From positions 1 to 64,000 of the forward strand of contig NZ_FCOX02000016.1 of assembly GCF_900044055.2 (NCBI RefSeq): a stretch of DNA of 64,000 nucleotides, read 5' to 3'. Below are positions 1 to 64,000 of the stretch, piece by piece (position 1 is the stretch's first letter; every line of letters begins with the position of its first letter). Under the pieces are notes generated by a model. The model saw nothing but the letters and a program-made list of their open reading frames with translations, was not told the origin of the DNA and did no database searches. This DNA comes from Caballeronia calidae. GTDB taxonomy: Bacteria > Pseudomonadota > Gammaproteobacteria > Burkholderiales > Burkholderiaceae. The translations under genes were made by a program, and so were the position numbers.

Positions 1-43
1 GACCAGGGCGCCAGGCACTCCCTCGAAATGCGCAGGCTCCATT

Positions 44-793
44 TTATGCGGCAGTTTGCTCTGTTGTTGGTGGCGTTATGATGCCTCCCTGCGGCGTACC
101 GGCCTCAGTCGCCTGTAGCTGCCCCTTGTAAATCAGGCCAGCCTTCAACCACTTCCGGAGAATTTCCCTGTCCATGGGGACATGGTTTTCCAGCCAATCG
201 TGGTTGATGTGGTCAAAGCAGCCTTTGATATCCGCTTCCAGTACCCATCGGGACGAATTCCTCCGGGACGTGCAAGCTCGTACCTGACCCATAGCGTCAG
301 CCGTTGAACGATTGATCCGGAACCCATACGAGTTCGGGTCGCTCGTCGACTTTGCTACCGGCTCCAAAGCCAGCAGATACAAGGCTTGCATCGCCCTGTC
401 CCGCATGGTCGGAATGCCCAAAGGACGCTCCTTTCCATTGGCCTTGGGGATAAAAACTCTCCGTAATGGCAAAGGCTTATATCCGCGCCGCTTCAACCTG
501 CCGATGGCTTCCCACCGGCTCTCAGGCGAGTCCCACAGTTCGCAATCGACTCCAGCCGTTCGCGCACCCTGGTTCTGCGTAACACGTCGTATCGCATACA
601 GCTTCGCGGACAACGTGCGAGTCAGCATCCGTTGCAGGGCTTTCACCCTGCGCCAGTCACCTTCCCGCGTCGCCTTCGCAATTCGAATCTGCATCCCTCT
701 CACGTTCCGCTCAACTTTCCGCCAATTGACGGCATTCCAGTTGACAGGCGCGTGGGAAAGCGCAGATCCGGTCTTTCGACCAGATACTTTCAT
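44..793 (-). pseudogene. ltrA: Group II intron reverse transcriptase/maturase (LtrA-like), truncated
   Basis: The N-terminal half of an intron-encoded reverse transcriptase/maturase. Visible blocks are an N-terminal region typical of intron RTs, RT2 with SYGFR (near residue 155), RT3 with LEADIKGCFDHINHDWL (near 185) and RT4 with GTPQGGIITP (near 230). The frame then runs into a TAA at 44-46, giving 249 residues against more than 400 in intact relatives. The catalytic YADD block (RT5), the maturase domain and any endonuclease are missing. After RT4 a different frame stays open to the window edge, so a frameshift or small deletion is likely. The start at 793 has a good ribosome-binding site (GGAGAG). 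RT activity is not expected from this frame. Confidence 0.8.
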
Positions 794-1220
794 GCTGCTC
801 TCCTACTTGGAAAAAGTCCCCAGGCAGAAGGCGCATCTCCCCAGAGGGGCAGACACACCCCTCTAGGGAACAACAGACACCTCAATAGGAGCGCGTGCGC
901 CCCTATCTCGGACAAACACCTCAGTACGGGCGCATGCACCCGTACCTGACCAAGTTACAGAGGGTAGTCAGCCGCCTTGCGACGGTAGACCAGACGGAAG
1001 TCTGCCCGCTTTCGCGTGGGATGATGTCTCAACCCCTATCCGTGCCATTACAGCCCGGCATTCGCTTTTTCCGTCCTCCCATACCCGCATGATCAACAAC
1101 GTTCCTTACGGTCCGTCTGCCAGCCGTACAGCGCTGGCGACCATACGGGCTTACCACGTTCCCGGCATGTCACACGACTGACGTAGGTTCTGCCTATCCC
1201 CCGGTGGTGCTGTGACGACG

Positions 1221-1243
1221 TAGCCCAAATTCTAAGTGGGCTA
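1221..1243 (-). other. EBS1 hairpin of the intron
   Basis: A perfect 7-bp stem (1221-1227 with 1237-1243) closes a 9-nt loop. On the minus strand the loop contains TAGAAT (1229-1234), complementary over six bases to the last six bases before the 5' splice site (ATTCTA, 1882-1887 read on the minus strand). This is what an exon-binding site 1 in domain I should look like. Confidence 0.8.
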
Positions 1244-1295
1244 TCCGACCACTTACCGTTTTGGTTAGAGCCCGATGTTTCAAGCAGCTTTGGCT

Positions 1296-1312
1296 CCTCA
1301 CTGGTAACGAGG
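1296..1312 (-). other. EBS2 hairpin of the intron
   Basis: A 4-bp stem closes a 9-nt loop that carries CCAGT on the minus strand (1300-1304). It pairs over five bases with ACTGG at 1890-1894 in the 5' exon, two bases beyond IBS1, the expected spacing for an IBS2/EBS2 contact. Confidence 0.65.
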
Positions 1313-1881
1313 TTTATCAGCAGTTCACTTACATTAACCTTATCAGCCAGCCTAGCTCCTCAACCCCCTCGCTGCTGGGAGTCTCCGAACAGTCCCCTCA
1401 CGGGAACGGTCCGCCCGATACGTCCGGGGGCTACATTGTCCGAGGAGCTTCACACCCCACCGTTGCCAGTGACGCATGTCCTCGTAGGCTACTGCTGGTC
1501 GTACAGCAGGTTCACTGCCCTCCCCCAAACTGCAGGTCGGGCCGAACAATGACATCCCGAGCTTTCGCTCGTATCGTGTAGCGGGTTCACCACACTAGGC
1601 GGCGAACGCTGCAAACAACACTCCGCTTTGTCAGCGGAAGTGAAGCCGCTGACTGGGCGGAATCTGGTGATAACCAGACTAATGCAACACGTTCCACGGC
1701 CAAGCTGCACCGCGGTTCGTTCCATCCAGGAAGTGGCCGAAACCACCCCTACTACAAGGGCGCGGCCCACAAGGGGGCCGCCTGCGGAGGGTAGAGCGAC
1801 CAAAACCGAAGTCTCAGGCGATGTCCCTCTAGTCGATGCCTCTTAACGCGAGGCCCACGGACACGAGCGTGCGTGTCGCAC

Positions 1882-1887
1882 TAGAAT
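1882..1887 (+). promoter_or_regulatory. Candidate -10 box of earP, cut from its -35 by the intron
   Basis: TAGAAT lies 39 bp before the earP start codon. The same hexamer stands upstream of moaA (35184-35189) and of the phospholipase gene (59230-59235) in this window. The intron begins at the next base upstream, so any native -35 element has been moved away; the intron sequence 17 bp upstream (1859-1864) has no -35 resemblance. Confidence 0.45.
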
Positions 1888-1894
1888 CGCCAGT
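1882..1894 (-). other. Intron target: IBS1 and IBS2 in the 5' exon
   Basis: Read on the minus strand, ACTGG (IBS2, 1890-1894) and ATTCTA (IBS1, 1882-1887) lie directly before the intron 5' end. They pair with the EBS2 and EBS1 loops at 1300-1304 and 1229-1234, which fixes the junction between 1881 and 1882. Confidence 0.7.
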
Positions 1895-1925
1895 TTAGAA
1901 CATTACGCCGCGCGCCTTCGTCCTC

Positions 1926-3083
1926 ATGACTACGCATCCAGCCGCACCGGAACTCGCCTGCGACATCTTCTGCGCGGTGGTCGACAACTTCGGCGACATC
2001 GGCGTGTGCTGGCGCCTCGCGCGGCAATTGCGCGACGAGCACGGCTGGCGCGTGCGGCTCTTCGTCGACGATCTGAAGGCGTTTCACGCGCTCTGCCCCG
2101 AAGTCGATGCGACGCTCGCGCGCCAGGAAGCCATGGGCATCGCGATCGAGCACTGGCGCGAGCCCACGCACGCGGGCGACACGCTCGCCATCGCCGATGT
2201 CGTGATCGAGGCGTTCGCGTGCGAGCTGCCCCATGCGTACATCGCCGCGATGGCGCGCCGCGATCCGAAGCCGGTCTGGATCAATCTGGAGTATCTGAGC
2301 GGCGAGGACTGGGTCGCCGATTTCCATATGCGGCCTTCTCCGCACCCGCGCTATCCGCTCGACAAGAGCTTCTTCTTTCCGGGGCTCGGCAAGGGCACCG
2401 GCGGTGTGCTGAAGGAGCGCGATCTCGACGCCCGCCGCGCGCGCTTCGATGCGGCGGCGTGGTGGCGCGAGCGCGCAGGCATCGAGCGGCCCGGCGCCGC
2501 GCAGACGGTCGTATCGCTGTTCGCCTATGAAAACCCTGCCGTCGACTCGCTGCTCGCCCAATGGCGCGACGGCGACGCGCCTGTCGTCGTGCTCGTGCCC
2601 GAAGGCCGCATCTCGGGCGCGCTCGCGCGCTTTTTCGGCTTGCCGAAATTCTCCGCCGGCATGACGGCGCGCGCCGGCGCACTGGAAGCGCATGCGCTCG
2701 GCTTCGTCGAGCAGCCGCGTTTCGACGAATTGCTTTGGGCCGCCGACATCAACTTCGTGCGCGGCGAGGATTCCTTCGTGCGCGCGCAATGGGCGAAAAA
2801 GCCGTTCGTCTGGCACATCTACCCACAAGCCGACGATGCCCACGTGCCCAAGCTCGACGCCGCGCTCGCGCATTACACCCGCGCGCTCGACGCGACTGAG
2901 CGCGACGCGGTCACGCGCTTCTGGCACGCGTGGAACGGCGCGGGCGTGCCGGACTGGGCGGACTTCTGGGGCCATCGACGGGCGCTCGAGGCGCGCGCGG
3001 CGCGCTGGGCCGATGAACTGGCGCGCATCGGCGATCTGGCGGGCAATCTCGTCGCGCACGCCACCTCACGGATCGTCAGATGA
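1926..3083 (+). CDS. earP: EF-P arginine rhamnosyltransferase EarP
   Basis: An inverting GT-B glycosyltransferase that moves rhamnose from dTDP-beta-L-rhamnose onto the conserved arginine of elongation factor P, so that EF-P can rescue ribosomes stalled at polyproline. The 385-residue length is right for the family. The N-terminal DNFGDIGVCWRLARQL block (residues 17-32) holds the conserved Asp residues, and RGEDSFVRAQWAKKPFVWHI (around 280-300) forms the nucleotide-sugar site. It lies just ahead of efp, whose product has the matching Arg32. The start is the ATG giving the usual short N-terminus. A group II intron inserted 44 bp upstream has probably changed its transcription. Confidence 0.96.
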   Translation: MTTHPAAPELACDIFCAVVDNFGDIGVCWRLARQLRDEHGWRVRLFVDDLKAFHALCPEVDATLARQEAMGIAIEHWREPTHAGDTLAIADVVIEAFACELPHAYIAAMARRDPKPVWINLEYLSGEDWVADFHMRPSPHPRYPLDKSFFFPGLGKGTGGVLKERDLDARRARFDAAAWWRERAGIERPGAAQTVVSLFAYENPAVDSLLAQWRDGDAPVVVLVPEGRISGALARFFGLPKFSAGMTARAGALEAHALGFVEQPRFDELLWAADINFVRGEDSFVRAQWAKKPFVWHIYPQADDAHVPKLDAALAHYTRALDATERDAVTRFWHAWNGAGVPDWADFWGHRRALEARAARWADELARIGDLAGNLVAHATSRIVR

Positions 3084-3381
3084 ATATGGCGTCCGCGCCG
3101 CTATCGCCCAGGCCATCCGACTGGCCAAAGAGGCAAAAACTCAGTTAAAATAAGCGGTTATCCGAGGAGACGGGTCGCAGCATCGATATTGCGCCGGTCG
3201 GGGCAGCCCGAAGGCCGGCCTCAGAGCAAAGAAGAAGGCGCCCCAAAGGCAAGCTCCGGCAAATCCCTCGTTAGCAAGAACTCTCGCACGTCGCGCCGCC
3301 ATGAACACGGGCAGCGCCGCCGTCCGATCGATTCATTTCCAGGCATTCAAGCCAACATTCATTCGTACAGGACTTAGTTTT

Positions 3382-3939
3382 ATGAAGACCGCACAAGAAC
3401 TCCGCGTCGGCAACGTCGTCATGATCGGCAACGATGCCATGGTCGTGCAGCGCGCCGAGTACAACAAATCGGGCCGCAACGCCGCGGTCGTGAAAATGAA
3501 GTTCAAGAACCTGCTGACGAACGCCGGCATGGAAACCGTGTACAAGGCGGACGACAAGTTCGACGTCGTCGTGCTCGACCGCAAGGAAGTGACGTATTCG
3601 TACTTCGCGGACCCGATGTACGTCTTCATGGACGCCGACTACAACCAGTACGAAGTCGAAGCCGAAATGATGGGCGACGCGCTCAACTACCTCGAAGACG
3701 GCATGGCGTGCGAAGTCGTGTTCTACAACGAGAAGGCCATCTCGGTCGAACTGCCGACCACGCTCGTGCGCGAGATCGTCTACACGGAACCCGCGGTGAA
3801 GGGCGACACGTCGTCGGGCAAGGTGCTGAAGACCGCCAAGCTGAACACCGGTTTCGAACTGCAGGTGCCGCTCTTCTGCAACATCGGCGACAAGATCGAA
3901 ATCGACACCCGCACCAACGAATACCGCAGCCGCGCGTAA
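3382..3939 (+). CDS. efp: Translation elongation factor P, arginine type
   Basis: A tRNA-mimicking factor that binds between the P and E sites and promotes peptide-bond formation at consecutive prolines. It has 185 residues and three beta-barrel domains; KSGRN at residues 29-33 places Arg32 at the tip of domain I, the residue rhamnosylated by EarP. Bacteria using lysylated EF-P have a lysine there. The start is the ATG at 3382, giving [13 protein letters not shown]; an upstream in-frame codon at 3301 would add 27 residues unlike the family. A strong terminator follows. The 298 bp between earP and efp hold no convincing gene and may carry an efp promoter. Confidence 0.98.
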
Positions 3940-3997
3940 GCCCCACGCAACTGCATCGAAAGCCGGCGGCAGGTGTAACGCACCTTCCGCCCGCTCC

Positions 3998-4034
3998 AAA
4001 AAAAGCGCCCCATCGCGGGCGCTTTTTCTTTTGC
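3998..4034 (+). terminator. Rho-independent terminator of efp
   Basis: GCGCCC and GGGCGC arms, extended by an A-run on the left and a T-run (TTTTTCTTTT) on the right, form a canonical intrinsic terminator about 60 bp after the efp stop codon. Confidence 0.9.
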
Positions 4035-4204
4035 ATGAATTTTTTGACAAATTCAGGCAAACTTTACCGGTTGCAACCCGTTAAACGTCGACCACGATTG
4101 AAGCAGGAATCGGCGCCTGGTCCGCGCGTATCGCCTGCATCGGAAAAATTAACTGTGTGGCACGTTTTCTGCTTGATGGCTCAGATCAAGTTTTCAGAAC
4201 CGAC

Positions 4205-4549
4205 ATGCACAACATGCCTTTCACCGCTAGCCGGTTTCTGATCATCGCGGCGCTCGCATTGCCCGTCTTCGCGTTGACCGCCGGCTGCAAGTCCACGCCA
4301 GCGCCATCGGCGAATCCGGGCAGTGAGATCGCCAACGACGACGCCGCGCTCGCCGCCCGCGTGAAAGCCGCGCTCGTCGCGGACCCGCAACTGAAGGTCT
4401 TGCCGATGAGCGTCGCGACCTATCGCGGCGTCGTGCAGTTGTCTGGTTATGTGGATTCGGAGGTGCAGATTCAGAAAGCGCTCGCCGTGACGCGCGGCGT
4501 CCCGGGAGTGCAATCGGTCAGCAACGATTTGCACCTCAGGCCGCAGTGA
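4205..4549 (+). CDS. BON-domain lipoprotein
   Basis: A small probable outer-membrane or periplasmic lipoprotein of about 114 residues. A hydrophobic signal (FLIIAALALPVFALTAGC) ends in a lipobox with the acylated Cys near residue 25, and a single BON domain fills the rest (VKAALVADPQLKVLPMSVAT, then GVVQLSGYVDSEVQ and ALAVTRGVPGVQSVSNDL). BON domains are thought to bind lipids or peptidoglycan, as in OsmY/DolP relatives; the role here is unknown. ATG codons at 4205 and 4214 and a GTG at 4157 are all possible, and none has a convincing ribosome-binding site. It stands alone between the efp terminator and a response-regulator gene. Confidence 0.85.
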   Translation: MHNMPFTASRFLIIAALALPVFALTAGCKSTPAPSANPGSEIANDDAALAARVKAALVADPQLKVLPMSVATYRGVVQLSGYVDSEVQIQKALAVTRGVPGVQSVSNDLHLRPQ

Positions 4550-4708
4550 CGCGCACGCCCCGATAAATGACGAACGAGTAATGCAGGACAACAAGCGCAG
4601 CGGGACGCGCGCCGGATGCCGGAAGAAGGCGCCGCGCCCCGCCCACGACACGCCCGAGCCGCAAGCGGCAACGGCGCATTACAGTCCACTTTGATACGTT
4701 GGTCCGCC

Positions 4709-6106
4709 ATGCCACACGCACTGATTGTCGAAGACGATCCCAATAGTCTCTCCGGCCTGTCCGCGATCCTCACGGCAGACGGCTTCTCCGTCGATACCGC
4801 GACGACGCTCGCCGAAGCGCGCTCCGCGCTGACCCGCTTCATCCCCGACGTCGTGCTGATCGACCTGAACCTGCCGGACGGGAGCGGTCTCGATCTGTTG
4901 CCGAGCCTGCCCTCGCAACCGCCGGACGGTGCGCTGCCCGTCATCGTGATGACCGGCAACGCGACGGTCGAAAGCGCGATCGAAGGCTTGCGGCACGGCA
5001 TCTGGGACTATCTGCTGAAGCCGGTGAACATTCCGCGTCTGCGCAGCCTGCTCGCGCGTATTCCGCGCCCTTACGAACTCACCGAGGAAGTCCAGGCGCT
5101 GCGCTCGACGCTGCGCGTGCTCGGCCACTTCGGCGACATGATCGGGCGCAGCGCGGCAATGCAGCACGTCTACGACCTGATCGAGCACACCGCGCCGACC
5201 GAAGCCGCCGTGCTGATCTGCGGCGAGCCGGGCACCGGAAAAAAGATCGCGGCACGCACGATTCATCAACTGAGCCGCCGCCGCAAGGGCCCGTTCGTCA
5301 CGTTCGACTGCTCCGCGCATCGGAATGCCGGCGACGGCTCGCAGCGCACGATGGAAAGCATTCTCTTCGGGCACGAGCGCAACGCCTTCGCGGGCGCGGA
5401 GAACCGCGAGCCGGGCCTGCTCGAGCAGGCAGGCGGCGGCACGCTCTTTCTCGATCAGATCGATTCCCTGCCTCCCGCGCAGCAGGAAGCGCTCTTGCGC
5501 GCGCTCGATTCGCAGACCTTCATGCGCGTCGGCGGCAGCAACCGCATCATGACGGACTTCCGACTGATCGCCGCGTCGCGCACGCCGATCCGCGAAGCCG
5601 TCGCGAGCGGCGCGATGCGCGAAGACCTGTTCCAGCGCCTCTCGGCGTCGTCGATCATGCTGCCGCCGCTGCGCGAACGCGACGACGATATCGCGTTGAT
5701 CGCCGAAACGCTCGTCGACGAACTCAACCGCGAGAATCACATCGCCGGGATCACGAGCGGGTCGCCGAAGCGCATCAGCCCGGCGTTCATCCGCGAGTGC
5801 ATCGGCAACGAATGGCCGGGCAACGTGCGCGAGATGCGTGAGCGCGTGCGGCGCGCGTATCACGCGTCGGGCGAGACCATCGAGACCTTGCGCGTCGATG
5901 AACCGGGCGGCCTCGGCGGACGCGGTCTGAACGGCAGCAGCGTCTCCGTGACGGTCGGCACCGCGCTGGCGGATGTCGAGGACATGCTGATTCGCGCGAC
6001 CCTCGAAGCGGTCGGCGGCACGCGGCATCGCGCGGCGACGCTGCTCGGCATCAGCCCGAAGACGCTTTACAACAAGCTGCAACGGATGAAGCTCGAATCG
6101 TCCTGA
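4709..6106 (+). CDS. Orphan NtrC-family response regulator with degenerate AAA+ motifs
   Basis: A three-domain regulator of 465 residues. The receiver domain has the acidic pair at 9-10, phospho-acceptor Asp52 (LIDLNLPDG), Thr82 and Lys104. An AAA+ domain of the sigma-54-activator type follows, with Walker A GEPGTGKK, and then a Fis-type helix-turn-helix at the end (RHRAATLLGISPKTLYNKLQ). The parts needed to drive sigma-54 look worn. The GAFTGA loop reads NAFAGA (5381-5398), the Walker B Glu is Gln (LFLDQID, around 5444-5464), and the sensor region reads IAASRTP instead of IAATN. It may therefore act on DNA without remodelling sigma-54 polymerase. No sensor kinase lies next to it. The start is ATG 4709, matching the receiver fold. 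Confidence 0.9.
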   Translation: MPHALIVEDDPNSLSGLSAILTADGFSVDTATTLAEARSALTRFIPDVVLIDLNLPDGSGLDLLPSLPSQPPDGALPVIVMTGNATVESAIEGLRHGIWDYLLKPVNIPRLRSLLARIPRPYELTEEVQALRSTLRVLGHFGDMIGRSAAMQHVYDLIEHTAPTEAAVLICGEPGTGKKIAARTIHQLSRRRKGPFVTFDCSAHRNAGDGSQRTMESILFGHERNAFAGAENREPGLLEQAGGGTLFLDQIDSLPPAQQEALLRALDSQTFMRVGGSNRIMTDFRLIAASRTPIREAVASGAMREDLFQRLSASSIMLPPLRERDDDIALIAETLVDELNRENHIAGITSGSPKRISPAFIRECIGNEWPGNVREMRERVRRAYHASGETIETLRVDEPGGLGGRGLNGSSVSVTVGTALADVEDMLIRATLEAVGGTRHRAATLLGISPKTLYNKLQRMKLESS

Positions 6107-6118
6107 TTTCGACTGATC

Positions 6119-6160
6119 AAAAAAAACGCCACGGATTTTCGAGCCGTGGCGTTTTTCTTT
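6119..6160. terminator. Bidirectional terminator between the response regulator and nagZ
   Basis: An inverted repeat with arms ACGCCACGG and CCGTGGCGT is flanked by an A-run on the left and a T-run on the right. It can stop transcription both from the left and from nagZ on the other strand. Confidence 0.9.
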
Positions 6161-6172
6161 GACTAAGCGGAT

Positions 6173-7201
6173 TCAGCCGAGCATCTCTTTGACCAGCGCG
6201 CGCGCCGCCTGATAGTCCACATGCGCCTGCAGCTTGCTCCAGCGCAGCGCCTTGCCGCGCGGACGCATCTGCTTAAGACGCTGCGCCGATGCCTTCGACG
6301 GCGTGTAGCGCAGTTGCTCCAGCACCTTGCCCGCCTCGTCCGGCTGATTGCAGATCAGCACCATGTCGCAGCCCGCCGTGAGTGCGGCCGTCGCCGCCTC
6401 GGTGAGCGTGCCGCCCGCGCGCGCGGCTTCCATCGAGAGATCGTCGCTGAAGATCGCGCCGTTGAAGCCGAGCTTGCGGCGCAGGATGTCCTGCAGCCAG
6501 ATGCGCGAGAAGCCCGCGGGCTTGTCGTCGACCTGCGTGTAAATGACGTGCGCCGGAATCACCGACGCCAGCGACATGCCGAGCCAGTCGTACGGACGCA
6601 CGTCGGCGGCGAGGATTTGGTCGAGCGGGCGATCGTCCGTCGGCAGCGCGACGTGCGAATCGGCTTCGGCGAAACCGTGACCCGGAAAGTGCTTGCCGCA
6701 GTTCGCCATGCCGGCGAGCGCGAGGCCGTGATTCAGGCTCTTCGCGAGCATCGTCACGACGCGCGGATCGCTGTGCAGCGCGCGATCGCCGATCACCTTC
6801 GACTGCCCGTAGTTCAGATCGAGCACCGGCGTGAAGCTCATGTCGATGCCGCACGCGCGCAATTCGGCTGCGAGCACATAGCCGAACGCGGTGGCGGCCT
6901 TGGTCGCGGCGAGCACGTCGCGGTCCCACAGCTCGCCGAGCTTGCCCGGCGCGGGCAGCACGGTGAAGCCGTCGGTGCGGAAGCGCTGCACGCGGCCGCC
7001 TTCGTGATCGACGGCGATCAGGATGTCATCGCGCACCGCGCGGATCGCATCGGTCAGCGCGACGAGCTGCGCGCGATCCTTGAAATGCCGCGCGAAGAGA
7101 ATGATGCCGCCGGTCATCGGATGCGTGAGTCGCTCGATATCCGCGTCGTTCAGCGTCGTGCCCGCAACGTCGAACATGACGGGGCCGGGAGTGCGTTTCA
7201 T
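6173..7201 (-). CDS. nagZ: Beta-N-acetylhexosaminidase NagZ
   Basis: A cytosolic glycoside hydrolase family 3 enzyme of peptidoglycan recycling. It removes N-acetylglucosamine from GlcNAc-1,6-anhydro-muropeptides, the products of which also signal AmpC induction. Seen in the sequence are the DHEGGRVQRF loop, KHFPGHG and the nearby DSH (flexible-loop acid/base) and FSDDLSMEA with the nucleophilic Asp. It has 342 residues, usual for the family. I chose ATG 7201 (MKRTPGPVMFDV); an upstream TTG at 7210 is less likely. It is the last gene of the long minus-strand run, 37 bp after acpS. Confidence 0.96.
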   Translation of the reverse strand: MKRTPGPVMFDVAGTTLNDADIERLTHPMTGGIILFARHFKDRAQLVALTDAIRAVRDDILIAVDHEGGRVQRFRTDGFTVLPAPGKLGELWDRDVLAATKAATAFGYVLAAELRACGIDMSFTPVLDLNYGQSKVIGDRALHSDPRVVTMLAKSLNHGLALAGMANCGKHFPGHGFAEADSHVALPTDDRPLDQILAADVRPYDWLGMSLASVIPAHVIYTQVDDKPAGFSRIWLQDILRRKLGFNGAIFSDDLSMEAARAGGTLTEAATAALTAGCDMVLICNQPDEAGKVLEQLRYTPSKASAQRLKQMRPRGKALRWSKLQAHVDYQAARALVKEMLG

Positions 7202-7238
7202 CGGATTCAATTGGCTTCTTGTGTTGGTTGGATTGAAC

Positions 7239-7643
7239 TCAGACCGGGTCGGCGACTTCTGCGATCACGAACGACACCGCGTAGTCGCGCTCGTCGCTCA
7301 CCGTGACCTTCGCGGTGATGCCGCGCTGCTCCAGCCACTGCGCGAGCTCGCCGGATGCCGCGATCATCGGCTTGCCGCTCGGCTCGTTGAGCGTTTGCAG
7401 CGCGCGCCAGGTCATCGGCCAGCGCATGCCGAGGCCGATCGCCTTCGAGAACGCTTCCTTCGCCGAAAAGCGCGTCGCGAGAAACGCGAGGCCGCGCACT
7501 TCGGAACGCGCGTTCCGTGCGTGATAGATGCGCAGTTCGTCGGGCCCGAGCACCTTCTCGGCGAAGCGCCCCTTGGTGCGCCTCATCACCGCCGCGACGC
7601 GGCTCACCTGCACGACGTCCGTGCCGATTCCATAGATCGCCAT
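7239..7643 (-). CDS. acpS: Holo-[acyl-carrier-protein] synthase
   Basis: Transfers 4'-phosphopantetheine from CoA to the serine of apo-ACP, so it activates the AcpP encoded 13 kb upstream in the same run. The Mg-binding Asp is in [11 protein letters not shown] at the N-terminus, and [12 protein letters not shown] is the second family signature. It has 134 residues. It lies between pdxJ (11-bp gap) and nagZ; pdxJ-acpS is a common bacterial pair. Confidence 0.97.
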
Positions 7644-7654
7644 GACGTGAGCGC

Positions 7655-8428
7655 TCAGCGTGCGTGGATCGCGGCGAGACGCGATGCGACCATGATCGCC
7701 TTCATCTCGCGCACGGCGTTGTCCCAGCCGGCGAAGATCGAATGCGCGACGATCGCGTGCCCGATATTCAGCTCGACGATGCCCGGCAGCGCGGCGATCG
7801 CCTGCACGTTCGTGTAATGCAGGCCGTGGCCCGCGTTGACCTTGAGGCCGAGGGAGTTGCCGAAATCGACGCTCGCCGCGACGCGTTCGAACTCGCGCTG
7901 CTGTCCGGCTTCGTCATGCGCTTCGGCATAGCGGCCCGTGTGCAGTTCGATGACGGGCGCGCCCGCCTCTTTCGCGGCACGAATCTGCGTCTCGTCCGGA
8001 TCGATGAACAACGACACGCGCGCGCCGGCATCGGCGAGTTGTCTGCACGCGGCCTTCACCTCTTCGAACCGGCCCGCGACATCGAGTCCGCCTTCGGTCG
8101 TCACTTCCTGGCGCTTTTCCGGCACGAGGCAGACATCGTGCGGCTTGATCTCGCACGCGATGTCGAGCATTTCGCGCGTCACCGCGCATTCGAGGTTCAT
8201 GCGCGTCTTGAGAAGCGGGCGCAGCGTGCGCACGTCGGCATCGACGATATGGCGGCGATCCTCGCGCAAATGCAGCGTGATGGCATCGGCGCCCGCTTCC
8301 TCGGCGGCGAGCGCCGCGCGGATCGGATCGGGATAGGACGTGCCGCGCGCATTGCGCAGGGTGGCGACGTGATCGATGTTCACGCCCAGATCGATCACGC
8401 TCGCAGGCGATGAGAGAAAGAAGCTCAT
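7655..8428 (-). CDS. pdxJ: Pyridoxine 5'-phosphate synthase
   Basis: Condenses 1-deoxy-D-xylulose 5-phosphate with 3-amino-2-oxopropyl phosphate to make pyridoxine 5'-phosphate, the last ring-forming step of vitamin B6 synthesis in the DXP-dependent route. The TIM-barrel signature [16 protein letters not shown] lies near the start and HLREDRRHI and NAGHGLHY further on. It has 257 residues. The frame stays open well upstream into recO, but the ATG at 8428 gives the family N-terminus and overlaps the recO stop in ATGA, indicating translational coupling. Confidence 0.97.
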
Positions 8429-9315
8429 AGTTTTTGCAGGTCGATCAGTATCTGACGGGTAGCGAGCGGCGTACCGCCCAGGTAATGGTTCAGCAGGAAA
8501 CGCATCAGCGTCTTGCTCTGCGCGGCGGTCTGCGGGTTCGTGTAATCGTCGCGCTCCATGTCGATGAGCGTCTGCCCCGAGATCACCGGCCATTGCGCCG
8601 GGAGATCGTCGGAGGCTTCGCGCACGCCGCGGTCGGGATCGAAGACATAGCGGCCTTCCGGGACGACCGGCTGACGCGTGACGGTGCGCATCAGGTTCAT
8701 CGCGTAGCCGGTTTCGCGCAACAGCACGCGCTCGAACGAACGCAACACCTGCACGGCGGGCTCGTCGTGCGCGAGACGCGAGAGCGTCAGCACGTAGTGA
8801 TTGAACAGCGCCGGATGCGCGTCCTCGCGCGCGCAGAACTTCACGAGCAGTTCGTTGACGTAGAAGCCGCAGAGCAAGGCATCGCCGGTCAGAGGCAGCA
8901 TGCCGCCGACCCATTCGGCGGTCGTCAGCGTGCGGACTTCGCCCTTGCCCGACCACGACAGCCCGAGCGGCTGAAACGTCTGCAACACGCCGCGCAACGC
9001 GGAATGCGGACGCTTCGCCCCTTTTGCGACGAGCGCGACGCGCCCATGGTCGCGCGAAAACACATCGATGATGAGACTCGTCTCGCGATAGGGATAGCTG
9101 TGCAGCACGAAGCCCGGCTGCTCGGCGATACGGAAGTCGGAACGCGGCGCGGCGCGCGGTCTCTTTTCGCTACTTCCGGTCGCGGACGAAGACGAAGACG
9201 CCCGCGTGCGCTTCGGAACGACGCGCGCAGCCGGCCGCTCGTCCGCGTCGAAATCGTCGTCGGGACGATCATCGGCGGACGGAACCATCCGGGCGTCGTT
9301 CGGGGCGTCGTCCAT
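8425..9315 (-). CDS. recO: DNA repair protein RecO
   Basis: A recombination mediator that loads RecA on SSB-coated single-stranded DNA with RecF and RecR. The OB-fold begins near residue 65 ([19 protein letters not shown]) and the helical C-terminal domain follows. The first 60 or so residues are acidic, then Arg/Ser-rich and probably disordered; E. coli RecO (about 240 residues) lacks this extension, though Burkholderiales often have one. The gene sits 3 bp after era and overlaps pdxJ by 4 bp. Start choice inside the extension is uncertain. Confidence 0.94.
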
Positions 9316-9318
9316 GCC

Positions 9319-10218
9319 TCATTCGTAGCCGTATGCGCGCAGGCCGGCTTCGTTGTCGGCCCAGCCGCTCTTCACCTTGATGAAAGTTTCCAGATACACG
9401 GGGCCGTCGAAAAGCTTCTCCATGTCGAGCCGTGCCTCGGTGCTGATCTGCTTCAGCTTCGCGCCCTTCTGACCGATGATCATCGCCTTGTGCATGTCGC
9501 GGTCGACGAGAATCGTCGCGAAGACGCGGCGCAGGCGCCCTTCGGTCTCGAACTTGTCGATGAGCACCGTGCTCGTGTACGGCAGCTCGTCGCCGGTCCA
9601 GCGGAACACCTTCTCGCGCAGGATCTCCGCCGCAAGGAAACGCTCGCTGCGGTCGGTCAGGTCGTCCTCGCCGTAGATCGGCTCGCCTTCCGGCAGGTAC
9701 GGCTTCACGACGGACAAGAGCCGCTTGATGTCGTCCGAATTCTTGGCCGACAGCGGCACGATCTCGCGGAAGTCGCGCAGCGCGGACATCTGCTGCATGA
9801 ACGGGAAAAGCGAATCCTTGTCGCCGACGCGATCGAGCTTGTTGGCGATCAGCAGCGTGGGCGTGCCGGTGGGAATCAGGTCGAGCACTTTCTGGTCGTC
9901 GGGGCCGAAGCGGCCGGCTTCGATCACGAAGAGAATCGCATCGACGGACGTCAGCGTCGACGTCACCGCGCGATTCAGCGAGCGGTTGAGCGCGCCGCTG
10001 TGGCGCGTCTGGAATCCGGGCGTATCGACGAAGATGTACTGCGCGTCATCGAAGGTGTTGATGCCGGTGATGCGGTGGCGCGTCGTCTGCGCCTTGCGCG
10101 ACGTGATGCTCACCTTCTGGCCGACGAGCGCGTTCATCAGCGTCGATTTGCCGACGTTCGGGCGGCCAACGATCGCGACCATGCCGCAGCGGAAACCGGA
10201 AGAAATAGGAGCGTTCAT
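9319..10218 (-). CDS. era: GTPase Era
   Basis: An essential GTPase that binds the 3' end of 16S rRNA and helps 30S assembly. Seen are G1 [10 protein letters not shown]3 DTPGF and G4 NKLD in the N-terminal domain, and a C-terminal KH domain with [12 protein letters not shown]. It has 299 residues from the ATG at 10218; the open frame also allows a TTG five codons upstream. It follows rnc in the same direction, the widely conserved lepB-rnc-era-recO order that links rRNA processing with ribosome assembly. Confidence 0.97.
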
Positions 10219-10304
10219 AGATGTGTGCGGCAAGAAATCGTTGGGGCGCGGGTGCTTGATGGACGCAAAGGACGCAATGGAAGCGATGGACGCGGCGGTG
10301 CGCG

Positions 10305-11417
10305 TCAGTGGCCGGCGTCGGCGGCACGCGCGACGCGGCCCGCAGGCGCGTCCGGGCTTGCGCCGTTGCGCGGTTCGGCAGCGTCGTCGCGATTGTCGGA
10401 AGACGCGGGCTTGTCCGCATTCGCGCTACGCTCGGACGTCTGCGCCGCTTCGCTCTTCGCCGCCTTTTCCGGCTTGTGGATCACCGCGCGTTCAGGCTTG
10501 TCGGCGGCGGCATACGCGCCCGCCGACGGCTCGACGTGCGTCGCGCGAATCACGGCGAGCGGGGCTGCGGGCTGGCGTTCCGGGACGGCCGCTTGCGCGC
10601 CGTGCGCGCCGTAATGACGCTCTCGCCGGTCGGGCGAACGCAGATCGAGCGCGGCCTGAATGCCGGTCACGCCAGGCACGACTTCCGGCTCGGCCAGTTT
10701 CGCCGCGCGCGCGCCCTTGCGCTTCGGCTTCACGCCGAGCGTCGGCGCGGCGGTCATGACCTCGTCGAGCGCCTTCTTCGCCGCGGCCTGTTCGGCAGCG
10801 CGGCGGCTCGCGCCCGAGCCCGACACTTTCACCTCGAGCTTCGGCACCGTGCATTCGACTTCGAATTGCTGATTATGCGCAGCACCGTGCGTCGCGATGA
10901 CCGTGTACGTCGGCAGCGCGATCTTGTGGCCCTGCAGATATTCCTGGAGCAGCGTCTTGGCATCCTTGCCGATGGTGCGCGGATCGATGTGATCCAGCAC
11001 CGGCGTGTAGAGCCGCTTGATGACGGTATGCGCGGCGTCGAAACCGCCGTCGAGGAAGACCGCGCCGAAGATGGCTTCGAGCGTATCGGCGAGAATCGAC
11101 GGACGGCGAAAACCGCCGCTGCGCTGTTCGCCTTCCCCGAGCCGCAGGTCTTCGGACACGTTGAGCGCCTGTGCGATTTCGTAAAGCGACTGCTGTTTGA
11201 CCAGATTGGCGCGCACGCGCGACAGGTCGCCTTCGTCGAGTTTGCCGAATCGTTGGAACAAAAGCGCCGCCACCACGCAATTTAGAACGGAATCGCCGAG
11301 AAATTCGAGCCGTTCATTGTGCGTGGCGCTGTGACTGCGGTGGGTCATCGCCTGGCGCAGCAATTCCGCATTGCGAAATTCGTACCGCAGCCGGCTTTCC
11401 AACGGAGAAGATGGCAT
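10305..11417 (-). CDS. rnc: Ribonuclease III with long C-terminal tail
   Basis: Cuts double-stranded RNA, including the 30S rRNA precursor. The catalytic signature [14 protein letters not shown] lies near residue 35, a second acidic cluster ([16 protein letters not shown]) near 110-125, and a double-stranded RNA-binding domain at about 155-225. The last 130 or so residues are rich in Ala, Arg, Glu and Pro and look disordered; E. coli RNase III (226 residues) has no such tail. Similar extensions occur in Burkholderia; their role is not known to me. It lies between lepB and era. Confidence 0.96.
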
Positions 11418-11540
11418 GTGCAGAGTATAACGCGGGCGACAGACAGGCGATTCCGCCCGCCCACACCGGAAACCGCGTGACGAGACAGCGTTAGCCGAAC
11501 TTCTTCACGCCGTTTCGAAGGAAATTTTGATTATGCGAGA

Positions 11541-11563
11541 ACGCCGGCCGTGGAAGCCGGCGT
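11541..11563. other. Hairpin between lepB and rnc
   Basis: Arms ACGCCGGC and GCCGGCGT surround a 7-nt centre just after the lepB stop codon. There is no T-run on either side, so it is better read as a 3'-end stabilising or pausing hairpin than as a proven terminator. Confidence 0.4.
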
Positions 11564-11571
11564 CATGAAGA

Positions 11572-12465
11572 TCACTGGAACGAGCCGACGCGCTTCAGAT
11601 TGCTGAAGTTCATCCAGATGAAGAACGCGCGCCCGACGATGTTCTTGTCCGGCACGAAGCCCCAGTAGCGGCTGTCCGCGCTGTTGTCGCGGTTGTCGCC
11701 CATCATGAAGTAGTTGCCCGGCGGCACCTTGCACGTCACGCCTTGCGCGTTGTAGTTGCAGTTGTCGCGGAACGGAAAATCATCCGCGCCCACGACGAAC
11801 GGCGGCACTTGCGGATTGTTGAGAATGTTGTTCTTGCGGCCGTCGAGGTCTTCGGTGTACTGCTTCGCGTAACCGATGCGCTCATCGTCGAAATAGTCCG
11901 GCAACGGCGTTTCCGGCACCGGCTTGCCGTTGATCGTGAGCTTCTTGTCTTCATACGCGATGGTATCGCCCGGCAGGCCGATCACGCGTTTGATGTAGTC
12001 GACCGATTCGTCCTTCGGATAGCGGAACACCACGACGTCGCCGCGCTTCAGCGGGCTGCCGTTCGTCAGCTTCGTGTTGGTGATCGGCATGCGCAGGCCG
12101 TACTCGTACTTGTTCACGAGGATGAAGTCGCCGACGAGCAGCGTCGGAACCATCGAGCCGGACGGAATCTTGAACGGCTCGATGATGAACGAACGCACCA
12201 CGAACACCGCGAGAATCACCGGAAAGAAGCTCGCCGTGTATTCGAGCCACCACGGCTGGCGCAGCTTGTCGTCGCGCAGGCGGGCGCGCGTCTGCGCGGC
12301 GTTTTCATCGGCGAAACGCTCGCCGACGCGTTCCTGCTGGCGGTCGAACTCGGCCACCGCGGCCTCGGCGGCGCGGCGCCGTTGCGGCAGAAACACCAGC
12401 TTGTCGAGCACCCATGCAATACCCGTCAATACGACGAGAATCAAAAGAATCAATGCGAAATTCAT
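11572..12465 (-). CDS. lepB: Signal peptidase I
   Basis: Membrane-bound serine protease that removes signal peptides from secreted preproteins. Two N-terminal membrane segments (residues 2-20 and about 65-85) hold it in the inner membrane. The nucleophile lies in PSGSMVPTLLVGD (Ser near 95), the general-base Lys in KRVIGLPGD, and box E is MGDNRDNSADSRYWG. It has 297 residues from ATG 12465 (a TTG precedes it by one codon). It lies 45 bp after lepA, the classic lepA-lepB pair. Confidence 0.97.
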   Translation of the reverse strand: MNFALILLILVVLTGIAWVLDKLVFLPQRRRAAEAAVAEFDRQQERVGERFADENAAQTRARLRDDKLRQPWWLEYTASFFPVILAVFVVRSFIIEPFKIPSGSMVPTLLVGDFILVNKYEYGLRMPITNTKLTNGSPLKRGDVVVFRYPKDESVDYIKRVIGLPGDTIAYEDKKLTINGKPVPETPLPDYFDDERIGYAKQYTEDLDGRKNNILNNPQVPPFVVGADDFPFRDNCNYNAQGVTCKVPPGNYFMMGDNRDNSADSRYWGFVPDKNIVGRAFFIWMNFSNLKRVGSFQ

Positions 12466-12510
12466 CAATCGCTTCCGGTTGTTATCGTTGTTTGCCTGGC
12501 GCCGACCCGA

Positions 12511-14301
12511 TCATTCGTCGACGCGCAGAATCGCCAGGAAAGCCTCTTGCGGGATTTCGACCGAGCCGACCTGCTTCATGCGCTTCTTGCCGGCCTTCTG
12601 CTTTTCGAGCAGCTTCTTCTTACGCGAGATGTCGCCGCCGTAGCACTTGGCGAGCACGTTCTTGCGCAGCGCCTTGATGTTCTCGCGCGCGATGATGTTC
12701 GAGCCGATGGTCGCCTGAATCGCCACGTCGTACATCTGACGCGGAATCAGCTCGCGCATCTTCGACGCCACTTCGCGGCCGCGATGCTGGCTCTGCGAAC
12801 GGTGCACGATGACCGACAGCGCGTCGACCTTGTCGCCGTTGATGAGCATGTCCACCTTCACGACATCCGCCGCGCGATATTCCTTGAACTCGTAGTCCAT
12901 CGACGCATAGCCGCGCGACGTGGACTTCAGACGGTCGAAGAAGTCGAGCACGATTTCCGCCATCGGGATTTCGTAGGTGAGCTGCACCTGACGGCCGTGG
13001 TACTGCATATTGATCTGCGAACCGCGCTTGGCCGTGCACAACGTGATGACCGAGCCGACATATTCCTGCGGCATGTACAGGTTCACGGTGACGATCGGCT
13101 CGCGCACTTCCTCGATCTTCGACGGCTCCGGCATCTTCGCCGGATTCTCGACCATGATGGTCGTGCGATCGCGCTGCTCGACCTCGTAGATCACCGTCGG
13201 CGCGGTGGTGATGAGGTCCATGTCGAACTCGCGCTCGAGACGCTCCTGCACGATTTCCATGTGCAGAAGCCCGAGGAAGCCGCAGCGGAAGCCGAAGCCG
13301 AGCGCTTGCGACACTTCCGGCTCGAATTGCAGCGACGCGTCGTTCAGCTTCAGCTTTTCGAGCGATTCGCGCAGCGCGTCGTACTGGTTCGCCTCGACCG
13401 GATAGAGACCCGCGAACACCTGCGGCTTCACTTCCTTGAAGCCCGGCAGCGGCTCGGCGGCGGGACGATTCGCGACGGTGACGGTATCGCCCACTTTCGC
13501 TGCCGTCAGTTCCTTGATGCCCGCGATCACGAAGCCCACCTGCCCCGCCGACAACTCCGCGAGGTTCGTCGACTTCGGCGCGAACACGCCGACATGCTCG
13601 ACCGGGTATTGCGCGCCGGTCGCCATCATCTTGATCTTGTCCTTCGGCTTCAACGTGCCGTTGACGATGCGCACCAGCATCACGACGCCGACGTAGTTGT
13701 CGAACCACGAATCGATGATGAGCGCCTGCAGCGGCGCGTCCGGATCGCCCTTGGGCGGCGGGACCTTCGCGATCAGCGATTCGAGCACGTCTTGGACGCC
13801 CAGACCGGTCTTCGCGCTGCAATGCGTGGCGTCCGTCGCGTCGATGCCGATCACGTCCTCGATTTCGGCGATCGCGTTTTCGGGATTCGCGGCGGGCAGG
13901 TCGATCTTGTTCAGCACCGGCACGACTTCGACGCCGAGCTCGATGGCCGTGTAGCAGTTCGCGACCGTCTGCGCCTCGACGCCTTGCGACGCATCGACGA
14001 CGAGCAGCGCGCCCTCGCAGGCGGAGAGCGAACGGCTGACTTCGTAGGAGAAGTCGACGTGTCCGGGCGTGTCGATCAGGTTCAGGTTGTAGACCTGACC
14101 GTCGCGCGCCTTGTACGTCAGCGCCGCGGTCTGCGCCTTGATGGTGATGCCGCGCTCGCGCTCGAGATCCATCGAATCGAGCACCTGCGCTTCCATCTCG
14201 CGGTCGGACAGGCCGCCGCACAACTGGATGATGCGATCAGCGAGCGTGGACTTACCGTGGTCGATGTGCGCAATGATCGAAAAGTTACGAATATGATTCA
14301 T
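12511..14301 (-). CDS. lepA: Elongation factor 4 (LepA)
   Basis: A ribosome-binding translational GTPase implicated in back-translocation or 30S biogenesis. The GTPase domain shows [13 protein letters not shown], the switch region [19 protein letters not shown] and NKIDLP. The EF-G-like domains III and V and the LepA-specific C-terminal domain (ending near [12 protein letters not shown]) complete 596 residues. A TAAAAT hexamer on the minus strand about 80 bp upstream could be a -10 box, so lepA may be transcribed separately from the sigma-E genes before it. Confidence 0.98.
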
Positions 14302-14426
14302 TCAGTGCCGATCAAGCGAAAAAGGCGCGCCCTCACCAACGCGGAGCACGCCTTGAAAATTTGGGGAAAACTTCTGTATTTTAGCCGAAAACGGGGGGGC
14401 CCCGTCGGATTTCGCCTTCGTCCGGG

Positions 14427-14687
14427 TCATGGACCGCGCGCATCGAGCGCCGCGTGCACGGCGCGGACGTCGAGACGGTACTGACATAGTTCGATGCCAT
14501 CGAGTGTGAGCACCGGCACACGCTCGTCGTAGCGCGCCTCCAGGACCGGATCTTCGTCGATGTCGATCCATTCGATGCCCAAGCCGTGACGCGCCGCGAT
14601 CGGCTCCAGTTTGGCGCGCATGTCCTCGCACAGATGACACCAGGCGCGCCCGTACAGGACAAAACGCGCGCCCGAAGCCCGAGTCAT
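14427..14687 (-). CDS. Glutaredoxin-family protein
   Basis: A thioredoxin-fold protein of 86 residues with a CHLC redox motif (WCHLCEDMRAKL, Cys17 and Cys20) and a cis-proline loop (RVPVLTLDG). It fits the glutaredoxin-like DUF836 family. It follows mucD by 5 bp and precedes lepA, an arrangement I recall from other Burkholderiales. A role in thiol redox is likely from the fold; the substrate is unknown. Confidence 0.85.
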   Translation of the reverse strand: MTRASGARFVLYGRAWCHLCEDMRAKLEPIAARHGLGIEWIDIDEDPVLEARYDERVPVLTLDGIELCQYRLDVRAVHAALDARGP

Positions 14688-14692
14688 GCCGC

Positions 14693-16222
14693 TTACTTCT
14701 GCGCCGGCACGCGCGGACGCAGCGGCACGAACTGCGTGTTGTCGCCGCGTCGCACGAGAACCGCGACCATCTTGCTGGCGTCCAGACCTTGCGCGAGTTC
14801 CTGGAACTGCTTCGCGCTCGTGATATCCGTATCGCCGATGCGCATGATGATGTCGCCCTTCTGGAAACCCGCGCGCGCCGCCGGCCCTTCGACGGCATCG
14901 ACCTGAACGCCGCTCGACAGCTTGAGCGCCTTTTTCTGATCGGCCGGAATGTCGCTCACCGCGAGCCCGAGCGAATTGCTCGCGCGCTCCTTCGGCTGCG
15001 GCGCCTTCTTCTGCTCGGTCTTCGCGACCTTGTCCGGCTGCATCTCGGCGATGGTAACCGGCAGATCGCGCGTCTGGCCCTTGCGCCAGACCGTGAGCGT
15101 GGTCTTCGTGCCCGGCTTGGTGTCGCCGACCATGCGCGGCAGATCGGTCGCGGTCTCGACGTTCTGGCCGTTGAATTTCAGGATGATGTCGCCCGGCTGC
15201 ACACCCGCCTTGTCGGCCGGCCCGCCCGATTCGACGCTCGAGACGAGCGCGCCCTGCGCTTTCGGCAGACCGAGCGAATCGGCCACGTCCTTCGTCACTT
15301 CGCCGATCGCCACCGCGATGCGCCCGCGCACCACCTTGCCCGACGTCTTCAACTGATCGGCGACGCGCATCGCTTCATCGATCGGAATCGCGAACGAGAT
15401 GCCCATGAAGCCGCCGGTACGGCTGTAAATCTGCGAGTTGATGCCGATGACTTCGCCCGCCATGTTGATGAGCGGACCGCCCGAGTTGCCCGGATTCACG
15501 GCGACATCGGTCTGGATGAACGGCAGGTAATCGCCGGTGTCGCGGCCCTTCGCGCTGACGATGCCCGCGGTCACCGTGTTGTCGAGGCCGAACGGCGAGC
15601 CGATCGCGAGCACCCATTCGCCGACGCGCACCTTGTTCGAATCGCCGATGGTGATCGCCGGCAGATTCGACGCGCTGATCTTCACCACGGCCACGTCCGT
15701 GCGCTCGTCGACGCCGACGAGACGTGCCTTGAATTCGCGCTTGTCCGTGAGGGTCACGTAGATGGTGTCCGCGTCGTCCACGACGTGCGCGTTGGTCATC
15801 ACGTAACCGTCGGTCGACAGGATGAAGCCCGAACCGACGCCGCTGCTCTGCTCCGAGTTGTCCTGGTTATCGTCCGGCGGCATGCTGCGGCTGCCGCCCT
15901 TGCCCTGGTCACCGCCGCCTCCGCCGCCTCCGCCACCACGAGGCGAACCCGGCTGGCCGGGCATCGGAATGCCGAAGAAGCGGCGGAAGAACTCCGACAT
16001 GTCGCCTTCATCGAGACCGGGCGGCAAGCCGCGCAGATCGCTGCTTGAACCGACGCGCGACGTCGTGCGAATGTTCACCACCGACGGCCCCACCTTGTCG
16101 ACGAGCGTCGTGAAGTCCGGCAGGTTCACCGTGGGCGCCGCTGACGCAGTGTGCGATACGAACGGCAGGCACACGGCGAGCGCCGCGGCCGCGATGAACT
16201 TGCGCAGCGAGAAGTTGCTCAT
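14693..16222 (-). CDS. mucD: Periplasmic Do-family serine protease (MucD/DegP type)
   Basis: An HtrA protease that degrades misfolded periplasmic proteins. A signal peptide ends near ASAAP (residue 28). The trypsin-like domain shows the catalytic His in TNAHVV, the Asp in DERTDVAVVKI and the Ser in NPGNSGGPL, followed by two PDZ domains (about 280-370 and 400-500). A poly-Gly linker at about 100-110 lies before the protease core. It has 509 residues. It follows rpoE-rseA-rseB, so it is probably both a member and an output of the sigma-E envelope-stress response, as in algU-mucABD of Pseudomonas. Confidence 0.96.
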   Translation of the reverse strand: MSNFSLRKFIAAAALAVCLPFVSHTASAAPTVNLPDFTTLVDKVGPSVVNIRTTSRVGSSSDLRGLPPGLDEGDMSEFFRRFFGIPMPGQPGSPRGGGGGGGGGDQGKGGSRSMPPDDNQDNSEQSSGVGSGFILSTDGYVMTNAHVVDDADTIYVTLTDKREFKARLVGVDERTDVAVVKISASNLPAITIGDSNKVRVGEWVLAIGSPFGLDNTVTAGIVSAKGRDTGDYLPFIQTDVAVNPGNSGGPLINMAGEVIGINSQIYSRTGGFMGISFAIPIDEAMRVADQLKTSGKVVRGRIAVAIGEVTKDVADSLGLPKAQGALVSSVESGGPADKAGVQPGDIILKFNGQNVETATDLPRMVGDTKPGTKTTLTVWRKGQTRDLPVTIAEMQPDKVAKTEQKKAPQPKERASNSLGLAVSDIPADQKKALKLSSGVQVDAVEGPAARAGFQKGDIIMRIGDTDITSAKQFQELAQGLDASKMVAVLVRRGDNTQFVPLRPRVPAQK

Positions 16223-16244
16223 AGGTTGAAGGCCGGGATCTGGA

Positions 16245-17288
16245 TTACTTGGAAGGCTTGTATTCTATGGTAGAGGCAAATTGCTGCAATGTGGCTTGCG
16301 GCACTTCACCGAGCAAGGTAATCCAGAAATCCCCGCGGCGCTTGACCAGCACGTGCGTGGCGCCGCTGTTGCCCGCGCCTTCCTTGCGCGTATTTTTCTC
16401 CACCGGCTCGATGAAGACCGAGATGGTCGCGAGGCCATCGGAGAACACGGCCTGATCGACAGGAATCGGCGGTTGTCCCTGCTGGCTCGACGCCATGGGA
16501 CGCCGAAGTTCGCGAATCTTGCGAAAGCCTGCGATATTCGGCGTCAGCTGCCAGCCCTGCGCTTCCATGTCCACCGCCTGCACCGGCGGGCGCACGATGG
16601 TCCAGCCCGACGTGCTGCGAATGCCGTTCGCGATCGGCGCCTTGTCGATCGGCCCGCCAATGCGCACCTGCGAGAAGGAAAGCTGCTCGAGCACCTGACC
16701 GTCCGGACCGAGCGTCTGCGCGCGCAGCAGCAGGCCGGTTTTGGCGTCGGCCCAGAGTTTGTAGGCGAAACGATAGGAATCTTTCGGATCGAGCTCGATC
16801 ACCTGGCTATCCACGCCCGCGACGCGGTCGTTGCCGAGAAGCTTCGGCTCGTAGACGGACAGCACCTGATCGCCGGTGGTCGAGAGCAGCGCCGGGAACG
16901 AGTCGCGGTTCTGCCTGTGCTCGACCACGAGCAAATGCCGCTCGGGCACGAACGTGAACATGTCGTCGTCGTGGCGCAGCATCTTGCGCGGCGCGCCGTC
17001 GAGACTTTCGAGCGATTCGTATTCGCCGTCGCCGCGCGTGGCGACATGCGTGATGCGCGACGACTGCACCGTCGCGCCGCGCTGATAAACGAACGTGCCT
17101 TCGTAGTTCTGCTGTTGGGCCGCTTCGTGAATGCGGTTGAGCAGGCTGGCGGCCGATTTGCGAACAGCGGCGGGATCGTCTCCCTGAGCGAATGAGCTCG
17201 ATACCGCTGTCAACAATGCGGCCGCGCAAAGCATCAATGCCGGCAGCCGCCCCCAGTATTTTGTTTTATTCAACCGCACACTCAGCAT
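16245..17288 (-). CDS. rseB: Sigma-E regulatory protein RseB/MucB
   Basis: A periplasmic protein that binds the anti-sigma factor RseA, protects it from proteolysis and releases it when it senses mislocalised lipids or outer-membrane proteins. A signal peptide (ALMLCAAALLTAVSSSFAQ) is followed by the LolA-like N-terminal domain (NYEGTFVYQRG at about 62-72) and the smaller C-terminal domain. It has 347 residues, close to the family's 320-350. It lies 4 bp after rseA and ahead of mucD. Confidence 0.95.
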   Translation of the reverse strand: MLSVRLNKTKYWGRLPALMLCAAALLTAVSSSFAQGDDPAAVRKSAASLLNRIHEAAQQQNYEGTFVYQRGATVQSSRITHVATRGDGEYESLESLDGAPRKMLRHDDDMFTFVPERHLLVVEHRQNRDSFPALLSTTGDQVLSVYEPKLLGNDRVAGVDSQVIELDPKDSYRFAYKLWADAKTGLLLRAQTLGPDGQVLEQLSFSQVRIGGPIDKAPIANGIRSTSGWTIVRPPVQAVDMEAQGWQLTPNIAGFRKIRELRRPMASSQQGQPPIPVDQAVFSDGLATISVFIEPVEKNTRKEGAGNSGATHVLVKRRGDFWITLLGEVPQATLQQFASTIEYKPSK

Positions 17289-17292
17289 TAAT

Positions 17293-17925
17293 TTATTGGC
17301 CTTGCGATGTAACCGCCGCGCGAATCAAAGGCATGGAACCGGGCATCGAAGGCTGCTGGGAAAACTGCTGATGCGCCTCGAGATACTGGTCCAGATCGGC
17401 GTCGCGGATGATGTTCGCCTCGACGATCGGTGCGCGCGTGGTCGCTGCCGGCACCGACGCCAGCGCGACACGCTGCATCGAATCCGCCGGCGCTACGCTC
17501 GCGACCTGCGTGCCGCCGTGGCTGTCCACGCCTTGCAACTGCGGCACGACGATCCACGTGAGCGTTGCCGCCGCGGCAGCGACAGCGAAGGCCGGCATCA
17601 CGCGACGACGCAGCAGGCTGCCGCGCGCTTTTGCCGCCGCCGGCAACGCCGCTGGCGCGAGAACATGCGCTTCGGCTTCAAAACGTTCGGAGAATGCGGT
17701 CATGAACGCACTGCTGCGCGCCGGGCTGACCGCGAGATCGTCGGAGCGCAGGGCGTCGCCGATCAGGTGATAGGCAGACCACGCCGCGCGTTCATCGCTT
17801 TTCAGGTCCGCGAGAAACTGGCTGATGCCGCCAATCTCGTCGAGCGACTCACCGTCGACGAATGCCGACATGCGCTCGCCGCGCGAACCCGCTTGTGTTT
17901 GATTCTGCATCGAGACCGACCCCAT
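17293..17925 (-). CDS. rseA: Anti-sigma-E factor RseA/MucA
   Basis: A single-pass membrane protein that keeps RpoE inactive. The N-terminal cytoplasmic domain (GERMSAFVDGES, then DERAAWSAYHLIGDALRS) is the sigma-binding RseA domain. One membrane segment lies near residues 110-125 (MPAFAVAAAAATLTWIVV) and the periplasmic tail binds RseB. It has 210 residues from ATG 17925; ATGs at 17937 and 17910 are also possible. It is encoded 79 bp after rpoE. Confidence 0.9.
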   Translation of the reverse strand: MGSVSMQNQTQAGSRGERMSAFVDGESLDEIGGISQFLADLKSDERAAWSAYHLIGDALRSDDLAVSPARSSAFMTAFSERFEAEAHVLAPAALPAAAKARGSLLRRRVMPAFAVAAAAATLTWIVVPQLQGVDSHGGTQVASVAPADSMQRVALASVPAATTRAPIVEANIIRDADLDQYLEAHQQFSQQPSMPGSMPLIRAAVTSQGQ

Positions 17926-18004
17926 GATGCGCCCCATCTTTGACCCCACCCCGTAGTGACACCAACTAACCCAGATATCGCGCCCTTGCCCCGTGCTTTG
18001 CCGC

Positions 18005-18604
18005 TTACCAGCGTTTGCCTTCGGGAGTGTCCAACAACGGACGCAATTTTGCCGCAATGGCTTCGCGAGCACGGAAAATTCTCGATCTGACGGTGCCGAT
18101 CGGGCAATCCATCATTTCGGCGATTTCCTCGTAGCTCAGTCCTTCAATTTCCCGAAGCGTGATGGCGGTGCGCAATTCCTCGGGCAGCAATGCCATCGCG
18201 GCATTGACCGTCTGAGCGATCTGCTTGCTCATCAACATCGACTCGGGCGTGTTGATATCCCTTAGTTGGTCTGCGTCGGAGAAAGTTTCCGCTTCTTCCG
18301 CATCGGCTTCGGTAGAAGTGGGAGCCCGGCGGCCCTGAGTTGCAAGATAGTTTTTTGCCGTATTGACAGCGATCCGGTAGAGCCAGGTGTAAAACGCCGA
18401 TTCGCCCCGGAATTGCGGCAGCGCGCGATAAGCCTTGATGAAGGCGTCCTGGGCGACGTCCTCGACCTCGGCGGGGTCGCGCACGAGGCGTGAGATCAGT
18501 CGAATGATCTTGCGGTGGTATTTGGCGACCAGCAGTTCGAACGCGGCCTTGTCACCCTTCTGGACACGCTCGACCAGCAATTGGTCGATTTCTTTTTCGC
18601 TCAC
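18005..18604 (-). CDS. rpoE: RNA polymerase sigma factor RpoE/AlgU (ECF)
   Basis: The extracytoplasmic-function sigma factor for envelope stress. It has 199 residues: region 2 (YHRKIIRLISRLVRDPAEVE, then AFIKAYRALPQFRGESAFYT) binds core and -10 DNA, and region 4 (LPEELRTAITLREIEGLSYE, then MDCPIGTVRSRIFRAREAI) recognises the -35. It heads the rseA-rseB-mucD cluster and lies after fabF and a YgfX-like gene. TACAAT on the minus strand at 18646-18651 may be part of a promoter of its own. Confidence 0.98.
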   Translation of the reverse strand: MSEKEIDQLLVERVQKGDKAAFELLVAKYHRKIIRLISRLVRDPAEVEDVAQDAFIKAYRALPQFRGESAFYTWLYRIAVNTAKNYLATQGRRAPTSTEADAEEAETFSDADQLRDINTPESMLMSKQIAQTVNAAMALLPEELRTAITLREIEGLSYEEIAEMMDCPIGTVRSRIFRAREAIAAKLRPLLDTPEGKRW

Positions 18605-18645
18605 CTGGGAAATCCGTTTAGCTTGGGGGTGTTGCGCGGAGGGCT

Positions 18646-18651
18646 ATTGTA
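18646..18651 (-). promoter_or_regulatory. Candidate -10 box upstream of rpoE
   Basis: TACAAT on the minus strand, 42 bp before the rpoE start codon. I see no good -35 at 16-18 bp, so the call rests on the hexamer and its position alone. Confidence 0.3.
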
Positions 18652-18700
18652 GCGTTACCGCCTGTAAGGCGACCGGAACGCTCATGCGCCGTTACAGTCG

Positions 18701-19156
18701 TTACAGGTGAGACGCGGCGGCGCGGCGGGCCTGGACGGAAAGCTGGCGGAAGGTGTCGGCATCGACGGAATCGGCCGCGACGACGAGGGTGTCGCGGCGT
18801 CCGCGCGCATCGAGCAGCGTCAGCGCGAGCAGGCGCCCGCTCCATTGCGCGCATCCCGCGATGCGCATGTGCCGCATTTCGCCGGTTCGGCTGCGGATCG
18901 TGAGGCCGTCCGAATGCAGGCTGATCGCCGACGGCTGTGCGCGCATCCATCGATACGATGCGAGCCCGAGCGCCGCAAGCGTCGCGGCGCACGCCACGGC
19001 CGCATCCCCGGCGTGCTGGGCGTGCGCGAGCACGCACTGGAATACCGACGCACCCGCGACGCACGCGAATGCGAACATCGCGCCCAGCAGAAAACGCGAC
19101 GGCCGCATCGCGACGCCTTCGTCACGATGCGGCCGATTCACGCGCGCGCCCGTCAT
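18701..19156 (-). CDS. YgfX-like membrane protein
   Basis: A 151-residue protein with two closely spaced hydrophobic helices near the N-terminus (FLLGAMFAFACVAGASVF and AAVACAATLAALGLASY) followed by a soluble C-terminal part ending in ADSVDADTFRQLSVQ. This shape, and the C-terminal DxxDADxFR pattern, resemble the YgfX/CptA family (PF07254). That family was named from E. coli, where it was described as a toxin-like membrane protein; no adjacent SdhE-like partner is seen here. The start could also be the internal ATG at residue 17. It lies between fabF and rpoE. Confidence 0.65.
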   Translation of the reverse strand: MTGARVNRPHRDEGVAMRPSRFLLGAMFAFACVAGASVFQCVLAHAQHAGDAAVACAATLAALGLASYRWMRAQPSAISLHSDGLTIRSRTGEMRHMRIAGCAQWSGRLLALTLLDARGRRDTLVVAADSVDADTFRQLSVQARRAAASHL

Positions 19157-19187
19157 GCCGAACTCCGTGATGACGAGCGCGCCGTGC

Positions 19188-20426
19188 TCAGTGGCGCTTG
19201 AAGACGAGCGAGCCGTTCGTGCCGCCGAAGCCGAACGAGTTCTTCACCGCCACGTCGATCTTCATCTCCCGCGCAGTGTTCGCGCAGTAGTCCAGGTCGC
19301 ATTGCGGGTCCTGATTGAAGATGTTGATGGTCGGCGGCGACACCTGATTGTGGATCGCCAGCACCGTGAACACCGATTCCAGGCCGCCCGCGCCGCCCAG
19401 CAGGTGGCCGGTCATCGACTTGGTGGAGTTCACGACGACGTTCTTCGCCGCATCGCCGAGGGCGCGCTTGATGCCGATGGTTTCCGCGATGTCGCCGAGC
19501 GGCGTCGAGGTGCCGTGCGCGTTCACGTAGTTCACCTGGTCGGCGTTGACCTGCGCGTTCTTCAGCGCGTTGACCATCGCGCGGCGGCCGCCGTCGCCGT
19601 CTTCGGGCGGTGCGGTCATGTGATACGCGTCGCCGCTCATGCCGTAGCCGAGCACTTCCGCGTAGATCTTCGCGCCGCGCTTCTTCGCATGCTCGTACTC
19701 TTCGAGCACCATCACGCCCGCGCCTTCGCCGAGCACGAAGCCGTCGCGGTCGGTGTCCCACGGACGGCTCGCTGTCGCGGGGTCATCGTTGCGCTGCGAG
19801 AGCGCGCGCGCCGCCGCGAAACCGCCGATGCCGAGCGGCGAAACCGTGGCTTCCGCGCCGCCCGCGATCATCACGTCGGCGTCGCCGTATTCGATGAGAC
19901 GCGACGCCTCGCCGATGCAGTGCAGGCCGGTGGTGCAGGCCGTGACCATCGACAGGTTCGGGCCCTTCAGGCCGAAGCGGATCGACAGATGGCCGGAGAT
20001 CATGTTGATGATCGATGCCGGCACGAAGAACGGCGAGATGCGGCGCGGACCGCGATTGAGCAGCTCGGTCTGCGTGACTTCGATCATCGGCAGGCCGCCG
20101 ATGCCCGAGCCGACCACGACGCCCACGCGTTCCGAATTTTCATCGGTGATTTCGAGGCCGCTGTCCTGCATGGCCTGCACGCCCGCGGCGAAGCCGTAAT
20201 GGATGAAGGTATCCATATGACGTGCTTCCTTGGCGGGCATGTAGTCTTCGATATTGAAGCCCTTCACCTCGCCCGCGAAACGCGTGGAAAAGTTCGTTGC
20301 GTCGAACTTCGTGATATTGGCGATGCCCGACTTGCCCGCGACCAGATTGGCCCAGCCGTCGGCAACAGTATTGCCGACAGGCGACACGAGCCCCAGGCCT
20401 GTAACAACAACTCGACGACGGCTCAC
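19188..20426 (-). CDS. fabF: 3-oxoacyl-[ACP] synthase II
   Basis: Elongating condensing enzyme of type II fatty-acid synthesis, joining malonyl-ACP to acyl-ACP and important for unsaturated chains. The thiolase-fold catalytic Cys lies in [13 protein letters not shown] (near residue 165), with His in [11 protein letters not shown] (near 305) and His in [13 protein letters not shown] (near 340). It has 412 residues. It follows acpP after a 143-bp gap holding a terminator-like hairpin, so its expression is probably lower than that of acpP. Confidence 0.98.
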
Positions 20427-20449
20427 GGTAACCCCTTATCCATAGAATG

Positions 20450-20504
20450 ACGAAAAACAAAAGCCACAGCGGCCACAGGAAACCGCCCTGTGTGCCCTGT
20501 GGCT
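20450..20504 (-). terminator. Attenuator-like terminator between acpP and fabF
   Basis: On the minus strand AGCCACAG (20497-20504) pairs with CTGTGGCT (20462-20469), followed at once by TTTTGTTTTTCG. The position, after acpP and before fabF, would let abundant acpP mRNA end here with partial read-through into fabF. Confidence 0.6.
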
Positions 20505-20569
20505 GTCAAATCGGTCTGCAGCGACGAAACATCAACTGATTGAGCGATGAGTCGCTGGCGCGTCCGGCC

Positions 20570-20809
20570 TTAGGCCTTGACGTTCGCGCGAGCGTAGTCG
20601 ATCGCCTGCTGAACCGTGGTGATCTTTTCGGCCTCTTCATCGGGGATTTCCATGCCGAATTCGTCTTCCAGCGCCATCACGAGTTCGACCGTATCGAGCG
20701 AGTCAGCGCCCAGATCGTTCACGAACGAAGCTTCGTTCTTGATTTCGGCTTCCGCCACGCCCAGTTGTTCGGCGACGATCTTCTTCACGCGCTGTTCGAT
20801 GTTGTCCAT
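20570..20809 (-). CDS. acpP: Acyl carrier protein
   Basis: The 79-residue acidic four-helix carrier of acyl chains in fatty-acid synthesis. The phosphopantetheine attachment Ser is in [19 protein letters not shown] (near residue 37). It lies between fabG and fabF in the standard fabHDG-acpP-fabF order. A 250-bp gap upstream leaves room for a promoter of its own, as expected for one of the most abundant proteins. Good ribosome-binding site (GGAGGG on the minus strand at about 20816-20821). Confidence 0.99.
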
Positions 20810-21059
20810 GCAGCCCTCCGAGGGGAAAAAAGTTCAAAAATACGAGTGCGCGCATTTTATCAGGTTTGGACCCGCAAAATACGGCGCGTCAGTTCCATGC
20901 TCCGCCGCCCGGTGCGCTTCATCAAGAGCGCTGCCGATTGCGGTGCATCGATTCTTCACTGTCGCGCTGAAGCGGTGCGCACGAAGCTCTTTTGAGCATT
21001 TTGCGCGCCCGTCCCGGCGCGGATATTAAGCGAAATTCGGCGAAATGCCTATTACGGCA

Positions 21060-21800
21060 TTACATATACATGCCGCCGTTCACATGCAGCGTCGTGCCGG
21101 TGATATACCCGGCGAACGGCGATGCCAGGAACGCCACGGCATGCGCGATATCTTCGGGCGCGCCCAGGCGGCCGAGCGGGATCTGGGCAGTGAGCGCGGT
21201 GCGCTGCTCTTCGGGCAGAACCTTGGTCATGTCGGTGTCGATGAAGCCCGGCGCGATGCAGTTCACGGTGATGCCGCGGCTGCCGATTTCACGCGCGAGC
21301 GCGCGCGTCATCCCGGCGACGCCGGCCTTCGCGGCCGCGTAGTTCGCCTGACCCGGATTGCCCGACGAGCCCACCACCGACGTGATGTTGATGATGCGGC
21401 CGCCGCGCGCCTTCATCATCGGGCGCAGCACGGCGCGCGACAGGCGGAAGACCGCGCGCAGGTTCGTGTCGATGACGGCGTCGAACTCGTCGTCCTTCAT
21501 GCGCATCGCGAGCTGGTCCTTCGTGATGCCCGCATTGTTCACGAGGATGTTCAAGCCGCCGAATTCCTTCACGATGCCGTCGATGAACGCATCGCCCGCG
21601 GCGGCGTCGTTGACGTTCAGCACCGCGCCGCGGCCCTTCGCGCCCGCTTGCTGCAACGCTTCGCCGATGCCGGCGGCGCCGCTTTCGCTGGTCGCCGTGC
21701 CAATGACGGTGGCGCCCTGCTTCGCGAGCTCGAGCGCGATCGCGCGCCCGATGCCGCGCGACGCGCCCGTGACGATTGCTACTTGATTTTCGAGGCTCAT
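21060..21800 (-). CDS. fabG: 3-oxoacyl-[ACP] reductase
   Basis: NADPH-dependent short-chain reductase, the first reduction of each elongation cycle. It has the TGASRGIGRAIA nucleotide motif, NNAGIT, the catalytic Ser in ITSVVGSSGN and YxxxK in ANYAAAKAG. It has 246 residues from ATG 21800, preceded by AAGGAA; an upstream in-frame start at 21818 is unlikely. The 250 bp between its stop and acpP hold no gene that I can see. Confidence 0.98.
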   Translation of the reverse strand: MSLENQVAIVTGASRGIGRAIALELAKQGATVIGTATSESGAAGIGEALQQAGAKGRGAVLNVNDAAAGDAFIDGIVKEFGGLNILVNNAGITKDQLAMRMKDDEFDAVIDTNLRAVFRLSRAVLRPMMKARGGRIINITSVVGSSGNPGQANYAAAKAGVAGMTRALAREIGSRGITVNCIAPGFIDTDMTKVLPEEQRTALTAQIPLGRLGAPEDIAHAVAFLASPFAGYITGTTLHVNGGMYM

Positions 21801-21821
21801 ATTCAGTTCCTTAACCAACGA

Positions 21822-22754
21822 TCACGCAGCGATCAGTTTGCGCGTTTCTTCGAGCGACGCCGGATCGAAGATCGAGCCGCCGACGAGATTGCCGTCGATG
21901 CGCTTCGTCAGACCCGCGAGCACCTTGCCCGGACCGCATTCGATGACGTGCGTGACGCCATCCTTCGCCATCGCCTGCACGCACTCGACCCAGCGCACCG
22001 GACCCGCGGCCTGACGCACCAGCGCATCCTTGATCGCGGCGGGATCGGAAACCACGGCGACGTCGACGTTATTGATCAGCGGAATCTGCGGCGCCTTGAT
22101 CTCGACCTTGGCGAGATAGTCGCGCAATTGATCCGACGCGGGCTTCAGCAGCGACGAGTGGAACGGCGCGGACACCGGCAGCGGCAGCGCACGCTTCGCG
22201 CCCTTCGCCTTCGCCACTTCGCACGCCTTCTCGACCGCGGCCTTCGAACCGGCGATCACCACTTGCGCGGGCGCATTGAAGTTCACCGCTTCGACCACAC
22301 CCGCCGACGAGGCTTCGGCGCACACGGCGCGCACCGTGTCGTCGTCGAGACCGAGGATCGCGGCCATGCCGCCTTCGCCCACCGGCACGGCGCTTTGCAT
22401 CGCCTGCGCGCGAAAGCGCACGAGCGGCACGGCGTCGGCGAACGCGAGCGCACCCGCCGCGACGAGCGCGGTGTACTCACCGAGGCTGTGGCCCGCGACG
22501 AGCGCAGGCTTCAGACCCGTTTCCTTTTCCCACACGCGGTAGATCGCGTACGCCGCCGTCAGCATGACGGGCTGCGTGTTCGTCGTCAGGTTCAGCTCTT
22601 CCGCCGGACCTTCGGCGATCAGCTTGCCGAGGTCCTGGCCGAGCGCGTCGGAGGCCTGCTGCACGGTCTCGCGCACGATGGCGTGATCGGCGAATGCATT
22701 GAGCATGCCGATCGATTGCGAGCCCTGTCCGGGGAAAACGAACGCAAATTCCAT
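21822..22754 (-). CDS. fabD: Malonyl-CoA:ACP transacylase
   Basis: Loads malonyl groups on ACP to feed FabH and FabF. The N-terminal FAFVFPGQGSQSIGM is diagnostic; the nucleophilic Ser is in VAGHSLGEYTAL (near residue 92) and the catalytic His in PVSAPFHSSLL (near 200). It has 310 residues from ATG 22754, which has a GAGG ribosome-binding site; ten upstream codons are also open. It is 21 bp from fabG. Confidence 0.98.
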   Translation of the reverse strand: MEFAFVFPGQGSQSIGMLNAFADHAIVRETVQQASDALGQDLGKLIAEGPAEELNLTTNTQPVMLTAAYAIYRVWEKETGLKPALVAGHSLGEYTALVAAGALAFADAVPLVRFRAQAMQSAVPVGEGGMAAILGLDDDTVRAVCAEASSAGVVEAVNFNAPAQVVIAGSKAAVEKACEVAKAKGAKRALPLPVSAPFHSSLLKPASDQLRDYLAKVEIKAPQIPLINNVDVAVVSDPAAIKDALVRQAAGPVRWVECVQAMAKDGVTHVIECGPGKVLAGLTKRIDGNLVGGSIFDPASLEETRKLIAA

Positions 22755-22873
22755 ATCGTCCTCGTTGATTGGAATGATCCGCATGTCCTCATGGACCGCG
22801 CGCTGGAGCAGCGCGCGGGGTCAGCGATGAAGAGGGATCAGTTACGAATAGGTAGAGGGATTTGATCAGCGAA

Positions 22874-23863
22874 TCAGTAGCGGATGACCGACGCGCCCCA
22901 CGTGAAGCCGCCGCCCACGCCTTCGATCAGCACGTTGTCGCCGCGCTTGATGCGGCCGTCGCGCACGGCGACGTCGAACGCGAGCGGAATCGATGCCGCC
23001 GACGTATTGCCGTGCTCGCCGACGGTGACCACCATGCGCTCGGGCGGCAGATGCAGCTTGCGCGCCGTGCTCTGCATGATGCGGATATTGGCCTGATGCG
23101 GAATCAGCCAGTCGATGTCTTCCGGCGTGAGCTTCGCCTTGTCGAGCGCTTCGAGCGCGACCTTTTCGAGCACGTTGACCGCGAGCTTGAACACCGCCTG
23201 GCCGTCCATGTGCAGGAATGCGCTGCCCTGAACCACGCCGCCGTTCACGTTGCCCGGCGTGCAGAGAATGTCGGAGTAGCTGCCGTCCGCGTGCAGCGCG
23301 CTCGACAGCACGCCCGCCTCTTCGGATGCCTGCAGCACGACCGCGCCCGCGCCGTCGCCGAACAGCACGCAGGTGGTGCGGTCGTTGAAATCGAGGATGC
23401 GCGAGAAGGTCTCCGCGCCGACGACGAGCGCCGTGCGGTTCAGGCCGCTGCGAATGAAGCTGTCGGCGGTCGCGACGCCGTAGGCGAAGCCCGAGCACAC
23501 GGCCTGCACGTCGAAGGCGGCACCGTTGTTCTTGATGCCGAGCTTGTTCTGCAGCAGGCACGCCGTGCTCGGAAACACGAAGTCAGGTGTCGAAGTCGCG
23601 ACGATGATCAGATCGATCGATTGCGGATCGACGCCCGCCGCTTCGATGGCCTTCTGCGATGCGATGAGCGCGAGCTCGCTCGTGGTTTGATCGGGAGCCG
23701 CGAAGTGACGCGCATGAATGCCGGTGCGCGCGACGATCCATTCGTCACTCGTCTCGACGCCCTGCTTCGCGAGACGGTCCGCCAAGTCCTGATTCGTGAC
23801 GCGCTCGGACGGCAGGTAGCTGCCGGTGCCCAGCACGCGAGAGTAAAGATTGGATTGAGCCAT
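22874..23863 (-). CDS. fabH: 3-oxoacyl-[ACP] synthase III
   Basis: Starts fatty-acid synthesis by condensing acetyl-CoA with malonyl-ACP. The catalytic Cys is in [11 protein letters not shown] (near residue 122), the His in [11 protein letters not shown] (near 256) and the Asn in [12 protein letters not shown] (near 286). It has 329 residues. Its start codon overlaps the plsX stop by one base (TAATG), suggesting coupled translation. It belongs to the plsX-fabH-fabD-fabG group. Confidence 0.98.
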
Positions 23864-25035
23864 TATGCCTTCGAATGTAGCGCCGTACCGGACTCGTCCG
23901 GCGGGTTCGGCTGCGAGTTGGGCGATGAAGCGGGCGATGAAGCGGGCGGTGAAGCGGCCTGCTGGATCGATTGATCCGCGGCAGCCGACGCATCGGCCGC
24001 GGGAGCGTTCGCCTCGGCCTCGCGCGCGGCGGGCGCATTTTCTTCCATCGCGCGCACCAGGCGTTCGAGCACGCCATTTTTGACGGCATCATACCCGCGT
24101 TTGATAGCCCACTCAAACCCGAAGGCCTCGGCCGAGCCGTGGCTCTTGATGACGAGTCCGCGCAGTCCGAGCAACGCCGCGCCGTTGTATTGCGCGGGAT
24201 CGACACGCTTCTTGAAACGCTTGAGCACGGGCAGCGCGACGAGCGCCATCAGCTTCGAAGCGAAGTTGCGGCTGAACTCTTCCTTGATGATGTCGGCGAG
24301 CATCTTCGCGAGACCTTCGGAAGTCTTCAGCGCGACATTGCCGACGAAGCCGTCGCACACGACGACGTCCGTCGTGCCTTTATAGATGTCGTTGCCTTCC
24401 ACGTTGCCGTAGAAGTTGAGCGTGCTCGCGCGCAGGAGCTCGCCCGCGCGCTTGATCGTTTCGTTGCCCTTGATGACTTCTTCGCCGATGTTGAGCAGGC
24501 CGATGGTGGGCCGCTCGCGGCCTTCGATCGCCGATACGAGCGCGTGGCCCATCTCGGCGAACTGCAGGAGATGCTCCGGCTCGCAATCGACGTTGGCGCC
24601 GAGGTCGAGCACGGTGGTGTAGCCCTTCTGACTCGGCATCGCGAACGCGATGGCGGGACGCTCGATGCCGGCGAGCGTCTTCAGCACATAGCGCGACACC
24701 GCCATGAGCGCGCCGGTATTGCCGGCGGAAATGCAGGTCTGCGCCTCGCCGTCCTTCACGAGGTTGAGCGCGACGCGCATCGACGAATCTTTTTTCTTGC
24801 GCAGCGCGACCTCGACCGGGTCGTCCATCGCGACGATTTCGCTTGCGGGAACGACGCTCAGGCGGGACTCGTCGAGCGCCTTGCACTTCTTGAGCTGGGC
24901 GCGGATGGCCTGCTCGATACCGACGAGCATCAGGTGCGCGTCGGGATGCGAGCGCACGAAATTGACGGCAGCGGGAACGGTCACGGCCGGACCGTGGTCG
25001 CCTCCCATGCAGTCGATGGTTATCTTTACAGTCAT
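23863..25035 (-). CDS. plsX: Phosphate acyltransferase PlsX
   Basis: Converts acyl-ACP to acyl-phosphate, the donor for PlsY at the head of phospholipid synthesis. It begins with [12 protein letters not shown] and has [17 protein letters not shown] in the body. The family core ends near residue 340; the last 50 residues are rich in Ala, Pro and Ser and probably disordered, including a short repeated SSPASSP stretch, so the protein (390 residues) is longer than the usual 340-360. It lies between rpmF and fabH. Confidence 0.97.
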
Positions 25036-25173
25036 GGAACGCGACGAATTTCGGGCACAAAAAAGCGGCAGTGAAATGCCGCCTTCTCGTCGTACCGGGA
25101 AAGTGTCAAGAGCAAGCTGCGCCCGCGTGACCGCGAAACGGTTCCGACAAGCGCATCAAGCGTCGATGAACGC

Positions 25174-25353
25174 TTAGTCGTTCTTCGTCTTGACGACTTT
25201 CTTGCCACGATAGTAGCCGTTCGGGCTCACGTGGTGACGCAGATGCACTTCGCCCGTGCTCGGCTCGACGGCCAGCGGAGCGCCCGTCAGGAAGTCGTGG
25301 GAACGGTGCATGCCGCGCTTCGACGGCGACTTCTTGTTTTGCTGAACTGCCAT
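25174..25353 (-). CDS. rpmF: 50S ribosomal protein L32
   Basis: A 59-residue ribosomal protein, starting [20 protein letters not shown] and ending in a Lys-rich tail. It has the [12 protein letters not shown] motif of the cysteine-free form of bL32, so it needs no structural zinc. A GGAG ribosome-binding site precedes the ATG. It stands between yceD and plsX, the conserved order yceD-rpmF-plsX-fab that ties ribosome and lipid synthesis. Confidence 0.97.
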
Positions 25354-25471
25354 GATTACTCCAGAAAAATTTTGCGAATTCTAACACAGCCCGATCCGCC
25401 GACAGCCCTCGGCCGTTCGGCCATCGGGTGCGCACATCGCGCTACCGTTTGTTGCGTGCTACAAAATCATT

Positions 25472-26095
25472 TCAGTGCTTCTTGCCGCCGGGGCCGCCCT
25501 GTTTGAGCTTCTCCAACGCGGCAAACGGATTCGGCTTTTCTTCCTGTTCCGCTGCACCGCTTTCATCCGACTCGTCGTCCGCATCGCCCGGAAGCAAGCT
25601 TTCGTGGACCTCGGGACACACGTTGTGCTTCGGCACGAGCGGCAAGGACAGCAACAGTTCCTCTTCGATCAAGTCGACGAGATCGAACTGGCGCGAACCC
25701 ACGATCACTTCGACTTCATCGTCGTCGAGCGGAAATTCGTCCGCCTCTTCCTCCGTCGCCACGATCCGATAGGTTGCATCGACATCGAGATGCTGCGAAT
25801 ACGGCTGAAGACAGCGCTGGCACGTGAGCCACACCGAACCGTGCACCGCGAGGCGCAGATAAGGCTGCGGCGCTTCCGTGCCGTCGTCCTGCAGTTCCGG
25901 CTGGGTCGAACCCTCGCCCTGCCACGTGAACGCGACGTCGCCATCTGGCGCATCTGCCGGTACTTCGGCTAACATGCGCGGCATCTGCGACATACGCAGC
26001 GCGCCGGCCGCCTGCCTGCCGCTCTTGGCGAAATCGTAAATGTCGAGCGCGCGCGGATCGGCGGGGCTCACAGGTTTGCCAGGATTCTGAGTCAT
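25472..26095 (-). CDS. yceD: YceD/DUF177 protein
   Basis: A 207-residue protein of the DUF177 family, required for normal 23S rRNA accumulation in E. coli and plants. The conserved CQRCLQPY lies near residue 91 and the second conserved part near LVPKHNVCPE (around 160). The middle and end are strongly acidic. I chose the ATG at 26095 (MTQNPGKPVSP); the frame is open about 60 codons further upstream, but that part is unlike the family. It is always found with rpmF, which follows it here. Confidence 0.92.
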   Translation of the reverse strand: MTQNPGKPVSPADPRALDIYDFAKSGRQAAGALRMSQMPRMLAEVPADAPDGDVAFTWQGEGSTQPELQDDGTEAPQPYLRLAVHGSVWLTCQRCLQPYSQHLDVDATYRIVATEEEADEFPLDDDEVEVIVGSRQFDLVDLIEEELLLSLPLVPKHNVCPEVHESLLPGDADDESDESGAAEQEEKPNPFAALEKLKQGGPGGKKH

Positions 26096-26411
26096 GTGCG
26101 CTCCTGCTTGGCCTTGCTTGGTTAGTGCTTCCGGTGGGTGAGCGTTCAGTATGCACCGCGGCGCCGTATACAGCAGGCGTGGCTTGCCCGAATTTGCATC
26201 GAGCCGGCATTCGTGCTTCGTGACGTGCTTCATGACGCATTGGGCGCCTGCAAGCCGCTGCCACCGGGTCATCGGCGTTGCATAGAGAGCTCCTGCTACG
26301 CACGTACCGATGAAAAGCCCAAAATCATATCGGCTTTATTCTTTCGAGTCAAATACTTAAGGGCTTGCCCGCCGCCTGTCGTTTTTACACTCATTTTTGC
26401 TGATTCGCTTT
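26096..26411. promoter_or_regulatory. Divergent intergenic region, yceD / yceF
   Basis: A 316-bp gap from which two transcription units leave in opposite directions: the 22-gene leftward run and the yceF pair rightwards. On the minus strand TGTATACG (26164-26171) is a possible -10 region for the leftward run. I see no coding sequence, repeat or clear -35. Confidence 0.4.
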
Positions 26412-27035
26412 ATGTCCGAAGCCTCAAAAAAGCCGCCGCGCCTGGTTCTGGCGTCGAGTTCACCTTATCGGCGCGAATTGCTCGAACGCCTGCGCATTCC
26501 GTTCGATGCCCTCTCGCCCGACATCGACGAGACGCCGCTCGCCGGCGAAACGCCCGAAGCGACGGCCGTGCGGCTGTCGATCGCCAAGGCGCGCGCCACG
26601 GCAGCGCGCATCGACGCTGACGCCGGAGCCGGCGTGCTCGTGATCGGCTCCGACCAGGTCGCGACCTTCGACGGCAAGCAGATCGGCAAGCCCGGCACGC
26701 ACGAAAAAGCCTTCGCGCAGCTTCAGGCGATGCGTGGCCGCAGCGTCGAGTTCCATAGTGCGCTGTGTCTGTTCGACAGCCGCACCGGCGAAGCGCAATC
26801 CGCCGATATCGTCACGCGCGTGCGCTTTCGCCACTACTCGGATGCGCAGATCGAGGCTTATCTGCGCGCCGAGACGCCTTACGACTGCGCCGGCAGCGCG
26901 AAGGCGGAAGGTTTGGGCATCGCGCTCCTGGAAGCGATCGAATCCGACGATCCGACGGCGCTCATCGGCTTGCCGCTGATCGCGCTGACGGGCATGCTCG
27001 CGCACGCCGGGTATCCGGTTCTGGGGGCAGCATGA
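26412..27035 (+). CDS. yceF: 7-methyl-GTP pyrophosphatase (Maf/YceF)
   Basis: A Maf-fold nucleotide pyrophosphatase of 207 residues. It begins with LVLASSSPYRRELLERL and has the catalytic Asp in VIGSDQVATFDG. The ending SDDPTALIGLPLIALTGML fits the YceF subgroup, which cleaves m7GTP, better than the dTTP/UTP group. The start is ATG 26412; an in-frame start at 26397 would add five residues. It overlaps the next gene in ATGA. In E. coli yceF also borders yceD-rpmF. Confidence 0.93.
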   Translation: MSEASKKPPRLVLASSSPYRRELLERLRIPFDALSPDIDETPLAGETPEATAVRLSIAKARATAARIDADAGAGVLVIGSDQVATFDGKQIGKPGTHEKAFAQLQAMRGRSVEFHSALCLFDSRTGEAQSADIVTRVRFRHYSDAQIEAYLRAETPYDCAGSAKAEGLGIALLEAIESDDPTALIGLPLIALTGMLAHAGYPVLGAA

Positions 27036-27751
27036 GCGGCATTCTCTATCTGATCCCGAATACGCTCGGCGAAGGCGACTCCGCCGCGCTCGCACACGTT
27101 CTCCCCGAGCCGGTGCGCGCGCAGGCCGCCGCGCTCGCGTACTACATCGGCGAAAACGCGAAGACGACGCGCGCGTTCCTGAAAAAGGTGGGCACGGAAC
27201 GGCCGATCCAGGAAATCGAGGTGCGCGAACTGAACGTCAACACGCCGCCCGCCGACATCGACAAGCTGCTCGCGCCGATTCTCGCCGGCACCGACGCAGG
27301 TCTCGTCTCCGAAGCCGGCTGTCCCGCCGTGGCCGATCCGGGCGCCCTGCTCGTGCGGCGCGCGCATCAGCGCGGCGTGAAAGTGGTGCCGTTCGTCGGT
27401 CCGAGCTCGATTCTGCTCGCGCTGATGGCCTCGGGCATGAACGGCCAGAGCTTCGCGTTCAACGGTTATTTGCCGGTGGACGCCGGCGAGCGCGGCAAGC
27501 GACTTCGCGAACTGGAGCAACTGTCGCGCAAAGCCAATCAGACGCAGATTTTCATCGAGACGCCCTATCGCAACCGGGCGATGCTCGACACGCTGATCGC
27601 CACGTGCGCGCCGTCGACGCTGATCTGTGTCGCGGTGGATCTGACGCTGCCGGCGGAAACCATCGTCACGCGCACCGCGGCGGACTGGAAGAAGCAGGCC
27701 GCGCCGGACCTGCACAAGCGCCCGGCGATCTTCCTGCTGCTGGCGTCGTAA
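27032..27751 (+). CDS. SAM-dependent methyltransferase, tetrapyrrole-methylase fold
   Basis: A 239-residue protein of the RsmI/tetrapyrrole-methylase superfamily. Seen are GILYLIPNTLGEG at the start, the family loop VSEAGCPAVADPGALLVRRA and the SAM-site stretch VPFVGPSSILLALMASGMNG. It is shorter than RsmI (about 280 residues) and lacks the RsmI C-terminal part, so it is probably a paralogue; the substrate is unknown. It ends 3 bp from the convergent sppA. Coupled to yceF by a 4-bp overlap. Confidence 0.85.
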   Translation: MSGILYLIPNTLGEGDSAALAHVLPEPVRAQAAALAYYIGENAKTTRAFLKKVGTERPIQEIEVRELNVNTPPADIDKLLAPILAGTDAGLVSEAGCPAVADPGALLVRRAHQRGVKVVPFVGPSSILLALMASGMNGQSFAFNGYLPVDAGERGKRLRELEQLSRKANQTQIFIETPYRNRAMLDTLIATCAPSTLICVAVDLTLPAETIVTRTAADWKKQAAPDLHKRPAIFLLLAS

Positions 27752-27754
27752 GGA

Positions 27755-28717
27755 TCAGCGCAACTGGAGCTTGCCGCCGAGCGTGAGCGCGCGCACGGCG
27801 GCATCGCCGACCGACGCGCCGAAGCGCTTCACCACGCGCTCGCTGATGCTCTCCTTCTGCGTGTAATCGACGATCTCCGGCTGCTTGATGATCTCGCGCG
27901 CGACGTAACTGGCGTCGCCGAAGCCATCGGCGAGACCGAGCTCGACGCTCTTCGCGCCCGTCCAGAACATGCCGGAGAAGAGCTCCGGATCATCCTTCAG
28001 ACGTTTGCCGCGCCCGAGCTTCACCGCGTCGATGAACTGTGTGTGGATCTGATCGAGCATTTCCTGCGCATGCGCGGTCATCTGCGGCGTTTCGGGCGAG
28101 AACGGGTCGAATGCGCCCTTGTTCGCGCCCGACGTGTGCATCCGGCGCTGGATGCCGAGCTTGTCCATCAGGCCGGTGAAGCCGAAGCCGTCCATCAGCA
28201 CGCCGATCGAGCCGACGATGCTCGCGCGATCGACGTAAATCTTGTCCGCCGCCGCCGCGACGTAATAACCGCCCGACGCGCACATGTCGTCGACGACGAC
28301 GTAAAGCGGCGTCTTCGGATACTTCACGCGCAGCCGCCGGATTTCGCCGTTGATGATGCCCGCCTGCACCGGACTGCCGCCCGGACTATTGATGCGCAGA
28401 ATCACGCCCGCCGTGTTCTCGTCCTCGAACGCGCTTTGCAGCGCGGCGTCGATGTTGTCCGCGCTCGCATCGCTGTTCGCGGAGATTTCGCCCTGGAGGT
28501 CGATCAGCGCGGTGTGCTTGCCCGCCTTCGCGACGCGATCGCCGGTGAAATCGAATACGCCCCACACGATCAGCGCGATCACGCCGAGGAACAGAAAGCG
28601 GAAGAAAATGCGCCAGCGCCGCGCGGCACGCTGCTCGCGAACGGCGGCCATGGCGATGCGTTCGAGCGCCTTGCGCTCCCAGTTGTCGTCGCCGCGTGGC
28701 GGAAAGTTGTCGGACAT
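27755..28717 (-). CDS. sppA: Signal peptide peptidase, S49 family (SppA type)
   Basis: An inner-membrane protease that cleaves released signal peptides. One membrane segment lies at about residues 38-55 (FFRFLFLGVIALIVWGVF). The catalytic Ser is in CASGGYYVAAAADKIY and the short-form protease domain ends by residue 250; the Lys is expected near YVDRASIVGSIG or just downstream, which I cannot assign exactly. It has 320 residues, the single-domain bacterial form. It is the last gene of rluC-gph-Rieske-sppA. Confidence 0.92.
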   Translation of the reverse strand: MSDNFPPRGDDNWERKALERIAMAAVREQRAARRWRIFFRFLFLGVIALIVWGVFDFTGDRVAKAGKHTALIDLQGEISANSDASADNIDAALQSAFEDENTAGVILRINSPGGSPVQAGIINGEIRRLRVKYPKTPLYVVVDDMCASGGYYVAAAADKIYVDRASIVGSIGVLMDGFGFTGLMDKLGIQRRMHTSGANKGAFDPFSPETPQMTAHAQEMLDQIHTQFIDAVKLGRGKRLKDDPELFSGMFWTGAKSVELGLADGFGDASYVAREIIKQPEIVDYTQKESISERVVKRFGASVGDAAVRALTLGGKLQLR

Positions 28718-28742
28718 GCGTGGTCAGTGGTGTGAAGAGGGA

Positions 28743-29129
28743 TCAGGCGGGGCGCAACGCTTCGTCGGGCAGCCAGAAGATCGCGCGGCCTTCCGGCGCG
28801 TCGCGCTCCTCGACCTTCACCGGCCGCAGCCGCGCGCCGCGGCACGGACCGCCGACGCATTTGCCGGTGTCGGGCTCGTAGATCGCCCCGTGCGTCGCGC
28901 ACATCAAGTATAGGCCCGAGCTTTCGAAGAACTGACCCTCGTTCCAGTCGAGTTCCATCGGCACGTGCGCGCAGCGGTTCAGATAGCCGTACGGCCGGCC
29001 GTCGTAGCGCACGAAGAAGACGACCGCATCGCCGCTCGCCTCCGTCGCGCCGATGCGCACGCCCGCGCCGCCGTCGACGAGTTCATCGGCCGCGCATACC
29101 CGGACCGCGTCCTGCAGCGGCTCGCTCAT
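28743..29129 (-). CDS. Rieske [2Fe-2S] protein
   Basis: A soluble 128-residue Rieske ferredoxin-like protein. Both cluster ligand pairs are visible: CAHVP (Cys-x-His, near residue 47) and CATHGAIY (Cys-x-x-His, near 77). There is no signal peptide or membrane anchor, so it is not the cytochrome bc1 subunit. It overlaps the upstream phosphatase gene in ATGA. Its electron partner is unknown. Confidence 0.9.
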   Translation of the reverse strand: MSEPLQDAVRVCAADELVDGGAGVRIGATEASGDAVVFFVRYDGRPYGYLNRCAHVPMELDWNEGQFFESSGLYLMCATHGAIYEPDTGKCVGGPCRGARLRPVKVEERDAPEGRAIFWLPDEALRPA

Positions 29130-29785
29130 GCGTGCTCCCGCAGCCAGCCGGCGAGCGATGCGACGCTGTCCGCGCAGAACTTCGGCTGCAGCGCCGCCAG
29201 CGAATCCGCCGGATGCGCGCCGTAGCCCACGCCGATGCCCGCCGCGCCCGCATTGATCGCCATCTGCAGGTCGTGGGTCGTGTCGCCGACCATTACCGTG
29301 CGCGCGAGATCCTGGCCGAGTTCGCGCGTGAGTTCATGGAGCATCGCCGGATGGGGCTTCGAGAAGGTTTCGTCGGCGCAGCGCGTGCCGTCGAAGAGGC
29401 TCGTGAGCCGCGACTGGTCCAGCGCGCGATTCAGCCCGACGCGGCTCTTGCCTGTGGCCACGGCGAGGAAATAGCCGAGATCGCGCAACTCCTGAAGCAG
29501 CTCGCGCACGCCGCCGAAGAGCTCGGTGTGCTGGCCCATCGTCAGGAAATGGAAGCGATAGCGCTCCGCGAGGCGCGGGTAATCGGACGGATCGAGCGTC
29601 GGCGCGCAGATCTGCAGCGCGTCCTTCAGGCCCAGCCCGATCACATAGCTCGCCGATTCGTCGGCCGGCACCGGCAGACCCAGATCACGGCACGCAGCCT
29701 GAATGCTGCGCGTGATATGGACGGTCGAATCCATCAGCGTGCCGTCCCAGTCGAAAACGATCAGATCGAATTGCTGCCGCGCCAT
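29126..29785 (-). CDS. gph: HAD-family phosphatase, phosphoglycolate phosphatase-like
   Basis: A 219-residue HAD hydrolase. Motif I is FDWDGTLMDST (nucleophile Asp near residue 11), motif III Lys is in FSKPHPAMLHEL and motif IV is MVGDTTHDLQMA; a helical cap lies between I and III. These fit the Gph/PGP subgroup, but substrate cannot be fixed from sequence. The gene follows rluC directly (TAA then ATG) and overlaps the Rieske gene. Confidence 0.85.
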   Translation of the reverse strand: MARQQFDLIVFDWDGTLMDSTVHITRSIQAACRDLGLPVPADESASYVIGLGLKDALQICAPTLDPSDYPRLAERYRFHFLTMGQHTELFGGVRELLQELRDLGYFLAVATGKSRVGLNRALDQSRLTSLFDGTRCADETFSKPHPAMLHELTRELGQDLARTVMVGDTTHDLQMAINAGAAGIGVGYGAHPADSLAALQPKFCADSVASLAGWLREHA

Positions 29786-30784
29786 TTATTCTGTCTCTCG
29801 GGTTTTCAGTTGCTCGATGAAACGCTTGCATTCGACGGGCAGCGGCGCTTCGAGTTGCAGCGGCGCACCCGTCGCCGGATGCGTGATCTTCAGCCGGTAC
29901 GCGTGCAAAAACATGCGTTTCAGCGACGGTTTCGCGCTCGGACGCGCGAGTTCCTTGTTCAGCGCGAAGTCGCCGTACTTGGCGTCGCCCGCGATGGGCA
30001 GGCCGATGCTCGCCATATGCACGCGGATCTGGTGCGTGCGGCCGGTTTTCAGCTCCGCCTCGACCCACGCGTAGTCCTGCCAGCGCTCGATCAGATTGAA
30101 GACCGTATGCGACGGCAGCCCGTTTTCCTGGATGCGCACGCGCCGCTCGCCGTCCGCCGCGACATATTTGTGCAGCGGCGCCTTCACGACGCGCCGGCGG
30201 CCCCAATCGGCGAGCCAGTCGCCGTGCCCGACCGCGTAGTAGCGCTTGTCGACGCGATTCTCGCGGATCTGCTCATGCAGATCGACGAGCGCCGCACGCT
30301 TCTTGGCGAGCATCAGCACGCCCGAAGTCTCGCGATCCAGCCGATGCACCAGTTCCAGGAATTTCGCGTGAGGGCGCGCATTGCGCAACTGCTCGATCAC
30401 GCCGAACGCGACGCCGCTGCCACCATGCACCGCGACGCCGGACGGTTTGTCGATGACGATCAGATGGTCGTCCTCGAAGAGAATCGGAAACTCGGCGGCG
30501 GGCGCGTTCGACGACACCGGCGCCTCGTCCTGACGGGCGATGCGGATGGGCGGCACGCGCACGAGATCGCCCAACTCGAGCCGGTACGCGGCATCGATGC
30601 GGCCCTTGTTCACGCGCACTTCGCCGCTCCGGAGGATCCGGTAAATATGGCTTTTTGGCACGCCCTTGCAGACGCGCAGCAAAAAATTGTCGATCCGCTG
30701 ACCGGCGGCAGTCTCATCGACTTCGATCATCGACACCTGTTCGCTTGCGACCTGTTTATGGGATGTTTTGCCTAACTCATTCAT
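29786..30784 (-). CDS. rluC: Ribosomal large-subunit pseudouridine synthase RluC
   Basis: Makes pseudouridine at 955, 2504 and 2580 of 23S rRNA in E. coli. An S4 RNA-binding domain (QRIDNFLLRVCKGVPKSHIY) precedes the synthase domain with the catalytic Asp in HRLDRETSGVLML (near residue 157). It has 332 residues. ATG 30784 is the annotated start here, but the internal ATG at 30730 has the better ribosome-binding site (AGGTG), and a TATATT hexamer (30789-30794, minus) lies so close to 30784 that the internal start may be the true one. It is transcribed away from rne. Confidence 0.93.
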   Translation of the reverse strand: MNELGKTSHKQVASEQVSMIEVDETAAGQRIDNFLLRVCKGVPKSHIYRILRSGEVRVNKGRIDAAYRLELGDLVRVPPIRIARQDEAPVSSNAPAAEFPILFEDDHLIVIDKPSGVAVHGGSGVAFGVIEQLRNARPHAKFLELVHRLDRETSGVLMLAKKRAALVDLHEQIRENRVDKRYYAVGHGDWLADWGRRRVVKAPLHKYVAADGERRVRIQENGLPSHTVFNLIERWQDYAWVEAELKTGRTHQIRVHMASIGLPIAGDAKYGDFALNKELARPSAKPSLKRMFLHAYRLKITHPATGAPLQLEAPLPVECKRFIEQLKTRETE

Positions 30785-31670
30785 TCTGAATATAATTTGC
30801 GAACAGCCTGAAAAGGTCGACGCTTAGGATCAAGCAACGGCCAAGATTGATCAGACTGTATAGGTGCAAGCGATAAACCGTTATTTTACTTGCGCCCACG
30901 GTCGGTTGCTCACCCGGAAAATCGAGAGCAACGAGTTGCACGCACGGCGATATCACCGGCAGGGACGGAGCCCACAGGCGCGTTCGGTCGAGTCGATCGC
31001 CGGTCGGTAACGGATTTTTGGTCAAAAAGAATTTTATCGGCGAGAAGCGACGGCGTCCGGCCATCAACCGGATGCCCGCCTGGATCGGCCCTGCCATCGA
31101 GCGGGAGAAAAAGGCAAATCGACGCTCGCCGGTTTTGCGAACAACTGACGGCGACACCGCTGCTGCGCTGATTTCTGCGAAGCGCGACGACGCCGCAATG
31201 AGGCGAGACACACGGCCGCGAGCCGACGGGAGCAATCGAGCCCGCGGCCGCGCCGGCGCGGCATGGCAGCGAAGAGGATCGGTCACGAAGCATCGCGCCG
31301 GTTTGCGCGAGACCGCTCTTCCCCGCCGCCGCCGTTGGGAGGATTCAGGCTCTTTGCAAGAGCGCGGGCCGGTTCGGCGCGTCCATTTTGAGACGCGCGA
31401 GCCGCCGCGCCGCCGTTCATCCTCGCCACGAGCCGCGCGGCTCCGAGGCGTCTCTCAGTTGCTTCGCATGGGCCCCACGGCGCGGCCGCCCTGTTTCGGG
31501 CCTGCGCCTGCATTCGGCAATTCTCCCGCCAGAAGTCCCGCTCCAGCGTGCTTTGTGACAACACACAAAAAGCGTGGCACGCCCACCTTCCCGCTTCGCG
31601 CGCGTGATCTACCGGTCACCGACGCCGATTCGCTCGATGAAGGAAGGCGGAGCCGCTCTGGAGCCGTTTC
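30785..31670 (+). promoter_or_regulatory. Long intergenic and leader region of rne
   Basis: 886 bp without a convincing gene between divergent rluC and rne. It contains an imperfect inverted repeat GGTGCAAG / CTTGCGCC (30863-30870 with 30889-30896). The left third is less GC-rich than the rest. I cannot pick a clear promoter. A long structured 5' UTR is expected because RNase E controls its own mRNA through its leader in E. coli; whether the same occurs here is inference. Open frames in this stretch have no family resemblance. Confidence 0.5.
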
Positions 31671-34600
31671 ATGAAACGCATGCTGTTTAACGCGACGCAG
31701 CAAGAAGAATTGCGCGTCGCCATCGTCGATGGGCAGAAGCTCATCGACATCGACATCGAAACCGCCGGGCGCGAACAGCGCAAAGGCAACATCTATAAGG
31801 GAGTCGTCACCCGCATCGAGCCGTCGCTCGAAGCCTGCTTCGTCAACTACGGCGAGGACCGCCACGGCTTTCTGCCGTTCAAGGAAGTCGCGCGCCAGTA
31901 TTTCCGCGACGGCGTCGAGATGCGCTCCGCGCGCATTCAAGATGCACTCCGCGAAGGCCAGGAACTCATCGTTCAGGTCGAGAAGGAAGAGCGCGGCAAC
32001 AAGGGCGCGGCGCTGACCACGTTCATCTCGCTGGCCGGCCGCTACCTCGTCCTGATGCCGAACAATCCGCGCGGCGGCGGCGTGTCGCGCCGCATCGAGG
32101 GCGACGAGCGGCAGGAACTGCGCGAAACCATGGCGCAGCTCGAACTGCCGGAAGGCATGAGCATCATCGCGCGCACGGCGGGTATCGGCCGTTCGGCGGA
32201 AGAGCTCCAGTGGGACCTGAACTACCTGATGCAGCTGTGGCGCGCGATCGAAGCCGCGTCGCAGAGCGGCGTCGCCGGTCAGCCGATGCTCATCTATCTC
32301 GAATCGAGCCTCGTCATCCGCGCGATTCGCGATTACTTCCAGCCGGATATCGGCGAAATCCTCATCGACACGACCGAAATCCATGATCAGGCGCGCGCCT
32401 TCATGGATATCGTGATGCCCGACAACCTGCAGAAGGTGAAGCGCTATCACGACGACGTGCCGCTCTTCTCGCGCTTCCAGATCGAGCATCAGATCGAAAC
32501 GGCGTACTCGCGCACGGTGCCGCTGCCTTCCGGCGGCGCGATCGTGATCGACCACACCGAGGCGCTCGTCGCCATCGACGTGAACTCGGCTCGCGCGACC
32601 AAAGGCGCGGACATCGAGGAAACCGCGACGCGCACCAATCTCGAAGCCGCCGACGAAGTCGCGCGCCAGCTTCGCCTGCGCGATCTGGGCGGCCTGATCG
32701 TGATCGACTTCATCGACATGGAATCGGCCAAGAGCCAGCGCGAAGTCGAGCAACGTCTGAAAGACGCGTTGAAGCACGATCGCGCCCGCGTACAAATGGG
32801 CAAGATTTCGCGCTTCGGCCTCATGGAGCTGTCGCGTCAGCGACTGCGTCCGGCGCTCTCCGAAGGCAGTCACGTGACCTGCCCGCGCTGTAACGGCACG
32901 GGCCATATCCGCGATACCGAATCGTCCGCGCTGCAAGTGCTGCGGATCATTCAGGAAGAAGCGATGAAGGAAAACACCGCGGCGATCCATTGCCAGGTGC
33001 CGGTCGAGGTGACCGCCTTCCTGCTGAACGAAAAGCGCTCGGAAATCAACAAGATCGAGTCGCGCTTCAAGGTCAACGTCGTTCTGATCCCGAACAAGCA
33101 TCTCGAGACGCCGCACTACAAGCTCGAGCGCCTGCGTCACGACGACGCGCGCCTCGACGATCCGCGCGCGTCGTGGAAGATGGCCGTCGAAGCGGCGAGC
33201 GAACTGGAGTCCGAAACCGGCTACAGCAAGCGCACCGAAGAAGTGAAGCCGAAGCAGGAAGCCGCCGTGAAGGGCATCACGCCCGAGAAGCCGGCGCCGA
33301 GCGCGCCGGTCAAGCCCGCACCCGTCGAGGCCGCGCCGGCTCCGGCGCCCGTGCCGGCGAGCGGCGGTTTCATCGCGTGGATCAAAAATCTGTTCGGCAT
33401 TCAGCCTGCGCCGACGCCGGCGCCGGCGCCCGTCGAGGCGCAACCGGCCCCGCGCGCTCCGCGTGAGCGCGGCGAGCGCACCGGCAGCGGCGATCGCAAC
33501 CGCAATCGTCGCGGCGGTGGCACCGGACGCGAAGGCGTCGCAGCGGGCGCGGCAACGGGTGGCAATGGCGCGGGCCGTCAGGGCGCGCGTCGTGAGGATC
33601 GCGAAGCCCGTGGCGGCCGTGAAGGTCGCGAGGGACGTGAACTGCGCGAAGTTCGTGAACCGCGCGAGGCCCGTGAATCGCGCGAGCCGCGTGAAGCACG
33701 CGAACCCCGCGAGGCACGCGAGCCGCGTGAAGCGCGTGAGCCGCGCGAATCCCGCGATCGCAACGTGGAACGCGCCGCGCGTCCGGAAGCGGCCGAGCGT
33801 CAGGAACGCCGCGAACGCCCTGATCGTGGCGAGCGCGCGGAACGCGGCGAGCGCACCGAACGCGCTGAACGTGGCGAGCGCCGCAAGCCGCAGCCGGAAG
33901 CAGCCGTCGAGGCGCTGACGCAAGGCGAAACGGTGCCGTCGGAAATCGTCGAAGCGGCGCAAGCCAATGCCGACGCCGCGCAACAGGTCGGCATCGACGC
34001 CGCATCGGCCGATCAGGCCGCAGCGCGTGACGGCGAAGAGCGTCGTCGTCGTCGCCGTGGCCGTCGCGGTGGCCGTCGCGAGCGCGACGAGGAAGGCATG
34101 ACGGTGAATCACGCGGCTGACGTCGCGGAAGCCGAAGGCGCGGCAGAAAGCGTCTCCGCGCAAGCCGGCGTGTTCGACGCCGAAGCCGCGCAGGAAGCGG
34201 CAGCGCGTCGCGAAACCCGCCCTGCCGCACCGCAACCGGTCGAGCAGCCCGCTGTTGAACCCGCTTCCGAGCCGGTTTCTCAGGCGGTCGCTCAGCCGGT
34301 CGAGGCCGCGCAGCAGGCACCCGCCGCAGCCGAGGAAGCACCGGTTGCGAAGGCCATCGAAGCCGAGCCGTTCGAACTGAAGGCGCAAACGCCCGAGCCG
34401 GCCACGTTCGATCTCTTCGAGAAGCCCGCTCCGGCGCCGGCGGTCGAGAATCCGTTCGGCCCGACGCCGAAGGTTGTCGAGACGACGGCCGCGGATCCGT
34501 TCGCACCGGTTGCACCCGTCGCACCCGTCGCGACGGAAGAGCCGAAGCCGGTCGAAGAAGCGAAGCCCGTCGAAGCGGCCAAGCCCGTCGAAGCGGCTGC

Positions 34601-35018
34601 GACGCCCGTCGAGCCTGTCGCGGCCGAGCCCGCCGAAGCCGCCGAGCCGGTGAAAACCGCCGCCGTCGCGCCGACGCCCGAGGCAACCGCCGTCGAGCCG
34701 GTGAAGCCCGTCGAGCACGCGCAAGCGCAAGCGTCCGTGGCTGCCGAGGAACCGGTCGCCGTCGTTGCGGAGCCCGTGAAGGCCGCCGCGCCGGCAGCGC
34801 CCGCGACGTCGACGCCGATCGCCGCCGAAGCCCTTCAGCCGATGCTGGAGCGCGCCGGCCTGGTCTGGGTCAACACCGACGAGAGCAAGCTGCGTGAAGC
34901 CAACGCCGCCGCCGAGCGTGTGCCGGCGCCGGTGCGCGTGCCGCGCGAGCGCAAACCGCTCGCGCCGGCCGACACCACGCCGATGCAGCAGGTGGAAACC
35001 AGCAAGAGCGTCCACTAA
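31671..35018 (+). CDS. rne: Ribonuclease E
   Basis: The main endoribonuclease of mRNA decay and of 9S rRNA and tRNA processing, and scaffold of the degradosome. It has 1115 residues. An S1 RNA-binding domain lies at about 38-120 and the RNase H-like and DNase I-like catalytic core reaches about 400. The catalytic Asp is in VAIDVNSARATKG (near 304), a second in VIDFIDMES (near 347), and the zinc-link is CPRCNGTGH (near 405). The C-terminal half is disordered: an Arg/Glu block of RE(P/A/S) repeats (about 655-700), Arg-rich RNA-binding patches (RRRRRGRRGGRRERDE near 790) and a long Pro/Ala/Glu tail. The start MKRMLFNATQQEELRVA is the family one. Confidence 0.98.
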   Translation: MKRMLFNATQQEELRVAIVDGQKLIDIDIETAGREQRKGNIYKGVVTRIEPSLEACFVNYGEDRHGFLPFKEVARQYFRDGVEMRSARIQDALREGQELIVQVEKEERGNKGAALTTFISLAGRYLVLMPNNPRGGGVSRRIEGDERQELRETMAQLELPEGMSIIARTAGIGRSAEELQWDLNYLMQLWRAIEAASQSGVAGQPMLIYLESSLVIRAIRDYFQPDIGEILIDTTEIHDQARAFMDIVMPDNLQKVKRYHDDVPLFSRFQIEHQIETAYSRTVPLPSGGAIVIDHTEALVAIDVNSARATKGADIEETATRTNLEAADEVARQLRLRDLGGLIVIDFIDMESAKSQREVEQRLKDALKHDRARVQMGKISRFGLMELSRQRLRPALSEGSHVTCPRCNGTGHIRDTESSALQVLRIIQEEAMKENTAAIHCQVPVEVTAFLLNEKRSEINKIESRFKVNVVLIPNKHLETPHYKLERLRHDDARLDDPRASWKMAVEAASELESETGYSKRTEEVKPKQEAAVKGITPEKPAPSAPVKPAPVEAAPAPAPVPASGGFIAWIKNLFGIQPAPTPAPAPVEAQPAPRAPRERGERTGSGDRNRNRRGGGTGREGVAAGAATGGNGAGRQGARREDREARGGREGREGRELREVREPREARESREPREAREPREAREPREAREPRESRDRNVERAARPEAAERQERRERPDRGERAERGERTERAERGERRKPQPEAAVEALTQGETVPSEIVEAAQANADAAQQVGIDAASADQAAARDGEERRRRRRGRRGGRRERDEEGMTVNHAADVAEAEGAAESVSAQAGVFDAEAAQEAAARRETRPAAPQPVEQPAVEPASEPVSQAVAQPVEAAQQAPAAAEEAPVAKAIEAEPFELKAQTPEPATFDLFEKPAPAPAVENPFGPTPKVVETTAADPFAPVAPVAPVATEEPKPVEEAKPVEAAKPVEAAATPVEPVAAEPAEAAEPVKTAAVAPTPEATAVEPVKPVEHAQAQASVAAEEPVAVVAEPVKAAAPAAPATSTPIAAEALQPMLERAGLVWVNTDESKLREANAAAERVPAPVRVPRERKPLAPADTTPMQQVETSKSVH
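33647..33768 (+). repeat. RE(P/A/S) tandem repeat inside rne
   Basis: About 13 repeats of a 9-bp unit coding Arg-Glu-X (X = Pro, Ala or Ser; twice Val or Leu at the edge), with an 18-bp REPREA super-period. It gives a stiff, highly charged stretch in the disordered half of RNase E. The low complexity also keeps the antisense frame open, which creates a false 1206-codon reading frame. Confidence 0.85.
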
Positions 35019-35062
35019 GCGCACTCGCGCAAGCCGGTTCGCTCCGGTGAAACGGCTGCAGT

Positions 35063-35103
35063 AAAAGAACGCCATCGATTCCGGTCGATGGCGTTTTGTT
35101 TTG
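35063..35103 (+). terminator. Rho-independent terminator of rne
   Basis: AACGCCATCGA and TCGATGGCGTT arms with loop TTCCGG (the arms pair perfectly), followed by TTGTTTTG, 50 bp after the rne stop codon. Confidence 0.9.
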
Positions 35104-35183
35104 CCGCCTAGCGCATGAAATCGCGCACGAAACTGCGGGAAAACCGCGACCTCGTGACCGTGCGCCTCGGCGCCCGGTTCCGC

Positions 35184-35189
35184 TAGAAT
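35184..35189 (+). promoter_or_regulatory. Candidate -10 box of moaA
   Basis: TAGAAT lies 60 bp before the moaA start, in the context CCGCTAGAATGGG. It follows the rne terminator, so a new transcript must begin about here. No clear -35 is present. Confidence 0.45.
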
Positions 35190-35249
35190 GGGACGATCAA
35201 ACCATTATTCGAACAAGGCCGCAGCGGCCGAGCCGAACCCCCAGCCATC

Positions 35250-36356
35250 ATGTCCCGACGCATCATTCCCCTGGCCGATGTCAGTTCGATTCCGGATTAT
35301 TCCGGCGCCGCGACGTCGCCGTCCGGGCTGCTTACGGACACGCTCGCGCGTCCTCTTCGCGACCTGCGCATCTCGGTCACGGACCGCTGCAACTTCCGCT
35401 GCGTGTACTGCATGCCGCGCGAAGTGTTCGACAAGCATTATGAGTTCTTGCCCCACGCCGCCCTGCTCTCGTTCGAGGAGATCGAACGGCTCGCGCGCGT
35501 GTTCGTCGCGCATGGTGTGGAAAAGATCCGTCTCACGGGCGGCGAGCCGCTTCTGCGCAAGAACATCGAATTCCTGATCGAGCGGCTCTCGCTGCTGCGC
35601 ACGCCGGAAGGCCGTCCGCTCGATCTCACGCTGACGACGAACGGCTCGCTGCTCGCGCGCAAGGCCCGTTCGCTCAGGGACGCGGGTCTGTCGCGCGTGA
35701 CGGTCAGCCTCGACGCACTCGACGACGCCCTCTTCCGCCGCATGAACGACGCCGATTTCGCCGTCGCCGACGTGCTGAACGGCATCGAAACGGCGCAAGC
35801 CGTCGGGCTCGATCCGATCAAGGTCAACATGGTCGTGAAGCGCGGCACGAACGATCAGGAAATCGTCCCGATGGCGCACCATTTCAAAGGCAGCGGCGCG
35901 GTTCTGCGCTTCATCGAATACATGGATGTCGGCGCGTCGAACGGATGGAACATGAGCGAAGTGCTGCCGTCGGCGCAAGTGGTCGAGCGCATCGACGCGC
36001 ATTTCCCGCTCGAACCGCTCGAAGCGCACACGGCCGCCGAAACCGCGCAGCGCTGGGGCTATCGCGACGGCGGCGGTGAAATCGGCGTGATTTCCAGCGT
36101 CACGCGCGCGTTCTGCGGCTCCTGCACGCGCGCACGTCTGTCCACCGAAGGCAAGCTCTATCTGTGCCTCTTCGCGGGGTCGGGCCACGACCTGCGCGGC
36201 CTGATCCGCGGCGGCGCGAGCGACGACGAAGTCGCGACGGCGATCTCGCGCATCTGGGAAGCGCGCGGCGACCGCTATTCGCAACTGCGCGGCAGCGCGT
36301 CGGCGTCATCGCGCGAGGATGCGCCTCGTGTCGAGATGTCGTACATCGGCGGCTGA
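35250..36356 (+). CDS. moaA: GTP 3',8-cyclase MoaA
   Basis: Radical-SAM enzyme that with MoaC turns GTP into cyclic pyranopterin monophosphate, the first step of molybdenum-cofactor synthesis. The N-terminal cluster ligands are in CNFRCVYC (near residues 48-55), the C-terminal cluster in [14 protein letters not shown] with a further Cys in LYLCLF, and the protein ends in the Gly-Gly pair (SYIGG) required for activity. It has 368 residues. It starts the moaA-mobA-moeA group. Confidence 0.98.
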
Positions 36357-36371
36357 GCGCGGCGGCGGCTC

Positions 36372-36992
36372 GTGCTGAACGCTCATTCATCCGCAAATGT
36401 CACTGCGCTCGTGCTCGCGGGCGGACGCGGCTCGCGCATGGGCGGCGTCGACAAAGGCATGCAGCCGTTTCGCGGCGAGCCGCTCGCACTGCACGTGATG
36501 CGGCGCATCGCGCCGCAAGCGAGCGCGGTCCTGATCAGCGCGAATCGCTCCATCGAGGACTATGAGCGCCTGGGTGCGGCGTTCGGGGCGCGCGTCATCG
36601 CGGACACCCACGCGGATTATCCCGGACCGCTCGCCGGCATTGCTGCCGCGCTGCGCGCCGCGACGACCGAATTCGTCCTGACCGCGCCGTGCGATGCCCC
36701 TTACGTCGACGAGCATCTCGGCGCCGCGCTGATGCACGCGCTCGTCACACATCACGCCGACATCGCCTACGCCGCGACGGTCGATGCGTCCGGCGAAGTC
36801 ATGGCGCATCCGGTTTTCGCGCTCGTGCGCACGTCCCTCGCCGACGATCTCGACGCCTGGCTCGACGCCGGCGAGCGTAAGGTTCGCGCGTGGTACGCGC
36901 GCCACACGGCGGCGGAAGTCCGATTTCACGATGAACGCGCGTTTTACAATATCAATGATTTACAGCAGTTGGCCGATCTGCACCGCCGCTGA
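36372..36992 (+). CDS. mobA: Molybdenum cofactor guanylyltransferase
   Basis: Adds GMP to Mo-molybdopterin to form the guanine dinucleotide cofactor used by DMSO-reductase-type enzymes. The nucleotide-binding VLAGGRGSRMGGVDKG is near residues 14-29, and the metal-site LTAPCDAPYV near 100. It has 206 residues. The start is a GTG at 36372, 15 bp after moaA; no ATG lies ahead of the GTP loop. Confidence 0.95.
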   Translation: MLNAHSSANVTALVLAGGRGSRMGGVDKGMQPFRGEPLALHVMRRIAPQASAVLISANRSIEDYERLGAAFGARVIADTHADYPGPLAGIAAALRAATTEFVLTAPCDAPYVDEHLGAALMHALVTHHADIAYAATVDASGEVMAHPVFALVRTSLADDLDAWLDAGERKVRAWYARHTAAEVRFHDERAFYNINDLQQLADLHRR

Positions 36993-37127
36993 CTCATTCA
37001 ATCCGATTTGCAACCCGACTGTTCGCGCACGGCCGCCTTCGCGGCCTTCTGACGTTCGGGCGCTCAACCACCGCGCGGCCTCGTGGCTGCTTCTTCGCCG
37101 GATTCCGGCCGCGATCCACGCCGATTC

Positions 37128-38432
37128 ATGACCACGTCCAAGGAATTTTCCGCCTGCGTCGCCCACTACGATCCGGATGCGCTGCCAGTCGCCGCCGCGC
37201 AGGACATCGTGCGTCAATGGGCGATGCCGCGCACGCGCGACGCGCAGATCGAGCGTGTGGGCCTGCATGATGCGCTCGGCCGCGTGCTCGCCGAAGACGT
37301 GATCTCGCCCATCGACGTGCCCGCCTTCGACAACTCCGCGATGGACGGCTACGCGTTCGCGAGCGAAGCGCTGTCGCGCGGCGCGAGCGCACTGGACCTC
37401 GCCGTCGCAGGCACGGCGCTCGCCGGACGGCCGTTCACCACCGCGCCGGGCGCGAATCAATGCGTGCGTATCATGACGGGTGCGCTCATCCCGCCGGGAT
37501 GCGATACCGTCGTGCCGCAGGAGCTCGTGACCCGCGAAGGCGACGCGATCCGCTTCTCCAGCGCGGCTGTCCGCGCCGGGCAGAACCGCCGCCTCGCGGG
37601 CGAGGACCTCGCGAAAGGCAAGCCGGCGCTGCTCGCCGGCCGCATCGTGCGCGCGTCGGATCTCGGCCTGCTCGCATCGCTCGGCATCGGCGAAGTGGCC
37701 GTGCACAAGCGTCTCACGGTGGCGTTCTTTTCGACAGGCGACGAATTGCGCTCCGTCGGCGAAACGCTGAGCCCGGGCAGCCTTTACGACAGCAACCGCT
37801 ACACGCTCTTCGCGATGCTGAAGCGCCTCGACGTCGAGACGATCGATCTCGGCATCGTGCGCGACGACCGCGCATCGCTCGAAAAGGCATTGCGGCAGGC
37901 GACCGAAAGCGCGGATGTCGTCATCAGCTCGGGCGGCGTGTCGGTCGGCGATGCCGACTTCACGCGCGAGTTGATGAATTCGCTCGGCGACGTCGCGTTC
38001 TGGAAGATCGCGATGCGCCCCGGCCGGCCGCTCGCGTTCGGCCGCCTGTGGTCGGGCGAGCGCGCGGGCACCGGCAGGTCGGCGCTATTCTTCGGCTTGC
38101 CGGGCAATCCGGTCGCCGTGATGGCGACGTTCTATTTCATCGTGCGCGAGGCGCTGCTGGCGATGTCGGGTGCGACGCGTCAACCGCTCGCGGTCATCCG
38201 CGCGACCGCTGCCGGGCCGACGAAAAAGCGCGCGGGCCGCACCGAGTTCCAGCGCGGCATCGCGACGCGCGACGACGACGGCCGCTGGAGCGTCGTCACG
38301 ACCGGCCCGCAGGGGTCCGGCGTGCTCAGCTCGATGAGCGAAGCCAACTGCTTCATCGTGCTCGAGCATGCGCGCGGCGACATCGACGCCGGCGACGACG
38401 TCGACATCGTGCCGTTCGACGGCCTGATCTGA
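37128..38432 (+). CDS. moeA: Molybdopterin molybdenumtransferase MoeA
   Basis: Inserts molybdate into adenylylated molybdopterin. It has 434 residues and four domains. Seen are DVPAFDNSAMDGYAF, the GDEL motif in FFSTGDELRS, the MoCF-biosynthesis motif ISSGGVSVGDADF, and the PGRPLAFGRL / FGLPGNPVAVM stretch at the substrate site. The start is ATG 37128; a GTG at 37083 would add 15 untypical residues. It is separated from mobA by 135 bp in which I see no gene. Confidence 0.97.
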   Translation: MTTSKEFSACVAHYDPDALPVAAAQDIVRQWAMPRTRDAQIERVGLHDALGRVLAEDVISPIDVPAFDNSAMDGYAFASEALSRGASALDLAVAGTALAGRPFTTAPGANQCVRIMTGALIPPGCDTVVPQELVTREGDAIRFSSAAVRAGQNRRLAGEDLAKGKPALLAGRIVRASDLGLLASLGIGEVAVHKRLTVAFFSTGDELRSVGETLSPGSLYDSNRYTLFAMLKRLDVETIDLGIVRDDRASLEKALRQATESADVVISSGGVSVGDADFTRELMNSLGDVAFWKIAMRPGRPLAFGRLWSGERAGTGRSALFFGLPGNPVAVMATFYFIVREALLAMSGATRQPLAVIRATAAGPTKKRAGRTEFQRGIATRDDDGRWSVVTTGPQGSGVLSSMSEANCFIVLEHARGDIDAGDDVDIVPFDGLI

Positions 38433-38495
38433 CGGGCGCGGCAACGAGCATCGCCAGGACAACCATTCCTACATCGATAGACGGGGCTTCCTTCC

Positions 38496-38771
38496 ATGAA
38501 AAAGCAGATTTCATCCATTGCACCGGGACAGACCGCCAAGGCGCTGATCCTCGTGTATCTGACCTTCAGCGTGCCGATCGTGCTGCTCGGCGTCGTGGTC
38601 GCGTTCGTGCGATACGGCTCGGTGGAAGTGAGCACCGTCACGAGCGCGCTGCTGCTGAACGCGATTCTCGGCTTCGTTCTGCTGTGGATCGCGTGTCACG
38701 CGTACAACTGGGTGGCGTCGCGTTTCGGCGGCATCGAGATCGTGTTGTCCGATGCACCGGAGGAAGCGTGA
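38496..38771 (+). CDS. Small membrane protein, unknown function
   Basis: A 91-residue protein with two membrane helices (residues about 17-38, ALILVYLTFSVPIVLLGVVV, and about 50-68, ALLLNAILGFVLLWIACHA) and a short charged tail. I recognise no family. It follows moeA by 63 bp and its stop overlaps the start of the GNAT gene in GTGA, so the two are translated together. No residues suggest an enzyme. Confidence 0.75.
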   Translation: MKKQISSIAPGQTAKALILVYLTFSVPIVLLGVVVAFVRYGSVEVSTVTSALLLNAILGFVLLWIACHAYNWVASRFGGIEIVLSDAPEEA

Positions 38772-39247
38772 GCGCTCCTGACATTCGATCGGCCACACCC
38801 GGCGACGTCGCCGCGATCTTCGGCCTGATGTACGAGCTCGCCGAGTTCGAGAAGCTCACGCACCTGTTCATTGCGACGAAAGAAGGCGTGCACGACGCGC
38901 TCTTCGGCGCGCGCCCCGCCGCCGAGGCGCTCGTCGCGGAGCAGGCGGGCGAAATCGTCGGCTATGCGCTCTTCTTCCAGAACTTCTCGACCTTCCTCGG
39001 CAAGCGCGGCCTCTATCTCGAAGACCTGTACGTGCGCCCTTCGATGCGCGGCAGCGGCCTCGGCACATTGATGCTCAAGAATCTCGCCGCGCTCGCGGTC
39101 GAGCGCCAGTGCGGCCGCTTCGAGTGGTCGGTGCTGGACTGGAATCAGAACGCGATCGACTTCTACGAGAAAATGGGCGCGACCGTGCTGCCCGACTGGC
39201 GCATCGTGCGCGTGACGGGCGAGCCGCTCGAACGCCTCGCCTCGTAA
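38768..39247 (+). CDS. GNAT-family N-acetyltransferase
   Basis: A 159-residue acetyltransferase. The acetyl-CoA loop is in LEDLYVRPSMRGSGLGTLML (R/Q-x-x-G-x-G/A) and the terminal NAIDFYEKMGATVLPDW is the usual motif B. It resembles the spermidine/spermine or diamine-type group (FEWSVLDWN), but the substrate is not certain. The start is a GTG overlapping the previous stop codon by GTGA. Confidence 0.88.
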   Translation: MSAPDIRSATPGDVAAIFGLMYELAEFEKLTHLFIATKEGVHDALFGARPAAEALVAEQAGEIVGYALFFQNFSTFLGKRGLYLEDLYVRPSMRGSGLGTLMLKNLAALAVERQCGRFEWSVLDWNQNAIDFYEKMGATVLPDWRIVRVTGEPLERLAS

Positions 39248-39248
39248 C

Positions 39249-40709
39249 TCAGAGATCGTCGTCGCTTTCGGGCGATGACGGATCGCCGAGCGCATCGCCC
39301 AACAGCCCCGCCGCCTGTTCACCCGGCAGCGCCTCGACATCGCGCAGGCGCTTGCCCATCTGCCGTGTGCGCGTCTGCGCCGCCTCGATCGAGCGCGTGA
39401 CGGTCTCGAGCTGCGTCTTCGTTCTCGCCAGCACTTCGCCGAACTTGCCGAACTCGGTCTTCACCGCGCCGAGCACCTGCCACACCTCGCTCGAACGCTT
39501 CTCGATGGCGAGCGTGCGGAAGCCCATCTGCAGACTGTTGAGCAGCGCGGTCAGCGTCGTCGGTCCGGCGATGGTCACGCGATACTCGCGCTGCAACGCG
39601 TCGCTCAGACCGGGACGGCGCAGCACTTCCGCGTAGAGCCCTTCGGTCGGCAGGAAGAGCAGCGCGAAGTCGGTCGTGTGAGGCGGCGCGACGTACTTCT
39701 GCGCGATCGACTTCGCTTCCGCGCGCAAGCGGCCTTCGAGCGCGCGGGACGCGTCCTCGACGCCGGCCGGATCGGCACGCTCCTGAGCATCGATCAGGCG
39801 CTCGTAGTCCTCGCGCGGAAACTTCGCGTCGATGGGCAGCCACACGGGCGTGGCGGCATCGCCCGGCGCGCCCGGTGCATCGTGCCGGCCGGGAAGCCTG
39901 ATCGCGAACTCGACGCGCTCGTTGCTCTTCGGAATCGTCGCGACGTTTTTCGCGTACTGATCGGGCGTGAGCAGTTGTTCCAGCAGCGATTCCAGCTGCA
40001 CTTCGCCCCAGATGCCGCGCGTCTTGACGTTGGTCAGCACCTTCTTCAGATCGCCGACGCCCGCCGCGAGCGTCTGCATTTCGCCGAGCCCGCGATGCAC
40101 CTGTTCCAGCCGGTCCGACACGAGCTTGAACGATTCGCCGAGCCGCTGCTCCAGCGTCGCGTGCAGCTTCTCGTCGACGGTTCTGCGCATTTCTTCGAGC
40201 TTCGTCGCGTTGTTCGCTTCGATGTCCTTCAGGCGCGCTTCGAGCGTCGCGCGCACTTCCGCGAGCCGCCGCTCGTTCGCCTCCGATAGCTGCGACAGAT
40301 GCAGCGACATGGAATCGGCGAAACGCTTGAGTGCATTGCCCTGATCCTCGCGCGCCTGCTGGCTCTGTTGTGCGAGTTGCTGCGCGAGCGCATCGAATTG
40401 CGCGTTCTGCACGCTCGATGTGCTCGCCAATTGCGTCGCGAGCGTCTGATGAAATTGCGTGAAGCCGCTTTGCGACTCCATGCGCGACACGCGCGCGCTT
40501 TCCGCGATATCGCCGCGCAGGCCGCGTTCGAGCCTTTCCTGCGCGCGCGCGTGGGCCTCGCCCATGTCGTTGACGCGATCGGTGAGCGCTTCGAACTCAT
40601 CGAAGATGACCGCGTTCGAGTGGCGCCGCATCGTCATGACGAGCGCGATGAGCGAGACCACCAGCGCGGCCGCCAGCAAGGCGACCGCGCCAACCAGCAT
40701 TTCCGTCAT
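39249..40709 (-). CDS. rmuC: DNA recombination protein RmuC
   Basis: A 486-residue protein with an N-terminal membrane segment (VGAVALLAAALVVSLIALVM), a long coiled coil (about 40-230) and a C-terminal PD-(D/E)XK-like RmuC domain (VKTRGIWGEVQLESLLEQLL, then LPIDAKFPREDYERL). RmuC limits inversions at short repeats. It overlaps the upstream dehydrogenase gene in ATGA and converges on the GNAT gene with a 1-bp gap. Confidence 0.93.
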   Translation of the reverse strand: MTEMLVGAVALLAAALVVSLIALVMTMRRHSNAVIFDEFEALTDRVNDMGEAHARAQERLERGLRGDIAESARVSRMESQSGFTQFHQTLATQLASTSSVQNAQFDALAQQLAQQSQQAREDQGNALKRFADSMSLHLSQLSEANERRLAEVRATLEARLKDIEANNATKLEEMRRTVDEKLHATLEQRLGESFKLVSDRLEQVHRGLGEMQTLAAGVGDLKKVLTNVKTRGIWGEVQLESLLEQLLTPDQYAKNVATIPKSNERVEFAIRLPGRHDAPGAPGDAATPVWLPIDAKFPREDYERLIDAQERADPAGVEDASRALEGRLRAEAKSIAQKYVAPPHTTDFALLFLPTEGLYAEVLRRPGLSDALQREYRVTIAGPTTLTALLNSLQMGFRTLAIEKRSSEVWQVLGAVKTEFGKFGEVLARTKTQLETVTRSIEAAQTRTRQMGKRLRDVEALPGEQAAGLLGDALGDPSSPESDDDL

Positions 40710-41686
40710 TTCTTGAGTACGTCCGGATTGATCGGGTTCGGCGGATTGCCGGCGCGCGGGCCCTCGCCCAGCGCGGCGATGAGATTGTCCGCCGCGAGAT
40801 TGGCCATCGCGCGGCGCGTGCCCTCGGTCGCGCTCGCGATGTGCGGCGTCAGCACGACGTTATCGAGCAGCAGGAAATCCGGGTTGAAATCCGGCTCGCC
40901 CTCGAACACGTCGATGCCCGCCGACGCGATGCGCTTCTCGCGCAGCGCGACGATCAACGCGTTATCGTCGACGATGCCGCCGCGCGCGATGTTCGTAAGC
41001 GTGGCCGTCGGCTTCATCAGCGCGAGCTCGGCCGCGCCGATCGTGTGATGGCTCTCCTTCGAGTAAGGCACCACGAGCACCACATGATCCGCACGCCTGA
41101 GCAGGTCTTCCTTCGATGCGTACTCGGCGTTCAGCTCCCGCTCGATCTCCGGCGCGACGCGCGAGCGGTTGTGATAGATCACGCGCATGTTGAAGCCGCT
41201 CGCCCGCCGCGCGAGCGCCTGGCCGATGCGTCCCATGCCGATCACGCCGAGCGTCGAGCCGTAGACATCGTTGCCGAGGAACGAATCGAACGACCACTTC
41301 TGCCACTTGCCCGCGCGCAGATAGTGCTCGGACTCCGTGACGCGGCGCGCGGCGGCCATCATCAGCGCCCAGCCGAAATCGGCGGTGGTTTCGTTCAGCA
41401 CGTTCGGCGTATTGGTGCCGAGCACCTCGTGCGCGTCGAACGCCTTCATGTCGAAGTTGTTGTAGCCGACCGCCATGTTCGCGACCACTTTCAGGTTCGG
41501 TGCGCCGGCCAGCTCCTTGTCGCCGACCCACTCGCCCGCGGTGAACGCGCCGTCCTTATCGGCGAGACGGCGCGCGAATTCGTCCTGCGGAAGCACGTCG
41601 CCGAGATTCGCTTCGACATCGAAATACTGTTTCAGGCGTTCGATCACATCGGGGAACGTGGGACGCGCGACAAGTACCTTCTTCAT
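40706..41686 (-). CDS. D-isomer-specific 2-hydroxyacid dehydrogenase
   Basis: An NAD(P)-dependent dehydrogenase of 326 residues, probably a glyoxylate/hydroxypyruvate reductase (GhrB/GyaR group). The Rossmann motif is GMGRIGQALARRASGF (near 155), the substrate Arg is in NIARGGIVDDNAL, the Glu in DVFEGEPDFNP and the catalytic His in LTPHIASATEGTR. Substrate is inferred from family likeness only. It overlaps rmuC by 4 bp and lies 9 bp after the antiporter gene. Confidence 0.9.
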   Translation of the reverse strand: MKKVLVARPTFPDVIERLKQYFDVEANLGDVLPQDEFARRLADKDGAFTAGEWVGDKELAGAPNLKVVANMAVGYNNFDMKAFDAHEVLGTNTPNVLNETTADFGWALMMAAARRVTESEHYLRAGKWQKWSFDSFLGNDVYGSTLGVIGMGRIGQALARRASGFNMRVIYHNRSRVAPEIERELNAEYASKEDLLRRADHVVLVVPYSKESHHTIGAAELALMKPTATLTNIARGGIVDDNALIVALREKRIASAGIDVFEGEPDFNPDFLLLDNVVLTPHIASATEGTRRAMANLAADNLIAALGEGPRAGNPPNPINPDVLKK

Positions 41687-41695
41687 CGATTGCTC

Positions 41696-43108
41696 CTAGA
41701 AAAACAGCCAGCCCAGAACGGCAAAAAGCGGCAGAAGGATCGCGCCCGACCACGCCATGAAGCCGAAGAAACTCGGCATGCGCACGCCGCGCGATTCGGC
41801 GATCGCCTTCACCATGAAATTCGGCGCATTGCCGATATACGTATTCGCGCCCATGAAGACCGCGCCCGCCGAGATGGCGGCGAGCGTGGTGGCGTCCGTG
41901 GTCATGAGCGTGCGGGCATCGCCGCCCGCGAGATTGAAGAACACGAGATAGGTCGGCGCGTTGTCGAGAAACGAGGACAAGAGGCCCGTCGCCCAGAAAT
42001 AAGCGATGTCGACCGGTTTGCCATGCGCATCCGACACCGCGCGCACGATGCCCGCGAACGCGCCCGCCTCGCCCGCGCGGAGAATTGCGATGACCGGCGC
42101 GATGGTGATGAAGATCGCGGCGAAGAGCTTGGCCACTTCCTCGATGGGCGCCCAGTCGAACGCGTTGCCGGCACGCGCGCTTTTCGGCGTGAGCGCGAGC
42201 GAGGCCAGCAGCACGACGATGAGCAGCACGTCGCGCGCGAGATTCTGCAACTGCACCTGCGTGCCGAAGACATCGAACGCGATGCCCGGCTTCCAGATGC
42301 CGCTCATCAGCACGAGCGCGACGATCGCCGCGAGCAGCGCGAAGTTGATCTTGCCGTCGATGCCGAGCGGCGGCGTGTCGGGCGTCGGGTCGAGAAACGC
42401 GGAGCGCGCGTCGTGACGGCGCCAGTAGTGGCTGTCGAGCATGTAGAACAGAGCGAGCAGCACGGCGCAGACGAAGAGCATCGGCAGCGCGAGATGCAGC
42501 GTCGTCCAGAAAAAGCCGACGCCATTGAGAAAGCCGAGGAACAGCGGCGGATCGCCGAGCGGCGTGAGCGAGCCGCCCGCATTCGCGACCAGAAAGATGA
42601 AAAACACGACCACATGCACGACGTGCTTGCGATTGTCGTTCGCGCGCAGGAGCGGACGAATGAGCAGCATGGCCGCGCCCGTCGTGCCCATGAGGCTCGC
42701 GAGCACGGTGCCGAGTGCGAGCAGTCCGGTATTGAGACGCGCGGAGCCATGCAGATTGCCGTGCACGCAGATGCCGCCCGCCACCGTATAGAGCGACGCC
42801 AGCAGAATGATGAAGGGCACATACTCTTCGAGCATCGCGTGAACCAGCACGCTGCCCGCCGTGCCGATGCCGAACGCGAGCGCGAACGGCACGAGAAACG
42901 CGAGCGCCCACGCGGCCGCGATCTTGCCGAAATGGTGATGCCAGACCTTCGGCGCGACGAGCGGAAAGACCGCGATGGAAAACAGGATGCCGATGAACGG
43001 AATGCCCCAGGTTGCCGGAAGCGTCGCGCCGCCGGGTGTGGCCGCGACGGCGGGCGCACCGATCAGCGCCAGCGCCGCGCACAAGACGCCGAAAACGGTC
43101 CGCCGCAT
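41696..43108 (-). CDS. Sodium:proton antiporter, NhaD/ArsB-CitM superfamily
   Basis: A polytopic inner-membrane carrier of 470 residues with about 12-13 hydrophobic helices and a leader-like start. The paired LVANAGGSLTPLGDPPLFLGF and the SFLDNAPTYLVFFNLAGGDA motif near the C-terminus are the two inverted-repeat signatures of ion-transporter-superfamily antiporters. I would call it NhaD-like; organic-acid transport is a second possibility given its LUD-protein neighbour. Confidence 0.82.
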   Translation of the reverse strand: MRRTVFGVLCAALALIGAPAVAATPGGATLPATWGIPFIGILFSIAVFPLVAPKVWHHHFGKIAAAWALAFLVPFALAFGIGTAGSVLVHAMLEEYVPFIILLASLYTVAGGICVHGNLHGSARLNTGLLALGTVLASLMGTTGAAMLLIRPLLRANDNRKHVVHVVVFFIFLVANAGGSLTPLGDPPLFLGFLNGVGFFWTTLHLALPMLFVCAVLLALFYMLDSHYWRRHDARSAFLDPTPDTPPLGIDGKINFALLAAIVALVLMSGIWKPGIAFDVFGTQVQLQNLARDVLLIVVLLASLALTPKSARAGNAFDWAPIEEVAKLFAAIFITIAPVIAILRAGEAGAFAGIVRAVSDAHGKPVDIAYFWATGLLSSFLDNAPTYLVFFNLAGGDARTLMTTDATTLAAISAGAVFMGANTYIGNAPNFMVKAIAESRGVRMPSFFGFMAWSGAILLPLFAVLGWLFF

Positions 43109-43113
43109 CTGAT

Positions 43114-43785
43114 TCAGGCTCCGCGCACGACGATCACATGCACGCGATACGGCCCATGCGCCCCGAGCACGATGGTCTGTTCGATATCGCCGGTACGCGA
43201 TGGCCCCGATACGAAGTTCACCGCGCGCGGCAACTCGCCCCGCTCGGCGCGCATCAGCGCGAACGCGTCCTCGTGCGCCGCGACGATGCGCGACGCCGGC
43301 ACGATCGCGATATGCGTCTGCGGCAGGAGTGCGCCGGACGCGGGTGTATCGGCGCCGGACAGCAGCACGAGCGAACCGGTTTCAGCCGTCGCACAGAAGC
43401 AGCCGGTGATGCCGACGAGATCGGCGTCCGCCGGTTTGCGCAGCGCTGCCTGAATGCCCGCTTGCGCCCATGGAAGATCGGCGAGCGCGGGCCACGCGAC
43501 GACATCCGTGGAAAGATTCAGCGACTGCAGATAGCGCGCGGCTTCGGCGGGAGCATGGGCAAGCGACTCGACTTCGGCGACCGTCGAGGAAAGACGCTCG
43601 GCTTCGAGCCGGAACCGCGCGATGAGATCGTCCCGAGACTGAGGCAGCGGAGGACGCGGACCCGCGGGATGCCGCTCGACATACTCTTGCGCCGTTGCGC
43701 GCTCGGCGTCCGTGGGCGTGCCGCGACGGCCCTGCGCGCTGCGAATGCGCGCGAGAATATTGCGGCGCGCGGCCGATGTATCCAT
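43114..43785 (-). CDS. LUD-domain protein (LutC/YkgG family)
   Basis: A 223-residue LUD-domain protein like LutC, a subunit of the iron-sulphur L-lactate dehydrogenase complex. Seen are the start ARRNILARIRSAQG, the ADLVGITGCFCATAETGSLV stretch and NFVSGPSRTGDIEQ. A second, different LutC-like gene lies 2.5 kb away in the lutABC operon. Here the neighbour is an antiporter, not LutA or LutB, so its partner is unclear. Confidence 0.88.
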   Translation of the reverse strand: MDTSAARRNILARIRSAQGRRGTPTDAERATAQEYVERHPAGPRPPLPQSRDDLIARFRLEAERLSSTVAEVESLAHAPAEAARYLQSLNLSTDVVAWPALADLPWAQAGIQAALRKPADADLVGITGCFCATAETGSLVLLSGADTPASGALLPQTHIAIVPASRIVAAHEDAFALMRAERGELPRAVNFVSGPSRTGDIEQTIVLGAHGPYRVHVIVVRGA

Positions 43786-43916
43786 GGTGCCGTCCTCGTG
43801 TTTGCGTGCTTGAGTTTCGTGCGCGCCGGTTTGATCGACGCGTCCGAATTATAGCGAGCGATATTCGGCGACGAACCTCGTCCGAACGGCATAGGCCGAA
43901 CGCGCAGAAAGCGCGA

Positions 43917-45107
43917 TCAGTTTTCTTCGATGGGCTGCTCGATGCCGAATACCTGGCGCAGATACGCGAGATAAGCCTTGTCGTCGCACATGTTCTTGCC
44001 GGGCGAATCCGAGAGCTTCGCGACCGGCTGACCATTGCAGCGGACCATCTTGACGACGATCTGCAGCGGCTGATAGCCGAGGTCGTTGGTGAGATTGGTG
44101 CCGACGCCGAACGCCAGCTGACAGCGCCCGCGAAAGCGCTCATACAGTTGCAGCACCCTGGGGATATCGAGCGCGTCGGAGAATACCAGCACCTTGGTGC
44201 GCGGATCGCAGCGGTTTTCCTCGTAATGCCGGATGAGGCGCTCGCCCCAGTCGAAGGGATCGCCGGAGTCGTGGCGCGCGCCGTCGAAGAGCTTGCAGAA
44301 GTACATGTCGAAGTCGCGCAGGAACGCCTTCATGCCGTAGACGTCCGACAGCGCGATCCCGAGGTCGCCGCGGTATTCCTTCGCCCACATTTCGAAGCCG
44401 AAGATTTGCGAATCCCGCAGACGCGGACCCAGCGCCTGACACGCCTGCAGGTACTCGTGGGCCATCGTTCCCAAGGGACGCAGACCGTGTTTCATCGCGT
44501 AGAAGACGTTGCTCGTGCCCGCGAACTGAGCGCCGAGTTTTTCCTTCAACGTCAGCACCACTTCCTCGTGCCACTGCCCGGAGAAGCGCCGGCGCGTGCC
44601 GTAATCGGCGATCTTGCAGTCGGAGTATTCGGGCGGCGCGGCGAGCAGCTTGATCTTGTCGCGCAGGCGCTCGCGGCCCGTTTCGAACTCGGGCTTGCGC
44701 TGCGTGTTGCGGAAATAGACCTCGTTGACGATCGCGAGCACCGGAATCTCGAAGAGGATCGTGTGCAGCCACGGCCCTTCGATTTCGATATCGATCTCGC
44801 CGTTGTTCTTCGGCGAGGGCGCAATGCGGATGGACTTCTCGTTCAGATGAAAGAGCGCGAGGAAATCGATGAAGTCGCTCTTGATGAAGCGCATGCGCCG
44901 CAGATAGTCCAGCTCCTCTTCCTCGAAGCGCAGACTGCAGAGCTGGCGCACCTCGTCGCGGATTTCGTCGATATACGGCACGAGATCCACATTCGGCGTG
45001 CGGCAGCGGAAGCGATACTCGACATGCGCCGCAGGGAAATGATGCAGCACGACCTGCATCATCGTGAACTTGTAGAGGTCGGTATCGAGCAGCGAATTGA
45101 TGATCAT
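43917..45107 (-). CDS. pncB: Nicotinate phosphoribosyltransferase
   Basis: Makes nicotinate mononucleotide from nicotinate and PRPP in NAD salvage. It begins [20 protein letters not shown]; the phosphoacceptor His lies in [16 protein letters not shown] (near 210) and [20 protein letters not shown] follows. It has 396 residues. I chose ATG 45107; a GTG at 45128 would add seven. It is divergent from fdxA. Confidence 0.97.
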
Positions 45108-45401
45108 GGTTCTGACGGGAACATCCACGCGAATCGACCACGCGCCTTGGCCTGATATCTATTGCGAGCGCGAGCCGGTCTTTAGGGTCATGTTACCCGA
45201 ATGTGCGCGAGGGCATGACCCATGCTCCGCCCTATTATGAAGGCGCGCATACATACATCACGAATCGATATAAAGGGCGCTTCGCGCGGCTCGCGCCCGC
45301 TTTTACCGTTACGCTACAATATGCGTTTCGCCACGCGCATCTCGCGGCCCATGCAGCCGCCCAGGGCGCCGCCCCCACGAATTACGCATGCAGGAGCCTG
45401 A

Positions 45402-45725
45402 ATGACTCACGTTGTGACCGAAAGCTGCATCAAGTGCAAGTACACCGATTGTGTGGACGTGTGCCCGGTGGATTGCTTCCGCGAAGGTCCCAACTTTCTC
45501 GCGATCGATCCGGACGAGTGCATCGACTGCGCCGTGTGCGTCGCCGAATGCCCGGTAAACGCGATCTACGCCGAAGAGGATGTGCCCTCGGACCAGCAGC
45601 ACTTCACCGAACTGAACGCCGAGCTCGCGCGCAACTGGCCGAGCATCACGAAGACGAAGGGCTCGCTTCCTGAAGCGGACGAGTTCAAGGACGTCAAGGA
45701 AAAGCTGAACCTGCTCGAGCGTTGA
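45402..45725 (+). CDS. fdxA: 7Fe-type ferredoxin FdxA
   Basis: A 107-residue bacterial ferredoxin. [18 protein letters not shown] holds ligands for the [3Fe-4S] and part of the [4Fe-4S] cluster; [16 protein letters not shown] gives the second set. The C-terminal 40 residues are the usual FdxA extension. TACAAT at 45315-45320 may be its -10 box, although there is no good -35. The tRNA-Asn array follows. Confidence 0.97.
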
Positions 45726-45795
45726 TTTCGCTGCGGCCAGGCCGCCAACATCGGATTGTTCAATGCAAAAAAGTGTATTGAATGACGATTTAGCG

Positions 45796-45824
45796 TTGAC
45801 ACCCTAGCACCAGCTCCCTATAAT
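45796..45824 (+). promoter_or_regulatory. Consensus sigma-70 promoter of the tRNA-Asn array
   Basis: TTGACA (45796-45801), a 17-bp spacer and TATAAT (45819-45824): a perfect consensus promoter 22 bp before the first tRNA. An AT-rich inverted repeat TTCAAT / ATTGAA (45759-45782) just upstream may be an UP- or Fis-like site. Confidence 0.92.
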
Positions 45825-45846
45825 TCCGCTTCTCTGCTGTAGATGT

Positions 45847-45922
45847 TCCCCGATAGCTCAGTCGGTAGAGCGCCGGACTGTTAATCCGTAGGTCCCTGGT
45901 TCGAGCCCAGGTCGGGGAGCCA
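45847..45922 (+). tRNA. tRNA-Asn (GTT), copy 1
   Basis: 76 nt with encoded CCA. Acceptor arms TCCCCGA and TCGGGGA pair, the anticodon loop is CTGTTAA (anticodon GTT) and the T-arm has GGTTCGAGCCC. First of three identical copies. Confidence 0.98.
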
Positions 45923-45945
45923 AAAACTCCAGCAAGCGGTTTCAA

Positions 45946-45974
45946 AGAAACCCAGTCCATCGGCTGGGTTTTTT
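45946..45974 (+). terminator. Terminator in spacer after tRNA copy 1
   Basis: AACCCAG and CTGGGTT arms followed by TTTT. It is repeated exactly after copy 2 (46106-46134). No promoter is visible before copies 2 and 3, so some read-through is needed. Confidence 0.75.
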
Positions 45975-46006
45975 ATCTCAGTTGCAGATGTAGATGTTTC
46001 AGTTGT

Positions 46007-46082
46007 TCCCCGATAGCTCAGTCGGTAGAGCGCCGGACTGTTAATCCGTAGGTCCCTGGTTCGAGCCCAGGTCGGGGAGCCA
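46007..46082 (+). tRNA. tRNA-Asn (GTT), copy 2
   Basis: Identical to copy 1, including encoded CCA; preceded by the 84-bp spacer with a terminator-like hairpin. Confidence 0.98.
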
Positions 46083-46105
46083 AAAACTCCAGCAAGCGGT
46101 TTCAA

Positions 46106-46134
46106 AGAAACCCAGTCCATCGGCTGGGTTTTTT
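46106..46134 (+). terminator. Terminator in spacer after tRNA copy 2
   Basis: Exact copy of the hairpin and T-run at 45946-45974, part of the second 160-bp unit. Confidence 0.75.
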
Positions 46135-46166
46135 ATCTCAGTTGCAGATGTAGATGTTTCAGTTGT

Positions 46167-46242
46167 TCCCCGATAGCTCAGTCGGTAGAGCGCCGGACTG
46201 TTAATCCGTAGGTCCCTGGTTCGAGCCCAGGTCGGGGAGCCA
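46167..46242 (+). tRNA. tRNA-Asn (GTT), copy 3
   Basis: Identical to copies 1 and 2, with encoded CCA; followed by a different, stronger terminator. Confidence 0.98.
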
Positions 46243-46256
46243 AAAAGCTTCCAAGC

Positions 46257-46292
46257 AAAAAGCCCAGTCACGCGACTGGGCTTTTTGTTTTT
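46257..46292 (+). terminator. Final terminator of the tRNA array (bidirectional with lutC)
   Basis: A long stem, AAAAAGCCCAGTC with GACTGGGCTTTTT, then GTTTTT. The A-run on the left lets it serve the convergent lut operon too. Confidence 0.92.
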
Positions 46293-46309
46293 CCGCGCTG
46301 CCTGAAACT

Positions 46310-46891
46310 TCACGCAAGCCATACGACCGTCAGCGAGCGCACGCCCTGCGCGCCGCGAATCAGCACACCTTCGATATCCGCCGTCGCCGATGGCCCCGTC
46401 ACCAGCACCGCATAACGCGCCGACTTGAAATCGGGCCGTCGATAAACCTGCTGCAAGCCTTCGACCAGCAGCGCGGGATCGAGCAGCACGACGAGATGCT
46501 GCACCAGATAGCCGATCGAGTTCACGAGATACTCTTCCTCACTGAACCAGACCGATCCGGTTTCGGCGACACCGAAGCGCCCTCGCACGACGCCGACATC
46601 GACATCCTGAAGCGACGCCGGCGCGGTATCGCACGAAATGGCGCGATTGCCTTCGATGCCCGCCACCGCCGACGCCACGATCGCGTCCGCGCCGAAACGC
46701 GCGGCAATCATCGCCTGAACCTCCTCCGCGCTCGACGCCTCCACGCACGTTCCGCCCATCGCGGTGAGCGCCGTGGCGAAACGCTCGCGCAGATCGCCTT
46801 CGGGCGTCGGAAACAAGGGCACATCGGGACGCGGGCGCGACGCCGGCTGCGCCGCACGGATCTTCGATAGAAAAGCTTCGCGGGTCGTCAT
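46310..46891 (-). CDS. lutC: Lactate utilization protein C
   Basis: LUD-domain subunit of the LutABC L-lactate oxidation complex. It has 193 residues from ATG 46891 (MTTREAFLSKIRAAQ), a start that overlaps the lutB stop in ATGA; the longer open frame starts inside lutB. The stretch GVVRGRFGVAETGSVWFSEE and the terminal LVTGPSATADIEGVLIRGAQ are family hallmarks. Third gene of lutABC. Confidence 0.93.
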   Translation of the reverse strand: MTTREAFLSKIRAAQPASRPRPDVPLFPTPEGDLRERFATALTAMGGTCVEASSAEEVQAMIAARFGADAIVASAVAGIEGNRAISCDTAPASLQDVDVGVVRGRFGVAETGSVWFSEEEYLVNSIGYLVQHLVVLLDPALLVEGLQQVYRRPDFKSARYAVLVTGPSATADIEGVLIRGAQGVRSLTVVWLA

Positions 46892-48291
46892 TTGGCAACT
46901 TGTCCGGCAGATGAACGGTTCTTCTTGTACCACTCGTGAAAAGTCTCGGCGGGCGCTTCGGGCAAGTCGCGCTGGCGTCCCCAGATATTCAGCGGGTTAT
47001 AGAGCACGAAGTTGGGCAGACGCTTGAGCGCGCCGCCGAGCGAGGCGACCGTCGCGCGATAAAGCGTCGGGCTCGCGAGGAGGCGCCCCGCCATCTTCAG
47101 CACTTCCTGCTTCACGAACGGCACTTCGTGCTTCTCGGCGATCACTTCGCGCCATTTGTAGATCTGCTCGTGGATATTCACCTTCACGGGACAGACGTTG
47201 GTGCAACTGCCGTTCATCGTCGATGCGAACGGCAGCGCGCTGTAGCGCTTGAGATCGTAGGTCGGGTTGATGATCGCGCCGATCGGCCCGGAATACGTGC
47301 CGCCGTAGGACAAGCCGCCGCTCCTTCGATACACCGGGCACGTGTTCATGCACGCGCCGCAGCGGATGCACTTGAGCGAGTACCAGAAGTCGTCCATCGC
47401 GAGCCGTTCGGAACGGCCGTTGTCGACGAGGATGAAGTGCATCTCCGCGCCCGGACGCGGCGCGCGAAAGTGCGACGTGTATTGCGTGATCGGCGAACCG
47501 AGCGCGCTGCGCGACAGCATCCGCACGAACACGCCGAGATCGGCGATCGTCGGGATGATCTTCTCGATGCCGATCGACGCGATATGCAGCGGCGGTACGT
47601 TCGCGGACAGATCCGCGTTGCCCTCGTTCGTGCACACGACGACCGTGCCCGTCTCCGCGACCGCGAAGTTGCAGCCCGTCATGCCCGCCGTCTTTTCGCG
47701 CACGAAATACGGCCGCGTGTTCATGCGCTGGCTTTCGGCGAGATAGTGGATGTCGCTGTTCTTCGGATCGGTGCCGATGGTCTTGCCGAACAGCTCGGCC
47801 ACGTCCGCGCGCAGCTTGTGCACCGCGGGCACGACCATATGGCTCGGGTCCTGATGATCGAGTTGCTGAATCCGCTCGCCGAGATCGGTTTCCATCACCG
47901 TGATGCCGCGCGGCTCGAGGTAATCGCGCATGTAGCACTCGTCGGTCAGCATCGACTTGCTCTTCACGAGCGATGTCATGCCGCGCTCGCTCATCAGCTT
48001 GTGGACGAGCGCGTTGTGCTCCTCCGCATTGGCCGCGAAATGCACGACGACGCCATTTTTCTCCGCCTGATCGACGAACTGCGCGATGTAATCCGCGAGA
48101 TTCGACAGCGTGTGCTCCTTGATCCCCGACGCGAGATTGCGCAGCGCCTCCCATTCGGGGATGCCGTGCGCCTGCGCGTCGCGCTTGGTGCGCAAATCCC
48201 ACAGGCGCTTGTCGTGGAACGCGACGTGATCCGGCTTCTGCAGAAACGCGCCCGCCGCTTTCGCGTGATCGATACGAACGGTTTTGCTCAT
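46888..48291 (-). CDS. lutB: Lactate utilization iron-sulphur protein B
   Basis: A 467-residue protein with an N-terminal LUD domain and a C-terminal ferredoxin-like domain carrying two [4Fe-4S] motifs: CIRCGACMNTCPVYR (near 310) and later CTNVCPVKVN. With LutA and LutC it oxidises L-lactate to pyruvate and passes electrons to the respiratory chain. The start is ATG 48291 overlapping the lutA stop; the frame runs further upstream inside lutA but is not coding there. Confidence 0.96.
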   Translation of the reverse strand: MSKTVRIDHAKAAGAFLQKPDHVAFHDKRLWDLRTKRDAQAHGIPEWEALRNLASGIKEHTLSNLADYIAQFVDQAEKNGVVVHFAANAEEHNALVHKLMSERGMTSLVKSKSMLTDECYMRDYLEPRGITVMETDLGERIQQLDHQDPSHMVVPAVHKLRADVAELFGKTIGTDPKNSDIHYLAESQRMNTRPYFVREKTAGMTGCNFAVAETGTVVVCTNEGNADLSANVPPLHIASIGIEKIIPTIADLGVFVRMLSRSALGSPITQYTSHFRAPRPGAEMHFILVDNGRSERLAMDDFWYSLKCIRCGACMNTCPVYRRSGGLSYGGTYSGPIGAIINPTYDLKRYSALPFASTMNGSCTNVCPVKVNIHEQIYKWREVIAEKHEVPFVKQEVLKMAGRLLASPTLYRATVASLGGALKRLPNFVLYNPLNIWGRQRDLPEAPAETFHEWYKKNRSSAGQVAK

Positions 48292-49031
48292 GCGCGCGCT
48301 CCGTTCAGAACCTGCGCGATATGGATGAACTTCGCATCGGCTTTCATGCGCTCGGCGCAGCCCTGCTGATGCATGAGACATGACATATCGCCCGACACGA
48401 TGTACTCCGCGCCCGCCCCGACGTGATCGCGCACCTTGTCCTGCCCCATGCGCACGGAGACGGCCTCTTCCGTCACCGAGAACGTCCCGCCGAATCCGCA
48501 GCATTCGTCCGGACGCGCGGGCGCAACGAACTCGATGCCCTTCACGCCTTCGAGCAACGCGCGCGGCTTCGAATACGGCGTGCCGGCGATCTCCGAATTC
48601 GACGTCTCGCGCAAATGCCGCACCGCGCTGCAACTGTTGTGCAGCCCGACCTTGTGCGGAAACTCGGCCCACGGAAACTCGCGCACCTTCAACACGTCAT
48701 GCAGGAATTCGACGAGTTCATAGGTATTGCGCCGCACCTTCTGCACCGCGCTCGTCTGCTCGATCGCGGTGAAGTGCTCGCGCACGTGGTGCGTGCAACT
48801 CGCCGACGGCCCGACGACGTAGTCGTAGTCGGCGAAATTGCGCGCGAACACGCGCTCGGCGCTGGCGGCGACCTTGTGCGCGCCGCTATTGGCCATCGGC
48901 TGGCCGCAGCAGGTCTGATCCTGCGGGTAATCGACGTCCAGCCCGAGGCGCTCGAGCACCTCCAGCGTGGCGATGCCGACCTGCGGATAGAACGCATCGA
49001 TGAAACAGGGAACGAACAGGGCAACTTTCAT
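48288..49031 (-). CDS. lutA: Lactate utilization protein A
   Basis: A 247-residue protein with two CCG domains (cysteine-rich, binding Fe-S or heterodisulphide-type clusters): QTCCGQPMANSGA (near 39) and PDECCGFGGTFSV (near 170). It is the GlcF-like subunit of LutABC. The start is ATG 49031 (MKVALFVPCFIDAFYP). Its promoter is at 49087-49115 with an operator directly after the -10, and it overlaps lutB by 4 bp. Confidence 0.95.
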   Translation of the reverse strand: MKVALFVPCFIDAFYPQVGIATLEVLERLGLDVDYPQDQTCCGQPMANSGAHKVAASAERVFARNFADYDYVVGPSASCTHHVREHFTAIEQTSAVQKVRRNTYELVEFLHDVLKVREFPWAEFPHKVGLHNSCSAVRHLRETSNSEIAGTPYSKPRALLEGVKGIEFVAPARPDECCGFGGTFSVTEEAVSVRMGQDKVRDHVGAGAEYIVSGDMSCLMHQQGCAERMKADAKFIHIAQVLNGARA

Positions 49032-49071
49032 GGAGGTCCGATTGCGAGGATGACGGGCGGCGCTTGGTAAG

Positions 49072-49086
49072 CTTGGTCTGACCAAG
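49072..49086. promoter_or_regulatory. Operator for the FadR-type regulator (LldR/PdhR-like palindrome)
   Basis: CTTGGTCTGACCAAG is a perfect 15-bp palindrome with TGGT-N3-ACCA at its core, the operator type of PdhR and LldR in the FadR subfamily. It lies directly downstream of the lutA -10 box, so a bound regulator would block transcription start. Confidence 0.8.
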
Positions 49087-49115
49087 ACTTTAAAGAGGCG
49101 GCTGTTTCGTGTCAA
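49087..49115 (-). promoter_or_regulatory. Promoter of lutABC
   Basis: On the minus strand TTGACA (49110-49115), a 17-bp spacer and TAAAGT (49087-49092). It abuts the palindromic operator and leaves a leader of about 50 nt before lutA. Confidence 0.78.
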
Positions 49116-49158
49116 ACTGGGGCAATCCTCAGGTTCCACCTTCCATTCGCGGCGAACG

Positions 49159-49902
49159 ATGACCTTCCAGCCCGTCCATGCGCATTCCTACGCCCGAGTG
49201 CGCCTTTCCGATGTCGTGTCCGGGCAGATTCGGGAATTGATTTCGAACGGCACGCTGCTGCCCGGTCAGCGCCTGCCCGCCGAGCGCGATCTGGCCGAGC
49301 AGTTGAACGTGTCGCGCCCGTCGCTGCGCGAGGCGCTGATCCGGCTGGAATCGGACGGTTTCATCCGCGCGGCCGGACGCGGCGGCTTCGTCGTATCGGA
49401 CGTGACGGCGCCGCTCGTGTCGCATCCGCTCGCGGCCCTGCTCGAAGCGCAACCGGACGCGAGCGCCGATGTGCTGGAACTGCGCCACGGCCTCGAAACG
49501 CTCTCCACCGCCTACGCCGCCGAGCGCGCGACCGAAGCCGATCTCGCGCGCATCGCGGCCGCATTCGACGCGCTGCGGACCGCCGTCGTGGAGAAGAGCA
49601 CGCGCATCGCGGAGAAGGATGCGGCGTTCCATCTCGCGATCGCGGACGCGACGCACAACGTCGCGCTGACGCACGTGATGCACGGACTCGACGAGCTCGT
49701 GCGCGAATCGATGCTGACGTCGCACCGGCTCGTCGACTATGACGACCAGATCGAAGCGACCCTGCTGGCGCAGCATCGCGCGATCTTCGATTCGATCGTC
49801 GCGCGCGATCCGGCGCGGGCGCGCGAGTGCGCGGGCGCGCATCTCGATTACGTGCGTACGCTCTACCGCGACCTGATGGCGAAGAAGAACCGTGTCGCTT
49901 GA
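49159..49902 (+). CDS. FadR-family (GntR) regulator of the lut operon
   Basis: A 247-residue GntR-type regulator: an N-terminal winged helix (VSGQIRELISNGTLLPGQRL, then RDLAEQLNVSRPSLREALI) and an all-helical FCD effector domain with metal-binding His residues (AFHLAIADATHN, near 155). It is divergent from lutA with the TGGT-N3-ACCA palindrome between them, so it most likely responds to lactate like LldR or LutR. Repressor or dual action cannot be decided from sequence. Confidence 0.9.
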   Translation: MTFQPVHAHSYARVRLSDVVSGQIRELISNGTLLPGQRLPAERDLAEQLNVSRPSLREALIRLESDGFIRAAGRGGFVVSDVTAPLVSHPLAALLEAQPDASADVLELRHGLETLSTAYAAERATEADLARIAAAFDALRTAVVEKSTRIAEKDAAFHLAIADATHNVALTHVMHGLDELVRESMLTSHRLVDYDDQIEATLLAQHRAIFDSIVARDPARARECAGAHLDYVRTLYRDLMAKKNRVA

Positions 49903-50047
49903 ATCGAATCACATTACGAATCTGTAAGCGTCAAGAAAGTCGTGATAGGACAACGCCTACATGGATTTCGGACGCGCACGGCTAACGTGCGGCGTTCTGC
50001 TTCGCGATACTGGAACCGTCAACAAACAACACGCGAAGGAGGACAAC

Positions 50048-50122
50048 ATGCCTTATCTGCTCGGATGGCTGCTCGGCGTTCCCGTGATCGTGCTGGTGAT
50101 TCTGTATCTGATCTTTCATTGA
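50048..50122 (+). CDS. 24-residue membrane peptide
   Basis: A tiny ORF starting MPYLLGWLLGVPVIVLVILY and ending LIFH: one hydrophobic helix with no charged residues before the final His. Its ATG is preceded by AAGGAGG at ideal spacing, the strongest ribosome-binding site in the area, and a Rho-independent terminator follows 30 bp after the stop. Both support a real, separately transcribed small protein. Function unknown; a role modulating a membrane complex is only a guess. Confidence 0.75.
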   Translation: MPYLLGWLLGVPVIVLVILYLIFH

Positions 50123-50152
50123 CCGGCAGCGCGGCGATGCATCAAAAGAGTC

Positions 50153-50189
50153 AAGGGCGTCGATACAATACGACGCCCTTTCTCTTTTC
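50153..50189 (+). terminator. Terminator after the 24-residue peptide gene
   Basis: AAGGGCGTCG and CGACGCCCTT arms with loop ATACAATA, then TCTCTTTTC. The loop contains TACAAT, which could also serve as the -10 box of creA. Confidence 0.75.
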
Positions 50190-50201
50190 TGAAGGCTGAC
50201 G

Positions 50202-50678
50202 ATGAAACGCTCCGTCCTCGCACTCGCCGCATCGCTCGCTACTTTCCTCGGCGCGGGACTCGCGCACGGGGAAGAAATCGCCAGCGTCAATACCAATTTC
50301 CGTTTCACCGGCTCGGACCGCGTGAGTGTCGACGCCTACGACGATCCGCTCGTCGAAGGCGTGACCTGCTATGTGTCGCGGGCGCGCACGGGCGGCGTCA
50401 AAGGCACGCTCGGCATCGCGGAAGATCCGACGGAAGCGTCGATCGCCTGCCGCCAGGTCGGGCCGATCAAGATCACACAGCCGCTCAAGCAGAAAACCGA
50501 TGTCTTTTCCGCCGGCATGTCGTTCATCTTCAAGACGCTGCATGTGGTGCGCATTGTCGATACGAAGCGCAACACGCTCGTCTATCTGACCTACAGCGAC
50601 CGCATCGCGACCGGCAGCCCGAAGAACAGCGTGACCGCCGTGCCGGTGCCCGCGGGCACGACCATACCGGTCAAGTGA
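50202..50678 (+). CDS. creA: CreA family protein
   Basis: A 158-residue exported protein of the CreA family: a signal peptide ending AGLAHG/EE (near residue 24), then VNTNFRFTGSDRVSVDAYDD and VEGVTCYVSRARTGGVKG. Two Cys (in VTCYV and IACRQVG) could form a disulphide. Function is unknown; E. coli creA lies beside a two-component system, not the case here. Confidence 0.92.
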   Translation: MKRSVLALAASLATFLGAGLAHGEEIASVNTNFRFTGSDRVSVDAYDDPLVEGVTCYVSRARTGGVKGTLGIAEDPTEASIACRQVGPIKITQPLKQKTDVFSAGMSFIFKTLHVVRIVDTKRNTLVYLTYSDRIATGSPKNSVTAVPVPAGTTIPVK

Positions 50679-50755
50679 GGTCCAACTGTCCGGCCCGGGA
50701 TGCGACAAAGTTGTAAACTGTCCGATTCCGCCTCCCGCTGCCGATTTCTTCCGTC

Positions 50756-51577
50756 ATGAACGCCGCCCGTTTCCGCAATGCCGCACGCTACTGGCGCTCG
50801 CCGCTCGTGCCGGACGCGGACATGGTCACGGCCGAATACTACGACCACGAATTCTCGCCGCACTGGCACGACGCCTACACGGTGCCCGTCATCGAAGCGG
50901 GCGCCGAGTGCTACGACTACCGCGGCGCGCATCACGTGGCCGAAGCGGGCTCGGTGCCGGTAATCAATCCCGGCGAAGTGCATACCGGCGCGCGGGCCGT
51001 CGATGCCGGCTGGCGGTATCGCGTGTTCTATCTGCCGGTGCCGTTCGTCGAGGATCTCGCGCGCGAGATGTCGGCGCGGCCGGCGGCGTCGCCGTGGTTT
51101 CCCGTCGATATCATCCGCGACACCGATCTCGCGCGGCGGCTGGTGTGCGCGCATCGGCTGCTGGAAAGCGGCGTCGATCCGCTCGCCGCGGAAACCGCGC
51201 TCGTCGATGCCGTGACGACGCTCATCGGCCGTCACGCGCTGGAGCGCCCCGGCATCGCCCCGCTCGCCGCCGATGCCAACCGCGTCGCGACGATGAAATC
51301 CCGCCTCGCCGACGATCTGCTCGAACCGCTCACCCTCGCCGAGCTGGCGCAGACGGTCGGCCTCTCGACCTTCCACGCCGCCCGCCTCTTCACGCGCGAA
51401 ACGGGACTCGCGCCGCACGCGTGGCGCAACCAGATGCGCATCGTGCGTGCGCTGCCCGCGTTGCGCGCGGGCGCCTCCGTGACCGATGTCGCGGCGGCGA
51501 GCGGCTTCACCGACCAGAGCCATTTCACGCGTCATTTCAAGCGCACGTTCGGCGTGCCGCCCGGCCGCTGGCGCTGA
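50756..51577 (+). CDS. AraC-family transcriptional regulator
   Basis: A 273-residue regulator with a cupin-like effector domain (HDAYTVPVIEAGAECYDYRG at about 40-60) and a C-terminal double helix-turn-helix (LTLAELAQTVGLSTFHAARL and VTDVAAASGFTDQSHFTRHF). It stands 88 bp before azlCD, same strand, an arrangement common in Proteobacteria, so it probably controls that exporter. Effector unknown; an amino acid is a reasonable guess. Confidence 0.92.
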   Translation: MNAARFRNAARYWRSPLVPDADMVTAEYYDHEFSPHWHDAYTVPVIEAGAECYDYRGAHHVAEAGSVPVINPGEVHTGARAVDAGWRYRVFYLPVPFVEDLAREMSARPAASPWFPVDIIRDTDLARRLVCAHRLLESGVDPLAAETALVDAVTTLIGRHALERPGIAPLAADANRVATMKSRLADDLLEPLTLAELAQTVGLSTFHAARLFTRETGLAPHAWRNQMRIVRALPALRAGASVTDVAAASGFTDQSHFTRHFKRTFGVPPGRWR

Positions 51578-51665
51578 TCCGCGCGTTCCGGCGACGCGAA
51601 AGCGCAAGAACGTACAAGCATTCGAACCGGTGTTTTACGTATCCTCGCTTCCATAGGAGGAAATC

Positions 51666-52442
51666 TTGAAAGCAACACCCGCTCAACCGTCCGCGAATTC
51701 GTCGGGCTCCGGGCTGCGCGAATTCGCCGCCGGCGCCCGCGACACCATCCCGATGATGGTCGGCGCCGCGCCCTTCGGCGTGATCTTCGGCACGCTCGTC
51801 ACCGCAAGTCCGCTCACGCTCTGGCACGGCCAGCTGATGTCGCTCGCGGTGTTCGCGGGCTCCGCGCAGTTCATTGCGGTCGGGCTGATCGCATCGCACG
51901 CGAGCTTCGCCGTCATCTGGGCGACGACGCTCGTCGTCAATCTGCGTCACGTGCTGTATTCGGCGACGCTCGCGCCCTATGTCGCGCATCTGCCGCGCCG
52001 CTGGCGCTGGGCGCTCGCGGGCATCATGACCGACGAAGTCTTCGCGGTCGCCTACGCGCACTATCAGAAGCGCCCGCCCGGCGAGACCGGCCCGCACTAC
52101 TTCTTCGGCTCCGGCGTCGCGATGTATCTGAACTGGCAGATGTGGACGCTCATCGGCCTGCTGTTCGGCGCGGCGTTCCCCGGTTTGAAATCGCTCGGAC
52201 TCGACTTCGCGATGGTCGCGACCTTCATCGCGATCATCGTGCCGCAGCTCGTCGCGGTGCGCTTCGTCGCGGCGGCGCTGGCGTCGGGCGTGCTGTCGTT
52301 CGCGTGGCAGGGCTGGCCGTACAAGCTCGGCTTGCTCGCGGCCGTGCTGGTAGGCGTCGCGGTCGGCATGGTGCTCACGCTGATGGAAAATCGTCCGCAG
52401 GAGAAGAACCGCCTGAAGAATCCGAAGGAGCGCACGCAATGA
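51666..52442 (+). CDS. azlC: Branched-chain amino acid exporter, large subunit AzlC
   Basis: The large membrane subunit of an AzlCD/YgaZH exporter, expected to export branched-chain amino acids or analogues. It has 258 residues and five to seven hydrophobic segments; GARDTIPMMVGAAPFGVIFG and the NLRHVLYSATLAPY stretch are family blocks. It starts with TTG at 51666, behind AGGAGG at 51656-51661, a strong site that decides the start. Overlaps azlD in ATGA. Confidence 0.93.
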   Translation: MKATPAQPSANSSGSGLREFAAGARDTIPMMVGAAPFGVIFGTLVTASPLTLWHGQLMSLAVFAGSAQFIAVGLIASHASFAVIWATTLVVNLRHVLYSATLAPYVAHLPRRWRWALAGIMTDEVFAVAYAHYQKRPPGETGPHYFFGSGVAMYLNWQMWTLIGLLFGAAFPGLKSLGLDFAMVATFIAIIVPQLVAVRFVAAALASGVLSFAWQGWPYKLGLLAAVLVGVAVGMVLTLMENRPQEKNRLKNPKERTQ

Positions 52443-52762
52443 ACTATGTCTGGTTGATCGTCGGCATGGCGGTGGTCACGTATGCGATCCGCGCCGCCGT
52501 GTTCGTGCTGGGCGAGCGCATTCCGTTTCCGCCCATCGTGCGCACGGCCCTCTCGTTCGTGCCGGTGACGGTGCTCACCGCGATCATCGTGCCGATGACC
52601 GTCTCGCCGCACGGCAGCGGCGCCGAGATCACGTGGCGCAATCCGCAGCTGGTCGCGGCGATCGTCGCGATTATCGTTTGCGCGCTCACGAAGCGGCCGC
52701 TTTTGACGATTGCGGTGTCGCTCGCGGTGTTTTTCTTCTGGCAGTTCGTGGTGCTGCGCTGA
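52439..52762 (+). CDS. azlD: Branched-chain amino acid exporter, small subunit AzlD
   Basis: The small membrane partner of AzlC: 107 residues and four hydrophobic helices. ALSFVPVTVLTAIIVPMTV is the conserved segment. Its ATG overlaps the azlC stop by 4 bp, so the two subunits are made together. I see nothing certain in the 165 bp that follow. Confidence 0.92.
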   Translation: MNYVWLIVGMAVVTYAIRAAVFVLGERIPFPPIVRTALSFVPVTVLTAIIVPMTVSPHGSGAEITWRNPQLVAAIVAIIVCALTKRPLLTIAVSLAVFFFWQFVVLR

Positions 52763-52927
52763 ACCCCTGTCGCCGATTCACTGCCCAACGGCTTTCAAAA
52801 AGCCTCGAAGAAGCCTCAAGTTCCCGGAAATCGCGCCGATATCAGAAACGAATGGACTCCGCCTGATTAGCGGCGCCGCAAGCATTTCCCGCCATCGGCA
52901 TGCCGAGAAGCGGAACCGGGAACCAAC

Positions 52928-53692
52928 ATGCGTCAAATCACCCTTTCGCTTCGCGACGAGACGATCGCTTCGCTGCAGCGCGACTTCGAAGCGTTTCTGC
53001 GTCTGTCGCTGAAGCTTGATCCACAATTCGTCACGCCGTCGTTCGAGGACTTCCTGCGCGCGAAGCTGCTCGACAACAACACGCCGCTCACCGAGCAGGC
53101 GGTGCAGCGCATGCTCACTCACGGCCAGTACGCGTGGGCGAAGCGCGCGCTCGACAAGGAGTTTCCGGACGTCGTCGAAATCCTGATCCGTCAGGCGGCG
53201 GAGCACGGTTTCGCGTTCGCGATCCGCGCCGACTGGACCGCCGAGGATCTCGTCAGGGCGTCGCGCGAATGGGCGACGGCCATCGTCACCGAGGCGAAGG
53301 GCGACGTGTCGCAAGTGGACATGCTGGCGTCGCAGATCAAGTCGGCGGCGGCGGATATCCGCGATGTCGAAGAGAAGATGCAGACGCCCGCATGGCGTCT
53401 CGCCGATTCGCTGCGTCAGCGCGTGTACGAAACGAAGATTGCGGTGGAAGCCAGCATTGGGTCGACCGCGCGCGAGAAGCTCGGCGAATTGCGCTGCCTG
53501 CTGCGGCTCGGCATTGTTTATGGCTCGATCCAGAAGCAGGAGGCGCAGCAGGTGCTCGAGTATCTGCGCGCGCTGCGGCCTGAACTCTTCGTCGAAGAGC
53601 CTTACGACGGCTTCACGCGCTTCGCCGCGTGGCTACGCAGCATCTTCGCGCCGACGCCGCGCGCGCCGCGAACCTCGCGCGCGCAGCGCTGA
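52928..53692 (+). CDS. Conserved hypothetical protein
   Basis: A soluble, mostly helical protein of 254 residues with no signal peptide or membrane segment. The middle part (DMLASQIKSAAADIRDVEEK at about 135-155) looks like a coiled coil; the C-terminus is short, basic and Pro-rich (PTPRAPRTSRAQR). I do not recognise a domain. It stands between azlD and the convergent helicase gene, 12 bp from the latter. Codon use is like its neighbours, so no sign of recent transfer. Confidence 0.7.
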   Translation: MRQITLSLRDETIASLQRDFEAFLRLSLKLDPQFVTPSFEDFLRAKLLDNNTPLTEQAVQRMLTHGQYAWAKRALDKEFPDVVEILIRQAAEHGFAFAIRADWTAEDLVRASREWATAIVTEAKGDVSQVDMLASQIKSAAADIRDVEEKMQTPAWRLADSLRQRVYETKIAVEASIGSTAREKLGELRCLLRLGIVYGSIQKQEAQQVLEYLRALRPELFVEEPYDGFTRFAAWLRSIFAPTPRAPRTSRAQR

Positions 53693-53704
53693 ACGCGACC
53701 GCCC

Positions 53705-55867
53705 TTAGTCCCACATCCCCTTCAGGCGCGCCGCGATATCGATCTTCGCTTTCGCGGCCGCCGCGAGCCCCGCCGCCGTCGGCGCGGCAGGCGCGATCAC
53801 CGGCGGCCACGCGGCCGCTTCGAAGTTCTGCATCAGATGCGGCGGAATGAAGCGCGTGCGCTGCGCCCACACGTGCCGGTCGCCGAGATGCGTCTGGTTG
53901 TGCACGTAGAAACGCTGCGGCGTGATGATGTGCAGGTCTTCCTTCGCGCGCGTCATCGCGACATATAAAAGCCGCCGCTCCTCGTCGATTTCCTCGTCGC
54001 TGCCCGTGCCGAGATCGGACGGAATGCAGCCGTCCACGCCGTTCAGCACGAACACGTTGCGCCATTCCTGCCCCTTCGCCGAATGGATGGTCGAGAGAAT
54101 CAGATAGTCTTCGTCGAGCATCGGCACGCCGGATTCGTCGCTGGTCGCGTCGGGCGGATCGAGCGTGAGCTCGGTGAGAAAGCGCTCGCGCGTCGGATAC
54201 GTCGACGCGATGCTTTCCATCTGCAAAACGTCGCCGATGCGAATGGCCGCGTCTTCGTGATTGCGTTCGAGATGCGGCTCGTACCAGCGCCGGATCATCT
54301 CGAACTCCGCCGGCCAGCCCGATTCGCGCCCGCAGAGCTTCGCCATCAGACCGACGAAGCGCGGCCAGTCATCGCTCGCGCGCGCCGGCGCCTGGAACGT
54401 GGCAATGGCGTTCGGCGCAACGGCGTCGGGCGCGCTCACGCTATCCAGCAAGCGCCCCGCGATGGCCGGACCGATGCCCGGCAACAACTGCGCGACGCGA
54501 AAGCCCGCGACGCGATCGCGCGGATTCTCCGCCCAGCGCAGCACCGCGAGCACGTCCTTCACATGGACCGAATCGAGAAACTTGAGCCCGCCGAACTTCA
54601 CGAACGGAATGTTGCGCCGCGTGAGCTCGATTTCGAGCGTCGCGCTGTGATGCGCGGCGCGAAAGAGCACCGCCTGCGCTTTCAGCTTCATGCCGCCTTC
54701 GCGCGCTTCGAGCACTTTCTCGACGACATAGCGCGCCTGATCGGCTTCATCGGCGACGGAGACGACGCGCGGCTTCTGCGCCGATGCCTTGTCGGTCCAG
54801 AGGTTCTTCGTATAGCGCTCGGACGCGAGCCCGATCACCGCGTTCGACGCCGCGAGAATCGGCTCCGTCGAACGATAGTTGCGATCGAGCGTGACGGTTG
54901 CGGCAGGCGGCTCGAAATGGCCGGGAAAATCGAGGATGTTGCGCACCGTCGCGCCGCGGAACGAGTAGATGGACTGCGCATCGTCGCCGACGACGGTCAG
55001 CCCGCGCCCGTCCGGCTTCATCGCGAGCAGAATGGACGCCTGCAGGCGGTTCGTATCCTGATACTCGTCGACGAGGACGTGATCGAAGCGGCTCGCGAGA
55101 TCCGCCGCGACCGACGGCTCAGCCGCGAGATGCGACCAGTAGAGCAGCAGGTCGTCGTAATCGAGCACGCTTTGCGCCTGTTTCGCGGCGACGTACGCGG
55201 CGAAGAGGCGCTTCAGGTCCGCTTCCCATTCGCGGCACCACGGATACGACTGGTCGAGCACGGTCGCCAGCGACGCGCCCGTGTTCACGACGCGCGAGTA
55301 GATCGCGAAGCACGTCGACTTGGCCGGAAAGCGCTTTTCCTTCGATGACAAACCGAGCTCGTGCCGCACGAGGTTCATGAGATCGGCAGAGTCCTCGCGG
55401 TCGTTGATCGTGAACGACGGTGCGAGTCCGACGAGATCGGCGTAATCGCGCAGCAGGCGCGCGCCGACGCTGTGAAACGTGCCCGACCACGTGAGACCCT
55501 GCGCGATGGCGCTGCGCGTGCCGAGCGCGTTCATCGCGATGCGCGACACGCGCCGCGTCATTTCGAGCGCCGCGCGGCGCGAAAACGTGAGCAGCAGAAT
55601 GCGATGCGGGTCCGCGCCCTTCACCAGCAGATGCGCGACGCGATGCGCGAGCGTGTTGGTCTTGCCCGACCCCGCGCCCGCGATCACGAGAAGCGGACCG
55701 CCCGCGCGGCCGGGTTCATCGACGCCGAATTCGACGGCCTGACGCTGCGCCTCGTTCAGCTTCGCGAGATAGTCGGCGACCTGTTTCGCGGTGGATTCGG
55801 AAGCGGTGTCGGCGGTGTCGGGAAGCGTGAGCACGTGAGGAAGAAGCACGGGAAAAGAGTGACGCAT
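53705..55867 (-). CDS. UvrD/Rep-family ATP-dependent DNA helicase
   Basis: A superfamily 1A 3'-5' helicase of about 720 residues. Motif I is VIAGAGSGKTNTLAHR, Ia LLTFSRRAALEM, II VLVDEYQDTN, III VGDDAQSIYSFRGA, IV LDRNYRS, V LSTIHSAKGQEW and VI LLYVAMTRAKEDL. The C-terminal tail of UvrD is absent. ATG 55867 is preceded immediately by a LexA-like box (55869-55884); a TTG at 55897 would place that box inside the gene, and GTG codons downstream are also possible, so the start is uncertain. A role in repair under SOS control is inferred. Confidence 0.92.
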   Translation of the reverse strand: MRHSFPVLLPHVLTLPDTADTASESTAKQVADYLAKLNEAQRQAVEFGVDEPGRAGGPLLVIAGAGSGKTNTLAHRVAHLLVKGADPHRILLLTFSRRAALEMTRRVSRIAMNALGTRSAIAQGLTWSGTFHSVGARLLRDYADLVGLAPSFTINDREDSADLMNLVRHELGLSSKEKRFPAKSTCFAIYSRVVNTGASLATVLDQSYPWCREWEADLKRLFAAYVAAKQAQSVLDYDDLLLYWSHLAAEPSVAADLASRFDHVLVDEYQDTNRLQASILLAMKPDGRGLTVVGDDAQSIYSFRGATVRNILDFPGHFEPPAATVTLDRNYRSTEPILAASNAVIGLASERYTKNLWTDKASAQKPRVVSVADEADQARYVVEKVLEAREGGMKLKAQAVLFRAAHHSATLEIELTRRNIPFVKFGGLKFLDSVHVKDVLAVLRWAENPRDRVAGFRVAQLLPGIGPAIAGRLLDSVSAPDAVAPNAIATFQAPARASDDWPRFVGLMAKLCGRESGWPAEFEMIRRWYEPHLERNHEDAAIRIGDVLQMESIASTYPTRERFLTELTLDPPDATSDESGVPMLDEDYLILSTIHSAKGQEWRNVFVLNGVDGCIPSDLGTGSDEEIDEERRLLYVAMTRAKEDLHIITPQRFYVHNQTHLGDRHVWAQRTRFIPPHLMQNFEAAAWPPVIAPAAPTAAGLAAAAKAKIDIAARLKGMWD

Positions 55868-55868
55868 A

Positions 55869-55884
55869 CTGTATATCCATACAA
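55869..55884. promoter_or_regulatory. LexA-like SOS box at the helicase promoter
   Basis: CTGTATATCCATACAA fits the LexA site CTGT-N8-ACAG in 7 of 8 fixed positions, with the AT-rich middle typical of strong boxes; forward context TACTGTATAT also matches. It overlaps a possible -10 (TATACA on the minus strand) of the helicase gene. Confidence 0.65.
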
Positions 55885-55934
55885 CCCGCGCGCGCAAGTC
55901 TTTGGCTCGTCAGGGCTTTTGGCCCCACAAAGCA

Positions 55935-55965
55935 GCGAGCCCGGTTCGCTGGGAACCGGGCTCGC
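55935..55965. terminator. Strong hairpin after the small secreted-protein gene
   Basis: Perfect 13-bp arms GCGAGCCCGGTTC and GAACCGGGCTCGC around a 5-nt loop. There is no real T-run, so it may act as a weak terminator or mRNA 3' end between the helicase and the 86-residue secreted protein. Confidence 0.55.
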
Positions 55966-55985
55966 AGGGCTGCAAGAGCGCGGGC

Positions 55986-56246
55986 TTACTGCGCCTTCTT
56001 CGCGTTCTTCAGCTTCGCGTCGGCGGCGGCTTCGTTGGCTTCGGATTGCGACTCGGTCTTCACCTTGTCGGCCTTGGCCTGCGCGACGGCCGCGTCCTTG
56101 TCGGCTTCGGCCTGCTTCTTCGCGGCCTTCTTGTCGGCGTGCGTCATCGGCGCGTCGCTCGTCGTTTGCGCGAACGATGCCGCGCTCACGCTCGCGAACG
56201 TCCCCGCGACCAGCGCGGCCAGCAGTGCATTGGTTTTTCTATTCAT
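55986..56246 (-). CDS. Secreted Lys/Ala-rich small protein A
   Basis: An 86-residue exported protein. The signal peptide (LLAALVAGTFASVSAASFAQ) is cleaved near residue 27; the mature part is almost all Ala, Lys, Asp and Glu (MTHADKKAAKKQAEADKDAA, then AQAKADKVKTESQS), likely one long charged helix. A strong ribosome-binding site (GGGAGGAC) precedes the ATG. The next gene upstream codes a similar protein. No family recognised; a periplasmic, cell-wall or polyanion-binding role is possible. Confidence 0.75.
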   Translation of the reverse strand: MNRKTNALLAALVAGTFASVSAASFAQTTSDAPMTHADKKAAKKQAEADKDAAVAQAKADKVKTESQSEANEAAADAKLKNAKKAQ

Positions 56247-56308
56247 GATGTCCTCCCTCTTTTTCTCGATGCCGCGAGACCGTCAACCGGCCTCGCGGCG
56301 CTTCACGC

Positions 56309-56791
56309 TCAGTGCTGCAGGCCGGTGTCCTTCGGCGTGCCCGGCTCCGTCGCGTTCAGTTCTGCCTTGGCGGCATCCTTGTCCGCCTTGCGGTTGATCT
56401 TCGCGTTCTTCAGCTCTTCCTTGTATTGCGCCTTCGCCTGCTGGTTCTGCGCCTTCAGCTCGGCCTTCGATGCCTTCTTCGACGCGCTGTATTCGGCGTT
56501 CGCCTCCGCGTTCGCATTGCGGCGCTGGACGAGCGGATCGGTCGGCGCGGGCGCGACGACGTTTTGCTGCGGCGGCGTCACCGGCTGCTGCGCCTGCGTG
56601 GGCATCTGGCCTTGCTGCCCCGGCGCGGCGGCGCCCGGCGCGGCCTGCATCGGCTGCATGGTCTGGGGCTGCATGGTCTGGGGCTGCATCGGCTGCACCG
56701 GCGCGGACTGCGTCGTGGTTTGCGCGTAGGCGCCCGAAGCGGCGAGCGTGGCGATGGCGGAACCGATCAAAAGGATTCGTGCGCGAGTCAT
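56309..56791 (-). CDS. Secreted Lys/Ala-rich protein B with Met/Gln/Pro repeats
   Basis: A 160-residue exported protein related in plan to its neighbour. Signal peptide (IGSAIATLAASGAYAQ), then a Gln/Pro/Met-rich linker with MQPQTMQPQTMQPMQ, then a Lys/Ala-rich helical tail (SKKASKAELKAQNQQAKAQY, then KADKDAAKAELNA). The likeness of the two C-terminal parts (KKA, KADKDAA) suggests tandem duplication. Met-rich repeats could bind metal, but that is a guess. Confidence 0.72.
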   Translation of the reverse strand: MTRARILLIGSAIATLAASGAYAQTTTQSAPVQPMQPQTMQPQTMQPMQAAPGAAAPGQQGQMPTQAQQPVTPPQQNVVAPAPTDPLVQRRNANAEANAEYSASKKASKAELKAQNQQAKAQYKEELKNAKINRKADKDAAKAELNATEPGTPKDTGLQH

Positions 56792-57111
56792 GAGTTAGTC
56801 CTCTCTTTAGTTGGCGTCGGCGGCGCTCTTGCGACAGTGAACCGAGCGGTCCGCGCGACTTTTGTCGATTGGAAAAAGATGACCGAAGCTGCATCGATCA
56901 CAACGTCGGACCAGCCGTCGATCGGGCGAGTTCGCGAAAACCAGTCATTGTTACCGACGGTTTCATCTGGCTACATTTGCCAACGCGCTCGCTTGCGTTC
57001 CGATTACCGGTCTTTCGGGCAAACAGCACGGCCCGTGCCCGGCGCGGCGGCGCGCAAGCGGCGGTGGTTTATGATTGAGGCCTTTTCCCGCTTTCCCGCT
57101 TCGCCCGTCCC
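56792..57111. promoter_or_regulatory. Divergent intergenic region
   Basis: 320 bp between the secreted-protein genes (leftward) and the S4 gene (rightward). TATGAT at 57070-57075 may be the -10 box of the S4 gene. I see no coding sequence, repeat or terminator. Confidence 0.4.
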
Positions 57112-57333
57112 ATGCCGCCACTCAAATTCACCCTCACGGGCGACTTCATCGAACTTCACAATCTGCTCAAGCTGATGGGCCTCGCGGACAGCGGCGGCTC
57201 GGCGAAGGCGCGCGTCGCGATGGGCGATGTCACCGTCGACGGGCAAGTCGAGACGCGCAAGACCTGCAAGATCCGCGCGGGTCAGAAGGTGAAGCTCGAC
57301 GGCCAGACGATCCACGTGCGCGCGCCCGACTAG
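57112..57333 (+). CDS. S4-domain RNA-binding protein (YbcJ-like)
   Basis: A 73-residue protein that is little more than one S4 RNA-binding fold: FIELHNLLKLMGLADSGGSA followed by KARVAMGDVTVDGQVETRKT. It fits the YbcJ family, small stand-alone S4 proteins thought to bind structured RNA. The target is unknown. It is alone in its unit; the next gene codes a MATE exporter. Confidence 0.88.
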   Translation: MPPLKFTLTGDFIELHNLLKLMGLADSGGSAKARVAMGDVTVDGQVETRKTCKIRAGQKVKLDGQTIHVRAPD

Positions 57334-57520
57334 TGCGTCCCGAACGCCCCGCGCGGTTCGGAATAACGCTCATAAGAGAACGCGTCATCGACACGCCGCG
57401 CGCGACGCAATAAGCTAGTCGTCTTTCGTTCTGGTTTCAGCGCCGGGTTTTCAGCGTCGGTTCTCCGTCAGCGCGTGTTGCGCATCGCGCTCCGCTTTTC
57501 GCCCCCTCGCGTTCCAGTCC

Positions 57521-57548
57521 GGCCGTGCACGTGCGCGGCCTTTTGTTT
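57521..57548 (+). terminator. Terminator-like hairpin just before the MATE gene
   Basis: GGCCGTGC and GCGCGGCC arms (one G-T pair) with loop ACGT, then TTTTGTTT. It could end the S4 transcript 190 bp downstream of its stop codon, or act as an attenuator in the leader of the MATE gene, whose ATG is 15 bp further on. Confidence 0.55.
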
Positions 57549-57562
57549 CGACCCGATCGATC

Positions 57563-59011
57563 ATGCAACCGCCAGCCACGCGCGCCGCCCGCGCGCATCA
57601 AGGACCGCCGAGCCTCTCGCGTCACGCCGTCGACACGGCGCGCCTCGCCGCGCCGCTCGCCATCGCGCAGCTTTCGCAGATGGCGATGGGCGTCACCGAC
57701 ACCATCCTGCTCGGCTCGCTCGGCCCCGACGCGCTCGCCGCGGGCGGCCTCGGCGCGAACCTCTTCTTCGTCGTGGTGACGCTGCTTCAAGGCGTGCTGA
57801 CGTCGGTGTCCGTGTCGGTCGCGCATGCGCGCGGCGCGAACGCCGATGAGCGTGTCCCGAGCATCTACTGGACGGGGTTCGTGCTGTCCTTGCTGCTCGC
57901 CGTGCCCGCCTTCGTGCTGCTGAGCTACGCCGAACCGATCCTGCTCGCGTTTCACGAGCCGGCGACGCTCGCTAAAAACGTCGGCGAATATTGCGCGGTG
58001 CTGCGCTGGGGCACGCCCGGCAGTCTCATCGGCGTCGGGATGATGCGCGCGTTCCTGCCCGCGATCGGCGCGGCGCGGCGGCTCTTGTGGATCTCGATCG
58101 GCGGCGTGTTCGTCAACGGCTTTCTCAACTACGGGCTGATCCACGGCGCCTACGGCCTGCCGCGCGAAGGCTTTCTCGGCTCGGCGGCGGCGACCACGAT
58201 CACCGTGTGGGGCATCGCGATCGCGCTCGTCGCGGTGCTGCATCTGCGGCCGCGCTACAGGCATTTCGTCGTGCGCGCGCGCCCGCGCCTGCCGCTGATG
58301 GGCGAGCTCTTCGGCATCGGCTGGCCGGTCGCGATCACCTACGGCGTCGAATCGACGCTCTTTCTCGCCACCGGCATGATGGTCGGCCTCCTCGGCGAAG
58401 CGCCGCTCGCCGCGCATCAGATCGCGCTCAACGTCGCGTCGGTCGCATTCATGGTGCCGCTCGCGATCGGCCAGGCGGCGAACGTGCGCGTCGGCTACTG
58501 GGTCGGCGCGGGCGTGCCCGTCGCGGCGCGCCATGCGGGCTTCGTCGCGCTGGCGCTGGGCGTCGGCTTCATGATGTGCTCGGGGCTCGTGCTGATCACC
58601 GTGCCGCACGCGATCGTCGGCCTGTATCTGAATCTCGACGATCCCGCCAACGCGCATACCGTCGCGCTCGCGGCGTCGCTGCTCGGCGTCGCGGCGGTGT
58701 TCCAGATCGTCGACGGCATGCAGACGGTCGGCTCCGGCTGCCTGCGCGGCCTGAAGGACACGCGCATCCCGATGCTCGCCGCCGCGTTCGGCTATTGGGG
58801 CGTCGGCTTTCCGACGGGCTACGTGCTCGCGTTCCATTTCGAGCTCGGCGCAAAGGGCCTGTGGTGGGGTCTCGCCGCCGGACTCGCGAGCGTCGCCGTG
58901 CTGATGACATTGCGGTTTCATCGCATCAGCCGGAAGTTCATCGAAACGGGCGTCGCGCCCCGACCCGACGACGCCAAGGCCGCGAGCGCCGCGCCGCACG
59001 GCCACGTCTGA
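57563..59011 (+). CDS. MATE-family efflux transporter
   Basis: A 482-residue multidrug and toxin extrusion protein with 12 membrane helices in two halves (each starting near LAAPLAIAQLSQMAMGVTDT and LFGIGWPVAITYGVESTLFL). It is NorM-like and would export cationic compounds using a Na+ or H+ gradient. No SD-like sequence precedes ATG 57563; a terminator-like hairpin lies there instead, suggesting control in the leader. Confidence 0.93.
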   Translation: MQPPATRAARAHQGPPSLSRHAVDTARLAAPLAIAQLSQMAMGVTDTILLGSLGPDALAAGGLGANLFFVVVTLLQGVLTSVSVSVAHARGANADERVPSIYWTGFVLSLLLAVPAFVLLSYAEPILLAFHEPATLAKNVGEYCAVLRWGTPGSLIGVGMMRAFLPAIGAARRLLWISIGGVFVNGFLNYGLIHGAYGLPREGFLGSAAATTITVWGIAIALVAVLHLRPRYRHFVVRARPRLPLMGELFGIGWPVAITYGVESTLFLATGMMVGLLGEAPLAAHQIALNVASVAFMVPLAIGQAANVRVGYWVGAGVPVAARHAGFVALALGVGFMMCSGLVLITVPHAIVGLYLNLDDPANAHTVALAASLLGVAAVFQIVDGMQTVGSGCLRGLKDTRIPMLAAAFGYWGVGFPTGYVLAFHFELGAKGLWWGLAAGLASVAVLMTLRFHRISRKFIETGVAPRPDDAKAASAAPHGHV

Positions 59012-59067
59012 TGCGCGCGTGATATGCACCCGACGCCCGCGCCGATTTGCATAGCACGAATGCTTGG

Positions 59068-59096
59068 TTGGTCCGCGCGGCGCGCATTGCTACGAT
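59068..59096 (+). promoter_or_regulatory. Promoter of the candidate small RNA
   Basis: TTGGTC (59068-59073), exactly 17 bp, then TACGAT (59091-59096). It matches the consensus at four of six and five of six bases, and lies about 8 bp before the first paired base of the RNA. Confidence 0.65.
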
Positions 59097-59101
59097 GAAC
59101 T

Positions 59102-59167
59102 CGTCTCCTCCTTGAGACATCTGTGACAGGGGTTCTCAGCCCGCTTCAGCCAGCGGGCTTTTTTTCG
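59102..59167 (+). ncRNA. Candidate small RNA with anti-Shine-Dalgarno loop
   Basis: A free-standing transcription unit of about 65 nt in the 326-bp gap between the MATE and phospholipase genes. A sigma-70-like promoter precedes it. The 5' end folds into GTCTC / GAGAC (59103-59107 with 59114-59118), with the loop CTCCTT (59108-59113), the exact complement of AAGGAG. About 19 unpaired bases follow, then a Rho-independent terminator. This plan suits an RNA that binds ribosome-binding sites and blocks translation. There is no reading frame. Anti-SD small RNAs are known in Burkholderia; I cannot say if this is one of them. Confidence 0.68.
59138..59167 (+). terminator. Rho-independent terminator of the small RNA
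   Basis: AGCCCGCT and AGCGGGCT pair around loop TCAGCC, followed by seven T. It lies 127 bp past the MATE stop codon, so it might also end that transcript. Confidence 0.92.
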
Positions 59168-59229
59168 TCCCTGCTTTTCGTCCGTTCGCTCCGTCACTGT
59201 CCCCTCCTCCGGTCGTTCTTCGATTCCCC

Positions 59230-59235
59230 TAGAAT
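59230..59235 (+). promoter_or_regulatory. Candidate -10 box of the phospholipase D gene
   Basis: TAGAAT, 103 bp before the GTG start, the same hexamer as upstream of earP and moaA. No clear -35. Confidence 0.35.
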
Positions 59236-59337
59236 ATTTTCGAGACGTACGACGCGAGAACGCTTCTTGCTTCGCATCGGATCATCCGCCGAACGTGCCA
59301 GACATGCGAGTCGGAACAACTAGAACGAGGAATCGAA

Positions 59338-61038
59338 GTGTCGGAAAGCCGGGGATGCTTGCAAGCCGCATGGCGTGACGGAAACCGCGAGGACATCGAT
59401 CAGCGCGTCGCGCCGAAACGAAGATTCAGCGCGGCCGTGCGCGATGTGGCCGTCGTCCTGACGATGACGGTGCTCGTCGCCGCCTGCGAGACGCGGCCGC
59501 CCGCGACGGAATTCGATCGCACGACGAGCCACGCGCTGCCCGCGAGCGAAGCCACGCCGCTCTCGACCGCGCTCGCGCCGCTCGAAAGGCAGCATCCGGA
59601 TCAATCCGCCGTGCGCCTGCTGCCGACCGGCACCGATGCGCTCCAGGCCCGCATCGCCCTCGCGCGCGCGGCGACGAAGACGCTCGACATGCAGTACTAC
59701 ATCGCCGAAGAGGACAACACCGGCAAGCTGCTGCTCGGCGCGGCGCTCTATGCGGCGGATCGCGGCGTGCGCGTGCGGATGCTCGTCGACGACCTGAACT
59801 TCAAGGACATCGACCAGATCATGGCGGCGCTCAACACCCACGACAAGATCGAGATCCGCGTGTTCAATCCGTACGGCAGCGCGCGGAGCAGCTTCTCCGA
59901 GCGCACGCAGAACTTCTTCACGAATCTCAGCCACTTCACGCGCCGCATGCACAACAAGGCGATGATCGCGGACAACCAGATCGCGATCATCGGCGGGCGC
60001 AATCTCGGCGACGAATACTTCAGCGCGAGCCCGACGCTGCAGTTCCGCGATCTCGACGCGTTTGCCGCCGGCCCCGTCACGCAGAAGATTTCCGCGAGCT
60101 TCGACGACTATTGGAACAGCGCGCTCGCCTATCCGCTGCGCGCGCTGAACAAGCAGCAGTTCGATCCGTCCGAGCTCGACAAGACCCGCGACGATCTGCG
60201 CGCGCATTGGCGCCAGCAGGCCGATCCGCTGAACGCGAAGCCGCTCAACGCGACGCCGCTCGCGCAGCAGATCGCGCGCGATGAAATGGGCCTCGTGTGG
60301 GCGCCGACGGAGTTCCAGGTCGATGCGCCGTCGAAGATCGAGCATCCGAGCGACGCCTACAAAAGCCCGCCGATGCAACGCCTCGTCAGTCTGCTGAAGG
60401 ATGCGCAGAGCGAGTTCCTGATCCTGTCGCCGTACTTCGTGCCGCACGACGCGGGCGTGAAGGCGCTCGGGGACTTGACGAAGCGCGGCGTGCGCGTCGC
60501 GGTGCTGACGAACTCGCTCGCCGCCACCGACGCCGTCGCGGTGCAGGCGGGCTACGCGCCGTATCGCATTCCGCTGTTGCAGCGCGGCGTCGAACTGTAC
60601 GAATTCAAGCCGGTTCAGATCGAAGGCGAAGGCAGTCCGCGCGCGGGTCTGTTCGGCTCGCGATCGCGCGCGAGTCTTCATGCGAAGGCCTATGTGATCG
60701 ATCGGAGTATCCTCGTGATCGGATCCATGAATCTCGATCCTCGCTCGGCGAAACTGAACACCGAGCTCGCGCTCGTGATCCACAGCAAGCCGATCGCCGA
60801 CGAAGCCGCGAAACTCTTCGCCAACGGCATCGCGCCGAAAGTGAGCTGGCAGGTGCAGCTGGCGAGCGCGGCGGTCACCGCGGAACTGCGGCACACGGGC
60901 TCGCCGCAGTCGGGCCTCGTCTGGACCACCGAGGAAAACGGCAGCATCGTCTCCTACAATTTCGATCCCGAGGCCGGTTTTTATCGAAACGTGATGACGG
61001 GCCTCTTCATGCTTCTGCCCGTCGACAAGCAGCTCTGA
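59338..61038 (+). CDS. Phospholipase D-family lipoprotein (ClsC-like)
   Basis: A 566-residue PLD-superfamily protein with two HKD motifs: HNKAMIADNQIAIIGGRNLG (near 205) and HAKAYVIDRSILVIGSMNLD (near 445). It resembles ClsC, which makes cardiolipin from phosphatidylethanolamine and phosphatidylglycerol. The N-terminus has a long charged start, then a hydrophobic stretch ending LVAAC, a lipobox with Cys near residue 50, so it is probably a lipoprotein with an unusually long n-region. The start is a GTG with a GAGG site; an internal start nearer the lipobox is possible but no ATG suits. fumC follows by 27 bp. Confidence 0.87.
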   Translation: MSESRGCLQAAWRDGNREDIDQRVAPKRRFSAAVRDVAVVLTMTVLVAACETRPPATEFDRTTSHALPASEATPLSTALAPLERQHPDQSAVRLLPTGTDALQARIALARAATKTLDMQYYIAEEDNTGKLLLGAALYAADRGVRVRMLVDDLNFKDIDQIMAALNTHDKIEIRVFNPYGSARSSFSERTQNFFTNLSHFTRRMHNKAMIADNQIAIIGGRNLGDEYFSASPTLQFRDLDAFAAGPVTQKISASFDDYWNSALAYPLRALNKQQFDPSELDKTRDDLRAHWRQQADPLNAKPLNATPLAQQIARDEMGLVWAPTEFQVDAPSKIEHPSDAYKSPPMQRLVSLLKDAQSEFLILSPYFVPHDAGVKALGDLTKRGVRVAVLTNSLAATDAVAVQAGYAPYRIPLLQRGVELYEFKPVQIEGEGSPRAGLFGSRSRASLHAKAYVIDRSILVIGSMNLDPRSAKLNTELALVIHSKPIADEAAKLFANGIAPKVSWQVQLASAAVTAELRHTGSPQSGLVWTTEENGSIVSYNFDPEAGFYRNVMTGLFMLLPVDKQL

Positions 61039-61065
61039 TCCAACTTCGTAAGGGGACTTCAGGCC

Positions 61066-62472
61066 ATGACACAGAACGCGAAGGGCGACGTACGGATGGA
61101 GAAGGACACGTTCGGCGAGATCGCCGTGCCGAACGGCAAGCTCTGGGGCGCGCAAACGCAGCGTTCGCTGCAAAACTTCAAGATTTCGACGGAAAAGCAG
61201 TCGCCTGAACTGATCACGGCGCTCGCGGTCATCAAGCACGCGGCCGCCGAGGTGAACGAAGGGCTGAAGGTGCTCGATTCGAAGAAGGCCAAGGCGATCA
61301 TGCAGGCGGCCGAGGAAATCATCGACGGCAAGCATCCGGATGAATTCCCGCTCGCCGTGTGGCAGACCGGCTCGGGCACGCAGACCAACATGAACCTGAA
61401 CGAGGTGATCGCGAACCGCGCGAGCGAGATCATGGGCGGTCAGCGCGGCGAAGAACGCCTCGTGCATCCGAACGACGACGTGAACCGCGGACAATCGTCG
61501 AACGACGTGTTTCCGACGGCCATGCACGTTGCGGTCGCGTATGCGATCGTCAAGCATCTGGTGCCGTCGCTGAAGACGCTGCGCGACACGCTCGACAAAA
61601 AGGCGAAGGCCTTCGACACGATCGTGAAGATCGGCCGCACGCATCTGCAGGACGCGACGCCGCTCACGCTCGGGCAGGAGTTTTCAGGCTATGTCGCGCA
61701 GCTCGATCAGGGCATCCGGCACGTGGAGGCTTCGCTGCCGCATCTGTATCAGCTCGCGCAGGGCGGCACGGCGGTTGGCACCGGGCTGAACGCGCATCCG
61801 GATTTCGCGGCGAAGGTCGCGGCGGCGATCGGCAAGCTCACCGGCCTGCCTTTCGAGACCGCGCCGAACAAGTTCGAAGTGATGGCCGCCGCCGATGCGC
61901 TCGTCGCCGCGCACGGCGCGCTGAAGACGGTCGCGGCGGGCATGATGAAGATCGCGAACGATATCCGCTGGCTCGCGAGCGGACCGCGCTGCGGGCTCGG
62001 CGAACTGTCGATTCCGGAGAACGAGCCGGGCAGCTCGATCATGCCGGGCAAAGTCAATCCGACGCAATCCGAAGCCGTCACGATGCTCTGCTGCCAGGTC
62101 TTCGGCAACGACGTCGCGGTGAACTTCGGCGGCGCGAGCGGCAACTTCGAGCTGAACGTCTTCCGGCCGATGATCGCGCATAACGTGCTGCAGTCGATCC
62201 GCCTGCTCGCGGACGGTGCGCTGAGCTTCAACGACAACTGCGCGGTGGGTATCGAGCCGAACGAGAAGCGCATCGACAGCCTGCTCAACGAATCGCTGAT
62301 GCTCGTGACGGCGCTGAATCCGCATATCGGCTATGACAAGGCCGCGCAGATCGCGAAGAAGGCGCACAAGGAAGGCACGACGCTGAAGGCATCGGCGCTG
62401 GCGCTCGGTCATGTGACCGAGCAGCAGTTCGATGAGTGGGTCAAGCCGGGGGATATGGTCGGCAAGAAGTAA
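61066..62472 (+). CDS. fumC: Class II fumarate hydratase
   Basis: Converts fumarate to L-malate in the citric acid cycle; an oxygen-stable, iron-free homotetramer. The signature [15 protein letters not shown] (near 325) carries the loop with the catalytic Ser; [10 protein letters not shown] (near 105) and the catalytic His in [11 protein letters not shown] (near 195) are seen. It has 468 residues. The ATG at 61066 gives a 10-residue head before MEKDTFGEI, similar in length to E. coli FumC. Confidence 0.98.
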
Positions 62473-62508
62473 GCTTCATGCCGCTGTTCGGAATCCGGTT
62501 CAACAGTC

Positions 62509-62533
62509 GGGAGGTCTCACGCGGAGACCTCCC
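62509..62533. terminator. Hairpin between convergent fumC and vapC
   Basis: Perfect 10-bp arms GGGAGGTCTC and GAGACCTCCC with loop ACGCG. It spans the vapC stop codon and lies 37 bp after fumC. No T-run, so it may act as a shared 3' end rather than a classical terminator. Confidence 0.55.
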
Positions 62534-62945
62534 ACGGATTGATCACGCTGACGCCGCGGGGAGCGAAGTCGGCCACGTTCCGCGTGACGACCGTCATACC
62601 GTGGACGAGAGCCGTGGCAGCGATATACGCGTCCCGTTCAGGACGCGGATCCGGAACATGCAACCTGGCGCAACGCTGCGCCACGCTTGAATCGAGCGGC
62701 AAGGTCCGCTCCGCGAATTCAGGAACGACACGGGTGCGCATCCACGTGCGTAGTCGCTCCCCTTGTTCTGTGTCGCGCCGCTCGATGCGCAGGATGCCAA
62801 GCTCGAGTTCGAATAGCGTCACCGCTGAGATGTAGAAACTCGCAGCGTCTTCGCCTGACAGCCAGCGCGTGACGTTCGCATCCGCTCTGCCGTCGCCTGC
62901 CTTGCGTAGTTCGGAAATGACGTTGGTATCGAGCAGGAACATCAT
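62517..62945 (-). CDS. vapC: PIN-domain toxin (VapC family)
   Basis: A 142-residue PIN-domain ribonuclease toxin. The first acidic residue is in FLLDTNVISEL (Asp6), a middle Glu in ISAVTLFELELGIL and the C-terminal Asp in ERDAYIAATALVHGMTVV, with TRNVADF. It is FitB-like in length and start. The ATG overlaps the antitoxin stop by 4 bp, so the antitoxin is translated first. VapC toxins cut tRNA or rRNA; the target here is unknown. A longer open frame from 63203 runs through the antitoxin gene and is not the start. Confidence 0.93.
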   Translation of the reverse strand: MMFLLDTNVISELRKAGDGRADANVTRWLSGEDAASFYISAVTLFELELGILRIERRDTEQGERLRTWMRTRVVPEFAERTLPLDSSVAQRCARLHVPDPRPERDAYIAATALVHGMTVVTRNVADFAPRGVSVINPWEVSA

Positions 62946-63196
62946 TCGAAATCCGCCGCGCGAGGAAGCGCGCGTGAACGCGGAAACCCAAAGTCGGCAT
63001 CGGCGAGACCCGGCATGGAAAGCGCGTCGACGAGGTTTCGCTTTTGCCCCGCAAGGCGCTGATATTCCTCGATGCTCAACAGCACATGAGCCGGCCTGCC
63101 ACGGTCCGTGATGAACACCGGGCCGTCTTTGGTTGCCTTCTTTGCCCGAGTCACATCCTGATTCAGTTCGCGGCTGGATAACGTTGTGATGGTCAT
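62942..63196 (-). CDS. Phd/YefM-type antitoxin
   Basis: An 84-residue antitoxin: the N-terminal Phd/YefM fold (TTLSSRELNQDVTRAKKATK, then PVFITDRGRPAHVLLSIEEY) binds DNA, and the C-terminal part (FGFPRSRALPRAADFE) should neutralise the toxin. The Phd-type antitoxin with a VapC-type toxin is a known mixed pairing. A near-perfect palindrome lies directly upstream and includes the ribosome-binding site. Confidence 0.92.
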   Translation of the reverse strand: MTITTLSSRELNQDVTRAKKATKDGPVFITDRGRPAHVLLSIEEYQRLAGQKRNLVDALSMPGLADADFGFPRSRALPRAADFE

Positions 63197-63203
63197 GATG
63201 CAA

Positions 63204-63243
63204 CTCCTTCTCTATGTAGTGATGTTGCTACATCGAGAAGGAG
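63204..63243. promoter_or_regulatory. Operator palindrome of the toxin-antitoxin pair, overlapping the ribosome-binding site
   Basis: Arms CTCCTTCTCTATGTAG (63204-63219) and CTACATCGAGAAGGAG (63228-63243) pair at 15 of 16 positions around an 8-nt centre. On the minus strand GAGAAGGAG at 63204-63212 is the antitoxin's SD, 8 bp before its ATG, so the same symmetry could work as operator in DNA and, if transcribed whole, as an SD-hiding hairpin in RNA. Confidence 0.8.
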
Positions 63244-63267
63244 TCTGCCAATTGGGTACGATTCCCT

Positions 63268-63789
63268 TCAGACCTTCCCCGCCGCCACTTCCTCCGGCTT
63301 CAGTTCGACGATCGCGTCCAACGCATCCTTCACATCCATCGCGTATTTGGCGAGGCGCTTCTCCTCGTCCGTCTCCGGCACGAAGGACGGCACGGGCGTC
63401 GGCTGGCCTTTTTCATCGACGGCGACGAACACCATCAGACAATCCGTCGTCTGCTGCAGCTCGCCGACTTTCGGATCGCCCGCGTGCACGGAAATGTGGA
63501 TGTGCATGCTGGTGCGCCCCGTCGTCACGACGCGCGCGCGCAATTCCACCAGATTGCCGACGAGAATCGGCCGCCGGAAGCGGATATTGCCGACGCTCAC
63601 CGTCACCGCGTAACGGCCGGACCACATCGCGGCGCACGCGTAGGCGGTTTCGTCGATCCACTTCATCAGCGCGCCGCCGTGCACCTTGCCGCCGAAGTTC
63701 ACCGAGGTCGGCTCGGCGAGAAAGCGGAAGGTGGTTTCGGCGCGGCTCTTCGGGACGGCAGGAATGGGGGATGGGGTCGGCGTATTCAT
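63268..63789 (-). CDS. Acyl-CoA thioesterase, hotdog fold (YciA-like)
   Basis: A 173-residue hotdog-fold thioesterase. The catalytic stretch NFGGKVHGGALMKWIDETAY has the Asp typical of the YciA/BFIT group, followed by GRYAVTVSVGNIRFRRPILVG. It would hydrolyse acyl-CoA esters; chain length is not known. It stands alone between the toxin-antitoxin pair and a small lipoprotein gene. Confidence 0.92.
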   Translation of the reverse strand: MNTPTPSPIPAVPKSRAETTFRFLAEPTSVNFGGKVHGGALMKWIDETAYACAAMWSGRYAVTVSVGNIRFRRPILVGNLVELRARVVTTGRTSMHIHISVHAGDPKVGELQQTTDCLMVFVAVDEKGQPTPVPSFVPETDEEKRLAKYAMDVKDALDAIVELKPEEVAAGKV

Positions 63790-63843
63790 GATGGCGTCAT
63801 CGTTGGAGTCATGTGACGCCGATTATACGAAGCGAAAAAGGCA

Positions 63844-63987
63844 CTAGTCGTGAACGGTGATGCCCTGATCGATCGTGCCGTACATCGTGATGCTGCCGCC
63901 CCCGCCCGCCGATGAGGACGGCGCGCCCGCGCAGCCCGCACAGAGCAACAGCGCGCCGAGCACGCTCGCGATCAAAAGTCTGGACAT
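63844..63987 (-). CDS. 47-residue lipoprotein
   Basis: A very small lipoprotein. The signal (IASVLGALLLCAGC) has a lipobox with Cys near residue 18, followed by a Gly/Ser linker (SSSAGGGG) and a short terminal GSITMYGTIDQGITVHD. A GGGAGA ribosome-binding site precedes the ATG at 63987. I recognise no named family. Function unknown. Confidence 0.78.
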   Translation of the reverse strand: MSRLLIASVLGALLLCAGCAGAPSSSAGGGGSITMYGTIDQGITVHD

Positions 63988-64000
63988 GCTGGTTCTCCCT

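Follow-up and report, generated by a model that had tools for sequence, protein, structure and literature searches.

The 64,000-nt stretch of Caballeronia calidae DNA analyzed here (the window) carries a small RNA gene that is almost certainly real (Table 1). Judged by its sequence, the RNA is a divergent sister subfamily of the RF02278 "toxic"/double-hairpin RNAs and not a full member. Its existence and its kinship with RF02278 are well supported; the mechanism that we propose is read from the sequence and its relatives. We consider it probable that the RNA is a trans-acting repressor of many targets, and its 5' seed GUCUCCU, rather than a hairpin loop, is the most likely working part.

Table 1. 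Positions of the RNA gene, its signals, its predicted folds and its neighbors in the window
Feature	Position	Strand	Remarks
Small RNA	59102..59166	+	about 64 nt; RF02278 match, 34.6 bits, E 1.9e-5
Upstream element TTGGTTGG	59064..59071	+	second half opens the -35-like TTGGTC
-35-like hexamer TTGGTC	59068-59073	+	
-10-like box TACGAT	59091-59096	+	TANNAT in relatives
5' seed GUCUCCU	59103..59109	+	complement of AGGAGAC
Fold A (hairpin of the preliminary description)	59103..59118	+	GUCUC 59103-59107 / GAGAC 59114-59118; loop CUCCUU 59108-59113
Fold B (alternative long stem)	59109..59132	+	UCCUUG 59109-59114 / CAGGGG 59127-59132; place of the RF02278 first stem
Intrinsic terminator (predicted)	59138..59165	+	stem AGCCCGCT/AGCGGGCT 59138-59159, then T run
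MATE exporter gene	57563..59011	+	upstream; Pfam MatE 2.7e-49
PLD-family gene	59338..61038	+	downstream; Pfam PLDc_2 3e-40

Gene structure, promoter and distribution

The 5' start of the RNA was placed by the spacing from the -10-like box together with the RF02278 match, and the 3' end by the terminator. A preliminary description, made from the letters alone, had proposed a free-standing small RNA with a promoter (TTGGTC/TACGAT), a stem GTCTC/GAGAC closing exactly on the loop CTCCTT, a strong terminator and no reading frame, flanked by a MATE exporter and a phospholipase gene. These features are in place: the hexamers are present and lie 17 nt apart, the stem closes on the loop as described, terminator prediction found the stem and T run, no ORF of at least 80 aa overlaps 59030-59319, and Pfam identifies both neighbors. 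The stretch folds more stably than its shuffled versions (z = -2.62), and the terminator stem with its T run is seen in relatives too. Elsewhere in the window, we observed a group II intron match (RF02012, 127.6 bits, 1356-1510, minus strand) and three tRNA genes with a 160-base spacing and equal scores (45847-46239, plus strand).

The promoter is weak by consensus. A sigma-70 scan at 9/12 or better returned no match at the small RNA, and a manual count gives TTGGTC/TACGAT 7/12. Its support therefore comes from conservation, which we assessed over 81 aligned loci (20 from Caballeronia, g1; 31 from g116; 28 from g124; 2 from g117; we refer to g116 as Burkholderia-like and to g124 as Paraburkholderia-like, both inferred names). 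The columns of TTGGTTGG are 80-100% identical across these loci and the TA and AT columns of the -10 box 100% identical. The exact TTGGTTGG is found in 60 of the 81 (15/20 in g1, 29/31 in g116, 14/28 in g124 and 2/2 in g117), and in other genera it recurs at another place in the genome. AGCANNNATGCTTGGTTGG (59053-59071), upstream of the -35-like box, is conserved among some family members and could be bound by a regulator.

Within Caballeronia, the RNA is widespread. A 141-base query matched 23/41 genomes, all within the genus, and a pattern scan of named genomes returned 38 stretches, all from Caballeronia or Burkholderia. A covariance model given the terminator structure alone (R1) matched 52 of 58 Caballeronia genomes at 57.7 bits or more (59102-59166 in the window), the next matches scoring at most 45.4 bits and including the RF02278 copies of the host genome on contigs C73 and C43. 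Five of the six genomes without the RNA are small (2.4-3.9 Mb, one of them 60% complete); the sixth, G015, has 6.2 Mb. The gene neighborhood is also kept at most of the loci inspected. Among the first 22 matched loci (L001-L022), the MATE gene adjoins the match in all and the PLD gene in all except L013; at L023, a 35-base match, neither adjoins. At 14 further Caballeronia loci, MATE is in reach in 13 and PLD in all 14.

In a 200-genome sample of the order, R1 found nothing above 38.5 bits outside Caballeronia. A 398-genome sample of the family yielded matches in g116 at 49-50 bits, two of which share the upstream TTGGTTGG and have different neighbors. Since RF02278 copies and true homologues mix at this score, we built a second model (R2) from 26 sequences with the promoter included. 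R2 reached at least 58.9 bits in 59/61 g116 genomes and, for some of the g124 genomes, about 60-79 bits. At 64 of the 70 loci fetched from g116, g124 and g117, the RNA adjoins an FMN-reductase-like gene whose coordinates place it in divergent orientation. MATE is found at five of them (three in g124, two in g117), where the RNAs have shortened 5' parts, and the remaining locus lies on a short contig with neither gene. At the MATE-side loci L220-L222, L237 and L238, which come from two further genera, the 5' part is strongly changed or shortened (e.g., CGACUCCUCUGACAGGGU) and the promoter motif is kept.

These loci bear on two readings in which the element would belong to a neighboring gene. 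Terminator prediction gave nothing between the MATE stop codon and the element, so transcripts reading through from MATE would end at the element's terminator too, as expected if the stretch were no more than the 3' end (UTR and terminator) of the MATE mRNA. However, we regard this as very improbable: the -10 columns and TTGGTTGG are conserved as described above, and the 64 loci beside the divergent FMN-reductase-like gene are not downstream of MATE, so the RNA is not merely a MATE 3' UTR. It is likewise highly unlikely that the element attenuates transcription of the downstream PLD gene or serves as its leader. Although the PLD gene starts on the same strand about 170 bases past the terminator, and there is a weak Trp_leader match (25.2 bits), that match is below the cut-off of 41 and consists mostly of the terminator and a GGUUGGU stretch, and neither MATE nor PLD is in reach at the second locus, that of the FMN-reductase-like gene. 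Because a similar promoter recurs beside other neighbors in other genera, an independent promoter is the simplest reading of the sequences, in line with the free-standing RNA first described.

Kinship with RF02278 and other described RNAs

Rfam at gathering scores misses the window RNA, and the preliminary description was silent on kin. A described family is nevertheless related to it: the closest known is RF02278 (Betaproteobacteria toxic small RNA, with ncS03, ncS05, ncS27 and ncS62 of Burkholderia cenocepacia, and bdhR1), against which the window RNA scores 34.6 bits, below the curated cut-off of 50. A scan of the host genome with this model returned four copies at 64.5-76.8 bits, the window RNA as fifth, and the next match at 26.8 bits. 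Of 17 homologous loci, 12 scored 35.7-42.5 bits, none reaching 50, and the other five had no match listed at E <= 0.01. Forms of the L255 type resemble both the window RNA family and RF02278, and the g116 form CGUCUCCUCCAUGAUGUCUCUACUGACAUGGGUU reads as an intermediate toward the RF02278 form UGUCUCCUCCAUGUCUCCUCCUGAUAUGGAUU.

The two share a length of about 60-70 nt, a 5' end GUCUCC(UCC), an AGCCCGC-type terminator and the occurrence of several copies per genome. They may also share a first stem pairing UCC with GG(A/G): its pairs are kept in 58/59 parsed RNAs, but the window copy is predicted to form it with a probability of just 0.45. The CU-rich 5' end of RF02278, UGUCUCCUCC, is present as CGUCUCCUCC in the window and as TGTCTCCTCC in L031-L034. 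The window RNA differs in its promoter (with TTGGTTGG upstream), its location between MATE and PLD, an extra competing hairpin and, in Caballeronia, a single CU stretch. The second CU stretch that RF02278 carries in the loop of its first stem is absent in the window, where this loop reads AGACAUCUGUGA; most g124 homologues have a CUCCUU stretch there.

Likeness to other RNAs was also considered. The anti-hemB RNA (RF02837, ncS04) shares a CU-rich UCUCCUCC stretch and a terminator with the window RNA, but the match (22.7 bits) stays below the cut-off of 49.5 and the middle hairpin of the model is not kept. Identities with Trp_leader, anti-hemB, MH_s10, suhB and sR39 were all rejected, as every match falls below its cut-off. 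Among published RNAs, ncS16 was rejected as a counterpart because it sits in the ompA 3' UTR, and ncS62 was rejected as the counterpart of the g116 homologue on gene orientation and length; ncS36 was considered for that place. Literature searches, which covered articles without their supplements, found no published name for the window RNA, and an earlier listing is possible.

Functional data exist for relatives. Overexpression of ncS27 slows growth, and its predicted targets lie in transport and metabolism (PMC5688073; review PMC10987360). A further likeness, by description and not by sequence, is to S17/S17S of Bordetella pertussis, for which a single-stranded 5' end has been described (PMC11722255) that pairs at ribosome-binding sites, together with many transporter-related targets and a predicted factor-independent terminator. 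In the same study, 70 of the 92 genes that rise without S17 have matches in the region of the ribosome-binding site, 32 transporter-related genes or operons are named, and direct repression is demonstrated for BP2158. S17S is released from a 190-nt precursor (PMC11722255), RNase E being the processing enzyme of S17-type RNAs, whereas the promoter of the window RNA would lie directly upstream.

Competing folds and the 5' seed

Two folds compete for the 5' half of the RNA. In the window copy, neither clearly prevails by energy (core probability 0.26 for fold A and 0.45 for fold B). Fold A dominates in L065 (0.81) and L014 (0.97), L019 and L189 prefer fold B, and L016 favors neither. We compared the folds in the 81 loci, hand-picked among those fetched, which hold 67 distinct RNAs, of which 59 could be parsed (five lacking CAxGGG and three an identifiable 5' half were left out). 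All six pairs of fold B are kept in 58/59, a count to be read with the 5'-half search pattern in mind, which partly forces pairs 1-3 and 6. Its pair 4 is U-G in 20 RNAs (those of Caballeronia), A-U in 38 and G-U in one, a compensatory change that probably stems from one or two events. The conserved CAGGGG, partner strand of this stem, lies in what had been described as a 19-nt unpaired stretch and would be paired in fold B.

The five pairs of fold A are complete in only 20/59 RNAs: 17/20 from Caballeronia, 3/15 from g116 and 0/24 from g124. The middle pair is C-C, C-U or C-A in 32/59, and over the 81 loci agreement with the window is 60-69% at the three final bases of GAGAC, the 3' arm. The hairpin first described thus exists as one of two competing folds; in relatives, its stem is intact across most of the genus and mostly broken outside, where the loop is altered as well. 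By sequence comparison, fold A is mainly a feature of Caballeronia.

The best conserved and target-matching element is instead the 5' end. Each column of GUCUCCU is at least 90% identical to the window over the 81 loci, whereas one base of the loop agrees with the window in just 10-19%. Most of this 5' end would be buried by the hairpin of fold A, and formation of fold B would free it. The letters CUCCUU occur in 16/20 Caballeronia loci, in 24/28 of g124 (there chiefly within a second CU stretch further downstream) and in 0/31 of g116; the loop is CUU in several Caballeronia RNAs and CUCCAU in most g116 forms.

These comparisons count against the hairpin as a display device for the CUCCUU loop, the working part that was first thought to pair with AAGGAG. 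We rate this model as unlikely. The intact hairpin in most Caballeronia RNAs, its dominance in the predicted ensembles of L065 and L014, and the keeping of CUCCUU somewhere in most g124 loci speak for it, as do a start preference of the loop hexamer and the rank of AAGGAGA before ATG (see below). Against it stand the varying loop, the broken stem in g116 and g124, and a poorer separation of MFS genes than by the 5' seed. Action by the 5' seed is most likely from the sequence patterns.

Ribosome-binding-site matches, predicted targets and proposed action

Across 1.264 Mb of host sequence, we counted 7-mers for association with an ATG 3-9 bases on (14,403 7-mers with at least 15 occurrences; base rate 0.105). 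Two 7-mers showed the strongest association: GGAGACA, the complement of UGUCUCC in the RF02278 copies, preceded ATG in 44/97 occurrences, and AGGAGAC, the complement of GUCUCCU in the window RNA, in 48/114 (rank 2 of 14,403). AAGGAGA ranked fifth (35/113) and CAAGGAG 43rd. The pattern AGGAGACN{2,9}ATG had 338 matches in the whole genome (some overlapping) and 14 when read backwards. A further reversed-text control was confounded by base composition and gave way to the rate per k-mer.

Additionally, predicted duplexes were compared between starts and internal sites of 859 genes, called crudely and blind to ribosome-binding sites. Full-length duplex energies showed no preference for starts, so seed segments were used instead. 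Nucleotides 1-13 of the RNA formed duplexes of -14 kcal/mol or lower at 47 starts and 6 internal sites. Nucleotides 1-9 did so at -12 or lower at 55 starts and 7 internal sites, with shuffled seeds giving a mean of 17 and a maximum of 26 at starts. Nucleotides 1-13 at -12 (107 starts, 28 internal sites) stayed within the range of shuffled seeds (mean 76.4, maximum 130). Nucleotides 14-26 and 24-36 showed no preference for starts in these genes. The loop hexamer alone preferred starts mildly (mean -3.49 vs. -2.38). Because this seed is common to the RF02278 copies of the host, the targets are not assignable to the window RNA alone.

The 47 best predicted targets are biased specifically toward MFS proteins. 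Pfam assigns MFS_1 to 10 and Sugar_tr to 4 of them, and MFS_1 to at most 1 of 110 random non-target genes, as it is absent among the 25 families listed there (all families with at least two members). Other transporter families do occur in these controls (LysE 2, BPD_transp_1 2, Peripla_BP_6 2). A home-made MFS profile gave 10/47 targets and 22/812 others (Fisher P = 2e-6); it was built from seven of its own ten target hits and also served for the seed ranking below, whereas the Pfam counts are independent. The MFS targets would be importers. Among the further predicted targets are two acyl-CoA dehydrogenases, a 3-hydroxyacyl-CoA dehydrogenase, a periplasmic binding protein and a CoA-ligase. 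By analogy, this picture of MFS and catabolic targets would fit the published relatives ncS27 and S17, and the window RNA shares with S17 a 5' end complementary to the ribosome-binding sites of many genes.

When 64 seeds of the form NNNCUCCUC were ranked by how well they separate MFS genes, the four NGU forms (GU before CUCC) took ranks 1-4 (AUC 0.68-0.70); the next seeds reached 0.66, the loop 0.63 and the 16S-tail seed 0.60. In its best 47, the loop found 8 MFS genes, the 5' seed 11.

We give very little weight to a reading in which the RNA imitates the 16S rRNA tail and, as a decoy, depresses translation globally. The window RNA does contain CCUCCUU, a sequence that it has in common with the 16S tail. 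However, the final UU is poorly kept (one column at 10-19%), AAGGAGG is not enriched before ATG in the host (8/58), the small RNA, unlike the 16S tail, matches AGGAGAC through to its AC end, and the predicted targets are biased. The earlier idea of a multi-target regulator with an anti-ribosome-binding-site element survives in part: the targets are probably many, but the element would be the 5' seed, not the loop.

We return to the trans-acting repressor of the RF02278 sister branch. The window RNA would be transcribed from its own promoter and end at the intrinsic terminator. In its active state, the UCCUUG/CAGGGG stem would be formed and the 5' end (C)GUCUCC single-stranded, so that the seed could pair with many mRNAs at their extended ribosome-binding site, AGGAGAC(A), and block translation, notably that of MFS transporters and catabolic enzymes. 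Hfq would probably be engaged at the U tail. In Caballeronia, the extra hairpin GUCUC/GAGAC could shut the seed, and the two folds may correspond to a closed and an open state.

More tentatively, AGGAGAC(A) could be an address on transporter and catabolic mRNAs that is read by five GUCUCC-seed RNAs, to which the window RNA might add a lock (GAGAC, a mimic of the target), a closed/open switch and a separately controlled promoter. We consider this extension possible, though doubtful.

The RNA adds a well-conserved branch, below the cut-off of Rfam, to a family known mainly for RNAs that slow growth. It also offers a testable rule, namely that genes with AGGAGAC as their ribosome-binding-site word, prominently MFS transporters, form a set marked for shared repression. 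If true, this rule would account for a CU-rich RNA that acts on many targets and yet affects ribosome-binding sites unequally.
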